A stretch of 64,000 bases of DNA from Hyposmocoma kahamanoa. Lineage: Eukaryota > Arthropoda > Insecta > Lepidoptera > Cosmopterigidae. The stretch covers positions 7,985,482-8,049,481 of the forward strand of contig NW_020654810.1 of assembly GCF_003589595.1 (NCBI RefSeq). Direction: 5' to 3'. The notes under the pieces are model-generated. The model was not told the origin of the DNA, made no database searches, and saw only the letters and a program-made list of their open reading frames with translations. Below are positions 1 through 64,000 of the stretch, piece after piece; the first letter of the stretch is position 1, and every line of letters starts with the position of its first letter. The position numbers and the translations under genes are program-made.

Positions 1-130
1 ATGCGTTATTATTATTATGAAAAGTATTTTTTAAATTGAAAAGTCATATTACAAAATTGAAGACTACGTGTTAGATAAAGATGTATGGAAAGACGACATG
101 GGTCTGGATTCAACCCGTACAGTTTCTTGA
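1..130 (+). repeat. 3' relic of a Jockey-like non-LTR retrotransposon
   Basis: Nearly the same DNA as part of the minus-strand relic at 26340-26640: a stretch encoding YYKIEDYVLDKDVW in one copy and its frameshifted counterpart here. Truncated by the window edge; non-functional. Confidence 0.55.
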
Positions 131-661
131 TCCTTCCTCACAAGGTAGCCAGCACAGTGAATGAGCAGTAGCTTAAAAATGACGTTTTCATGTTTTCAAG
201 TATAAATTTATTTTATCTAATTGATTTTTTTTTTACTTTAACGGCCTGAGGTACGTTTTAAAAAATTATGACGGTTATCGATTAAAAAATTACATTACTT
301 TGACTGTGTTTAATGGCAGTGTGATCAGTCTGACAGCCATTTGCCAAAACTTATATATTAATAAAATTAATCAATTCATCATCAATAATCATCATACATG
401 TTAATCGCCCTCTTGATGATCCGTGGAGTTATCACGTTTCTATACATTGAATAACCTTTTTTCTTTTTTTTTAGACCTTGATATTGATCTCGTTTAGTCA
501 AAGATAAAGAAGAAAGGAAGAGATAGTATATTCATCTAAACTTCAAAGAACTAATACACATAGAGTGGATATTGCCTCCCCCTGACTCTCCGCAATTACT
601 GTATTCTAGTATTTTCTATATTTTGATGTTTACGTCATGATAACGTTATTTTATTTTTAAA

Positions 662-805
662 GGCGAGTAACACTGGCGGGGCAATGGCAGTGCCCCCATA
701 TCTTTGTAAGTTAAAGCTCTGAGTGGCACTGCAACTGTTTTGGACAGGCGTGTCGCTTACCACCAGGCACACGACTTTTTCGTCCCACTTGGTATCATAA
801 AAAAT
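662..805 (+). repeat. SINE family A, 5'-truncated copy
   Basis: Contains GGCAGTGCCCC, AAGCTCTGAGTGGCACTGCA, GGACAGGCGTGTCGCTTACC and a tail GGTATCATAAAAAA, shared in the same order with copies at 17190, 52608, 55133, 57768 and 60035. Confidence 0.75.
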
Positions 806-2076
806 ATACATTCGAAAAGTTTCGGTAATACAGGCCTACCTATGGGAATAGAACGGTGCACCTGCATATGAGGCAAATGCACAAGGCCACCACCACAGTA
901 TTGACAATTTGTATTAAATATTACTAATGTTGGTTTGCATATTGACTGTAGCTCAGTTAACTAAGCAATGTACACAACAGGAAAATTACACTAAGCACGT
1001 AATTAAATAAAAATCCCAAATAGCTCATAAATTACTGAATAATGTTACGCATGATCAGAGTTTACGATTCACGTGTCTATAGCTTGGCATTCTGTGCATT
1101 ATCTTACACACCACACTGAATTTAATTTTTCTAAAATCTGTGATAAATTTCTGTTTTTGCTATGTTGTTCAGGTCACCTGCGTAAATCGATCTTTACAAA
1201 TGCACATCGCGTAGCATGTGGTCTGTATATTACTAATCCTTTTCTTTGAGAAACCTTTTCTTGCGAGAAATCACGCAAAATTAATGTAAGAGCCTATGCA
1301 CACACGGTGTATTTTATACGCGCCGTAAATGCGCGTTATCTGCGCGTATATGAACTGCGTGTATTTTGATAAGAGATGGTTTTAATTCTAGTTTTGTTTG
1401 TTAATTTCAGTTAGTTTTTGAAATGAAGCAACTACTGAAATTCCAAGTGTAAAACTCCAGTGGAGATAAGCTTCTTGCTTGCAACGCGTGTTGCAAGTTT
1501 GCGCGCGCGTTTGCTTCATATCATTACTAATGTGATATTAGCGAGTGCTCGGAACTGTAAAATTATGTAGTGATATTCGTGTGTCTACAGAAGAATTTGT
1601 GGTTGTATTTGTGATTACGGAACGCCACTACATGTGCAATTCTGAGCTCTCGCTGTTATCACTAAACAAACGTTGAGATTGAACTAAGTTTAGTACAGCT
1701 ATAACTGCAATTCTAAGTCTATGGTTATCAAGGTAAAAATAGTTTTATACCTTTTTTTAACAGCTTCGTAAAAACTCCGGAGTACATTTTTTAAGTCTAT
1801 GGATTATGAACAGTACAACATAATCCTAACAAAAGTTGAAGCAAAGAGAATTTAAGCACTACGTTTAAGTTGAAGTTGAGTCCTATCTGTCAAAAGTATA
1901 TACCTATTTATATTCTAATACAAATGTATTAAATAATACGCCAAAGTTGGTGGTACTGACCTTAAATAATACCACAAAGAACCGATCAGCATTATTCGGC
2001 ATCAATCTCATCGAGATTCAAATTAAAACAAGTATATTTCAGAAGTTATTTTAGAAGCACTTGGACCACTACCTAG
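806..2076. other. Upstream region of the galactosidase gene, no gene seen
   Basis: AT-rich with a small CG-rich patch near 1310-1360 and 1490-1515 (GCGCGC steps). It should contain the promoter and 5' UTR of the galactosidase, but no TATA or initiator element stands out. ATATTTCAG near 2033-2041 and CTACCTAG just before the ATG could be 5' UTR splice acceptors. Confidence 0.35.
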
Positions 2077-5000
2077 ATGTTCAAATTAAAAATAAACAAT
2101 ACTTGGATCTATGTATTATTAATATACAATATCGCCACAATAATAATTACAATGTATATAACTGGGCAAAACACACCTATCGAAATAATACCTGATGCCA
2201 ATTATCCTTGCTGTGTGAAGAAAACAGTAAGTGATTATTTTACGTATTTGATTTTGAGACTTGGGAAATTACAAATTAGACTGCAAATCGAGTTTCAATT
2301 CTTACACGTTACCGATATGTAGGAAGAGAACAGAAGATTCTGTTCACGGTGGTTCTTAGGCATTCCGTAACATACTCATGGTCATGGATTAATGTAAGTT
2401 ACGGTTCTTGATACGCACGTAACTTCTTCACTTTTTATGTCCTTCCATTGCGTATAATAGCGTCATTATACAGGAGTTTAAATATACATGTTTCTTTACG
2501 AGTATATTCATGACATATAAAGAACAACATTTATCCAATATCTTAAATGGAGGTTATAATCGTAAAAATGGTGTAACCACATTATTTATTTTTCTACAAA
2601 ATTATTTTAATTACATTTGGATGCTATTTTCGTGCATAGAAAATATTCAATTTTCTTATACATGAAAATAGCATCCAAATAATAATTTAAAGTAATAATG
2701 TAGAAAAAAAACTTGAATGTGGATTACACCACTTATGCAGCAGCATGCTGTCTCAATTATGCGACAGTAAAATATCTAAACATTTTTAACTAAAACTCTA
2801 TTAAATAACTTTCCTTTTTAATAATAAAAAATGGCAGCTGATTTATATCCAAACGCAATTCTGTGAACCCAACGCTGTGCGACGTGCTACATACAACGGT
2901 GTCAAAATATACCTCACTTCATTCATATTATCGCAGGCCACGATGGCAGCGCTACGTATTTGCATTTCAAAATGGCAAAGGTTATTGTATCTTTATATTC
3001 AAATGCATTATGTAGGTGTCACAAACGAGGTTTGTTTTACAGGTTCACAATATTAGCATAGTTGGCAACGAGTTTAATGTCGATGGACAACCGCTGCACA
3101 TAATGTCGGGCTCGCTGCACTACTTTCGTGTACCGGCTGCATATTGGACAGATCGGCTCCGCAAATTGAAGGCGGCTGGACTTAACACCGTGTCCACGTA
3201 AGCACTTATACAGGGTTATTTGTAAAGTACTATACTTTTAGGACTATATTACTAATATCATAAACCACAACTTTTGTTCCATTAAGTACTTCTTACAAAA
3301 CAATAATGAACTGTTCAGTTTTTGTTGTACTGTCTGACACTTTTCGTAGCTATAGAGCGCCTTAGCTATTTCTACCGCCAAGCCGTATTATGAAGGTTAT
3401 ACGTTCCGGTTTTTTAGGATATAGATGCTGGTGAAATTACAGGCACATGCTCTCACTTGTCAACTCGGCCGCCGTTAGTTGAAAGAGCGTAATATGTAAT
3501 ATTCGAAAAATGTTGTTATATATACTGCCGTAATCAGTAAAAAAAGGCCAATCGGTCACTATTTTTACTTTCCTAGGTGGATAGCAGTATGAAGTTACCG
3601 GAAGAGAAAAGTAGTTTTTTTGTATATAATTTCTTTAAACATTATTTTCTCGGTTTTGAGGTTTTGTCACAAGCGCCCTTTCAACTAACGGTGGCAGAAC
3701 TCTCAGTGTCACGGACTCGGCGGCAATACCCCTCAGATCTTTGTGATTTATACGTCCGAGTGGCACTACTGCTTACTGCTTTTGACAGACGTGTTACTTA
3801 CTTGTTCTTTTTGTTTGTCTTGCACTAATTGTTCGACCCGTCACTTAAAAAACAATTTGTTTAGATCTCTATAGTTGTGTAGCAACATTTCGCGCGTGTT
3901 GTCATTTAAAAAAGTGGTGGTGGGCACTTTTTTGTTATGACACAGAATTGTCACCGTTTAGAGCGATCTAATTAAATGCTTTTTTTTGTACGAAAGTAAA
4001 ATCTGATGAATTAAAAGTCATGGAAAAAAGAATTGTTGTTTATGATGTTAGTACACAGCCCTGCGAGGTTGTTTGTGTTTTAAAAATAACCCTGTGTAAT
4101 GCCCACATGCATGTCCATCTGCCACACCAGATGAACGCTCTAACTCCTCTTTCTTTACAGGTACGTAGAATGGAGCTTCCACGAACCAGAAGAACGGCGC
4201 TACTCTTTCTCTGGCGACCACGATATAGCGCAGTTCGTGCAAGCCGCTGCCGCTGAAGGCCTTTATGTTCTCCTGCGGCCAGGACCATACATTTGCGCGG
4301 AAAGGGATCTCGTATGTATCCCGTTTATAAAATTGTATAGCATTTACAGAAACGACAGTCCCTGCAGTAAAAACATCAAAACAGGGCGTAAATATGAAAA
4401 TTAATATGTACAATAAACTACCAGTTAGTGTATCTGACTTGGAAATGGCTACATTCAAACAAACGTTAAAACTTTAGTTTGAAAATCACGCTTTTTATAA
4501 AATCAACGAACTTATGGATTCACCTGTCTTGTATAATTTAAGTCTGTATTTTCTGTATTTTGACTTACATATAGGCAATGTACTGTGTTGTCTTGGTGAA
4601 TAAATCATTTTGTCGTGTTTCAGGGTGGACTCCCTTACTGGCTACTTGGCAAATATCCTAATATTAAACTACGAACAACCGATAAAGGTAATTTCAATTT
4701 CTAATTTCCTTGTTTTATTGTTTGTGAGAAGGATATCGAATTGACCTACCGCGTCCCAAGCAGAAGCCGCCTGTTCAAATCCGAGCTCGACTTCTGAGAT
4801 CTCTGTCGATCTCTCTCTCTTAAGTGCGTGTAAATATTAGACAACATAACATACGTTGCTCTGGTCCCAAAGTAAGTAACTAAAGCACTTGTGTTATGGA
4901 AATCGGAAACAAAGACCACAAACCCCCAGACCCAGGACAATATAGAAAAATTCGTTTTCTACATTGACCCCGCCGGGGCTCGAACCCGGGACCTCAGAGA

Positions 5001-8000
5001 TGGCGACACCATGATACTATGAGCTTTTCGTGAAGTAAACCATGGTGACGAAACCTGCACGTCAAAAAGGGTTCACAGCCCATGGAAAACGTGTGAAGTC
5101 CCTAACCCGCATAGAGCCATCCTGGCGGTCTTTAGCCTAAACCTATGCTTGAGAGAAGATCCGTGCGCCGAAGTGGCACATATAAATAGTTGATGATGAT
5201 GACTATTGTGAAAATAATATTCATTAAAAAGAAACGCACTGATTCCAAGTTGCTTCAGCTGTACCGAACACAAGTATGGAGTACTGTTCTGATGCCGTAA
5301 GTTGAAAGGGCGCTTATGACAAAAACTCAAAACCGAGAAAATAATGTTTAAAGAAATGAAATTAAAAAAATATCTACTTTTCTCTTGCGGTAACTTCATA
5401 CCTTATCCATTTAGGAAAAAATAATAACTAAACCTAACTTAACCTAACCTCCGGTTAAAAAAACCGACCTCAACAGTCATTCATCCCCTAGTTTGCCACC
5501 CTTAGAGGTGGAATATTTTCTTGAAATTTAAATGGAAGGAGAAGGTACCTCAGATGTGCTGAGGTACCTTTTTTCTAACAAAAAATAATCATCAAAATTG
5601 GTTCACAAATGACGGAGTTATTGCGTAACATACATAAAAAAATGCAGACGAATTGAGAACCTCCTCCTTTTTTGAAGTCGGTTAATAGTGACACGTCTGC
5701 CTCTTTTTACTGATCGCGGCAGAATACATTCATCATCTATTTTTGTTAAATGTCATGCTTTTCAGCTGACGACGGCAGTGCTGCCACCTATGGGAATTAA
5801 GTTTCGTTTGTTGTTCTTGCAATATGTCTAGTCTGGGCGGTACTCATAGTATAGGAAATTCACTAGCTTAAAACCAGGTAATTGATGAGGTTGTCTAGAA
5901 CATTATTATTATGAGAAAATCCGTAAATCTGTGTTTGGATGGCATTGACTTACAAATATATGGACGACGGGTCTAATACAAAAACCACGAAAAAAATGTC
6001 CCAAGTCAACCTATTCGAAATTTAAATTGTTATGTCATCGCAGTATCGCGCTGTCCGTAGAACAAATGAAGACTAAAGCGGAGTGTCGCGCTCTGTATAC
6101 GATTTTAGCGCCTTACAAGTGCGGACACTTTTTAGCGCGGACCCGACGTCCATATAATTGTAAGTCAATGTTGGATGGTTACATTTTTCCGCCATTCAAA
6201 TACTCTGCAAAGCGGAGAACCACAATGTAACCGTCAGTTTTAATTATTTTTAATTCCTTACAGACTTCATTGAAGAAACAAAAACATGGATGGCAAAAGT
6301 GTTCGAACAATTGAGTCCTTTTTTGTTTGGAAATGGGGGACCGATTATATTGGTACAGGTGGGTATTTAACAAATCAATATGCAATAGTTTGTCTTTGAC
6401 TACTTTGGTATCCCAGCTATTTGCATTGTGGGCAACGAAGAGGTAGGATCAATTCGGAAAACCAACTTTTCTAAATTGGTTCTGGTCGTGATGTTTTATG
6501 TTGTCCCCCACAGTGAATTCCGTTGCTCTAGCCCTGGGGGCCTACTATGAGCTTATAAGCGGCCAGCCAAGATGCATGCAATTCACTTGACGTGGTAAAA
6601 CTGAAGTGCTTAAATTCGTATCATGACCTACACAAAGTTGAACGGGAATTTCATGGCTAGATGATGAGTTTTATTTTTTAAACGTTAATTGTTGTCTCTG
6701 GCTGGCTAGCTGACATCTAACAAGAGCGAGATGGAACTACATACTAAATCATATGAAAGAAATAGACAGATGTACTATCCCGGGAGCGTTCAAGTACTAT
6801 TAACCGACTGTTCAAAATGAGAATAATTATATATTTTTTATTAATTTTATTATTGATTTACTACGTTGATACTTAGATACTTACTACGTTGTTTTGTAAT
6901 ATCGGCAACTTTTCGATCATACTTTACAATTTGTCGTACGTCAAAATTACATGTCATGTAGCCATTATCATTGAAATGTCTACGAGTTTGTAATTTGATA
7001 ACATAATTGGTATCTTGTATTCGTACATTTTCATTGATTGCATTAAAGTAAAGTTTGGCACTATTCAAAAGTTATTTTACGATTTTAGGTAATTAAAATT
7101 ATTAAAATTATTAAAATTCCATTTAAAACTTGCAATAACATTCATGCCAATAATTTATCAACAATATTTTAAAGATTGGGAACTCGAACTAAAATTTTCA
7201 AAAAATGCTCAATAGCTAATAGTATTTATTTATTGACAATTGGCTATATAGGCTATAGAGATAACAAATAATTATGAAACTGAAAATATAATAAAACTTA
7301 AACGGAATTTCTTGAAAATGTAACAAAATCTAAAAATAGTTAGTCACGGAGTAACTTTTTGAATTGCTTATTTTTACAGATAAGACCGCCACTTGCATGG
7401 CAAATTGCGTCATGATACGATTTTGCTATGAAAGAAAAGGTGAACGGATTTCGAATGGGGAACGTAAACTGCATGGACAGTGAACTGTTTTTGTGAGGTC
7501 ATAGTACGAATTTGACAGGCAATCCAACTTACGGGCTTAAATAGGATTGCTCTAAGAGCTCATAGTAGGCCCCCTTTGCTCTCGTTCTCCGTCTAACATC
7601 CATCTGAAATAATTACTGTCAAATAAGTATCGAGTATGTAAACCATAGCGCCCAGTTACACGAGGAGAAAGTTTTCGGCGACCGCTCAGTTACCACGCCT
7701 TCGTGTACATTAATGGCGAATCTGAATTCTATTTATTATCCAACAACATTTAAATTCCTCTCAATAATATTACCGCGCGGCCGCCGCGTAGACCAAATTC
7801 AATTCAGTCTAGCCCGCGTGGCCGGAACGCTCATTTAATTTAAAACATAAAAGTAAAATGAATAGAGCGTAATTTGCCATGACAGTTAGACGCACGCGGT
7901 CGCTGCGCGGCGGCCCCAAAAGAACTTGCACTACGTTGATTTATGTCAAACACGGGAATCGAAAATACGTAACGTCATCTTAATGCCAACTGTCCTCATT

Positions 8001-11000
8001 TTGCCATTTTTGTAATTGATAACCGTTTCCGGTTGTCAAAGGGAAGTACATCAAATGTCAAAACAATGTTTGGCCAAATGTTTTAGTGAATTATTCGCAT
8101 GAATTGTAATAAAATGGAAAAAAATATCGACAGTGAGAACAATTAAGTATTGATAAAAATGCGTCGCTGCAGCATTAAGAGGTGCGGCAGTAGAAAAAGC
8201 GAAAATCAACCTAATGTTACATTACATCGGCATTATGTGTTATTTTTCTGTCTATAAATCATACAATAGCCCAAATATCTCATGTAATTAGACTCATTTA
8301 AGTAGTTTATTCATAAGTCTTGCCGAATTTTACATTGGTTACTTTAAATAACCTGTTTGTTTGCATATTTTGATGATTGTTGATGACGACTATTTTGAGA
8401 TAGTGTTGTTCTTGTAAGCAGACATATTATCGATATTCTGTTATTAAAACAATTCACTACGAGGTTTTTATTATTTCATTATTATTATTTTTAAAGTTTA
8501 CCTACAAATGAAAAAAGAAAGAAACAGTAGTTGGAAATTATAGGACTACCGAACAGAATTGAATTGAATTGCAAAACCGAATTGGATCAAATACCATCTT
8601 CGTTTGTTCTCTCCATTTTGAAGAGTCAAATTTAAATACAACTTTGAATATTACTAGATTACTTACATGATAATGCAATTCCATCGTTACATTTATTGGT
8701 AAATAACTTTATATTTAATTTTGATTAAAATGGCTCATTACTTGTCTGGTAATAATAGCCTAGTATTAATCATACTTTGATTACAGTAAGTAAACTATAC
8801 AAATTTGCAAACATAAAAAACAGTTTCAACATTCATTTCATTTGCATGTTGATATTGACTTATCTATGATTATGGTACAACACTAAATCCGCTATATGTG
8901 GTGGACATTTTTGGTTTAGGTAGGTACGTTTATTCCCTAGCTCCTTTCCTTTATTTTTTCCATCTTCTAAGAAATAGAGACGAAATGTTATTTAATTTGT
9001 ATGAAAACTATTCTGCCCTACCATTACTGTGATAATTGCGCTCCGATTGGCCAGCCCGAATTTGAAACAACTGACGGGTGTCGTCAATTGTTTCACTTCA
9101 AATCGACCAGTTAACGTGAGCTTTGCAATGATGGACGAAAATTTCAAAATTACATATTCAATATTAAATTGCCGATGAAATTTAATTCCGTTTGTTTCGT
9201 AATTAGATGTTTTGCTGTTTGTCCCCATACCATCAAATGAAACAGCACGCCATTGTTAGAGATATTATTATGTTAATTACAATAAATATGTACTATAAAT
9301 ATATTTTTGGAATATACGGAGACGTACACACAGATCAATTGTTGGCGCTTCTATATTTCAGTGCAAACGAGAGTTGATGTTTATAAGTGAAGTATCACTG
9401 ATGAGTTCACCAGGAATGTATGGCCCTTATTTCGTCTCTATTTCTAGTTATACACGATGCAAATAAGTAATACTCGACTAAATGACACTCCCTGGTACTC
9501 ACAGTAGGTACAGGGGATTTTTTTTATTTCAAAACCAGGTAATTGGTGCTTAGTGTAATGTAAGGGTGCCAGGTAGTTGTTTGGCACTTTACTATTGTTC
9601 AGGCAGCTTACATAGTATAATAAAACAAATATGGTAACTAAGACGACATACGCAAGTAGCAACTTAGCTGGTACTGTGGCACAAGACGCGCTGGACGTTC
9701 AGCGCTATGCAGCGCGAGATTATGCGAATGTGTGCGTCCGTACACGGTGCGAGGCGTGCACGCACACATACAAGTCACGCTGCTACGTTTGTATGGAGTT
9801 ACCATTCTTATCTTATTACACTATGCTGCCTAATTGTAGCACAATACAGCTAGACGACAAAGGTAAAAATAGTCGCAGAAGAATTTTTGATCTTTTACCT
9901 TCCGATTACAATAAAATTATTAGTTCACTTGTTTGTGTCACGTCAATATGTTTATATATCTTCAGGTGGAAAACGAATACGGTAGCTACGGCAGCGATAT
10001 GCCATACAAAGAGCAAATACGAGATGTAATCCGCGAGCATGTCGGCACCAACGCCCTTCTCTATACCGCTGACGGTACTTACTCCAGCCTTATCCGAGAC
10101 GGTGCGGTTCCTGGGACACTTACTACTATTAATTTTGGACCAGGTATGAAAAAAAAATTACTTGACACCTCATGTTATGAGGTCATCAATAGTAACACTA
10201 GCGATCCTTGTGAATGAGTTCGTCATTCGTTCAGGGAAGTACTGCCTCTTTACCTATTTCTGCTGTCAAGCAGTAATGTGAGCATTACCGATTTGAACAG
10301 TAAGGGTGTTGGTAAATAGGTAGGCATGGATAGGCGTGTCGCATAACACCGGGTGCATGATTTGTTCATCCCGTCGACGTCACTTGATATCATAAAAAAA
10401 GAAAAATTTGATGTTGAATTAATTCCATATGTTTTGACATGCTACATGCGCATTTGTGAACCATGCCCTAAAACAATAGTACATTCTATAAATTTGACCA
10501 GAGAGAGAGACTTTGCTGTGTAAATCAAACCAAGAATTATCCCAACAAATGTTTGAAATTTTTAACACTTTTTATACTCATTATTATTCTCGACAAGTAA
10601 CATTGTTGTTATTTCTAGAGGCAAATATCGACAAGGTGTTCAATTCACTTCGAAAGTACATGCCTGAAGGTCCACTGATGAACTCCGAGTACTACCCCGG
10701 TTGGTTAACTCACTGGACAGAGAACTTTCAAGGGAAAGAAACCGCTCTCATTGTCAACAAACTGAATGAAATGATGATCAAAAAAATAAACTTCAATTTT
10801 TATATGTTCTTCGGTGGAACTAATTTCGAATTCACCGCAGGTTAGACTAATTTTATTTATTTTCTCTTAATTATTTCTTGAATCTTATTTCCATATAATT
10901 CAACTTACAGTTTTTTCATTGCAGGGGCTAACTACGACGAAAGTTGGCACAGATACCAACCCGATATAACCTCGTATGATTACGACGCACCGCTTAGTGA

Positions 11001-14000
11001 AGCTGGTGATCCAACATTTAAATATTACGCCATTAGGGAGGTTTTACAGCAGGTAAGTCAAAATTATTTTGTCAACAGCACATCAGACTTTTGTTCGAAA
11101 ATCGCCTAACGGTACAGGATACGTCAATGTGTAGCTTGATGTGCTGTTGACTGTACATTGCTTGACGTCAGATTAGATTTATACCTCTGTATTAAAGTTA
11201 TTTACATTTATAAATGTGTAGTAAGATGATTGATATCATGGTAGTAAAACAGTGATATTCAATAAACGTGATATTACAATTATTAAAGTGACGTCTTTAG
11301 TCAGCCGCTTGTAACTGTAAAGGCACTTAGCTGAGTGTAGAAAAACATTCATAGATTTCACGCAGATGGCGCTACGGCAAATAGTAATTAAAAACCAAAA
11401 ACACAGATCTGCAACAAGCACATGAAACAATTCGTAAGGTCTTCGGGTTCGTTCCGTACCTCAGTTGGGAGAGCGATAGGCGCTGGTTCGAATCCAGCCG
11501 GATTGAAGGAATTTTTCTTAGTGTTCGATCTGTGTATTAATTAAATTATAACAAAATTGTGTAGTGAGATCTCACACAATGCGTCGGGCCAACACGTGAT
11601 CAGGCAGCAACGGCAGGAAAGCAGCAGCTCATACCTATCACTACCACCGATACATAATCATATAAAAAATAAAATCCGCAATTTAAAGCCATTAATTTTC
11701 TATTTAGTATTAAATTAACTAGTATATGAGTGATTGTTATATTTAAATGTATTTTTAATTTCAGAACGATTCAAATTTAAAGACGGTCCCGATTCCGGCA
11801 GAATCTCATAAAGGCAATTACGGAAAGGTGTCACTGAGCAGAAAAATAAGCTTACTGTCTCCTGAAGGGCGATCGCGTTTGGGAAAGAAGTATTCTGATG
11901 TCACAGGATCGAAATTGCCGACATTTGAGAGTTTACGTCAGCGCGCCGGTCTTATGTTGTATGAAACGACGGTTAACGATACAAACGGAATATTGGAAAT
12001 CAAATTGCCTAGGGATCGCGTTTACGTTTTCGTTGATAAAGTAAGTATTATTATTTTTAGTACCAGTACAGCTCCTTGTAAAAGAGTTCGTTTAGGGAAG
12101 TACCTATAGCACTTTACCTATTTCTGTCGCCAAGCAGTAATGCGAGCCAGTTTAGAAGGGTAAGGGTGCTTGTGAAGTTACAGGCACGTGAGACTTGTCA
12201 ACTTGTGTCTCAAGGGTTTGCAACTGCTACGGACGGGCTTGCTATTAGGCGCACGATTTGTTCATCCCGTTTCTTGTTATCCGTAAAAAAGTAACGTTGA
12301 CAATTTTGTCTTCTACCACAAAAGCTATCATTATTGTAATTTTTTCTTTTGGTGGTAAGCGACACCGCTCATATGCGGTACCGCTCAGAGTTTTAAATCA
12401 CAAAGAACTGAGGGGTACTGCCACTGCGCCGGTCACACTAAATTACAAATTTTGACTTTAAAAAAGTATTCTTCGAGCAAAGTAGTTTTTTTTATTTATT
12501 TTCACATGCTGGTAACGAAAACAATAATTATTTATATAAATTAGTTTCCATTTATTAGAAATAAAAAAATACAAAATTATGCAAAAATATCAAAAAAAAT
12601 TACTGTTATTCTATTCATTAGCAGAATTTCGACGACGTTTATTTGCAGCTCTCTTATATTCTGCTTCTGGAACATCCCGATAAATAGTCCAACAATAATC
12701 CGCCAACATTGAAACGTTCCACTTGCCCTGATATCGTTTTTCCATGTTTGCGATGTCCTGATGGAAACGCTCCCCATGTTCATCGCTTAAAGCCCCACAA
12801 TTATCCGGAAATAAGTCCAAATGAGAATGTAAAAAGTGTATTTTCAAGGACATATTACAACCTAGTTTTTGGTATGATGATAACATATTTTCGACAAGCT
12901 CAGCATAGTTGTCACTTCTTTTATTTCCCAAAAAGTTTCTTGCCACAAGGCGAAAATCGTTCCAGGCTTGTTTTTCTTTACCTTCTAGCACAGAGTCGAA
13001 ATTAACATCGATAAATAAATTTCTTATTTGCGGACCGATGAATATACCTTCCTTGATCTTAGCTTCCCTTAATCTTGAGAATTTCTGGCGTAGGTATTGA
13101 AAAGCAGCTCCACTTTTGTTCATCGCTTTTACGAAATTTTTCATCAGCCCTAGTTTTATGTGTAATGGTGGAAGTAACACTTTTTGTGGATTAACTAAAG
13201 GGCTATTTTGAACATTTTTTTGCCCAGGTTGAAGTGACTGACGTTGTGGCCATACCTTTTTTGTATAATGCTCTTTTCTATTACGACTATCCCATTCGCA
13301 AACAAAACAACAAAATTTTGTGTAGCCTAATTGTAGCCCAAGCAGCAGAGCTACGACTTTCAAATCTCCGCAGATTTGCCATTGGTGTTCATTATACTTA
13401 ATGCACAACAAAAGAGTTTTCATATTTTCATAAGTCTCTTGCATATGGACTGCGTGAGCAATAGGAATTGAAGGTAAAATATTTCGGTTATGTAACAAAA
13501 CAGCTTTTAAACTTAATTTAGAGCTATCTATGAAAAGCCTCCATTCATTCTGTTTATATGTAATGTTAAGAACTCCCATCAAACCACTGATATCTTTACA
13601 AAAAACTAAACTTTCAACCATTTCAAAATATTGTATCAACTCTTTTTGTCTAGTACGGAAAGCTGTTATAGCCACACCACTTTCTAAAAGATTCCACTGT
13701 TGCAGTCTCGAGCCTAGAAGTTCTGCTTTGTTCTTTGGCAATTCCAAGTCCCTTACAAGATCATTTAATTCAGCTTGCGTTATCATGTGTGGCTGTGATG
13801 ATGTAGTAGGTACTTCGTATTCTGACATTGAGGAAATAGATGGTGAAGTAGATGTGATTTCATCTTTGTTGTCGTTAATTTTAGGAGGTTTGGGGATTGG
13901 GTGAAGATCGCTATGCGGCAGAGGGCGACCAGCCGATGGTACATTTGGATATACTATGGCACTTTTCTTTTTTTTAGAAACACCTTTACCTTTTCCGAAT

Positions 14001-16894
14001 ACTTGGGTTGTCAGGCAGAAATAACAATCAGTTGCGTGATTTGTCGATTCCCGCCATTGCATTGGCACTGCGAAACGAAGTGATGTTTTTTTGCCACTCA
14101 GCCAATTTCTCAAACCTGTAGCACACGAATTGCAGCAGAAATGTGGAACCCAGCTTTTGTCCTGGTGTGATATGTCTTTGTTAAAGTAGTAAGAATAGGC
14201 TTTTTTTATCATAGGCGATATAGAACACCTTTGTTTATTAAATATCACCTCTCCGCAAACGTAACAAAAATTGTCGGGATTATTCACACATTTCCGAGAC
14301 ATTATGTTATAAAATAATTTTTAGTTTCACTTTTTTTTCACTTTTAGCACATTTATTATTCAGTAATACAGAACAGAGCACTAATGTACGATATTTTTAA
14401 CATTTGATGCCAACTAACAAAGTTAATATGAACACTGTCAAGTTGAATGAGGGTAGAATCGTAAAATTTGGGAGATAGGAGGTATCTTGAAAACTTAAAC
14501 TAATAAATTACTTTTACTTATCAAATCGTATTTAGCATGTATAGACAAGCAGAAATTAGTTAAAATTATTTCGGATACTTTTGCATTGTAGACTAGTGTC
14601 ACCCAAATTGACTAGTCCCATCCCCGTGTAATTTCATCAAGAACTCTTACCTTTCAAAACCGGAACTCATTAATGCTCACATTGCTGTTTGTCAACAGAA
14701 ATAGGTTCGGTGGCAGTACTGAACTGGACGAACTCTTTCATAAGAAGGTGTACTGCTAATAGAACGTAATAACAATTTAGCAGTTTTAAGTAAGGAATTG
14801 CACGTATATATTAATAAGTTTTCGCGATTCCATGTACTGCCATAACCTATCTTCATAGGACCTAATGTGTCGTTTCTCGCAGGTATTCTCTGGATTAATA
14901 AACCGAATGACAAATACACACAATTTGTCATTGGAAACAACACCTGGTTCTGTTCTGTCTTTGCTGGTAGAAAATCAGGGACGAATCAATTATGGGTTAC
15001 GTCTGCACGATTACAAGGTGGGTTTAAACTGCTCTCTTTACTTTAATAATATAGGTATCTAATCTTTTTTTTATGAACGAAAATGTACCTTCCATCTCAC
15101 CTGATGAAAAGTGGCAATGGGGTTGACGATCCTGTATTATAATACCTATTCATTTTCGCCTTGAAAAGGCACAAGTTGTAGCGTTCAAGGAACACATTTG
15201 CAGACAGGGAATGCCACTTCAATGCCGTACGCCATGTTTTAAATGTGAAAACATAACGCTTCTTGTGAATCTTGCATAAATCCACAACACAGAGGTGGAA
15301 CCCCAGCTTACGTCTAGTCCTCCCATAATGGAAATAGAATGGTGGAATGATTTCATGCGATTCAGTCGTACAGTCTCCGTGATATATATCTTGTAATCAT
15401 TTAGTTGTCTAGTAGTTTTTTATCTCTCTCATAATAATTATTGTCTGATATCCTTACAGGGTATTCTAGGATCAGTAAAGTTTAATAATAAGAAATTGGA
15501 TGGCAAATGGACTGTAACCGGATATCCGCTGGAACAAATGAATGCTGCAAGTCATACTGTGTCACAAACTAGAGATTATGGCCCGGTGTTATATGAAGGG
15601 AAGCTTACACTACCAGAAGGACAACATCCTTTAGATACATTCCTGGATACTGGTGGTTGGGGAAAGGTATTTATTTATTTAATGTAGTTGAATCACAGAT
15701 ACACTAGTCACATTTACTTAAAATAACATTATCAGCACAACCCGACAATGACGATCTCCGTGGTCGAGTGGCTTGCACACCGGTTTTCATGGTGTCGCCA
15801 TCTCTGAGGCCCCGGGTTCGATACCCGGCCGGCTCAATGTAGAAACTAACCTTTTAATATTGTCTCGAGTGTGGGTGTTTATGGTGCAGTCGTTGTTTCC
15901 GATTTCCATAACACAAGTGCTTTAGTTACTTACTTTGGGATCGGACAACGCATGTGATGTTGTTTAATATTTAAAAAAAAAGTTGAAATACCTCGCCTTA
16001 ATTGCAAACGTGTGGTTCATCGACACATATACAATAAAGACCCTAGTCTCTAATCGCCAATAGTCTGGATTTTCGAAGACGGAGTAAAATGACAGTTCAT
16101 TGCGCAAAAGTGTTGCCCGCTTGTAAGCACCTAGTGATTGCATTCGATAAATATTCTATCGACTATCGACTGAATATGGGTCGCGCTTATGGAATAAATA
16201 GCCGAAAAATACTCCTCGGCCTATCATTCGTCCAATAGGAGTGTGTTGCGTTATTATTATTATAATTACTGAGCACAGGTTTATTTGAAATGTCAATTTT
16301 TGTAAGTTCGTACATACAATATATTTAGAACAATTTCTATAAAAAATACAAAGAGGGGACGTATTTTAAAGTTTTTCTTTTTAAATCAATTTATGTACCT
16401 AGTCAAATCTGCTTAATCTTGTTAAAATGTATATGAATTCTAATTTATTTCGGTACTACTAGTAAGTAGGCCAACTGACAACGTCAGAATTGTGATTGTT
16501 AACGTCATAACAATCACAATTCAGTCATTTTTGGCTAAATTGTAATTTCTGTCACAATCTATCGATAAAACTATCGACAACAACTACATGACTAATCAAA
16601 ATTTTACGAAAATTGGCAACCCAGCAAATGTCATTTTACTACCGTCGTCAAAGAAGATAAAAATAAATATAGTACGTTTATTTTCAGGGATATATCTGGG
16701 TAAACGGGCATAACCTGGGCCGTTACTGGCCGTCGGCGGGCCCGCAGATCACGCTATACGTACCAGGAGTCTGGTTGTACGAAGCGCCGGCGCAAAACGA
16801 GGTGCTTTTACTGGAATTAGAAAAACCATCAGCTGACCTCACTATAGATTTCATTGACACGCCGAAGTTGAACGGTGGAAATTTTGCGAGTTAG
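2077..16894 (+). CDS. Beta-galactosidase, glycosyl hydrolase family 35 (GLB1-like), 12 exons
   Basis: Exons: 2077-2226, 3043-3197, 4161-4311, 4624-4687, 6264-6358, 9966-10143, 10619-10840, 10925-11052, 11765-12040, 14883-15017, 15460-15666, 16688-16894. All junctions are GT-AG, phases match, and the 1968-nt CDS encodes 655 aa, close to human GLB1 (677). Exon 1 encodes a hydrophobic stretch (about residues 10-29), a signal peptide or anchor, so the product should be lysosomal or secreted. The GH35 barrel shows [37 protein letters not shown] with the expected acid/base Glu at about E209, and NSEYYPGW with the expected nucleophile at about E288, then FFGGTNFEF. The C-terminal beta domains end with [10 protein letters not shown] and a Tyr-Val-Pro-Gly strand. 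By family it hydrolyses terminal beta-galactose from glycans. CAERD replaces the usual CAEW. Introns 5 and 9 are swollen by mobile elements. Start choice rests on exon 1 being in phase and supplying the signal segment; a 5' UTR intron is possible. Confidence 0.93.
2570..2730. mobile_element. 161-bp palindromic MITE in galactosidase intron 1
   Basis: Left arm GGTGTAACCACATT and right arm, reverse complemented, GGTGTAATCCACATT; the two halves stay complementary inward to TTTGGATGCTATTTTC. The whole element can fold into one long hairpin. No coding capacity. Confidence 0.7.
3350..3465 (+). repeat. SINE family A, 5' part, interrupted
   Basis: GCCAAGCCGTATTATG, GGTGAAATTACAGGCACATG and ACTTGTCAACTC follow the family order. 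The copy is split by an inverted-repeat element and continues at about 3700-3830 with CCCTCAGATCTTTGTGATTT and GAGTGGCACTACTG. Confidence 0.65.
3466..3699. mobile_element. Short DNA element with inverted repeats, nested in a SINE
   Basis: Left end CCGTTAGTTGAAAGAGCG and right end, reverse complemented, CCGTTAGTTGAAAGGGCG. The SINE is interrupted between ACTTGTCAACTC and CTCTCAGTGTCACGG. A partial, oppositely oriented copy is at about 5288-5413. Non-coding. Confidence 0.6.
3700..3830 (+). repeat. SINE family A, 3' part of the interrupted copy
   Basis: Completes the copy at 3350-3465: CCCCTCAGATCTTTGTGATT and GTGGCACTACTG, then GACAGACGTGTTACTTAC. Confidence 0.6.
4370..4610 (+). repeat. Probable Jockey-like LINE 3' relic in galactosidase intron 3
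   Basis: A short frame encodes [19 protein letters not shown] then KQTLKL and a stop, resembling the C-terminal end of Jockey-type reverse transcriptase ORFs. Fills nearly the whole intron. No longer functional. Confidence 0.4.
4745..5035 (-). repeat. tRNA-headed SINE, minus-strand copy
   Basis: On the minus strand the sequence reads TGGTGTCGCCATCTCTGAGG, CCCGGGTTCGAGCCCCGGC and then AATGTAG, with a tRNA-like B box (GGTTCGAGCC). The plus-strand copy at 15750-15990 matches in the same order. Confidence 0.65.
5015..5205 (+). repeat. Lepidopteran-type SINE/LINE tail repeat (family B)
   Basis: ATGAGCTTTTCGTGAAG, AACCTGCACGTC, AACGTGTGAAGTCCC, GAGAGAAGATCCGTG and a tail GTTGATGATGATG. The same blocks appear at 19090-19255 and 52255-52605. 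Confidence 0.65.
5288..5413 (-). repeat. Second, truncated copy of the 3466-3699 element
   Basis: Reverse complement contains GGTATGAAGTTACCG, AGAGAAAAGTAG, TTTCTTTAAACATTATTTTC and GCGCCCTTTCAACTTACGG, matching 3590-3695 closely. It gives a reference for the right half of that element. Confidence 0.6.
5454..5685 (-). mobile_element. Non-autonomous element with AACCGACTTCAAAAAA-type ends
   Basis: One end reads AAAACCGACCTCAA, the other, reverse complemented, TTAACCGACTTCAAAAAAGG. A second copy in the opposite orientation lies at 49367-49588. Shared internal blocks include GGTACCTCAGA and GTTTGCCACCCTTAGAGG (or their complements). Confidence 0.6.
6531..7575. mobile_element. About 1.05-kb hAT-like non-autonomous element in galactosidase intron 5
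   Basis: Inverted ends GGGGGCCTACTATGAGCT (left, after GCCCT) and the same sequence reverse complemented at the right. The arms match again further inward around AAATTCGTA-x-x-ATGACC. Flanks TTGCTCTA (6523-6530) and TTGCTCTC (7576-7583) could be an 8-bp target duplication with one change, the hAT length. No ORF of significance. Confidence 0.55.
7576..8966. other. Galactosidase intron 5, middle, no gene seen
   Basis: A CG-rich patch near 7780-7930 (repeated CGCGGC steps) stands out from AT-rich surroundings and may be an old repeat. No conserved ORF or recognisable element. Confidence 0.3.
8967..9447. mobile_element. Candidate 480-bp inverted-repeat element in galactosidase intron 5
   Basis: Left end CTAAGAAATAGAGACGAAAT; right end, reverse complemented, CTAGAAATAGAGACGAAAT. 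About 19 bp match with one gap. No coding content; no clear target duplication. Confidence 0.45.
9620..9870. repeat. GC-richer repeat-like block before exon 6
   Basis: About 150 bp near 9670-9800 are rich in CGC and GTGC steps, unlike the intron around them, and keep an open frame by chance. I could not match it to another copy in the window. It looks inserted rather than coding. Confidence 0.3.
10208..10401 (+). repeat. SINE family A, internally deleted copy
   Basis: Starts GAGTTCGTC then CAGGGAAGTACTGCC, GTCAAGCAGTAATGTGAGC, and ends GTCACTTGATATCATAAAAAA. The middle third is absent. Lies in intron 6. Confidence 0.7.
11070..11152. repeat. Short hairpin element, copy 1
   Basis: Arms GTCAACAGCACATCA (11071-11085) and TTGATGTGCTGTTGAC at the right. 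The centre holds TCGCCTAACGGTACAGGATA. Related by arm and centre sequence to 17476-17576 and 25786-25887. Lies just inside intron 8. Confidence 0.6.
11275..11580 (+). repeat. tRNA-derived SINE family C, copy in galactosidase intron 8
   Basis: Contains GATGGCGCTACGGCAAA, then a tRNA-like head with A-box-like ACCTCAGTTGGGAGAGCG and B box GGTTCGAATCCAGCCGG, then GAAGGAATTTTTCTTAGTG and TTCGATCTG. Related copies: 44560-44840, 44945-45130, 61535-61640. Confidence 0.65.
12070..12292 (+). repeat. SINE family A, plus-strand copy in galactosidase intron 9
   Basis: AAGAGTTCGTTTAGGGAAG, GCCAAGCAGTAATGCGAG, GGTAAGGGTGCTTGTGAAG, GACTTGTCAACTTGTGTCTC, then a divergent tail. It faces the inverted copy at 12345-12430, so two SINEs sit head to tail here. 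Confidence 0.7.
12345..12430 (-). repeat. SINE family A, inverted copy, 3' half
   Basis: Reverse complement of the family whose plus copies end TTGATATCATAAAAAA. It reads from GGTGGTAAGCGACACCG to CCACTGCGCC and stops exactly where the inverted-repeat element begins. The rest of the same copy resumes at 14603. Confidence 0.75.
12431..14602 (-). mobile_element. Full-length DNA transposon candidate with terminal inverted repeats, nested in a SINE
   Basis: The left end reads GGTCACACTA then AAT then TACAA; the right end, reverse complemented, reads GGTGACACTA then GTC then TACAA, followed in both by an AAGTAT block. The element carries one minus-strand ORF (12611-14302). Its edges are marked independently: an inverted SINE copy breaks off at 12430 and resumes at 14603 with the next part of its consensus. 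About 15 bp of the SINE are missing at the junction and no target duplication is obvious, so the exact ends or the insertion event may be slightly off. It lies in intron 9 of the galactosidase gene, antisense to it. Confidence 0.75.
12611..14302 (-). CDS. Intact 563-aa DDE-like transposase-type protein with N-terminal zinc-binding cysteines
   Basis: Single uninterrupted ORF. The N-terminal 100 residues contain paired cysteines (C13-x2-C16, C57-x2-C60, C93-x2-C96), suggesting a zinc-binding DNA-contact domain. A Ser/Pro-rich linker (about 105-170) follows. The core shows [17 protein letters not shown] (D259), [18 protein letters not shown] (D313), a CCFVC motif near 331-335, PPLHIKLGL (H381) and [11 protein letters not shown] (E511). 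The D259-D313-E511 spacing, with Cys and His motifs in the insertion, fits an RNase H-like DDE transposase. Proteins with the HGERFHQDI motif recur in arthropod and cnidarian genomes as uncharacterised multicopy genes (my recollection). I infer a transposase because the ORF fills an element with inverted repeats. I cannot name the superfamily. The open frame suggests recent activity or selection. Confidence 0.7.
   Translation of the reverse strand: MSRKCVNNPDNFCYVCGEVIFNKQRCSISPMIKKAYSYYFNKDISHQDKSWVPHFCCNSCATGLRNWLSGKKTSLRFAVPMQWRESTNHATDCYFCLTTQVFGKGKGVSKKKKSAIVYPNVPSAGRPLPHSDLHPIPKPPKINDNKDEITSTSPSISSMSEYEVPTTSSQPHMITQAELNDLVRDLELPKNKAELLGSRLQQWNLLESGVAITAFRTRQKELIQYFEMVESLVFCKDISGLMGVLNITYKQNEWRLFIDSSKLSLKAVLLHNRNILPSIPIAHAVHMQETYENMKTLLLCIKYNEHQWQICGDLKVVALLLGLQLGYTKFCCFVCEWDSRNRKEHYTKKVWPQRQSLQPGQKNVQNSPLVNPQKVLLPPLHIKLGLMKNFVKAMNKSGAAFQYLRQKFSRLREAKIKEGIFIGPQIRNLFIDVNFDSVLEGKEKQAWNDFRLVARNFLGNKRSDNYAELVENMLSSYQKLGCNMSLKIHFLHSHLDLFPDNCGALSDEHGERFHQDIANMEKRYQGKWNVSMLADYCWTIYRDVPEAEYKRAANKRRRNSANE
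14603..14748 (-). repeat. SINE family A, inverted copy, 5' half
   Basis: Continues the copy broken at 12430: GACTAGTCCCAT, AATTTCATCAAG, CTTTCAAAACCGGAACTC and finally CTGGACGAACTCTTTCA all match the reverse complement of the other copies in order. Confidence 0.75.
15018..15459. other. Galactosidase intron 10, nothing further recognised
   Basis: A 442-bp intron with no ORF, tRNA-like box or inverted repeat that I could support. Confidence 0.3.
15750..15990 (+). repeat. tRNA-headed SINE, plus-strand copy in galactosidase intron 11
   Basis: CTCCGTGGTCGAGTGGCTTG (A-box region), TCATGGTGTCGCCATCTCTG, GGGTTCGATACCCGGCCGG (B box), then AATGTAGAAAC. Matches the minus copy at 4745-5035. Its cloverleaf is not a functional tRNA: no intact acceptor stem follows. 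Confidence 0.7.
16071..16655 (+). mobile_element. 585-bp inverted-repeat element, copy 1, in galactosidase intron 11
   Basis: Left end TTCGAAGACGGAGTAAAATG and right end, reverse complemented, GACGACGGTAGTAAAATG. A full-length inverted copy lies at 48383-48912 and shares ATCGACTATCGAC-like and GGCAACACTTTTGCGCA blocks (as complements). No coding capacity; the element ends 32 bp before the last exon. Confidence 0.65.
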
Positions 16895-17189
16895 CAAAGT
16901 AAGGTGATTATCACACTGCTTCGCGCCACGTAACGATGTGCGGGACGACGGAGTCATGCGCGGTGGAGGAGACGCAAACCTGCGTCAACACTTAGTTACA
17001 ACACTTGTTAGCTCCGCGCAATTGCAGCGCTATTAATAATAATAATCATCATTTATTTAGGACTCTGAATCCATAGTGTTAGTATAACTTAAAAATCTGT
17101 GCTAGTATTGCGGCCCCGCGCCACATAGGGATGTCTAAAAACTGGGCGGATAAATCTAGATTAATGTAATATACAGTGTGCCATTTAGT

Positions 17190-17468
17190 AGCAGTAGCCC
17201 TCCGTCCAGGGAAGCTCTGCCACCTTATCTATTTATGCCGCCAAGCAGTAATGTTAGCATTACTGCGTTCCGGTTTTTAAGGGTAAGGGTGCTGGTGAAA
17301 TTACAGGCACGTGAGTCTTGTCAACTTATGTCTCAGGGCGTCGGGCGCAGTGGCAGTGCCCCTCAGATCTTTCTAGCTTAATACTCTGAGTGGCACTGCA
17401 ATTGATATGGACAGGCGTGAGCTTGCCATCAGGCGCATTGTCCCGTCACTTGATGTTATAAAAAAATC
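17190..17468 (+). repeat. SINE family A, near full length
   Basis: CCGTCCAGGGAAGCTCTGCC, GCCGCCAAGCAGTAATG, GGTAAGGGTGCTGGTGAAAT, GTGGCAGTGCCCCTCAGATC, ACTTGATGTTATAAAAAA. It is about 300 bp after the galactosidase stop, so it may lie in or near the 3' UTR. Confidence 0.8.
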
Positions 17469-17475
17469 TTGCGTC

Positions 17476-17576
17476 GTCAAGAGCACGTCAAGCTTGACAC
17501 TTTGTACTTTGGACCGTTCGTATCGTCAGCGGCGTAAATCTTAAATCTTATGTGACAAGCTTGACGTGCTCTTGAC
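17476..17576. repeat. Short hairpin element, copy 2 (perfect 21-bp arms)
   Basis: Left arm 17476-17496 and right arm 17556-17576 are perfect reverse complements over 21 bp; the right arm contains CAAGCTTGACGTGCTCTTGA. A 59-nt loop contains GGACCGTTCGTATCGTC. Best preserved of three related copies. Confidence 0.75.
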
Positions 17577-18680
17577 CCTGTGCGAACATACGTTGTAAGT
17601 GTGTTGTACTTCGCATGTTATCAATACAAACTAAAATAATAATATAATTCGGTACAACGTTAAAAACGCAGCGCCACACACTGTTGCATGAAGCGGAGCA
17701 GTGTGAAATAGGCCTTAGACTGTTAATAAGTACAAATTGTGTATATTATGTTGCACAGTGAAGTAATACAGTAATAATTATCAATTTCTAAGTAGCATAT
17801 ATTATTTCTATACATAAAATATGTCCCGTGGCATTATATGTCAATTGTAGTCAAAGTGACAACGAATTATTGTAAGTAATTTCATTTTTTATACCACAAA
17901 TATTATTAGAATGTTGAAAAACTGTGTTGAATTAAAGATTTTTGTTGAGTCGTTCTTAGTTTATATTAACTCTCCATTTTTTTTAATTTTACCTTTAGTT
18001 CTTTTGTTGAAAATAAGAAGGGTGAACTGGTACGTACAAAAAAGAAACCTTCGCGGAATTCATTGTGTATTTTATTGTTGGTCTTAAATAGACCCAGAAA
18101 ATGTATTCGTCGGTCAGTAAGCAGGCAAAAACTGGGTACATAAGGGGCAGATACCGCGTGTGATTCACTGTTGCTCGGCTTTTATTATACACACAGATAT
18201 TATATTATACAGGTAGACCAATATTTTCCTAAATCTACGGGTAGGCCTCAAACTGCCTAAGCTGTTGTCATTTTCTTGATTCATAGAAATTGTTTTTTAT
18301 TTTATTTTGTCCTAACGTTACTTTTCACTTGTAGGTACTAGTGTAATGTGCTTTAGTGAGTGTAAAAAATGCGCCTACTAAATGATTACTGTGAACAAAA
18401 TAATTTTTGTATCAGAAACTTGATAAATACAAATAATGTTAGCCATCAAAAATGAGGTAATGTTAGCATCCGAAATGGCAGAGTATATTTACGAAAATTT
18501 CAAGAAAGTGATACATATAAAGTAGATACTACCGCCCTTTGAAACTCCGGAAAAACAGAATAACAGTTCTACATTTTTAAATTGTCACTTTTAATTACTA
18601 GTGTATTTAAAAAAAAAACTTTTATTCTGCTATTTATTTTTAATCTTTCCAAGACTGAGCGGTACACTTCATGTTCATAG
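17577..18680. other. Intergenic, no gene recognised
   Basis: AT-rich with scattered short frames lacking family resemblance. ATTAAA near 17930 is a possible but unproven poly(A) signal for the galactosidase. Confidence 0.3.
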
Positions 18681-18688
18681 TTGAAGTT

Positions 18689-18864
18689 TAGGATGTGTAC
18701 AGATCTGGCGAATTCGCCGCAAATGCGCCTGTTTACGAAAGGCTCGCGAGCTGCACGCTTGCATTACGTTGACATGTATTTAATTGCACGCAGCATACGT
18801 GCAGTGCGCGTGCAGTATGCGTGCAGCGTACATGCAGCGCGTCAAATCTGTTCTGCACCCTAAG
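18689..18864. mobile_element. GC-rich MITE with GTGCAGA-type ends
   Basis: Left end GGATGTGTACAGATCTG; right end, reverse complemented, AGGGTGCAGAACAGATTTG. The interior is rich in GTGCAG and TGCGTGCAG repeats, unlike its flanks. Confidence 0.5.
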
Positions 18865-19089
18865 GTAAATGTAGCTTTAGTGTCTTATCTCTGATTTATA
18901 ACTTCACACAGGCCCTCACATAACTTACTGTCTTAACTAGCCGTCGGCAAATTGTTAGGGCTGTGTATTTTTTATTAAGCCGTGGTAGCCTAATAGTTTG
19001 ACTTACAGCCTCTCAAACATGGGCCGTGGGTTCTAATCTGGACTCGCACTATTGAATTTCTCGCAACTTATGAGCGTTTAATTTGAAAT

Positions 19090-19255
19090 TTCCCATGAGC
19101 TTTTCGGTGAAGGAAAACATCAAAGGTTTACAACCGTCGGAAAACGTGTTTAGTCCCCAACCCTCATCGGGCGAGCGCCGTGGCGAACTACAGCTTAAAC
19201 CCTCGCCTGCTCCGTGCCTAGCAGTGAGACGTACAAATGAGAATGATAATGTATT
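19090..19255 (+). repeat. SINE family B tail copy
   Basis: CATGAGCTTTTCGGTGAAGG, AAAACGTGTTTAGTCCCCAA, CCTCGCCTGCTCCGTGCCTA, GCAGTGAGACGTACAAATG and a GATAATG end match the copies at 5015 and 52255. Confidence 0.6.
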
Positions 19256-19304
19256 TTTGATTTAACACATCACATCTTGAACTGTGCTCGTGTTAATTTC
19301 AAAG

Positions 19305-19402
19305 TCATGCAGCCATACAAATATTTCTCCCGGTCCGCGAATCGAACTCGGGACCTCTGCGTGGCAGATCAGCATGGTAACCGTCCGACCACGGAGGCAG
19401 AT
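19305..19402 (-). repeat. tRNA-headed SINE (family D), minus-strand copy
   Basis: Minus strand reads CTGCCTCCGTGGTCGGACGG, then CAGAGGTCCCGAGTTCGATT, CGGGAGAAATATTTGTATGG. The same head occurs at 27500-27710 and 60722-60935. Confidence 0.65.
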
Positions 19403-19599
19403 TCCTATGTAATACATCTCAGTGTATTTAGTACTTAGTGCGGAAGCGACCGCCAAGGTCAATGTCGTATACATGAAACTGACATGCCGTTGACTCGTAT
19501 ATGCATGATACAAGTTATAGGTATGTGTATAATAGCGACGTATTAACGTGTATGAATTCGTAAAGAGCATCATACACAGCTGTCACGCGTCAATGCGAC

Positions 19600-20562
19600 A
19601 GCCGCATGACGCTGACAGCGACGTCATATCTTAGAGGATGGAAAAAAAAATCTAAGCGTCATATAGACCATTGAGGCCTATGCTAAAGGCTTAAGTGTTG
19701 CGTGCTGCTAAAATTACGTATAATATTATTCCACGCAAAAGTAAAACATAAAAAAAACTACAAATAATAAAATTTTTAAGTACAACCTCATAGCAATTTT
19801 TATTATATTACTGAATTTTTCATAATCAGAGAGCTTGTTAAACGAAATAGGAACGACTAAATCAACATGAACCTTTCCCGTACCAATCGCTTTGCTCCAA
19901 TGGGGCCTGAACATGTGACGTGAGAAAGAGATAGATGTTTGACCGTTTTAATGTGAGTGACTGAGATGATGAACCGGTTGACAGCGCGGGGACGGCGGGG
20001 TCTGATAACGCGACGCCGGCGCAGGTTTTAACCTCGGTCTGTCGTCGTGCATACTTCGGCAGCGCCGGAGTGTTCCGCGACGATAACGCATAAAACCACG
20101 TGGCCGGCAAATCGAACCTATAAACTGAGTAAGTAATTTTTATTTCAACCCAACTACAGACAGTATATACACTACATATTTTAAACATCTCATTGTAAAG
20201 CAATTTGTAACTTAAGTTAATGGGAATAACGGTAATTCGAATTCAGTAGGAAACGTGCGTAAATACGAAATTATCGTCCGTTATTAGTATATTTACTTAT
20301 AATATTTTTTTTAAAAAAACAAGACTTATTTGACTCTGTTTATATAATTAAATTCCTCTTCCTATAAAATACATAATTTTTATCTTGCGATCCTTTTCAT
20401 TCTTATCTATTGTGCTTTCAAACCGCACAAGGATGTGCTTAGTCTTCCGCGTAGACGTAAGCTGAAACTTGGAACATAAAAACTTGAAACTTACACTTCG
20501 CAATAGCAATGCTGCTTGGAATTAAACCTTGCAATCAAATAATAATTAAGTTCGAATATAGT
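19600..20562. other. Intergenic, no gene recognised
   Basis: Contains a GC-richer patch at 19975-20100 on an AT-rich background; the frame there has no recognisable domain. Confidence 0.3.
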
Positions 20563-21220
20563 CAGTGGCCGATTTGCCCTTTGGCCCAGTAGGCCCGGGC
20601 CTAGGGCGACCAGATTTTAGGGGCGGCCAATCGTGACAAAAAATTCACTGTTTATATAACAAGAAATAATTCAGTACCTAAATATTTTTAAGGCTCACGC
20701 ACACTATGCGGGCCCCACTGCACCGCATCGTACTAGAATAATCTTCCTAAATCACTGTCGTACCTTTTATGTATAAAATATAGATATGTTACAAGTCTAA
20801 AATGTAATCACTACATCACTATATTATTATCATTACCGCGTCTATCTGTCTGTCTGAACTCAAAACAGAACAGATTTTGTTGCGGTTTCCCCCAATAGAT
20901 AGCGTGATTCATGAGGAAGGTTTAAGTGTATAATTTATTTATTTTTGTGTAAGTTGGCTAAAATATGATAATAAATGTTGAAGATGTCGGAAAAAATCAT
21001 GCCGGCAGGACGCTTTACTGGCATGCGTCCCGTAAACTGACAGAGACATATCAATTCAATGTTCTAGAAAAATATTAAATACTAAATTTCTGAATCGATT
21101 TCAATAAAAGTTGGCAATAAAGTAAATTCATTATGTAGTTTAGCAGTATGATAAGTGCTGAGAAAGGGACGGCTGGTACTGACTACATGGCCTGGGCCAT
21201 AGATTGCAAATCCGCCAATG
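20563..21220. mobile_element. 658-bp hAT-like non-autonomous element
   Basis: Left end CAGTGGCCGATTTGC and right end, reverse complemented, CATTGGCGGATTTGC, a hAT-style terminus. Inner arms both carry GGCCCAGG or GGCCCGGGCC blocks. Flanks AATATAGT (20555-20562) and ACTATAGC (21221-21228) match at 6 of 8 positions, as an aged 8-bp duplication would. Confidence 0.65.
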
Positions 21221-24000
21221 ACTATAGCGTTATAGCATGGTGATACTTTTAATCTTCACTATGTTTCTAAGAACAACAGTGGAACTAATATTACGAGTTG
21301 CATAAGCCATGAGTATGTCATTTTTAATACAAACTACTAAGTTTCAGTTTGAGTGAAGAATTGTTTTATTAAATACTGATTCGTGAAACCATCTGTGCTA
21401 TGTTCTGTTGTTCTGTATGTTATGTTGAGTTTATTTCCAGACTCTTTAGATTGATACGAAATAAATGAAAATCCACTTAATTACGTATGCTACATATATA
21501 CAGGGTGTTACAAAAATGCTTAGCCAAACTTCCGTTGGTTCCGTCATGTTAATGATGACAAACAAAACATAATAGGCAAAAAATTTTGAAAGTGTGTTAG
21601 ATAAATTTATTTCCTCCTTATGGAATATTGATTGAGCGCACTTATTATATACAGTATTTAAATTAAATTAAATTATTTATTAAACAAATTGTATTGCTAT
21701 CGTTAGTATAATCTATGACTAGCAGCGGTCTTGTGTTCGTCTATTTATTTTCTTTTTAAGTTGTAATTTGGCTGACTGAAAAACCTTAACGTTACTGCCT
21801 ATATATATAGAGTCACGGCCTTCCTATTACAGGCTTGTCTTGTGAATTAGACGCCTTTATTGCTTATCAGCACATCAGTTTCATTCTCTTGCAACGTAAC
21901 AACATCACAACGTACACGAGTATATTACGCATAAGTTACTTTATATAATATAATCTTCTACGAGAACAACAGAATCATTTAGTTCATATTGTAAATGTCA
22001 CAAGGTCACAATATTACAATTTAATCATTCATTCATTCGTTCATTCATTCATTCATTCATAAATGATAATAAAATATAAATAAACACAAAGTTTAAAAAA
22101 TATAAATAAACACAAAATACAACGACGTTCATTAAAAATAAAATAAAATGTTTATTTATTCCAAGGTATATACCAAAAACAAACCAAAAGCAAACCAATT
22201 TTTACAAATGTATGAATAAATTTTTTACGTAAAACGAATTTATATTTTAAATTAGGCTTCCATTGTTGAGGGTGTAAAAATTAAGCCCGGTTTTCTCTGT
22301 TACATAGTTCACATTCATTTTTTTATTATTTTGAATTGTACAGTCACATATAACAATGGAACTATAATTTTGAAAACAATGGCCAAAAAAGAATAATACA
22401 GCGAAGAATGTTACGGTTATGATGCAGGTCGCCAGCACTCATAAAGTAGCATGTAGTATGTATACATTCTGTCCTTGCCATAGATCCTTCGCTCCGCCCA
22501 AATTTGTGAAACAAATATATGCCTGAAGTTCGCGTGACATGCGACAGGAGATGTTGAATTTTGCGCATTAAAAGTACCAAATTCGTTTTAACGGAATAAC
22601 TCTAAAACTAAAGGAATTAAAAAAAATCCGTAGTGACAGTTCTCGATCATGCATAAATATAATTATCTAATTTTTGTCCTAATAACCTGTAGCATTTCGA
22701 GGAAGAATCGAAAAAATGTGAAAATTAGATATAATTTCGTGATATACATTACATTACATACATTTAGTGGATATACCCCTCTAAAATCAAATCGAAGATT
22801 AGGATTTTTTCCTCTGCTCCCTCTTAATCTATCTCCAATAAACTTTAGGACTTACAATTAATTTAAGGAAAATTAAATATCAAGCATTTAGGTCTAAATT
22901 CCCTCCTACAGGAGCCATTGATTTTCCCACACCGTATATTTCAAATAGACAAATCGATGGACGTAAATAGCAAATGCTGCAATGTAGGAACTTTCTCCAT
23001 ACGAGTCTATACTCGGTTCAAGTACAAGGTTAATTACTGCTATTATAATTACAAGGAACCGTCAAGTGTCATTCAGAAATAAATGTTATTAACCTACATT
23101 ACACACTCTCGCTGATTATAAAACAACAAAACAATTATTATAGAACAGCAAACATTTTTTTTTTCAAAATAAACAAACGTAATCCAGCTATTTAAAAATG
23201 GGACATTCGCAAAGTCACCTCCATTACTTTCAATTTGGTTTCAATTTTGACTCATTAAAATCGACCGAATCGTATAGAGCGTTGCAATTTTTTGTGAACC
23301 TCAGTATTTTTCGTCTTGCAATGAGTTCATTTTGAGCGCTTGGTGGACTGTAGATGTTATCATTGAATGAAATTGCTTTAGGCAACGATATCTATGTTTA
23401 GTATAATTGGTATATGAATAAATGAATACTGAATATTGATTATTATGATATTTGTTCTTTTATATCTAGAGTAACCAATATGTTAGGCAAATTGATGAAT
23501 TGATGAGAACCGTTTTCTACTCGTTCTTGGCTACTGCTACTTTGGGTTCCAAAGGAGTTGTTCCTCTAATGGTACTAATATAACTGGAAAATTTTACCGG
23601 GCTATTAGTTGGTTTTTTGTAACGAGCTCTCAAAATCTAGAAAGTCTGAATTAATAACAAATTATTTTTGACCTGCAATTTCCAAAAAATCATTAGGGAT
23701 TCCAGTGTTCCTGGTAATTACTTTAACATATCTACCACACTTTTGTTTTAAATAAATAAATTAAAAATTAGGGTCACAATATTTTTTTTATTATTTTGGT
23801 AAGCTCTTTATTTCCAGCTTAAGTGTAGGAAAAATTTGAGGCTGGTTAAATTTTTCTGGGAATAAAGTATACCAAGCTCCATACTAATTCCGTACAAATA
23901 TTTTTGCTTTAGTTGAATTTCTATCATGTTTTTGTTGAATATGTGCATACAAAATTTAACTTTTGTTGCACAATGTATACTTAGCACACTGTGGACCCCG
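21221..24000. other. Intergenic, no gene recognised
   Basis: Near 21500 a CAGGGTGTTACAAAAATG block resembles termini of several insect repeats but has no partner here. The rest is AT-rich with only short, unsupported frames. Confidence 0.3.
22025..22064. repeat. ATTC tetranucleotide microsatellite
   Basis: About nine near-perfect ATTC units, with one GTTC variant. Confidence 0.8.
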
Positions 24001-24014
24001 CTACGCTAATGTAT

Positions 24015-24498
24015 TAGGGGTTAAAGTATGAAATTGCCGTTTTATTGCAATAGGTTCTNNNNNNNNNNNNNNNNNNNNNNNNNNNNNNNNNNNNNNNNNN
24101 NNNNNNNNNNNNNNNNNNNNNNNNNNNNNNNNNNNNNNNNNNNNNNNNNNNNNNNNNNNNNNNNNNNNNNNNNNNNNNNNNNNNNNNNNNNNNNNNNNNN
24201 NNNNNNNNNNNNNNNNNNNNNNNNNNNNNNNNNNNNNNNNNNNNNNNNNNNNNNNNNNNNNNNNNNNNNNNNNNNNNNNNNNNNNNNNNNNNNNNNNNNN
24301 NNNNNNNNNNNNNNNNNNNNNNNNNNNNNNNNNNNNNNNNNNNNNNNNNNNNNNNNNNNNNNNNNNNNNNNNNNNNNNNNNNNNNNNNNNNNNNNNNNNN
24401 NNNNNNNNNNNNNNNNNNNNNNNNNNNNNNNNNNNNNNNNNNNNNNNNNNNNNNNNNNATTTTCAGTACAAATCGGCAATTTCATACTTTAACCCCTA
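24015..24498. mobile_element. Inverted-repeat element containing a 400-bp assembly gap
   Basis: Left end TAGGGGTTAAAGTATGAAAT then TGCCG; the right end is its reverse complement (CGGCAATTTCATACTTTAAC then CCCTA). Positions 24059-24458 are N, so the interior and true length are unknown. Long complementary ends may explain the failed assembly. Confidence 0.65.
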
Positions 24499-24814
24499 TT
24501 ATATAAGCGGGGGTGGAAACAGTGCGCCACACTGTTATCCAGCCAAAGAAGTCAGAATAATTATAATTTAGTATATTACATAGAAGTTACACAGAAGTTT
24601 CATGTGTTCTAATTATGTTTTCGGGGTCTAAAAATTAGTTTTTTTTATTTTCAAAACCGTTTTGCGGTATGATTAGTGAAGACGCAGCCGACAAAGAATA
24701 CTTATGAGAAGCAAATAACGAATTTATTTACTAATATGTTATAAAAGGTACTTTATAATAGACTGGACTAATACGAACTTCTAAATATTATTATAGTAGG
24801 AGTAGAGTTACTTG

Positions 24815-25075
24815 TGAAAGAATTCGTCCAGGGAAGTAGTGCCTCTATACCTATTTTTGCCGCCAAACTATAAAGTCAGCATAACTGCGTTCCGATTTTG
24901 AAGGAAACTTGTCAGCTTTATGTCTCAAGATGACGGACGCAGTGGCAGTCTGAGAGACTCTGAGAGATCATTGCGATTTAAAACACTAAGTAGCACTGTA
25001 ACTGTTATAGGTAACAGTGTCGCAAATCTTCAAGCGCACGACTTGTTCATCCCATCACTTGACATATTAAAAACA
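24815..25075 (+). repeat. SINE family A, diverged copy
   Basis: GAATTCGTCCAGGGAAGTAG, GCCGCCAAACTATAAAGTCA, GCGTTCCGATTTTGAAGG, ACTTGTCAGC, GCAGTGGCAGT, CACTTGACATATTAAAAAC. Confidence 0.7.
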
Positions 25076-25785
25076 AATCGATTATTGTTCTTCTTTGCCG
25101 ATAATAATACCTACAAGGAAATTATTCTCGGCAATAATATAATATAATTATTACTATAATCTAAAATCTAAATCTCCCAACTATTCACGTATCAATTTGT
25201 TATGATAATGTTATATCTTTATGAATTGAAATTCGTTGAAAATAAAAATAATGACAATTTAGAAAAAAAGAATTAAAATTACTTGATATGACACTAATAA
25301 TGGTTTTGCTAAAAGCGGAGCGGAATAACTATAATTTCTAGTGTTAGTAAAAATGTGTTCTAGACTTAGAGGATCGAAATTTCCAGTTTCTAGATGTAGA
25401 AGGAAAATAAAATCTCCCTCTACGGTTCTAGATGTATTTTCAGTTTTTTTCGCCGTAAAGTGTCATTCGTTCATTTTTATTCAGCTTTGGCTACAAGACC
25501 CTCAGCTTTATATACAAATATATTTTATAACTAAACATGGACATCTATTCCACACAACCAATATTACATAAAGAATCGACTAAGGAAAGGAAAAGATGTG
25601 GCAGGTTTTTATAGTTACCTACAGTATGGATTTTTAATTTATACCTATCTATGTTACGTTTTGAGTTTCTTAATTATTTGTTATCTATGCTCAATTAATA
25701 AACAAAAGTTTATTCAGCTTTATACAATTTGAGTCGATTGAAGCAATAAAAATGCTTGAGTCATACAATTACATTAGCGTACAAG

Positions 25786-25887
25786 GTCAAGACCACGTCA
25801 AGCTTGGCTTTTAAGGTTCAAATTCTACTCTGTCTTTTGCGATAATAACGGTCCAAAACTAGTGTCTAGCTTGAAGTATTTTTGACT
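25786..25887. repeat. Short hairpin element, copy 3
   Basis: Left arm GTCAAGACCACGTCAAGCTT and right arm TAGCTTGAAGTATTTTTGAC pair imperfectly. The centre GCGATAATAACGGTCCAAAA matches the reverse complement of the copy-2 loop and the copy-1 centre. Confidence 0.6.
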
Positions 25888-26339
25888 GCGCCGTCTAGCT
25901 GGATCCCAAATTCGGTTATTCGTCTATTGTTATAAGTGTTAGGGTAAAATTAGAAATTATGCACAATACACTCCCGGACACGTAAGCCTTGCACTTTATG
26001 AATGTATACTACCCCAAATGGCTTTGGCTGTTTCCGCGTAACACTGAAAGTGTTAAATTAATCACTTTGGAAAAAATATATAGTAAAACTGATGATACAC
26101 ACCGATTACCATATGGTGTAAAAACACAATTCCTGACAATTTTCACGATAGAAAGAAAGCACAAACTTACCTCGAAATTTTACAAGAAAAGCGCTGTATT
26201 TAATGTCAAAGTCAAAGTCAAAGATGATTTATTCCATAGGTAAAATAAATTTACACTTGAAAACGTCACATTTAAGGTACTGCTCGTTCACTACGCTGAC
26301 CTCCCTGAGAAGAACGAGCAAGAAACTCTAGGGATTGCT

Positions 26340-26640
26340 CTTTTCAAATAAACTTAAATGCTATGGAATACAATTTGAATCAAATTTCTGTGGATTCTGG
26401 AGCCATGTCGTCTTTCCATACATCTTTATCTAACACGTAGTCTTCAATTTTGTAATATGATTTTTCGATCAAAATATTTTTAATGTAGTTTTTAAACTTA
26501 GGAAATGATAAACTTAATATATGCTCCGGAATCTTATTGTAAAAACGTATACAGTTCCCCATAAAAGAGTTGTTTACCTTGGTTAAACGAAATCGTGGTA
26601 CCATGAGTTTGGACTTAGCTCTAAGGTTAATATTATGGAT
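26340..26640 (-). repeat. Jockey-like LINE 3' relic (reverse transcriptase ORF C terminus)
   Basis: Minus-strand frame 26604-26380 encodes RLTKVNNSFMGNCIRFYNKI and SFPKFKNYIKNILIEKSYY before a stop, typical of Jockey-type ORF2 C termini. 5'-truncated. Same family as 1-130 and related to 54000-54470. Confidence 0.65.
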
Positions 26641-27489
26641 ATCTTCTTTCTTATTGTAATTATGTATATTTTTACGGGCATATAAAATATTTGAGTAAAT
26701 GTACTGTGATAGGTATAATATAATAGGTACTTTATATATACCAACGATTTTTTTATGGCAACTGAACTAAATAAAACACGTATACTGTACGAGATATACA
26801 TTTTTCAAATGGTTTTAATTTCGTTTGTAAAACAAATTAATTCTGAAATAAAGCCAGTGTCCCTGCAATGCAACCTAAGCAAAATAAACCGTATTAGTAA
26901 GGGAAAAAATTGAATTCGCACTGAGTTAGTATCGAATCTTAAGTATTAAATGCCTTAAGCTTAAACAACGTTTGTTTGATCAGAAATTATTACGCAATTT
27001 TGAAATTGGTATAATAAACGTCATTTCTATGTGTCCTAGTTGAAAATTTCAATTTGCAAAACTGGTGAAAACTTTTGTAGCGCGTTTGAGTCGCTGCTGA
27101 AGTCACCATGTGTAACCTTAGCTGAGCCTTAAAGCTCTTATATTTACGTCTAGGTTGATTTATCTAGAAGTATAGACAGCGGCATGTCAAGCTTTGCATT
27201 GACGGATTTTATTCCGTTACTCTGGAGGCGATGTTCGAACCTAAGTGTTAACTATTTATTAAAATGGTACACAATTTTTTTACCGTATTATCTGTTTTAT
27301 TAATTAATCTTTAACTTAACGATTACTTAAACATTACAAATAGACAAAATGTTATAAATATTCATCAACATTTATGTGTGATAACCAGTAATCGGTCTTG
27401 GTAGAGTATTTTTACCGAAACTTCGAGGAACAGAGACAGAAAGTGGAGACTACTTTAAAACGTTTAAAATTCCCCCAATTTTTTCGGGA

Positions 27490-27715
27490 TTATAATAATA
27501 ATAATAACGCACACACTCAACATAGCCCCGCACTAGGGAAACCCTGTGTCGCGGGTGCCATGGACACACACATAGACAACCACAAATTACACCCAAACTC
27601 ACGAGAGAAATAAATGTAGGCCATACAAATATTTCTCCCGGCCCGGGAATCGAACCCGGGGACCTCTGCGTGGCAGTCCGGTATGGTAACCGTTCGGCCA
27701 CGGAGGCAGTTAAAA
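27490..27715 (-). repeat. tRNA-headed SINE (family D), full copy
   Basis: Minus strand: GCCTCCGTGGCCGAACGGTT (A box region), GGTTCGATTCCCGGGCCGGG (B box), GTTTGGGTGTAATTTGTGG, CACGGCACC-like body and a (TTA)n tail (read as AATAATAATAA on plus). Very similar to 60722-60935. Confidence 0.75.
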
Positions 27716-28626
27716 GTAGTTAAAGTAAAAGATTATGGAAATCACATAAGTACATTAATAATTAACGTTATTTGGAATAGGTAGGTACACTATGTTTGTT
27801 TAAACTTTGCAACGCGTTGTTGCAACCACCAGTTTTTCGGAATATTTAGATAAAATCCTACAAAAAAATATATTTTTCTTCAAGTATTCATTTTGCAAAA
27901 GACTACCTCTCGCCAAACTACAAACAATTACTTAACACACGTAATTAGAATTATTAAGATAAGTTTTCTAAATTTCAACTTTTAGGTACAGGTTTTAGCT
28001 TTCTGAATTGATTTTCAAGTCATTGATTATGACTTGAAAATCAAGAAAAGAAGGTCATCATCTTCAGCATGTTTGACACATTTTTACCAGTCCTCCTTAA
28101 AATAAAAAAGAGTGCGACATTTAAACATTAGCAGGTAATAATATCGGAATATGTTAAGTATATATACGTAAACTTCAAAGAAAATTAGTGAGGTTACACA
28201 TAGAGTAGATAATACTGCACTCTGAAATACCGGAATGATAGATAATCACAACGTTTTCATCCCGTAATTTTAGAAATCACGAATCATTTATACGACTTTG
28301 AATACATTTGTAACAAGTAATTGTTTTGAAGAATCTTGATACGGTTTTTAGGGTTCCGAAATGCATCGAGTAAATAACCTTACTTTAGTTGTTAGCCAGA
28401 GGCCATTGTTGAATTTTCTTTGTTCTTCTTTCTAATTATGACATAAAAGTTGAGTCAGAAAAAGCTTATACTTAGAACTACACAAAGAGTGTATGCGATA
28501 GTTTTAGGATCCCGTAATATGTATTTCTTTTTGTCGGAATTTTCCTAAATATTCCGAAAAATTATTATGCAGAACATTGGAACAAAATAAATGTTGCTTT
28601 TAATAGACGTTATGTTTTCTTTTTAG
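27716..28626. other. Upstream region of CAD, no gene recognised
   Basis: Should hold the CAD promoter and a 5' UTR exon joined to the acceptor ending at 28626. A small palindrome (TGACTTGAAAATCA region near 28011-28045) is present. No promoter element is distinctive enough to call. Confidence 0.3.
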
Positions 28627-28630
28627 TAAA

Positions 28631-31600
28631 ATGACAGCAGAGGAGTTGAACTGCGAAGTAGGTCCGCCGTGCTGTCTGGTGCTGGCCGACGGAACTGTAT
28701 TCCAAGGTCGCAGCTTCGGTGCTCCTGTTGGAGTCGATGGAGAAGTCGGTACGTGACACCTAATCTATTCTCCTTATCATAATTAACGTAATTAACATTT
28801 TTAGCGAAATTAAGTTATCAAGATACCTGAAATTAGCAAATGGAAATCTACAACCCCCTCTAATAGGGGTTTTTTTAATATCTTATTTAGTTTCGGTTCA
28901 ATTGGCATTTTTCGAAGAAAATAGTCCTAAATATTATTATTTTTTTTTATTTATTAAGGCTTTGGCAAAGCCGTCAGCCTAAACATGAAGTTTAATTATG
29001 TCTCTGTAAATATGGCCGCCACAAAGAGGATAGGCAATTTGAGGCGGCGTGCTTGGATTGACTCGGGATTCCTTAAAACGGGCCGATACGGGTATTTTAG
29101 TTCGAGATTCGTATAATTTCGCGTTTTAATCTTCGATTAAGGCACAATAGCACTATCCTATTCCACTTTAAACTAGATTTCACAAAATAATTGAAAGTCA
29201 AAATAAAAACGACACTTTTCCCTCCAAAAGGTCCAGAGCGAATCGCCCTAAATATTACCTTAGTTGTAAACTTTCAAAAGTTGCCATTTTGTCGTCAACC
29301 TGCAAACGCTTCTCTATTGACTATAAACTCGTGCAAAATCCGTTATTTTGTTTATTATTTTGTCATCCGATGCGACTTTTTAATAAATGAACACGAGGGA
29401 CCTCACTCGTGTTCATTTATTAAAAAGTTGATCGTCAAAAATTTCGGAGAAGATTGGTTTAATTGGTTGAATAGTATACTCATATTATCGGGCGGTCCGG
29501 ACGTACAATCAAATCTGACTGAAGAAGAAGAAATTACAGATAATGAACACACATTGATGGTTGTCGACGTCTAAAGGAAAACTAAAATTGGATTCAAATT
29601 ATATTTTTTACTATTATAATAACAAAACTAGCCATGTTAACATAATCTTGTTGCAAAACTAGATACGTTAATTCTGAACAATTACAAAACGATTTATTTT
29701 AAGATTACTGTTGCTAAACTCTATGTTTAATTTTTAAATGGAAATTTAGGAAAAAGTTTAATACTGTGATTTTGTTTCTTCAACTTTTTTATCTCTTTTT
29801 TATCACAATTTTCAGATAATTAAAAAAGTACCATTTCAAAATCCGTTTTCGGAACAATAATTTTTTTTTTTTAGTTTATAGCTTTTTTTTCCACGCACTT
29901 AACGCAGTTTGTTAGTGGACTTCTCATTTGATATTTATTTTTAATGTTTCGGTTGCGTAATTTTTTTTCAGTATTTCAAACGGGTATGGTGGGGTATCCA
30001 GAGTCCCTCACTGACCCATCCTACCACGCTCAGTTGTTGGTTCTCACATATCCACTAGTGGGCAACTACGGCGTGCCGGACGAAAAAGAACAGGATGAGC
30101 ATAGACTACCCAGGTACGTGTTCTGTGATATTAGTTACAATAATAATAAAGTAACAATGAGATCTGATCTCAAACTGGGAAATTATCTGTACCAGGAGTA
30201 TCAGCGTAATGCGTAGCGAAAATGACTAATTCAAAAAGGTTTTTCTTAAATTGGTCCAACAGGCAATCAAACCCGGGACCTCATCCAGTATTCATAAGTT
30301 AACCGATATCACCAATGGCTAACGAGTACGTCTGCCTCTCGAGCTGGCGCGTTTTGAGACGATTTTAAAGAACTGTTTTTTTAACTGCACTACAACACGA
30401 AAAGATTTCAAAAGTCAATACCAATGGCACAATTTCACGGTTCAAAGTAATTTAATTATCGCTTACTGTCCTAGCACAGCAACTGCATAAGTAGATTACT
30501 AAATGTACCTTTTAGCAAACTGATACCATGTTTTCCCTACAGATGGTTTGAATCTCACCGCATATGGGCAGCGGGTCTCGTAGTAGGGGAAGTTAGTAGT
30601 CGCGCATGTCACTGGCGTGCACGCAGGTCACTAGGCGCTTGGTTAGCAGCACACGGTGTACCCGGCATCTGTAACATTGACACTCGGGCACTGACCTTCC
30701 GTCTACGTGAAGGTGTTACTTTGGGTAGGATAATTCAGGGTGTACCACCGTTGGGACCAATGAGATCAATTTCGGATCCTAACAAGAGGAACCTGGTCGC
30801 TGAAGTTTCTGTAAAGGTTAGTCTTTTTTCCCGCAAACAATGATATTTAAACCTACTTGCGTTCCTTTCAATGGTACTTAGCTTATCTGCAGTATCGTGT
30901 TATTTTACTGTTACTAAATACTTATTTTACTGTTGTTAAATACACCAATTATAATCGATCGTATTATTGCACTGACATTGTCTAAAACCTAACCATACGT
31001 GAAGGCATATTATATCTGCTGATTTACATCACATTAATGTAAAGAGACGAATTTCATGTTATTAACAAGAATTTTTAAACAATTTCAGGAAATAAAAGTT
31101 TTTAATCCCAATGGGGATGTAACAATAATGGCTGTGGACTGCGGTCTTAAGTACAATCAAATTCGATGCTTAGTGAAGAGGAACGCCAAAGTGATATTGG
31201 TGCCGTGGGATCACAAATTGGATCCGAAACAGTTCGATGGTCTCTTCATCAGCAACGGTCCTGGTGACCCTGAAGTTTGCAAAAAAGTTGTTGAAAATTT
31301 AAAAGCAATTGTCAATGAAAAAACAATAATAAAACCAGTATTCGGCATTTGTCTTGGACATCAATTGTTATCAACAGCTATCGGGTGCAAAACATACAAA
31401 ACAAGGTAAATTTCACAGGCAAATTTTTGAGCGTATCATTGTAACACTCCGAAGTAACAGTAGATATAGACTTATGTAGTTACTTGTGTATTGATTTACT
31501 GTGATTTTAATTTTCAGTTACGGTAACCGTGGCCTTAACCTACCCTGTACACACAATGGTACAGGACGATGCTTCATGACATCACAGAACCACGGATTTG

Positions 31601-34600
31601 CGGTAGATACCAACAGTTTGCCACAAGATTGGAAGATACTATTTACCAATGAGAATGATAGGACAAACGAAGGAATCATTCACAAATCTTTGCCATATTT
31701 CAGCGTCCAGTTTCATCCAGAACATACTGCTGGTCCCACTGATCTAGAATGTCTTTTCGATATATTCATTAATTCAGTGAAGTCTTACAAAAACAAAGAA
31801 GACTACGTAGTTGACCAAAAAATCACTGAACTGTTGACCTTTACGCCAAAATTGCCAGAAAGGCCAAAAAAAGTGTTGATTCTTGGCTCTGGGGGCCTTT
31901 CTATTGGCCAGGCGGGAGAATTCGATTACTCGGGTTCTCAGGGTGTAAAAGCTCTGCAAGAGGAGAAAATTCAAACTGTTCTTATAAATCCTAATATTGC
32001 CACAGTGCAGACATCAAAAGGTTTAGCCGACAAAGTCTATTTCTTACCCATAACCCCGGAATATGTGGAACAAGTTATTAAAGCTGAAAGACCTACAGGT
32101 GTTTTACTCACTTTTGGTGGACAAACTGCCTTAAATTGCGGCGTGGAACTGGAAAAGTCAAAAGTGTTTCAAAAATATAATGTGAATGTCTTAGGAACAC
32201 CTATTCAGTCTATAGTAGATACAGAAGACAGAAAAATATTTGCTGAAAAAATTAACGCTATTGGGGAAAAAGTAGCTCCTAGTGCAGCGGTGTCTACAGT
32301 TGAAGAAGCGCTTACTGCAGCAAAACAAATTGGATATCCGGTGATGGCACGTTCTGCCTTTTCTCTTGGAGGTTTAGGATCAGGCTTCGCAAACAATGAA
32401 GAAGAGTTGAAGGCGCTCGCTCACCAAGCTTTGTCACACTCAGAACAACTTATTATTGACAAATCTTTAAAAGGTTGGAAAGAAGTAGAGTATGAAGTTG
32501 TTAGAGATGCTTTTGATAACTGTATCACGGTATGTAACATGGAAAACGTGGATCCACTCGGAATTCATACGGGAGAATCAATTGTTGTAGCTCCAAGCCA
32601 AACGTTGTCTAATCGAGAATATTACATGCTTCGTAACACAGCTATTAAAGTTATTAGGCACTTTGGAATTGTTGGTGAGTGCAATATACAGTATGCCCTT
32701 AATCCCAATTCAGAAGAATTTTATATCATAGAAGTGAATGCAAGATTGTCAAGAAGTTCCGCTTTAGCTAGTAAAGCTACCGGATACCCTCTAGCGTATG
32801 TTGCAGCTAAACTAGCTCTTGGTGTCCCATTACCCGAAATCAAGAACTCAGTGACCGGAGTTACTACAGCATGTTTCGAGCCAAGTTTGGATTACTGCGT
32901 TGTTAAAATTCCAAGATGGGATTTAGCAAAATTCAACCGAGTAAGCACCAAAATTGGTAGCTCAATGAAAAGCGTAGGTGAAGTTATGTCGATCGGCAGG
33001 AGTTTTGAGGAAGCATTCCAAAAGGCTCTGCGAATGGTTGATGAAAATGTTACTGGCTTCGATCCTAACATTGAAAAGGTTAATGAAAATGAGCTCAGAG
33101 AACCAACTGATAAACGTATGTTTGTTTTGGCAGCTGCTCTAAAACAAGGCTACTCCATAAACAAACTTTACGAATTAACTAAAATTGACAAATGGTTTCT
33201 TGTTAAACTAAAAAACATTATTGATTACTATAAGGTACTTGAGGCTGTGAATCCTGGATTAATTACTTTCGATATAATAAAGAAAGCGAAACAAATTGGA
33301 TTTTCTGACAAACAAATTGCCAGTGCTATAAAAAGTACTGAACTGGCTGTTCGTAAACAGAGGGAAGAATTTAAAATTACCCCAGTTGTAAAGCAAATTG
33401 ATACAGTTGCAGCCGAATGGCCCGCTTCGACCAATTACCTGTACCTAACATATAACGGGATTACACATGACATAAACTTCCCGGGTGATTTTACTATGGT
33501 ATTAGGCTCAGGTGTATATAGAATCGGAAGTTCAGTTGAATTCGATTGGTGTGCAGTAGGATGCTTGAGAGAATTGAGAAATCAAGGCAAAAAAACCATT
33601 ATGGTAAATTATAATCCTGAAACTGTCAGTACCGATTATGATATGAGCGATAGGTTATACTTTGAAGAAATTTCTTTCGAAGTCGTGATGGACATTTATA
33701 ATCTTGAAAGTCCTGACGGTGTCATATTATCCATGGGAGGACAACTTCCTAATAATATTGCAATGGATTTGCACAGGCAACAAGCAAGAATATTGGGTAC
33801 ATCTCCCGATATGGTGGATAATGCTGAAAACCGGTTTAAATTTTCCAGAATGTTGGATCGTAAAGGTATTTTGCAACCAAGGTGGAAAGAACTTACAAAT
33901 CTTGAATATGCTGTTAGCTTCTGCGAAGAAGTAGGATACCCGTGTCTTGTACGACCTTCATATGTTTTGAGCGGAGCTGCCATGAATGTCGCTTACTCAA
34001 ATCAAGAACTTGAAACATATTTAAAATCAGCAAGTCTAGTGAGTAAAGAACATCCAGTGGTTATATCAAAATTTATTATGGATGCAAAGGAAATTGATGT
34101 AGACGTAGTTGCTGCCGATGGAGTCATTCTATGTATGGCTGTGTCGGAGCATGTTGAAAATGCTGGCGTTCACTCTGGTGATGCCACCTTGGTTACACCA
34201 CCACAAGATATTAACAATGAAACCTTGGATAAAATAAAAGAAATAGCTCGAATCATTGCCGAGACGCTTGACGTTACTGGACCATTCAACATGCAATTAA
34301 TAGCTAAAGATAATGAGCTGAAGGTAATCGAATGTAACGTCAGAGTATCTCGATCGTTCCCATTTGTATCTAAAACACTTGATCACGATTTTGTAGCAAT
34401 GGCAACTAAGGTAATTATGGGTATACCTGTTGAACCTATAGATGTTATGACTGGTTGCGGAAAAGTGGGCGTGAAAGTGCCACAGTTCTCGTTCTCCAGA
34501 TTAGCCGGTGCTGATGTTACATTGGGAGTAGAAATGGCATCTACCGGAGAAGTGGCATGTTTTGGAGAAAATCGATATGAAGCGTATCTGAAATCATTAA

Positions 34601-37600
34601 TGAGTACAGGTTTCAGAATACCGAAGAAGGCGATACTGCTCTCTGTCGGTACTTTTAAGGTAGGTAACTTTGTATCATCATTAACGACTTGTATAATTAT
34701 TCGAATTCGCATTATAATGTCATAACTTTATTGTTTTATTTCAGCACAAAATGGAATTATTGCCGAGTGTAAGAGTTTTACACAAAATGGGATACAAATT
34801 ATACGCCAGTATGGGTACAGGAGATTTCTACACAGAACACGGTGTTGAGGTTTATATTTTTTATGGCATTCAGTACAGGAAAATAGGTATTAATTTGAAT
34901 GGAAAAAGTGCATAATATATTGCATTATTTTGCAGGTTGAAAGTGTCCAATGGACTTTTGATCATATCGGAGATCCAGAAGATGATAGATCAGATGGAGA
35001 ACTAATGCACTTAGCGGATTTCATGGCTCGTCGCCAGCTTGATCTCGTCATAAACCTACCGATGCGGGGAGGAGCTCGACGAGTCTCTTCTTTCACAACG
35101 CATGGTTACCGTACGCGTCGTTTGGCCGTCGACTATGCTGTTCCTTTAGTAACAGATGTTAAATGTGCCAAACTTTTGGTAAAGGTAAGTGTTGTATTAT
35201 TGAACATAAAGATGTCCCTTATGTAAGGTAGAAGTGTGTGATGTGTAAAAAACTAATAACATTATACCGCAACAGGCTATGCTTCAATGTGGTGGAGTAC
35301 CTCCCATGAAAACACATACGGACTGCATGACTTCTCGCAACATCATAAAGTTACCTGGATTCATTGACGTGCATGTTCACGTTCGAGAACCCGGAGCAAC
35401 ATACAAAGAAGATTTTGCCTCATGTACTGCTGCCGCACTCGCTGGTGGCATAACGATGATCTGTGCAATGCCGAATACAAATCCTCCGGTGGTAGATCGA
35501 ACTGCGTACGATTATGTATCAACACTAGCACGAGTAAGCGCTCGATGCGATTATAGTCTATATATGGGAGCATCTTCAACAAATTTTGACACCGTATCTG
35601 AAGTAGCAGCTCAAGCTGCAGCATTGAAAATGTATCTTAACGAAACATTCACCACCTTAAAATTAGATGACATGACAGTGTGGCAGAAACATCTTCAAAA
35701 TTGGCCTAAGAAAATGCCTGTTTGTGCACACGCTGAGCGTGAAAAGACTGGTGCCGTCATTCTGATGGCTTCGTTGTTGGATCGACCTGTTCATATTTGT
35801 CACGTCGCAAGAAAGGAAGAAATTTTGATTATCAAAGCCGCGAAAGAACGTGGTCTAAAAGTTACCTGTGAAGTATGTCCTCAACATTTGTTTTTAAGTA
35901 CGGATGATATTGATAGGATTGGAAAAGGTCGAGCTGAGGTGCGTCCAGTTCTTTGTAGTCCTGAAGATCAAGCTGAGCTTTGGAAAAATATGGATGTCAT
36001 TGATGTGTTTGCCACAGACCACGCCCCACATTCAGTTGAAGAAAAAGATTCTGAAAGACCACCGCCTGGCTTCCCAGGACTTGAAACAATATTGCCATTG
36101 TTGCTGAACGCTGTACATGAAGGACGCCTAACTATGGAAGATCTTATCAACAAATTTCATAGAAATCCTCGTAGAATTTTCAACTTGCCTGAGCAACCTA
36201 ATACTTATGTAGAAGTGGATATGGATTATGAGTGGACAATTCCGACATCAATGGAATTCACGAAATCAAAATGGACTCCGTTTGCAGGAATGACCATTTG
36301 TGGTGCAGTCCACCGTGTGACGCTACGAGGTGAAATAGCTTACGTAGAAGGACAAGTTTTGGTACCTCCTGGATTCGGTCAGAATGTTCGCGATTGGCCA
36401 ATCCCTAAGAAACAAACATTCCTGACATATCGTATTGAAAAAACTGAAAAAGAATCTAGCCGCCCTAGCTCAGCATTAGATTTGCACTCATCTGGAGAGC
36501 TACGGCTCAGTGACTTGGATCTCAGAGAATTGGATCATATTGAGTCGAAACCTGAAGGACAAGCAAAATTGAATGTCCACTTTAATGAAGCAGCTGGAAT
36601 GAGAAGCATTTCTCCATTACCACAACCAGGTGTAAGACAAAGATGTGACAGCTCATCCTACTATACTCAACCACAAATAACTACTCAGCGTCAGCGTAGC
36701 GATTTATTCGGTAAAAGCATTTTAACCGTCGACTCTTTTAATAAAGAAACTTTAAACGACATATTTAACCTCGCGCAATTCATGAAGACAAGTGTAAGCA
36801 AAGGTCGTCTTTTAGATGATATAATGAGAGGAAAACTCATGGCTTCGATATTTTATGAAGTTAGTACGCGTACAAGTTGTAGTTTTGCAGCTGCTATGCA
36901 GAGACTTGGCGGATCGGTGATCCATACAGATGCTACCAGCTCGTCTGCTAAAAAGGGTGAGACTTTGGAAGACAGCGTTGCTGTATTGGCCACTTATGCT
37001 GACGTCGTAGTATTGCGTCATCCAGAACCGGGTGCAGTTGCCGTAAGTATTACTGATCAGTATTGATTAAGCATTATTTGAATATTGACATGTAAATCAA
37101 ATAACAAAAAGGTTGTTTTTAGCGAGCGTCCCGTCATTGCCGTAAACCAGTATTAAATGCTGGAGATGGTATTGGAGAACACCCTACTCAAGCTTTATTA
37201 GATGTGTTTACAATTCGTGAAGAAATCGGTACTGTCAACGGCCTGACCATAACTATGGTTGGAGATCTGAAGAATGGTCGTACAGTGCACTCTTTGGCTC
37301 GCCTTCTCACATTATACCAAGTACAATTACAGTATGTAAGCCCACCAGGTCTCGGAATGCCGAAGCACATTATGGAATACGTTGCTAGCAGAGGCATATC
37401 CCAAAAAATATTTGATCGATTAGAAGATGTACTCGCCGATACTCACGTTCTCTATATGACAAGAATACAGCGGGAAAGATTTGACAGTCAAGAACAGTAT
37501 GAACAGGTAAGGAAAATATTTATTTTTGCTAAAATTATGTTTATTATGTCAAATGTTAAAATAAGTGTCAAGGAAAAAGTTCGTGGCGTTTTTCACTAAA

Positions 37601-38838
37601 TATCTAACACATTTTTCTTAAACTGTTATTAAAGTTTATGAAACAAATATGTGCCGTTTTTCCAACTTTTGCCATTATGCTGATAAAACTATTTTGCCAT
37701 CACTGTAAAACTTCTGGGATTTCTGAGCGAAAAACTGTAACCAAGTGATTTTTGTTGGCTTATTTTGAAGTCAGCTTCAGACCATTAAGAGAGTTCTGCA
37801 GAGGTCAAAACAAATGGTAGTGGGAAGGGGCAAGGTCCGCGCTATATGATGAATGAATCAAAACTTCCTAACCAAACTCTATCAATTTTAGCCTAGGCAT
37901 TAAAGATACGAGTATGCATGGTCTGGCATTGTCTTGATAAAAAACGACGCCTTTCCTATTGGTTAACTCTGACCGCTTTATCTCAGTTGCGCAATTGCAT
38001 TAGTTGTTGTTAGTAGACAGTGGAATCAATCATCTGACGAGGTTGGAGCCGCTAGTGATGCACGATTCCCTTCCAGTCTCAGCAAAGACAAAACGTGGCG
38101 TCAATTCGTTGCCACCGTTTGTGCAACTTCATTCATCTTGGACCGCGATCTTTTTCGCACATTATTGTCGTATGTGATCCACTTTTCATCGCCCATCATC
38201 AATCTCTTCAAAACGGCTCAATTTCGTTTCGTTTCAGCTGCGATTCATAGATGTTAATTCGGGCCATTAAATTTTTCACTGTTGTTTCATGAAGTACACA
38301 AACATCGAAGTCTCTTTTTGTATCCTTATGAAAATGTTTTAAAGTTGTTTTTTTGTCAAATTTAGTGATATCTTAATATGAAATATGCCAGTCTTCCTGA
38401 GTTTTTAGAAAACTGCCACTTAAAAATCGACTTTTGGTAAAAACGCCACGAACTTTTTCTTTGACCTTGTATAAATAAAACATCACATTAAGATTCAATA
38501 AAAATAAGTTATTTCAGCAGATATTTTACACATTTCATACATAAGTAAACGCATTCAATCGTGGTAAAGATACGGACCACAGACCACATTGTGATACAAT
38601 TATTTTTAATTATTATTTTTCTAATTTCCAGTCACGAGGATTGCTGGTAGTGACACCACAACTCATGACGCGAGCCCGACGTCGTATGGTGGTAATGCAT
38701 CCATTACCTAGGGTTGACGAGATTTCAGCTGACTTCGACTCAGACCCTCGTGCCGCTTATTTTAGACAAGCGGAATACGGAATGTATGTACGAATGGCCT
38801 TACTTGCCATGGTTGCTGGCGTCAACCCTCTAGTGTGA
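28631..38838 (+). CDS. CAD: CAD trifunctional protein: glutamine-dependent carbamoyl-phosphate synthetase, dihydroorotase, aspartate transcarbamylase (rudimentary), 10 exons
   Basis: Exons: 28631-28748, 29972-30113, 30543-30816, 31089-31405, 31518-34659, 34745-34849, 34936-35184, 35276-37042, 37123-37506, 38632-38838. All are GT-AG with matching phases; 6705 nt encode 2234 aa, against about 2225 in human. It makes carbamoyl phosphate from glutamine, bicarbonate and ATP, then carbamoyl aspartate, then dihydroorotate, in the cytosol. Order: glutaminase (GICLGHQ, Cys about 266; SVQFHPEH, His about 350, Glu about 352), two ATP-grasp halves of the synthetase ([19 protein letters not shown] onward), a C-terminal regulatory region, dihydroorotase ([11 protein letters not shown], His about 1482 and 1484; carbamylated-Lys candidate in LKMYLNET, about 1567; ATDHAPH), a linker, then transcarbamylase ([33 protein letters not shown]). 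No key residue is missing. A 3142-nt exon carries most of the synthetase. An acceptor (TTTTAG) ends at 28626, so an upstream non-coding exon is likely. Confidence 0.97.
29375..29428. repeat. Perfect 23-bp stem hairpin in CAD intron 1
   Basis: Left arm 29375-29397 and right arm 29406-29428 are exact reverse complements (ending GAACACGAG and starting CTCGTGTTC) around an 8-nt loop. An unrelated 127-codon frame (29191-29571) spans it but shows no domain. Confidence 0.75.
37564..38469 (-). mobile_element. Degenerate mariner transposon in the last CAD intron
   Basis: Ends GTCAAGGAAAAAGTTCGTGG and, reverse complemented, GTCAAAGAAAAAGTTCGTGG, flanked by TA on both sides, about 906 bp. On the minus strand a broken frame encodes [10 protein letters not shown], the mariner transposase signature, with frameshifts. 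The element is dead but its repeats are well kept. Confidence 0.8.
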
Positions 38839-39282
38839 TAAAAGCTTTCTCTAATGAGTTTTTGGATAAATTATTTGTAAAACATACTGTGAAACACCAT
38901 CTTATACTAAAATAACGTTTATTTTGTTAACTACGTTTTGGCCATGAGACATACATCAACTGCATTATCCAATGAACTGTTACCATCGAGTATATTGTTA
39001 CAAACTATATTTACGTAATATAAAAACGTACAGAATTCTTTTTAGCATATTATGTAAACAAACAATACTGAGATATTATATTATAACGCGATATTATATA
39101 CAACTCTATCTTAAAAATATACGAATATTAAAAATTTATTACTTGTTTATGAAATGCCTGGTATTTTTAAGTGCATATGATTTATTAAAATTTTAATTCC
39201 ATCTTTAAATTTCGTATTCAAAAAGCGTTACCTAACTTATTTTACCTACAGAGAGATTCGGCAAAATTATTACGTCAATAGA
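38839..39282. other. Shared 3' intergenic region between CAD and the Mab-21 gene
   Basis: Short convergent spacer containing both 3' UTRs. AT-rich; no canonical CAD poly(A) signal is obvious. Confidence 0.5.
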
Positions 39283-39288
39283 TTTATT
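39283..39288 (-). promoter_or_regulatory. Candidate polyadenylation signal (AATAAA) of the Mab-21 gene
   Basis: AATAAA on the minus strand begins about 25 nt after the stop codon at 39313. It would give a very short 3' UTR. The spacing from the stop and the tail-to-tail arrangement with CAD make it plausible, but cleavage is not shown by sequence alone. Confidence 0.45.
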
Positions 39289-39312
39289 GCTCAGCCCTTT
39301 TAAAATTATTCA

Positions 39313-42300
39313 TTACAACTTCGATTCTTCTGCAATATCATCAAACCGAATTTTGCTTGAACCGTTTAAATTCTCGGTGTGGACATCCACAAACGTAAAT
39401 TCCGATATACCAGCATTTTCTGTCGGTGACTCACTTACTTGAGCCACTATCTGCTGATATCTTGGGCGAACCTTTATAATCGGTTTCATAGGTGATCTCT
39501 CAATTTGACTTTCTCTTGGCGGTAATTTGAATCCACTCTGATTTACCAACTTTCTCTGGCAATCCGCTAATTTGTCCTGAATGACATCCTGGAACTCATT
39601 GGCGTTATCTTCATGTCCTGGTTCTTCTTTTAACAAAATACACAGTCGTTGAGCCTGCTCCAAGTAGATGACTGCTTGTTTAATGGCTTCAAACTTTTCA
39701 CTGGAACGAGCCATAGCAATAAAATGAGAAATGAAAAATTCGAGAACCAGTGGTCGACGTTCCGTTTCCATTTTTTGCGGTAATATCAACTGAAAGATAA
39801 AAGAAAATGGTTCCTTTACGTATTTCAAATCAACTTTTAATATCAAACCTCGAGGAAAACCAGTTAGCTAAGATTAAAAACTTACCATTCGATTCATCTC
39901 CTGTAATTGTTTTAAAGGCTTTTGTTTCATGTTGTTCATTCTTCTCTGAACAGCCAAGCGCTGCTGCTTCTTTCTTCCCCATAAATATTGCTTGTCCTTG
40001 GTTTTATCATGTAAGTTTGTAGCGTCTTCTTCACTGTCTGAACTATCTAGACGATGTACTATCTGTTGTGGTATATTGGGATTGATAATACGCAGTGGGT
40101 TCTTGCATGTCAGTATATTATATAACTGTTTACATTTAAAAACCGGATAAAACTCTTTCTTCGTGTACTTTATTTTATCAAGTGCATACAGTAGGTGCAT
40201 CACTGGTGCTTCTAGAATCTCATGAAGCTGTTTTCGATGCTTTGCCAATTCAGGCTTAGGTATGCTTTTGAAGTCATTGCAAGTATCGATAAAGTAATTG
40301 GGGAATTTGGCATGTCCAAAGTGAGCGAAAAATGATTTCAGGTAAATTCTTAGAGCTTCTCCTAGACGGTCTTCTGGCCATCTCAAACAGTTATCTTCGC
40401 ATTGCCAAAACAGATGATTTTTGAAATGACTTGCGTTAATTCCCATTTTCGCTTTTCTGTTCTCCATGAAAGCTTTGTGCAAAGTCAAAGCGAATAAATA
40501 ACATCTGACATGGCAATGAGCCAGATAGCTTTCCAAGTATCGTTCAGCCGCTGGAAATGTAATCCTCCATTGCATTGTTTGGTTAGGATTATTTCCGCGT
40601 TTTGGTCTAAATCCGATAGGGATCAACAAACACCCAAATCCTATGGCTTTATTAACCATATTCTTCGTAGGCCATTGATACAGCAAATTTGTTCTTGGGT
40701 TCTGGGTAATTTTTCTTTCTCTTATAATCCACTGATTGGCGGCATTTGGCCACGCAGCTATTAAAGCAGGAAAAATTTCGCAACCTACTTTATTGCCATT
40801 TTTCATAGTATTGCAGTAAATACTAGCTCCTTGTGTCAATGCATTGACAATGGCTTCTTTAGTCATACCCAATCCCTTCCCTATATCCATAAAGTTATTT
40901 TGAAAATGTTCCATGAAATGTATAGAGCTCAAGTAATGATAAGTTGTATATAACGAAGACTCGGAGTCATCAGTTTCTTCGTCTTCATCATCACTATCGA
41001 ATTTGATCGCTTTCATTTGTACAGAGCACCAGCACTGATCAGGAAGAATTCCGGAAGTAGAGGAAGATTTAGATGTCGCATAGAGCTCTACTTTCCTAGG
41101 TGTTGTAGATTCTGTTATAGTAGAATAGCCGTAATCGGATTCCGTTTCACTTAGTTTGCTGCTGGTGGTAGAGCGATAACCAGAAGTTTCAGTATCTTCA
41201 GCCGTTGTGTTGTCAGTATTCATTTTTATTTTAGTTTTAAGTTCTTTCCAAGTTCCACTTAACCTTCTATTATTTTTTAATATAGATTTCCTTGGTTTCA
41301 TATCCGAATCAACTGTACTGTCTCTACTTTCTGCCGCCTTTACATTTTCTTTATCAATGTCTTCCAGAAGTGCAGTATTTGCTTTATTAAATGTTTTTAT
41401 GTTAGAAATATGGCTTTTTGATACTTGTGAGTTTACTTGTCTCATGGGACCGCTACGCCTTCGTCCAGAAAGCTCTACCGCATCGCTATTAAGTTTAATG
41501 TTTTTACTTTTGATGTATCCCTTAACATTGCGCGAATTGATTATTTTCGATCCTAACTTCTGCAACAGATCTTCGCCTTTTCCTGTAGTGGGATAGTCAT
41601 CTGATTCTATAGATTCTTTCCCTGATTCTGAATATAGACTGTCTCCTGAAATTTTTCTTTCACTTGTAGATGTATCAGCATCTTTTGTGACTACGCTTGC
41701 CAATACCTCTAGCTTCTGAAGCATAACGTACCCTGTAAAAAAATTGTTAATAAATATACCGTAAGTATAAACTCTTACAAATAGGAGGCTTATACAAATA
41801 CTCATGTGGGATATTAACTACTCTTTTATTTCCACAACAACACAATACAAATCTTACCAGGTTCCTTGCAATCTTTAACACATAGCTTGTAATAAGGTGC
41901 GTCCAGAACAGCGCTGTAATCGGATGTATCGCCCGGTTCACTAGCTTCGACATTATCGTAGATGACGAACAATCTTGGTGCACTCAGAGGTTCGAGTTGA
42001 TGTTTTTGGGGCTGGTAACTGACGTGTTCGTTAACGCAGTCTTGAAACTTATCCGCAAAGAAAACGTGTTTGTGTCGCCGCACCATCGCTTCGTCCATAA
42101 GATGTTCTCTTTCAGATACTGGGTTGTTCTTTAAGTGCTGGGACTCCCTGAAAAAAGGACGAGTTTATTCATTATTATTAGCTACATGCACAGTAATTTG
42201 TAAGTATCCCGTGTTTACTGTTAAATTGCGACATACTACAATTTTAACGATATCGGTGAAGCGTTATCTATGCAAATTAATGTTATCAACTGTAAGTACA

Positions 42301-45300
42301 TGAAAAATTTATAAACCATACTTAATACGCGTTTCTAATGATGTTATAAATGTAGCATTATTTTATCGTACTGAGAGTAAATCATTCAAGGTCTGTCTAT
42401 AATAGTGATGAATGCCAGTTCTTTGACCAGTTCCAGTTCAATAAGCAAAAATTAATATGAAATTAAATTAATACAAAAATATTGCTAGTCGGCACATGAT
42501 AAACTTTCCATAAATTGGTAACTTCAGCACTTTTGTTATGTATTGCAATATGTACCTACTTCAATTGTGGTATCGGTAATTGTCACTTTATCTGTCGGTA
42601 AGATCTTATTTAATGCCACTTATGTATAATACATATATATTACATGTAATGTAATGGCCATTACTTCAACAGGATTTTGTCGTATCTTGATACTTGACAA
42701 CTGCATTAATGATGATGGTCCTAAAAGATTCACGTTGCCGGACTGGTTTATTAAAATAAAATTCAGTATGATGTCAGCCGAGTAATGTTACTAAAATGAC
42801 GAAGACTACACCTAACTAGCCAACCGAGTTAACTGAACTACGTGATTTAACTAATAACTACCCAATAATCCCGGTAAGCTAAGTAAACTCTGTCACCCTT
42901 CACCCCTTGGCAGGGAAAGACTAGCGACAAGTGGCAGCACTTCACTACGGCCTCGTATTTTCTTAGGTTTGCATGCAACTACGTGAGCTAAGCTGAGCTC
43001 GCGAAGTGAAGTAAGCTAACTTAGTTAGCTTCACTTGCGGTGTGGCGTCTCCTTTAGACACTGGTGACGGAATGAAAGCACAATACAATTTCTTTCATCT
43101 AAAAAACGATAGGATGTAAAGATGCAGCCAGACCTAACGATCACTACATTAATTTATATTGGCAATAATAATACAACAGATTAAGTAACACCGCACCATA
43201 TGCAACGCATTATGCCACAACATTTTCACCTCATACACAACAAGGGCCTTAGAATCCTTAAAAAATACTGTGTTTATAAACACTAAATATACTAGTTTAA
43301 GAAAAGCTTCAACTAAATAATCGTTTCTTTTTTCCTTTAAGGCTGTAGAGTTTCGCAGAAAACCCATTACGTTGATATGGCCACGTAATGTGTTGGGATG
43401 ATAGCCATATGACCAAAAAATATCGTGTCTCTAGAAACTGAACAGCCAAAAGACGTCCAGGCAGACCCCAAACCACTTGGATTGGAACCGTCCAAAGAGA
43501 TATGAATGCGAAGGGTGTAGACGCTCGCGATCTAGGAGGGCTGACTGAAAATAAACAGTAATAAGGCCAGACAAAGAAGAGTTCTAGTTTCGCAGTAATT
43601 CAATACAAACTGGTTCTTCAATATTGATAGTAACGTAATAAAAGTATGTAACTCATTTCGAAATTAGTATTTAGCTATTATTTCCCTTCAGTCTGTGAAA
43701 AAAAAGTGCCTCTTCGGATCTACGATGAAATGAATTCAATTAATTATAATGAGTATTTTGCTTAAAATTGTAATACAATTGAAAAAATTAAGTCAGTAGG
43801 TCAAGATTATTTAATATACCTACAAGACGATGAGCAGCTACTGTGGTGAGTTATATATAACAAATTTAAATTTGTATTACGTTAAATAAAAAAAATGTCG
43901 ACGATCACGCCAACTTGTTACTTGAAGTACTTGAACACAGATTTTTGAGCCGCGTCTAGTCGCTGGCACCGCCGATGAACTTGACCGGAGTAAATGGATG
44001 TGGCAACAAATAATGATTTAATTAAGTATCAGCTTTTTGTTAATTATTTACCTTACGCACATCCTATTATAGAGCTAGATACTAGCGTTAAATTAAGAGC
44101 GTTTATTTTTAAGTGATTGTTTTTTTATAAACACTTTTTAAGTTCATTATTTATAGTAGGACCCTACATATGCGCTAAAGTACAAAATGAAGTATAATAA
44201 ATAATACAATTGATTGAAACAATGTTGTTTTAGTGTTTTTTTAACGCCTGGAAATAATGCCAGACCGCGCCGTCTACGAACTTTAGATCAGCATATATAT
44301 TTCTATTTGGGCATAGTTTATATTTATTGAGTTATATTATACATTTAAGTATTATTAAAATTTAAAAAGTAATGACTTGTTTAAATGTTTTATTGAATTG
44401 ATCTTCAATTATTTTTATGTGAAATTATTTCACTAGTTTGTTATAATTATTAATACACAGATCGAACACTTAGAAAAAATTCCTTTGATTCGATCCTAGA
44501 GTAATTTCACATAAAAATAATTGAATATCAATTGAATAAAAAAATTTAATACAATGAATAGCGACATCTCTAGCCAGAGCTGGTAGCTATAAAGGTATGT
44601 AACTGCATGACCCAATACTTAAGGTTTCTCATAGATGGCGCTACGGCTAAAAAGTCGATGAAAAAACCAAATACAAATAAAAATTCGTAAGATCCGCTGG
44701 TTCGTTCCGTGGCTTAGTTGGCGTCTGACACGGTATGCTAGAAGACGTCGATTCAAATCCGGCCGGCTCGAAGGGATTTTTTCTGAGTGTTCGATAATGG
44801 TTTGTTTATTTATAAGTCAGTTTGTTTACTTGCTTATAATGAATAAACAATAGTATAAAATAGGATCTTACGAATTTTTCCAAGTGCTTGTTGTAATTCA
44901 GTGGAGCAATTTCACAAAAAAATATTATTATTAATTATAATTATAAAAGTGACATCTGTAGTCAGCTGCTGGTAGCTGTAAAAGTGCCTAGCTGAGTGAA
45001 GAACTAGACTTCTCACAGATGGCGGTACGGCAAAAAAGTCGTTTAAAAATCAAAACAAAGATCTGCAACAACACGTTTGCTCGAAGACGTTGGTTCGAAT
45101 CCAGCCGGATCGACGGATTTTTGTATTTATTCATAATTATACAAACTTAATTGAATATCATGGTGGTCAAACATCGTGACATTCTATAAACTTAAAAAGT
45201 ATCTTCTGTGTCAGAGTACCTGTTGAGATGGCCGACTTTATTGTTGGTAACTGAATCAAATTAAATATATCGACTCATATTATCCACGGTGGCATTTCAT

Positions 45301-48300
45301 TATCATCTTAAGTCTTATTTGATTTTATTTAAAACAAATCCATTTCCTATATCGTAATAGATTTCTTGTTCTAAGAAACAACAGTAAACGTGAGCGTCAG
45401 GATGACTGGTCGCCTGTGGTATATTCAAGAATTGCTACCTTTTTGCTACTATTTGCTACCTTTTCTAAATAATTGCTACTTATCATATATTCTGAGAAAT
45501 TAAAAAAAAATTTGATCAGGCATTCTGACGTCAGGATAGCTGGTCGCGTCTTTGTTCAGCATGAAGGGAGCAGATTTTTCAGGAAGTATGTATTACCAAT
45601 AATTGCTACCTGTTACCTACCTTCACGAATTAAAGGTATACGCTTCATATCTACATTAGTTTAAAAAATAATATACCCAATTGAAAATTTTACGTAAAAG
45701 TGCCTGACTAAACTAAAAAAGCAAAAGTTTTTAGTGCTTTATTGCCATAATATAAAGGGCAGGCGATTAACAATTACTTCGAGGCGAACTAGTCTGGTGA
45801 GGTTGCTGATGTATAAAACCGAGAGGGTAGGCCACAGGCGCGCGCCATGCTCGATAGCGAGGAGTCCTGGGAGGCGGTGGCCTCCTTTTGCGCAGAGGTT
45901 ATGTCGCAAAAGGAGGCCGCGGAGCGGGTGCGCGAGGACGCGACGGACGCGCACCCGCTCCGGCGCAGACGTACGGGGAGAAGGCGAAGGCAGTTCGCTG
46001 CTCGCCTGATCCCCTAGTGAGACCAGCGGGCTCTGGACAGGGACTCCGGAGTCTGCATTGCACGGCCTCACTCGTCTGGGGGGCGGGTCGGAGGACAACC
46101 GACTCGCCCCTCCGTTGGCGCGGGAGCCCTGGCGTAAGCTAGGGCGGCCGGGCGGCGTCGTGGTGAATGTTCACTGATCCCACGGCGCCGACTCAACCGG
46201 CGAGAGGGAAACCCGGGGGGGGTTTTAGTGGGGTAGGCCCTCCAGTCTGGAGGGAGAGTCCCCACATAACCCCTGAGTCTCCCTGGGCTCAGGGGTATCC
46301 ATAAAGATTTCCCCCCCGTCAAAAAAAAAAAAAAAAAAAAAAAAAAAGGNNNNNNNNNNNNNNNNNNNNNNNNNNNNNNNNNNNNNNNNNNNNNNNNNNN
46401 NNNNNNNNNNNNNNNNNNNNNNNNNNNNNNNNNNNNNNNNNNNNNNNNNAGGCGCGTAGGCGACCAGCCATCCTGACGGTCACAAGTAAACCGCTGTAAT
46501 ATGGTCAATTTTTTGAGAGAACGTTAATCGTTCATCGCCTTTCAGCTATGACCGCTAGATGGTAGCACATTATTTGAAATTTCAATATAGAATCAAAACG
46601 TCGTAACTTCCAACAATACGTATTGAACTTTCAACGATATGCCAACCGGGTAAAGTTTAAATTCTACTTACAGTCCAGATTTCTTACATCTTTTTAAATT
46701 AGAAACAACCGAATCATTATCAAGATGTCATAGCGTTTAACATTATGGTACTGTGATTGTATTATTACTATTATGTTTAGTTTTTCTTTCATGACAGTGC
46801 CTGTGGTCGGATTTGAAGGTCGGATCGCGTTGGTATAAAGCTCCTTTGTGCAATCATGCTTCGTCGAATTTTCAAATAATCAATTTACCGATAATAATCG
46901 CTTCGATGAGCGAATGACGTTGTGCTCAATTGATTGTGCGATTGTTCTTTTAAACAAAACGTTAACTAATCTACGGTATAATAAACATACACTCGAAAAA
47001 CATACCCTCCCTCTGTAGCTGTAAGGATAAATTACAATACGACTGTGAACTGACAACCGGTGCTGTCTCAATTTTGACAACTTGACAGAATGAAGAAAAA
47101 AATTGTTTGCGTTATTTTGTATAGCGTCTGATTTATTAAATAAAAATACGTAGTTCTTAAATATTTTTATTACACATACACTACGTATTTTTATATAATG
47201 AACCAGATACTGTGCAGGGTGTATGTACATTTGAGACGGGGCAGCAAGGCCAGCCACCTTAATCGTTGTAGTTACAGGAAAACGGTTCTAGAAGACTACC
47301 CATGAATTTTAAAGATGTTTTGATTGACATTCACAGATTTTGAAAAAATGGTACAGGTAAATAATAATGATACAAACAATAATGAAAACACGTATTTTTT
47401 ATATGAACTTAACGCAAAAAATCAAAAGGAAAAATAATTATGTATGTATGTAGTGATTTTATATAGATAATTCAGTGTTTTTCAAATGCGGTAGCATCCC
47501 CTAGGACTCTTAAGCGCCCACGGTAGGGACCACTATGGGAAACTATGATCTATACTATACTGTAACACCACGTAGTACAAGAAATATTAGTAACCTCGTC
47601 TTGCCGCTAGACGGCGTTGTTGGGATCAAAACGGTACGCGCTATCGAAGTGTTAACTAAATAAAGTTGCAACGGGAAAATGCTTCGTCTCGATACATACG
47701 GCCTATGAGTGGTATTCCAGTACTTCCACCGTGTGGGATACTTGGATGAAAGCTCATAGAACCGTCGTCTGCTGTCGTTGCTCGTCAGCTGCCACTTCCA
47801 CCAGGTGGGACGGTGTGCTGAGCTAACATCGAGAATGAGCGCGATTACATTTCCTATGTCGATCATACAACCAACAACGTCAATAAAAGCCGTTGCGCAT
47901 TTGGAGATTCAAGCTTTGCCCCCAATAGCTTTATTACAATATCTTTTTTCTCTCCATGTGCATTATGTTTCGTCAAAGGTGAAAATAACAATTGCGTCGT
48001 ATTCTACAATGTTCGCACTAAAAAGTCGTCTATCTGATAAACGTTCGACTGGTTGTACGTCGATTACATGAACAATCCGCTTAGTGAATGATCGATGATG
48101 AGGATTTAATTCCATTAAGCTTTCAATACACTCATTAATCTAATATTTGACCATTGGATCAAGCGTGTTCACAGTTCGAAACGAGTTTCGCATACAAGAG
48201 TTTCAATCTTGCAGAGCCAACCTACAGGGACACCCAGTAATCTTAAACGTTATAGTATCTATAAAATATATATATTTTTTAATATATATATTATACGTCT

Positions 48301-50168
48301 CCATCTAGATATAATCATAATAAAGATAATGCTATCAAAAACGATATTATTTATACTGAGTAATTTCTATTTTAATCTACCTTTTTGATGACGTCTGAGG
48401 GTTGCCAGTTTTCATAAAATTCTAAATAATCATGTAGTTGTTGTCGACAGTTTTGTCGATAAACTGTGAAAGAAGCTAAAATTTTGTTGATGTTACAAAG
48501 TTTTACCGATTACTAGTTGCGTTATAGCCTTTTTTATTCTTATTTTGACAGTTGACCTATCAGTATCGAAATTAATTTTTATTCATACACATTTTAGTTT
48601 AAACAGGCGGATTTAATTATTTGTATTGAATTTAAATAAAAATCCTTAAAATATGTCTCCTCTTTGTATTTTCGTATAATCATAGTAGGATAATCAATAA
48701 ACATAGTTCTAAATGCAGTGTGTTTATGTATGAACTTACAAAAATTGACAATTCAAATAAACCTGTGCCCAGCAGTTGGGCGAATAATGGGCCGATGGTG
48801 AATCAAATGAAACCCAATAAGTCGATAGAATATTTATCGACTATAATCACTAGCTGCTTGCAAGCTGGCAACACTTTTGCGCATTGAACTGTCATTTTAT
48901 TCCATCTTCAAAAAAGACAGACCATAAATACCTAACAATTAAGACAAACTATTTTTAACGAAAACCTAGAATTTATATAGTAGAGTAAAAAAAAGTAAGT
49001 TAAGTGGCGGTATTTAAATGATTATTATATATCTATATTAATACTCTACTTTAATTTAGAGTAGAGCTGGTGAACTGCCGAGAATATAAACATAATCCTT
49101 TAAATACCGCCACTTAACGCTCTCGTCGATTAGATTGGTAACTAGTTAATTATAATAATGAGTAAGTTTCCTGAATCAATAATTTCCACGTTATCATGTA
49201 TAATATGCATGTAGATAGCACAAAAAATATATAGAGTGATTTTTTAAATCAGATTTCGAGTATGTGTGTTTTTCATTTAATTGCATAATACTTTCGTCAG
49301 TTATAAATACCACACAATAATTTTAACAAAAGAAATTACTGAACCAGAACCAGCATGAACTATTTTTTAACCGACTTCAAAAAAAGGAGGAGGTTCACTA
49401 TTCGACTGTATGTTTTTTGTAGGTATGTTACGCAGAACTTAGAACAGATTTAGGAACCGATTTCGATGATTCTTTTTTTATTGGAAAGAGGGTACCTCAG
49501 AGGTGGTCCCATTTGAATCTGAAGAAAATATTACTACCTCTAAGGATGGCAAACTAGGAAATGAATGACTTTTGAGGTCGGTTTTTTAGCACTTTAAACT
49601 TTTTTAAGCTTTGAATTAAATCTCTTTATGAAAACATTAATACTTATTACCGTGGATGAACTTATTTAGGACGCATTAATTATTTTTTAAATATTTTCAT
49701 ATATGATTAAATTGATTCTCATTGTAGTCATATCACTATTTTGTGTTATTATTATTCGTAAGCTCAAACATGTGTATACCTCGTTGTGTTTGTACGCAAT
49801 AGACAGTTACCTGAACAAACTTTTAGGAATACACAGAAATCTTACCTTTCAAAATTTTCAAAGAACTGCACAGAGAGCAGGATGTTGTTCAACAAGAATG
49901 CGTCGCAGTCATTCTGGAGTTGATAACGCATGCGTTCTATCGCTTCATCATCAAAGGAGCGAAGGTTCGTCGGTGCCGCTGAAGGTATAGACACTGGCGT
50001 GATTGGTGATGTGGCAATCGGAGAGGGCTCCTTTAATGCATTCCTTTTTACCGCGGTAATTTTCTTCGATTTATTTTCACGAAAATGTTCATTATATTTC
50101 TCCCGCTCAAACATCGTAGCATTTTTACCCGGTTTCTCGTATACTTTCTTAGATTTCGAATTACCCAT
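39313..50168 (-). CDS. Mab-21 domain protein (cGAS-like nucleotidyltransferase fold), 978 aa, 4 exons
   Basis: Exons in transcript order: 50168-49846, 42147-41858, 41732-39886, 39789-39313. Splice sites are GT-AG and phases match; 2937 nt give 978 aa plus stop. The N terminus MGNSKSKK fits an N-myristoylation signal followed by a basic patch. Residues about 215-460 are Ser/Thr/Asp-rich and probably disordered. The Mab-21 half follows: GCEIFPALIAAWPNAANQW (third acidic position Glu rather than Asp), MQWRITFPAAER, INASHFKNHLFWQCED, RLGEALRIYLKSFFAHF and FPNYFIDTCND, as in vertebrate MB21D2-type proteins. The usual Gly-Ser motif with paired acidic residues is not evident in the N-terminal half; GDTSDYSAVLDAP lies where it would be expected, so the enzyme may be inactive. 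Intron 1 is 7.7 kb and full of repeats. The gene is tail to tail with CAD. I cannot assign an ortholog name. Confidence 0.82.
42148..43400. other. Start of the 7.7-kb intron of the Mab-21 gene
   Basis: No coding exon fits here. 42780-43080 contains a run of short direct and inverted words (TTAACT, AACTA, GCTAAGTAA) ending in a small hairpin near 43003-43036 (AAGTGAAGTAAGCTAA and its complement). Confidence 0.35.
43430..43570 (+). repeat. LINE reverse transcriptase ORF C-terminal relic
   Basis: A frame encoding RRPGRPQTTWIGTVQRDM then ARDLGGLTE resembles the GRP-x-x-RW C-terminal segment of LINE ORF2 proteins. Stops follow at once; 5'-truncated. Confidence 0.55.
44390..44539. mobile_element. 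150-bp palindromic element
   Basis: Left arm TTATTGAATTGATCTTCAAT, AATTATTTTTATGTGAAAT; right arm is its near-exact complement (ATTTCACATAAAAATAATT and beyond). The left arm also matches sequence at 61465-61500 just before a family C SINE. Confidence 0.65.
44560..44840 (+). repeat. tRNA-derived SINE family C copy
   Basis: GATGGCGCTACGGCTAAAAA, TTCGTTCCGTGGCTTAGTTG, GTCGATTCAAATCCGGCCGG, GAAGGGATTTTTTCTGAGTG. Diverged A and B boxes. Confidence 0.6.
44945..45130 (+). repeat. tRNA-derived SINE family C copy, truncated
   Basis: GTGACATCTGTAGTCAGC, GATGGCGGTACGGCAAAAAA, GGTTCGAATCCAGCCGG, GACGGATTTTT. The head between ACAACACG and TTGCTCGAAG is shortened. Confidence 0.6.
45815..46349 (+). mobile_element. 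3' end of an R1-like non-LTR retrotransposon with poly(A), 5'-truncated
   Basis: A GC-rich block ends in about 27 A residues just before an assembly gap. Its frame 45847-46017 encodes SWEAVASFCAEVMSQKEAAE followed by an Arg-rich tail and stop, the C terminus of R1-type ORF2. The 3' UTR contains GGGGTTTTAGTGGGGTAGG and CTGGAGGGAGAGTCCCC. An in-frame TAA at 45814-45816 marks where the element frame is lost, fitting 5' truncation on insertion. Confidence 0.65.
46350..46449. other. Assembly gap (100 N)
   Basis: One hundred N directly after a poly(A) run; probably a placeholder of unknown true size. Confidence 0.95.
46500..48380. other. Intron of the Mab-21 gene, no gene recognised
   Basis: A GC-richer stretch at 47590-47830 (with GCCACTTCCACCAGGTGGGA) looks like an inserted repeat or a promoter-like block, but I cannot match it to another copy. 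The 103-codon minus frame over it has no domain. Confidence 0.3.
48383..48912 (-). mobile_element. Inverted-repeat element, copy 2 of the 16071 family
   Basis: Reads in reverse relative to 16071-16655: GGTTGCCAGTTTTCATAAAA, CATGTAGTTGTTGTCGACAG, TATTTATCGACTATAATC, CTGGCAACACTTTTGCGCA, CTGTCATTTTATTCCATCTT. Confidence 0.6.
48999..49118. mobile_element. 120-bp palindromic MITE
   Basis: Arms GTTAAGTGGCGGTATTTAAA (48999-49018) and its exact complement (49099-49118), with a second palindrome CTCTACTTTAATTTAGAGTA at the centre. Confidence 0.7.
49367..49588 (+). mobile_element. Non-autonomous element with AACCGACTTCAAAAAA-type ends, copy 2
   Basis: Starts TTAACCGACTTCAAAAAAAG and ends GAGGTCGGTTTTTTAG. 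Opposite orientation to the copy at 5454-5685. Confidence 0.6.
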
Positions 50169-50789
50169 TGTTATTTCACACTTTAATCTGTTACGTATTA
50201 ATTAATGTTCTTATTTCTGGTAAGTTACTGATAACATTTTGCAAATTCTATTTTATTCACGCGTGCAACTACCGGCGACGTTTAATCAACTCAAGATTCC
50301 ATACGACACTGATATTTTATGTTTGACATAATTAATACTGATACTATTATCAGAAGTGATTACTTCGAAGATCACTATTTATTGATTTTTATCAAAATTA
50401 ATCCGATCGCGATTATTTAAAGTAATGCGTGACGTAGTACGATAAAATTGTCCATTGCAGACTGTGCTCCTGAAGAACTGCGCGAAAACATAATGTGAAA
50501 CCATGCACGGAATCAACCAAGTGTGAAAAAATACAACATTCCTTCTTGTTTACACCTGTCTGTTGCATAAGCTCGCGTTTTCAATTTTCTAGTAATATTT
50601 AGATCGAGACATGAATGTCCTAGGTCAGCGAATGTTTAAATTCACTTTTTACATAAAAACACCAGTCCTAGGAGTTGTTACCCGTTTTGTCAGCTCACTT
50701 CTGTGGTGTGAATACTACTGAGCTTTCTAATTCGCATTCATTTACGATTTTGTCCTACAAGAAAATTTATTATATATACTTCATGAATT

Positions 50790-51330
50790 GTTGTTGACCA
50801 CTACTCTCTACGACACAAAGTTACTTAGGGCCCACCAAACCAAACAGCGGAGGTCGATAATCACACAGATTTGGTTAGCTTTTGGGGCGAACCAGGAAAT
50901 ATTGCGATGCAAACGCATACCGCAGAGGCTAAACACTAAGGTTTTCAATCAGTGTGTCCTGCCCGCATTCACCTATGCCACGGAAACAACGACTTTGACG
51001 AAGAGGTCCGCAGAGAACTTACGAGTCACACAGAGGGCAATGGAAAGAGCAATGTTAGGAATAACATTGCTTGATCAAATACCGAATGAGACGTTGTGCA
51101 CAAAATTGATACGATGAAATGAAAATAGACAGGACACATAGCTAAAATCATATCGTTGGACAAGAAGAATCATGGAGTGGCGACCATGGGCCAACATGCG
51201 CGGCTGTGGTCGTTCGCCACTTTGTCGAGTGGATGACGTTAAAATTTTCGCGGGCCGCAACTAGACACATGTGACACGGGAGCGACGTAAATGGAGAGAT
51301 TTGCAGGAGGTCTATATCCGAAGACGGATG
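50790..51330 (+). repeat. RTE-type LINE 3' relic
   Basis: Frame 50788-51114 encodes FNQCVLPAFTYATETTTLTK and LRVTQRAMERAMLGITLLDQ, the C-terminal RTE reverse transcriptase region; further pieces (RWTRRIMEWRPW, ERRKWRDLQEVY) follow after stops. Dead, 5'-truncated copy. Confidence 0.75.
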
Positions 51331-51399
51331 GAGTAGATGCTACTTGATTGATTGATTTCATCAAGTCCCGCTACTTGATATTATAAAAAAAATCTCTAT

Positions 51400-52025
51400 A
51401 ACAAAACTCACAAAAATTTGTTCAGCAGTTTAGGCGTAAAAACGTAACAGACAGAGTTACTTTCGCATTTCTAATATTAGTTTGGATTTGTCTATTAATT
51501 AATTCATGCCACAAATGCACCCATAATGTGTCCGTCGTTGCCACACAAGTTACACAACGTGCTATTCGATTATGCATGAAGTATAGTGTAGCGACATAAC
51601 GTAATAGAAATCCTTACGCAATTCGTTTGAAATAAGTACAATATAATTTTAGGACCGTATCTAGTATAAAAATCGTATAAACATCATCAATATACCATCG
51701 TGGGTTTTCTGGGAAGTTCTTATGGTACAGGGAGTTTGAGATCAGACAATTGGTGTGGTTGTCTGCCACGTTATTACATTCTAAAAATATTTAAAGAATC
51801 CGGATTCGGTTAAGTAGTTTTTAATGTTTGCCCGAATATAATAAACTACTAAATCAACTCTCTTTCATTACATAGTGTGGGGATATATATGCATTTTAAA
51901 CAAATAAACGAAATAAACTAACAATACTTCTTTTCCTAATTATTAGACATATACATACGTATGTGTCTAATAATTTATTTCGTATTTGTATTATTTTAAG
52001 TATATTTTTATTCGAGGTTTTCCCG
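51400..52025. other. Intergenic, no gene recognised
   Basis: AT-rich. A small hairpin around 51938-51974 (AATTATTAGACATATA and its near complement) is the only structure seen. Confidence 0.3.
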
Positions 52026-52029
52026 ATTG

Positions 52030-52210
52030 TTACACATAGGAAGTGAAACTGTTTTTCCGGATTTAAATCGCGTACATTTGTTTTGTTAAACAAACCAACG
52101 GTGGACTCAACCGTGACCATGAGACCTGAAAAGGGCCCGAAACGTTGGTTTGTGTGAAAAAACAAATATACGCGATTTAAATCCGGAAAAATAGTTCCAT
52201 TTCCTACATA
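52030..52210. mobile_element. Palindromic MITE with TTTTTCCGGATTTAAATCGC core ends, copy 1
   Basis: Arms ATAGGAAGTGAAACTG then TTTTTCCGGATTTAAATCGC, repeated in reverse at the right side; the centre carries CAAACCAACG and AACGTTGGTTTG. Same family at 60293-60473. Confidence 0.7.
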
Positions 52211-52254
52211 TTATTATAATTTTAAGCATGTTATTGAAAAAAATCATTTGAAAG

Positions 52255-52605
52255 TTACCATGGGTTTTTCGGAGAAGGAAAACAACTTGATGAAACCTGC
52301 ACGTCGAAGAAGGTTTACAACTCTCGAAAAACGTGTGAAGTCCCCAACGCACCGGGCCATAGTTGTCTATGCCGGGCCAGAGTGGCGGACTGTGGCTTAA
52401 ACGCTTGCCTGAGAGGAGACCCGTGCCCTATAGGGCTAGCACGATAAGGCGGGACTAGCGCGAGAGCGACATAAAGCGCGAGATACTGCTGTTGTCGCAT
52501 AGACATATCGCGCTTTATGTCGTTCTCACGCAAGTCGCGCTTGTTCGTGCTAGCCCTACAGCAGTGGGACGTATAAATGGGTTGTTGATGATTATGATGA
52601 TTATT
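52255..52605 (+). repeat. SINE family B tail copy, interrupted by a hairpin MITE
   Basis: ACCATGGGTTTTTCGGAGAA, AAACCTGCACGTC, AAACGTGTGAAGTCCCC, GAGAGGAGACCCGTGCCC, then after the insertion CAGCAGTGGGACGTATAAAT and a GATGATTATGATG tail. Confidence 0.7.
52433..52556. mobile_element. 124-bp foldback MITE flanked by TA, nested in a SINE
   Basis: Ends GGGCTAGCACGA and TCGTGCTAGCCC, with a long inner stem around GACATAAAGCGCGA and TCGCGCTTTATGTC. TA on each side (52431-52432, 52557-52558). The host SINE reads GTGCCC then CAGCAGTGGGAC, so its continuity marks the edges. Confidence 0.75.
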
Positions 52606-52607
52606 AT

Positions 52608-52935
52608 TGGGCTCCTTGTGAAAGAGTTTGTCCAGGGAAGTACTACTTATTTCTGCCGCCAAGCAGTAATGTGACCACAACTACGATCCGGTTTTTAAGT
52701 GAAAGGGTGCTGGTGAAGCGCATGCACTAGTCAACTTATGTTAACTAGTGCATGCTAGTTAACACATGGGACTAGTCAACTTATGTCTCAGATTAACGCG
52801 CGCAATGACAGTACCCCTCAAATCTTTTGCGACTTAAAATCCTGAGTGGCACTACAACTGTTATGGACAGGCGGGTTGTTTACCACTAGGTACGTTTAGC
52901 ACGACTTATTTGTTCCATCACCTGGTATCATAAAA
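52608..52935 (+). repeat. SINE family A with an internal duplication
   Basis: GAAAGAGTTTGTCCAGGGAA, GCCGCCAAGCAGTAATGTGA, GGGTGCTGGTGAAG, GAGTGGCACTACAACTGTTA, CACCTGGTATCATAAAAAAC. ACTAGTCAACTTATGT occurs twice with CTAGTGCATGCTAG between. Confidence 0.75.
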
Positions 52936-53693
52936 AACAAAAATTTTAATAATATATTTTCTTTTCAGTCACAAAATAGGGCTCTGGCCGGTTTTATGTA
53001 AAAGAACACACAAATTAAAAATAGATTGTATACTTACTACTGTAAGCTCCAAGAAGGTAAGCTCCATACCATTTCCATTAGCAACATTTTGTTTTATAAT
53101 GATAGTCTAATGACAATTGATTGACACATTTACAAATGAACATAAAAAAAACACTTACTTTGGTCTACTTAATTACAAAATTATACGTATACGTCCGTTA
53201 TTATCTATTTTCCATAAAAGTTTAAATTATCAATGGCCATACAGATGTACATTACGGATAATACAAATTCAATTTAACATTACTACATTAAAACAATACG
53301 GAATGATATAGAAATCAATTTATACATACACACTTAGGTGCTATAAATTTTACAAGATTGAAATACAATTTCTTATTATATATAATATAAAGATTTAAAT
53401 AATGGTGAACTTAGAATAATCGTTATTATTCTAAGGTGGTGAAATAATTCAGTGTTTTTATACTCTACCAACGCCAGCCAAACAGAATATATTGGCTTGA
53501 CTATAAGTCAAAACACACGTATCATACTGAATTCACTTACTTAATTATGTTAGAGTAAGAAATACAACAACCTTTTTCAATGTCTTGACAATTATAATTC
53601 GAGAATCTATTCAAATAATTTAAAGGAGCTTTTGGCATATTAAGATTCTAAAATAAGGTATTTTTTTTCAATTATAAGACTAGATTCCTCACG
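52936..53693. other. Intergenic downstream of the small membrane-protein gene
   Basis: AT-rich; it may include that gene's 3' UTR on the minus strand. A small hairpin near 53411-53442 (TTAGAATAAT and complement). Confidence 0.3.
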
Positions 53694-56365
53694 CTAAGGT
53701 ATGTTTCGAAGGGCTTCCGCAGGGGCGGGACTTAGGTCCGGTTCTTCCATATTGTTGACTATACAGGCGTGGTCTGCCTCGGGATGTGCTGACACTCGCT
53801 TTTGGCTCTTAGACCGCTTCACTTCGCCCAGTCTTTTTTGTATTATTCTCCTGAAGCAATATAAAATTACAAATAAGTGGTAAATTTGTTTAGATAACCG
53901 CATTCTTGTGGTTGGCGATGTTTGTGAGCATGTGTGTTTTTCGCTGTTGGCAAACGCGACATACTGTGAACAATTTGCGCTTGTATCACTCATGCCATAC
54001 CTTCAGCTTTATTTTCCAACTCTTTTACCGTTACAGACTGTGGAATTACCTCCCTGAAACTATTCGAAGATTCCTTTAAATAACGTGTCAAGGTTTACGG
54101 GGCAATGTATACGCTTCTATAATAAGATTCCGGTCGATATTCAAAATTTGCCCTACACGAGGTTTAAAATTATAGTAAACAAAGACTTTATTCTAAATGT
54201 TATTTATTATACAGCTTCGGCGTACTTGGATGAGAAAAATCCGTGGTAGTGAGTGATTCATTTAGGTCTTGCAGGTTGTGTCATTGTAAATGATAAATGT
54301 GTACCAATGTTTGTTTTTAAAAAGAGCAACCCCTAAAGTTTTTAACTTATTCTTCTCAGGGGAATCTGTCTTACGTATAAGCTGTAGAGTTTAATCAATA
54401 TGACGATTTCAAGTACAATTTCTACAATTACCTTTTCCAAGGTACTTATGAAATAAAGATAATTTAACTTTTAGTACTAACATCATATATAGACTATAAC
54501 TGTATAAATTGTGTATCCGAAATCAATTCTGTCATGTTCATAACTTATTTCATGAACCTGTTCTTCCAACAAGTGGTCGTATCCAAGAAGTAAATCTATC
54601 GGTACCTTGAAAACTAAACACCAAGGCAGCCAATACTTATGTTCCGGTTCTTAGCCCTACGTGTGAGATATACAGTTTCAAATCGAGATATAATATTATA
54701 CTGCGCTCTGAAGCATCCACACTGTGTCCTTTCATATCGAAATCTGTAAAGTAAACTAATAAAAAAGGTAAAGGTAAAGTAAAAAAAAAGTAAAGTAAAC
54801 TAGTAAAAACCAAAAGGACAAAGAGTTTTTATAATATACACTTTAACTTCTAACCATCGGTGTCTTTTCTATTCTTCTAGTACAAATTTGTTTTCGTATA
54901 CTATTAGAATACAATAACAACGTAAGCGTAACAGATCTTCCTCTAAGCAATAAAATAAAACAATGACGAATATGCTAATATTCTAGCTAAATATAAATAA
55001 CAATCTAGCTCTGGAACCTGCAGGGAATTTTATATTTTACAGAGAAGTAATGTTATTTCAATTTTAGAGACCCTGTGATTATACCTACATAAATGGAGAT
55101 ATGTAAATATCATAATTTAATAGCAGTCGACTCCTTGTGAAAGAGGTTATCCAGAGAAGTATTGCCACCTTATCTACATCTGCTTTCAAGCAGTAACGTG
55201 GGCATTACTGTGTTTCGGTTTTGAAGAGTAAAGGGTGCTGGTGAAATTACAGGCACATAGGATTTGGTGCAGTGTCTCTCAGATCTTTCTGATTTAAAGC
55301 TCTAAGTGGCACTGCAACTTATGGATAGACGTGTGACTTACTACCAGAAGTGGACTTGTTCATTCCTTCCCTTGGTATCATAACAAATCTTCGTACTACA
55401 TACATATTGAAATTAACATCATAGTCCAGTATATATTGGGCAAAGTACACAATTTGACATCATGATGAGCCATATTACTCTTACTCGTTAGTGCTATTTC
55501 CAATGATGGCTGTCTTACATTTTTACGTAGAATCGAAGTTACACATACGTAAAAAGCTCTTATATCTTTAATTTTCAGAGCTCACACTCCATAACAAACT
55601 AAACAAAGGTCGCTTGTAATCCATCATTGCGAACCTTGCTAACAGACTAGTAAATTGACACTACCCGGGCTGCGCCAAGTCTACACCACTCTACACCGCC
55701 TGTACGAACCATACGTGCGTACTTCATTCATAACATATACATGTATGAAATTCAGGGTAACAAAACACACTTACTGCTGTCTACAGTCGATAAGTACTCC
55801 AAGCAGAAAAACAGCTACGATTGCAACTAATATAACCAAGGTAACCCCGATTATAGCGGCTACAGTAAGGGTAGATGTTTCTTCAACGATCTCTGTCACG
55901 GATATCCCCGTGCCCGGGTCCATGGTAGATTGCCAGCCATCTAAAATACAGAGAATAACAATAAACTTGTTTTATTTTATATAGGATTTTTTCTTTCTAG
56001 TTGTTTGATCTCCGTTTCAATAAAATTATAACAAATAATAAAAATATTTGCAATAGTTCTTGTAATAGTAGGGAGAAATTGCAGGCATGCATAAAACTCT
56101 CTTGTGAATTCGTTGTAGTACAACAAAGACTAATTCACAACCGAAAGAAAACTTTTACTTAAAGACGATAAATTTTTAGCCTTAGGACAGGAGCATAACG
56201 TGTTCCGTTGTTGTATTCTGGCTGTTATAATTTGATACTAGTGTCAAACCATAAAGTTTAAAAATCCTTTGATAAGATTTAGACAGATTTTGTACTGTAA
56301 ATAAATAGCGCTAAATCCTCACCTCCATCATGCCAATTCACGTTATTTACACTTGATTCATCCAT
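53694..56365 (-). CDS. Small single-pass membrane protein, 121 aa, 3 exons, function unknown
   Basis: Exons in transcript order: 56365-56323 (43 nt), 55940-55775 (166 nt), 53850-53694 (157 nt). Total 366 nt = 121 codons plus stop, with GT-AG introns in matching phases. An acceptor at 56417 on the same strand (exon from 56416) suggests a non-coding first exon. The protein has an acidic N terminus (MDESSVNNVNWHDG), a hydrophobic segment at about 41-65 (AAIIGVTLVILVAIVAVFLL within it) and a strongly basic stretch at about 68-90 (RIIQKRLGEVKRSKSQKR), then an acidic, Pro-containing tail. With no signal peptide and positive charges after the membrane segment, an N-out, C-in topology is predicted. 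I do not recognise the family. Two exons are below usual ORF cut-offs, so automatic annotation could miss it. Support: three phase-matched exons that join a complete membrane segment to its basic flank. Confidence 0.65.
54000..54475 (+). repeat. Jockey-like LINE 3' relic
   Basis: Frame encodes GQCIRFYNKIPVDIQNLPYT then RFKIIVNKDFILNVI and a stop, related to the relic at 26340-26640. It lies in the last intron of the small membrane-protein gene. Confidence 0.6.
55133..55388 (+). repeat. SINE family A copy
   Basis: CTTGTGAAAGAGGTTATCCA, TTCAAGCAGTAACGTGG, GGGTGCTGGTGAAATTACAG, AAGTGGCACTGCAACTTATG, CTTGGTATCATAAC. Lies in the last intron of the small membrane-protein gene. Confidence 0.75.
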
Positions 56366-56419
56366 TTTAAGCGGCACGGTGCAACTGTGACGTAATACGC
56401 TCAATTGTTACACGACCTG

Positions 56420-57760
56420 TCGGAGAAAGAAATGAAACATTTGAACAATGTATTTCTTTAGCCTGTTAGCCTTTCACTTTCAAATTGTGCGTTAAGCGCG
56501 TTGTGCAAGACCTATTTCGCAAATTTAGGCACGATTTTTTTTTTTTACTGAAGTCGTTATTAAACTGACTTACTTTAGTCCGAAAATTAGTTGTATACCA
56601 AAATATATATGCCTTATAATTTCTCCTTCGGCTCTGAACAAGTATGTGCTCACAGGTTCATACCCAACATTCGACGTCAGATTACCAGGAGCGCTGATTC
56701 ATAAAAGATCTCTCATTATTTTTATCTGTACTAGCTACCTCTAGTCAAAAAACCTGCGCTTTTTTTGGCAGGTCTTTTGTTAAGTTGGTCTCCATTCTGA
56801 ATCACGCTAACTGCCGTGAATCTTTTTTATTATGGTTACTTTTAACTAATATTCGCGATTTGTCTGCTACTTTGTTTTGTGTTTTACTACTGTCTGTCAC
56901 GAGAGATCCACCATTGTTTTATTTAGCGATCGCTAAGAAATTTGATTTGCGCCATTTTGCAGACTTGAAAAGAACTAATTAACTACTAATACTATTAATT
57001 AACTAATTCGTTGTTCTTATTGTTAAAGGACATTAAAGGACAGGAGCAATAATACAGATCTGCTAAAAAGTATTTATAAAAAGTTAGATTATGGTGCTGA
57101 TTTCAAAAACAACATTGATTTTTTTTCACGTAAGATTTGCCTGCAAAATAAGGGAATTTTTTTCAGAAAAATGGACCAAAATTAGATTATGAATATTTGT
57201 AGTAACGTCTTCACTTTCCATCAAAACTTCTTTTGGTTCTTTTCCTATTGTGCTTAGAACAACAACACAACAATGCAACAAAAGAAAAGGTGATTCATGT
57301 TGCCATCCTAAATTTATTGTTAACTTACGAGGATAACGATTTAATATTATGGAGATATAAATACTTAAAGACATACTTGGTACGAATGTCAGAAAAGCTT
57401 TAAAATTGCACTCGTATATATTATTTTTTCATTATTTTTTCGCAATCTGCACAAAAAATACTACAGAGATCACTAATAAAATGAAAACGGTAAAAATAGT
57501 ATATGAAAACGCTTGGCGCACCCTTGGCAACAATCGGCAAGTACCTTACACCTATAGGCAAATCCTTTCGCCACCGTGGCAACCGTCATTGTATGCATAC
57601 CGTCGATGCGATAAGAAGAATATAATTTAAAATAAAATTTGAAACAATGTTTTCATCGCCAACCTGTGTAGGTACTAAACTAACACGCCACTTTTTACTT
57701 TTAATTAAAACAAATTGAATTTTGACAAATACAAATTGGACACGAAATTGTCCTGTTGAA
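56420..57760. other. Upstream region of the small membrane-protein gene, no gene recognised
   Basis: Should hold its promoter and 5' exon. Several short frames, none with a recognisable domain. Confidence 0.3.
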
Positions 57761-57767
57761 GCAGCAG

Positions 57768-58043
57768 AGATCTTTGTGAAAGAGTTCGTCCAGGGAATTA
57801 CTGCCAGTTACCTACTTCTGCCGCCAAACAGTAATGTCAGCATTACTGTGTTCCGAAGGGTGCTGATGAAATTACATTCACATGGGACTTGTCAACTTAA
57901 GTCTCAGGGTAACGGGCGCAGTGGCAGTGCCCCTCAGATCATTGCGATTTAAAGCTCTGAGTGGCACTACAACTGTTATAGACAGGCGTGTAGCTTACCA
58001 TCAGGCGCACGACTTGTTCGTCGCGTCACTTGATATTATATAT
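57768..58043 (+). repeat. SINE family A, near full length
   Basis: CTTTGTGAAAGAGTTCGTCC, GCCGCCAAACAGTAATGTCA, GGGCGCAGTGGCAGTGCCCC, GTGGCACTACAACTGTTATA, CACTTGATATTATATA. Confidence 0.8.
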
Positions 58044-58275
58044 AAGGTTAAGATTTAGAAGTTGTCATTAGCTTTATTTTATTATCTGAATTATTATTCA
58101 ATGACGACAGCATTATTCGATAAAATTATTATTACTCTAAAATTATGAATACAAAAAGGTTTAAACTATTAGTCAACAATTGTATAGTGGAAAAATTTAC
58201 GAATGTAATACGATAAAACTCTAATTTATAATACCATGGTTAAAATGGATATTACAAATGTATTTTGCTACGCCC

Positions 58276-58338
58276 TTACAGGGTATCACATATAGTCCGT
58301 ACCATACTTCTAAGTTTGTGTTAAGACTTAAGACTATA
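58276..58338. repeat. Short inverted repeat
   Basis: TCACATATAGTC and its complement GACTATATGTGA about 39 nt apart. Confidence 0.5.
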
Positions 58339-58659
58339 TGTGAAATGCAAATAAATAAATACAATTACGAGCATTAAAGTCGTATCTCTGACAGGAACAA
58401 ATGAAAGTGTCTGTTTACTCATTTATGAATCATAAAGGTACATATTATTATACTACCTCATTTACATAATTAATCTACATCTTATTAGACTCTACAATAG
58501 CAATGAATATCCTTGTCAAGAATTGCAGTGACGTCATATATTGGTCAAAGTATCAAACAAGTACATAGGATTCCGATTTCCATCAATATAATCAATTTTG
58601 ATATTTGCAAGCTTCATATCGAAGCTGTGCTAAAGATGTAATCTGTGAATTCATATCGA

Positions 58660-59700
58660 ATACCTACTAGCACGCGAAATGAGTGGGAACTTAATGTAAT
58701 ATATGTTTTTTTTAGAATTCTCAACATATCAACAAGATGCTTAAGATACAGGTATAATCGTATACTTAATTCAAGCATCGCAAGTACACAATGTACTCGT
58801 ACTGTGTATAGGTTTATGTTTGTATGTATAAAAGGGTTTATTTTGAATTGTATTATATCAATACCTACTAGCAGGGGAAATGAGTCAAAACTAGCGTAAG
58901 GTATACATTTTTTTTAGAAATATAAACATATCAGCCAGATGCTGATACAGGTCATTTCCTTAGTTTAGCCATTGCAAGTACACTAGTATACTCGTACTGT
59001 GTATAGATTATTGATTGTAAGGTGCATTCACACCGCAGTTACTTTTTGTGGAGCAACGTCTTCGAGTATTACCCAGCAACATCTGGTAGCAAAAAGTTAT
59101 TTATTGTTAGTATATGTTGCCACGTTAGTATATGTTAAGTAATGTTTCCTAGCTTTTGAAAAACAGTCAACATGTGGTAACAATCGATAACATTGTTAGA
59201 GAATATTAATAGACTTTCTAAAGATCAAAATCAGAGTCTGTCATTCTCACAAAATTACTCAAAATTCCATCAGTACGTAAGTCTGTATTGTATTCCCATC
59301 CACTATATTTTTCTCTAGACTTAAGTGCGTAAAACGCACCCAAATCGAGCGTCTTTTTTCTTCTTAATTTAAAATGAGAAAACATGCTGTCACTATAATC
59401 AGTTCTTCATCTTACATACCGACACAAATGAGACACGTCCGCTGATTGCAGAAGTTTGAGAACATATGCCGTGCAACTCGCTTGTTACAGAAAGTTACCC
59501 TTTGTTATATTTTGTAAATTTCGGTTATTGGCGGTATGAACGCTATGAGTAACATTCAACAAAAATAATAAATAACAAGTAGCCACAAAAGTTACAGATA
59601 TTTCCTAATGTTACTATGTTGCACAGTGATGCTCCACAAAAGGTAACTGCGGTGTGCGATGCACCTGTACGTAGAAAGGGGTTTATTTTTATTTCATATT
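58660..59700. repeat. Tandem duplication of about 200 bp, second unit split by an insertion
   Basis: Unit 1 (58660-58855) and unit 2 (58860-59019 plus 59667-59700) share AATACCTACTAGCA, GAAATGAGT, TACTCGTACTGTGTATAG and GGGTTTATTTT in order. Confidence 0.75.
59020..59666. mobile_element. 647-bp inverted-repeat element with a GTA target duplication
   Basis: Left end AGGTGCATTCACACCGCAGT and right end, reverse complemented, AGGTGCATCGCACACCGCAG; arms continue for about 38 bp including TTTTGTGGAGCA. GTA at 59017-59019 and 59667-59669. The uninterrupted tandem unit at 58660-58855 shows the empty site. Confidence 0.85.
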
Positions 59701-60034
59701 TTTACCAATATTGTCATAGCTTTCTTTATATTTGTTTAGCTTTTATTTAGAGTAAGTCATAATTTAATAAATTTATTTGTCTATTAGAGATGTTTAACAC
59801 CAGACTGTGTAGTTGTAGATAGAAACTTTAATTATAATACGCCATACGAGTAAATGTGCGATATTGGAATAGAGACGTATAGTATTGATACATGGTGCAA
59901 TTTAAAAGAGGGAATGCAATAATGTAAATGTAAAAAAGGCATAAAATATATATATATATCAATTTGACCCATGAATTAAAAAATATCTATAGAAATACTG
60001 CACTTGAAAGAACTAGTTTTTTGTAACAATACAG

Positions 60035-60282
60035 CTCAGAAGGAGTTCGGAAAGTACTGCCACCTTACCTAATTCTGCCGCCAAGCAATAGGTAAATGTG
60101 AATGTTCCGATTTTGAAAGGTAAGGATGCTGGTGAAATTATAACACGTCTCAGGGTCGCGGGCACAGTGGCAGTGGCGCACAGATCTTTGCGTGTGACGC
60201 TGGCAACTGTGATAGATAGGCGTGTCGCTTACCACCTGGCGTACGACTTGTTCGTCCCGCCACTTGATATCATAAAAAAACT
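60035..60282 (+). repeat. SINE family A copy
   Basis: GGAAAGTACTGCCACCTTAC, GCCGCCAAGCAATAGG, GATGCTGGTGAAATTATAAC, GATAGGCGTGTCGCTTACCA, CACTTGATATCATAAAAAAA. Confidence 0.75.
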
Positions 60283-60292
60283 AAATGAAATT

Positions 60293-60473
60293 ATTTTTCC
60301 GGATTTAAATCGCGTATATTTGTTTTTTTTTTTTCAAACAAACCAACGTTTCGGACCCTTTACAGGTCCCATGACCGTGTCGGTCGTCGACCGTGACCAT
60401 GGGACCTGCAAAGGGCACGAACGTTGGTTTGTTTGAAAAAAACAAAAATGCTCGATTTAAATCCGGAAAAATT
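60293..60473. mobile_element. Palindromic MITE, copy 2 of the 52030 family
   Basis: TTTTTCCGGATTTAAATCGC at the left and ATTTAAATCCGGAAAAA at the right; centre CAAACCAACG, GGTCCCATGACCG and complements. It sits 10 bp after the tail of the SINE at 60035-60282. Confidence 0.75.
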
Positions 60474-60721
60474 CTTTCACAGTCATTTTCTAAAAAAACT
60501 AAACTTCTCATTCTGAATCTTATCGTTTAATCAACGTTTTTACAAATATCTATTTTAAATGTACTTATGAAGTAATAAACCAGGCTTGTCAATTTATTTC
60601 TGTGATAAATGCTGGTATGACGTCAACCATGTAGATTGGTGAATTCCAAAGCCTTTTAGGATGATATCAGCAAATGGTAATTCTTTTGGATTTCGATTCG
60701 ATTTTTTTGTACACATATAAT

Positions 60722-60935
60722 AATAAATACCGCACACATTCAACATAGCCCCGCACTAGGGAAACCCTGTGTCTCAGGTGCCATGGTCACACACATAAAC
60801 AACCACAAATTACACCCAAACTCACGAGAGCATTAAATGTAAGCCATACAAATAATTGTCCCGGCCCGGGAATTGAACCTGGGACCTCGGCATGGCAGTC
60901 CGGCATGGTAACCGTTCGGCCACGGAGGCAGTTAA
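60722..60935 (-). repeat. tRNA-headed SINE (family D), full copy
   Basis: Near-identical to 27490-27715: CATAGCCCCGCACTAGGGAA, AACCACAAATTACACCC and CGGCCACGGAGGCAG on plus; the tRNA-like head is on minus. Confidence 0.75.
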
Positions 60936-61464
60936 TTACGGTGCTCTAGCGACAATTTTGTCGACCGACTAGTTGCTTATCACGAACTTAAATATTAGAT
61001 TATATTTACGATCATGCTCGGATATGCGAAAATCAATTTGACAAAAACGCAGCTGAATTACGCATGTGTAACTATTTGCTGTCGTAAGTCTTTTTTAATA
61101 ATTTTTTTGGTATATCTCTTGCCATCCATAATAAGCAATATTATAACAATATTTGGAGTACCCATTTTGAGATTTATTATTTCATTTTTAAAGAGATACA
61201 TAAGATTATAATATGCATTAAAGCTGGTGCTAGATTAAATGAGGTTCCCGTTAAAGGGTGCCCAAAATGCAGCTTGCGTTCTTTCTTTGAATGGCTTTAC
61301 GTTACCCAATGGCTGGCGGTCAATAAAATTTTATTCAAGGACTCCTCTTTCGAAGAACGAAATTAAATACACGGAATTAACCCCTTGTATAAAAGTTCAT
61401 AATGACTGTGATAAACGAGAAATAGTTATTTATACACTTCCACTACAATGTATTAATGTATTAA

Positions 61465-61645
61465 TTAAATTTTTATTGAATTGATATTCAATTATTTTTT
61501 GTGAAATTACTCCACTAATTTGTTATTATTATTAATACAACGTCTTCTTGTATACCGTGTCCGGTACGGCACGGTATGCAAGAAGTCGTCGGTTCGAATC
61601 CGACCGGATCGAAGGAATTTTTTCTGAATGTTCGACCTTTATATT
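61465..61645 (+). repeat. tRNA-derived SINE family C copy
   Basis: TTGAATTGATATTCAATTAT lead-in, GTGTCCGGTACGGCACGGTA, GGTTCGAATCCGACCGGATC (B box), GAAGGAATTTTTTCTGAATG, TTCGACC. Confidence 0.65.
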
Positions 61646-61649
61646 AATA

Positions 61650-62255
61650 ATTATATTTAATTTATTTAGTATATTACGTACATTGCTTAAATCAATCCTT
61701 GTACTAGTTACCAACTTTTTTGCGTTTACATTACTTTAGCAGACGTCTATTGACTGTACTAAAAATAATCAACTTAAATAATATTTGTAAAAACAATCAC
61801 ATAAAAATAAATGCTCTTCATTTAAGTCTAGTATGAATAGAATGTACTTAGACGTCCCTTAATTCATTTTAATTTTAAGAAAATACTGTATTGAAATATA
61901 CTAAATAATCAACAAACAAGCTGATTCAATCCTTCATTAAAAGAATATAAATTTTCGGCACGCTCTATTTCACGCCACGCCCGCGCTGGTCAAGTTCAAC
62001 GGCGACGAGGCGATGTGTAAAATCGTCAGCGATGGCAACGATATGGCGCGGCGCAGATATTATCTAATAAGGAGTATACTGCCGTCCTAATTCAAAAGGA
62101 CGCATGTCATTTTTACGCGTTTTGAAAAATGGGCGGTTTTAACTTTGCTTCTCCCAACCTTTAGAAAATGGAGCGAAAGATATGATTTCTTTAAATAAAG
62201 CGGAAAGAACACTCATTAACACTCAAGAATAACATTCATAGCTATATTCATAGCA
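61650..62255. other. Intergenic, unrecognised GC-rich patch
   Basis: 61955-62055 is GC-rich and encodes, in one frame, TPALVKFNGDEAMCKIVSDG, which I do not recognise with confidence; it is short, without splice support, and may be part of a repeat or an isolated exon. Confidence 0.25.
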
Positions 62256-62259
62256 TTGG

Positions 62260-64000
62260 GCGTTTTGGGGGCTCCACCTACATCTTGGAGCCCAAGCTAA
62301 CCTCACCTGCAAGTGGTGCGCCTGCTGATAGACGGACGAGGCTCTAGCGAGGGGTTTTCCCTTTCGGGGGTTGGGAGGTCAGACGGCAGTCGCTCCCGTA
62401 AAAACCAACACCGCGACATCAACTTATGGAAGTCAACAGAAGGATATGGCATAGGGATAGGGCGCCGCCGCAAAACGGCGCGCAGGAGCCTCGCCCGACT
62501 TCTGTGGCAAGTGGACTAGGGCTACCGTGTCAAGGGTGGGCACGGTTAAAGAGGCGAGCCCCTACCCATCACAGGAAGCTCCGATTTGCCACGTGGAACA
62601 TTGGCACGCTGACTGGACGCGCGAGGGAGCTAGCAGACGTGCTTTCCAGGCGGAGGGTCGCCGTGGCGTTCCTGCAGGAGACTCGGTGGAAAGGCAGCAG
62701 ATCCCGGCTCATTGGGAATGGCTACAAGCTGATCTACACCGGTGCTCCTGGGGGCGTGAACGGGGTGGCCGTGGTGCTCTCCGAGGAGTTTCACGATCAC
62801 GTCCTGGAAGTGAAACGCTTTAGCGACCGGCTTATGGTAGTGAGGGTGCTTATCGAAGGGGTCGTGACCCACTTGATAGGCGCCTACGCACCTCAGGCCG
62901 GTTGCAGCGACACGGACAGGGCGAGGTTCTGGGATCAACTCGGGGAAGTGCTGAGTGCCATTCCTTTGTCTCAGGCAGTCGTCTTGGGTGGCGACCTGAA
63001 CGGTCATGTGGGTGAAGCGTGTGAAGGGTTCGAGCGGGTCCACGGTGGCTACGGGTACGGCAGTCGCAACGCGGAGGGAGGAGACATCCTCACAACGTGT
63101 GCGGCGGCCGATCTCGCCATCGTGAACACGTTCTTTAAAAAGAACCCCGAGCATTTAATCACCTATAAGAGCGGCGGACACGCCACCCAAATCGATTTCC
63201 TACTCACCAGGAGACACCATATCAGCAAAGTGGCCAACTGCAAGGTCATACCAGGTGAGAGTCTCACTGCGCAACACCGTCTTCTTGTCATGGATCTCTG
63301 CGTAAAGCCGGCCGACAAGCCCGCTGAGCGCTGCCGACGCCAAATCAGATGGTGGCGGCTTGATAGTACCACGTCCCAGGAGTTCATCTCAGCGATCGGC
63401 GATAAATGCGCCGACACTGAAGGTGATCTAGTCCAGAACCACTGGGACAACATTCAGGCTGCCATATCTGAGGCGGCGAAAGCGGTGCTGGGCTTGTCCA
63501 AGGGTGGTCGCAAATGTGACAAAGAAACTTGGTGGTGGAACGACACAGTCCAGAGGGAGGTGAGGGTGAAGAAAGCCCTCTTCAAAACGTGGCAAGCGTC
63601 CGAATCTTCTGAAGACCGCGACGCATATAGGGATGCCAAACGTGCCGCTAAGAAAGCTGTAGCCAGAGCCAGACGGGACCACTTGCAGCCGTTGTATGAC
63701 AAGTTGGAATCGTCTGAGGGGCAGAAGCTTATCTTTAAGTTGGCACGTTCGAGGGTCTTAGCGGCACAAGATATTTCCAAGTGTCGCTGCATTAAAGACC
63801 CTCATGGCAACCTTATATGCGAGGTCGACGCGGTGAAGGAGAGATGGCGCTCATATTTCCACGAGCTGCTGAATCAGCAGCACAGAGAGGTGCAGCCACC
63901 GGTCCTCCCTCCGAATCAGGGACTAGTGCGACCGGTAACGCCTGAGGAAGTCCACTTAGCTCTTCGTCGTATGAAGAATCGGAAAGCTGTCGGAGCCGAT
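62260..64000 (+). mobile_element. RTE-type non-LTR retrotransposon, 5' part, cut by the window edge
   Basis: A GC-rich unit with a 5' leader (62260-62575) followed by a long open frame that runs past position 64000. The frame (coded separately) has the apurinic endonuclease and the start of the reverse transcriptase. Base composition differs sharply from the AT-rich flank. Confidence 0.85.
62582..64000 (+). CDS. RTE-type ORF: AP endonuclease then start of reverse transcriptase, open to the window edge
   Basis: Open for 473 codons without a stop. Endonuclease motifs in order: FATWNIGTLTGRARELADVL, VAFLQETRWKG, GVNGVAVVLS, LIGAYAPQAG, VVLGGDLNGHVG, YGSRNAEGGDIL, ATQIDFLLTRR and AQHRLLVMDL, covering the Asn, Glu, Asp-x-Asn and terminal His positions of the family. 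A basic, Trp-rich connector (RRQIRWWRLD, KETWWWND) follows, and the reverse transcriptase begins at VTPEEVHLALRRMKNRKAVG. It is the reverse transcriptase of a self-copying LINE. No in-frame ATG is seen upstream back to 62501, so the start is lost or lies in another frame. The first in-frame Met is in DRLMVV. The uninterrupted frame suggests a young copy. Confidence 0.85.

What the first reader, a model, noticed from the sequence alone, without database searches (positions are those of the whole stretch)
12431..14602. Apparently intact, unclassified DDE-like DNA transposon nested in a SINE inside a galactosidase intron
Three independent signals agree: complementary ends GGT(C/G)ACACTA-NNN-TACAA, one intact 563-aa ORF between them, and an inverted SINE that stops at one end and resumes at the other. 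The ORF has paired N-terminal cysteines, then FIDSSK (D259), CGDLKVV (D313), CCFVC, PPLHIKLG and HGERFHQ (E511), a plausible DDE triad with a Cys/His insertion. I know the HGERFHQDI type only as recurrent uncharacterised proteins. The combination would identify them as transposases of a superfamily I cannot name.
Basis: partly seen in the sequence, partly recalled or inferred. Interest (0 to 1): 0.8.

Follow-up and report, generated by a model that had tools for sequence, protein, structure and literature searches.

The report
Young Chapaev3 DNA transposon, known kind
The stretch is a recently inserted, apparently complete cut-and-paste transposon whose enzyme most likely belongs to the Chapaev3 group, a known relative of the RAG1 enzyme that cuts antibody genes, so it is real but not a new superfamily.

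The parts
12436..14598 (-). Complete Chapaev3-type DNA transposon, 2163 bp
   Evidence: Homology to the other two genomic copies ends within one base of here on both sides; boundaries read
12436..12448 (+). Left terminal inverted repeat CACTAAATTACAA
   Evidence: identical in all three copies
14586..14598 (-). Right terminal inverted repeat CACTAGTCTACAA (minus strand)
   Evidence: identical in all three copies
12433..12435 (+). Target site duplication TCA, left copy
   Evidence: empty-site alignment
14599..14601 (+). Target site duplication TCA, right copy
   Evidence: empty-site alignment
12611..14302 (-). Transposase ORF, 563 aa, uninterrupted
   Evidence: 2174 homologues at E <= 0.001 among 7991 scored candidates
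14075..14290 (-). N-terminal zinc module, residues 5-76 (C13-x2-C16, C57-x2-C60), weakly ZAD-like
12659..13780 (-). RAG1/Transib-like catalytic region, residues 175-548
13526..13528 (-). Catalytic D259 (end of first beta strand of the RNase H fold)
   Evidence: Invariant in 85 of 85 aligned sequences; secondary structure
13364..13366 (-). Catalytic D313 (just after strand 309-312)
   Evidence: Invariant in 85 of 85
12770..12772 (-). Catalytic E511 (in helix 508-523)
   Evidence: Invariant in 85 of 85
12378..12435 (.).
   Evidence: Matches other copies at 57967-57915 and 17400-17344; to 12435
14599..14785 (.). Right part of the interrupted dispersed repeat
   Evidence: Matches other copies, e.g. 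57898-57774 and 24902-24776; from 14599

Best explanation
A young, apparently autonomous DNA transposon of the Chapaev3 group (CMC / CMCT clade). Shown: CACTA...TAGTG ends, 3-bp target duplications, three copies with unlike flanks, one complete transposase ORF, a predicted RAG1/Transib-type fold and invariant motifs. Inferred: the transposase binds the two ends through its N-terminal zinc region and the part ahead of the RNase H core, pairs them as a dimer, cuts with D259-D313-E511 and two metal ions, and joins the freed 3' ends to a TNA target with a 3-bp stagger. By analogy with RAG1 and Transib, cutting would go by nick and hairpin on the flanking DNA; that step is not shown for this element. 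C332/C335 and H489/H494 would hold a zinc ion that ties the insertion to the catalytic core.
Against: The window insertion uses TCA between G and C, whereas the paper reports TWA between A and T for all Chapaev3 it examined; the other two copies fit. No Pfam family for the protein and no profile hit to a solved RAG1 or Transib sequence, so that link rests on fold and motifs. Foldseek TM-scores to RAG are low (0.34-0.43 by query), pTM is 0.63, and three other HzTransib entries score only 10.8-12.0, level with the P element. The 84 aligned homologues are picked from the 120 best (54-89% identical), so invariance is partly due to closeness. No named Chapaev3 protein was available for a tree. Three full copies found, one with a complete frame.
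Confidence: 0.9

Rival explanations
1. It is a separate, still unnamed lineage in the CMCT clade, sister to Chapaev3 rather than inside it. It would work the same way.
For: No Pfam family; no direct sequence comparison with a named Chapaev3 was possible; the CMCT clade holds several deeply diverged lineages (PMC12730594, passages); TCA insertion outside the TWA rule.
Against: C(2)C, LH and H(4)H together, the 3-bp duplication and the size are the published Chapaev3 set, and Chapaev3 is reported from Bombyx, Papilio, Danaus, fishes, lampreys and other animals, as this protein family is found in moths, a firefly, a frog and a leech.
Confidence: 0.08
2. A Transib or RAG-like (RAGL) transposon.
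For: Best-matching solved folds are RAG1, HzTransib and BbRAGL; CACTA ends resemble the protostome RAGL consensus CACTWMCAAAC... (PMC7204232, passages).
Against: Transib and RAGL duplications are almost always 5 bp; all three copies here have 3 bp. RAGL carries a RAG2L gene; the longest other ORF overlapping 11500-15500 is 124 aa. No profile match by sequence to RAG1 or Transib chains.
Confidence: 0.01
3. A domesticated host gene or dead relic that only looks like a transposon.
For: Few copies; two of three have broken frames; most older relatives in the genome are degraded (21 of 23 further matches hold stops).
Against: Exact ends, duplications and unlike flanks in three places; copies differ by about 0.3-0.7% apart from one insertion; window ORF complete.
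Confidence: 0.01

Closest known systems
Chapaev3 transposons (Garfield, Merrow, Conan; PMC4079192)
   Same: CAC...GTG ends, 3-bp duplication, about 2.2-2.3 kb, one transposase of about 560 aa, DDE with C(2)C, LH and H(4)H
   Different: One of three insertions is TCA flanked by G and C rather than TWA flanked by A and T; sequence identity to named families could not be measured. Garfield and Merrow have two exons; this has one ORF, as most Chapaev3 do.
Transib / RAGL (ProtoRAG) and RAG1
   Different: 3-bp instead of 5-bp duplication; no RAG2-like gene seen; no sequence-level match
CACTA / EnSpm
   Same: CACTA ends, 3-bp duplication
   Different: No match to a Pfam transposase domain; shorter than usual CACTA elements (size recalled)
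ZAD (zinc-finger-associated domain) of insect transcription factors

Membership tests
Chapaev3 | Termini 5'-CAC ... GTG-3' | tested here: met
   CACTA...TAGTG in three of three copies
Chapaev3 | 3-bp target site duplication | tested here: met
   TCA, TTA, TAA, three of three copies
Chapaev3 | Duplication is TWA, inserted between A and T | tested here: inconclusive
   Two of three copies fit (A-TTA-T, A-TAA-T); the window copy is G-TCA-C (rule)
Chapaev3 | DDE triad with C(2)C, LH and H(4)H | tested here: met
   85 of 85 aligned sequences: the window's and 84 of the 120 homologues listed
Chapaev3 | About 2.3-kb element, about 556-aa transposase, usually one exon | tested here: met
   2163 bp, 563 aa, one ORF; no transcript was examined
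Chapaev3 | N-terminal complex zinc finger (Chapa domain) | tested here: inconclusive
   C57, C60, H89, C93, C96 in 85 of 85, C13 and C16 in 84, but no Chapa sequence was at hand to compare (description)
Chapaev3 | Groups with Repbase Chapaev3 transposases in a tree | not testable with these tools
Transib / RAGL | 5-bp target site duplication | tested here: not met
   3 bp in three of three copies (rule, 'almost always')
Transib / RAGL | RAG1-core fold with ZnC2 and ZnH2 | tested here: met
CACTA / EnSpm | TNP2-type transposase (Pfam Transposase_21; name recalled) | tested here: not met
   Window protein: only one Pfam family at E <= 10, not this. Not among the 25 shown of 35 families for the 85 sequences
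hAT and P | 8-bp target site duplication (recalled) | tested here: not met
   3 bp in three of three copies
ZAD domain (residues 5-76 only) | Pfam zf-AD / clear fold match | tested here: inconclusive

The most novel reading that the evidence does not exclude
The N-terminal zinc module of Chapaev3 transposases (the Chapa region, said in PMC4411706 to be shared with RAG1's N-terminal part) is homologous to the ZAD domain of insect zinc-finger transcription factors. [quoted passage not shown]
Probability: 0.3. Interest if true: 0.6.

Novelty: new member of a known kind. Interest (0 to 1): 0.3.

Why it matters
It suggests that the 'HGERFHQDI' type of uncharacterised protein, with 2174 relatives at E <= 0.001 here, is the Chapaev3 transposase, a catalyst related to RAG1. 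A complete copy with young sisters is a candidate for an active, compact (2.2 kb) transposon. The boundary error is instructive: a target duplication beside a short inverted repeat can pass for a longer repeat.

Tried and rejected

PIF/Harbinger, which also makes 3-bp TWA duplications (recalled): set aside because of the RAG1/Transib-type fold, the C(2)C/H(4)H motifs and no Pfam match; not tested in its own right.

Viral and prokaryotic collections: A2 found no confirmed relative in viral contigs (52 pattern stretches) or genome contigs (55). The BFVD fold search gave nothing at E <= 0.001.

By sequence, RAG1 and Transib were not reached: the protein (best E 0.044, unrelated chains) and its profile (one hit, E 1.9, unrelated).

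Relics: five degraded loci (L036-L040) were scanned for CAC...GTG ends with a 3-bp repeat, 20 block shuffles each. In four of five the best score did not exceed the shuffles; in L038 a pair without a 3-bp repeat scored 14 against at most 13. The scan has little power: as controls, the true ends scored 12 in both L005 (tied for first, listed third) and L006 (first), below their best shuffles (14). By eye, L036 and L038 share 15 of 16 bases of a CAC...GTG right end, which is suggestive, not proof.

ZAD link: profile A4 against solved structures gave no hit at E <= 10; the window's N-terminus alone hit only antibodies and YchJ, E 0.047 and up. The signal is in the fold and in a minority of sequences. 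A4 holds 18 sequences that I picked from the 30 printed of 37 diverse ones.

Papers: 'zinc-finger-associated domain' with 'Chapaev' 0; 'GERFHQ' or 'ERFHQDI' 0. Both cover only the held open library, full text.

Unanswered: short non-autonomous copies sharing the ends, the end pattern, and ZAD proteins of this genome, because the genome search stayed busy. So no absence of MITEs is claimed, and the profile-to-profile ZAD test was not run.

Full report
What is there. The window contains a 563-aa ORF on the minus strand at 12611-14302. It lies in the intron of a beta-galactosidase gene: the exon pieces on either side match Pfam BetaGal_ABD_1 at E 3.9e-5 (24 bits, cut-off 27) and 1.4e-9 (38.3 bits).

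Ends and duplication. The host assembly (728 Mb, 2727 contigs) holds two further copies. The flanks of all three copies show agreement only from CACTA to TAGTG, window 12436-14598, 2163 bp. Outside lie unlike sequences with 3-bp repeats: TCA in the window, TTA in L005, TAA in L006. Inside, the inverted repeat is CACTAAATTACAA against CACTAGTCTACAA. The 18-base end pattern has exact matches only at the element's two ends; with three mismatches allowed there are 7 matches, reached by 7 of 100 shuffles.

Inserted in a dispersed repeat. With the element and one TCA removed, the joined flanks align to other copies of the same repeat in the window (57967-57864, 17396-17272), which read GCGCCCGTTACCC and GCGCCCGACGCCC where the empty site reads GCGCCGGTCACCC. 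This copy also lacks 8 bases just right of the site, compared with these two. A third copy (55350-55118) spans the site but is itself deleted there.

Copies and age. Against the window copy, L005 is 99.7% identical over 2163 aligned bases and the two parts of L006 are 99.6% and 99.3%. Longest ORFs are 563 aa (window), 483 aa (L005) and 261 aa (L006); L006 is 89 bases longer and carries an insertion bounded by a 13-bp repeat. So one of three copies has the full frame. A protein search of the genome gave 29 matches. Six are pieces of these three copies. The other 23, at 19 places, are fragments at 28-55% identity, 21 of them with stop codons. A young family thus sits on top of older, mostly broken relatives. 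Counts are lower bounds by the tool's own statement.

Relatives elsewhere. 2174 proteins at E <= 0.001 among 7991 scored candidates; the best 120 were listed. Best are an 89% identical protein (longest contig 2181 bp) and an Eumeta japonica protein, 95% over 81% of the query. Others with an NCBI name come from Ranitomeya (frog), Pyrocoelia (firefly), Mythimna (moth) and Helobdella (leech), all called hypothetical or uncharacterised. Many listed proteins have a longest contig of 2-2.6 kb, about the size of the element. I did not have the DNA of those contigs, so their ends are untested.

Motifs. In 85 of 85 aligned sequences D259, D313, E511, C332, C335, L380, H381, H489 and H494 are invariant; D313 to C332 is 19 residues, C332 to C335 three, H489 to H494 five and H494 to E511 17 in all 85. 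From memory, RAG1 uses D600, D708, C727, C730, H937, H942 and E962, with similar spacing; that comparison is recalled, not computed.

Classification. PMC4079192 (abstract, passages and section 14 seen) describes Chapaev3 elements: CAC...GTG ends, 3-bp TWA duplications inserted between A and T, a 2,289-bp silkworm element with a 556-aa transposase, and the motifs C(2)C, LH and H(4)H. PMC4411706 (passages) places Chapaev and Chapaev3 in the Transib superfamily with an N-terminal zinc 'Chapa' domain also found in RAG1. PMC12730594 (passages) groups these as CMCT with 2-5 bp duplications and mostly CA..TG ends. The element fits Chapaev3 on the features tested, except that the window's own insertion is TCA between G and C (the other two copies obey the rule) and that the Chapa domain could not be compared. 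Transib and RAGL do not fit, as their duplications are almost always 5 bp (PMC7204232, passages). A direct comparison with named Chapaev3 proteins was not possible.

Mechanism. Cut-and-paste-type insertion with a 3-bp stagger is shown by the anatomy of the three copies. Dimeric synapsis, two-metal catalysis by the DDE triad and nick-then-hairpin cleavage are inferred from RAG1, Transib and related enzymes (established knowledge). My odds: about 0.95 that it moves by cut-and-paste with this triad, about 0.6 that the flanks are hairpinned.

Noticed in passing
window 14075-14290; model m5e7fc9300094: N-terminal zinc module of the transposase resembles insect ZAD domains weakly but consistently.
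   Followed up: partly
L006, about 4196-4273: Third copy carries an insertion (copy 89 bases longer overall) with a 13-bp direct repeat CCATTTCAAAATA and an internal CTTGGTA repeat, which looks like a small retroposon end.
   Followed up: no
L036 near 3100 and L038 near 3226: Two degraded older relatives share 15 of 16 bases of a CAC...GTG right end, followed in L038 by TTATTA; possibly the end of an older Chapaev3 family in the same genome.
   Followed up: partly
window 12048-12208 and 14601-14772: A second copy of the dispersed repeat in the opposite orientation lies left of the element, so the insertion is flanked by an inverted pair of these repeats (68.6% alike).
   Followed up: no
G000: 19 places on C199, C408, C2684 and other contigs: Fragmentary relatives of the transposase at 28-55% identity are scattered over the genome, pointing to earlier waves of the same group.
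   Followed up: partly
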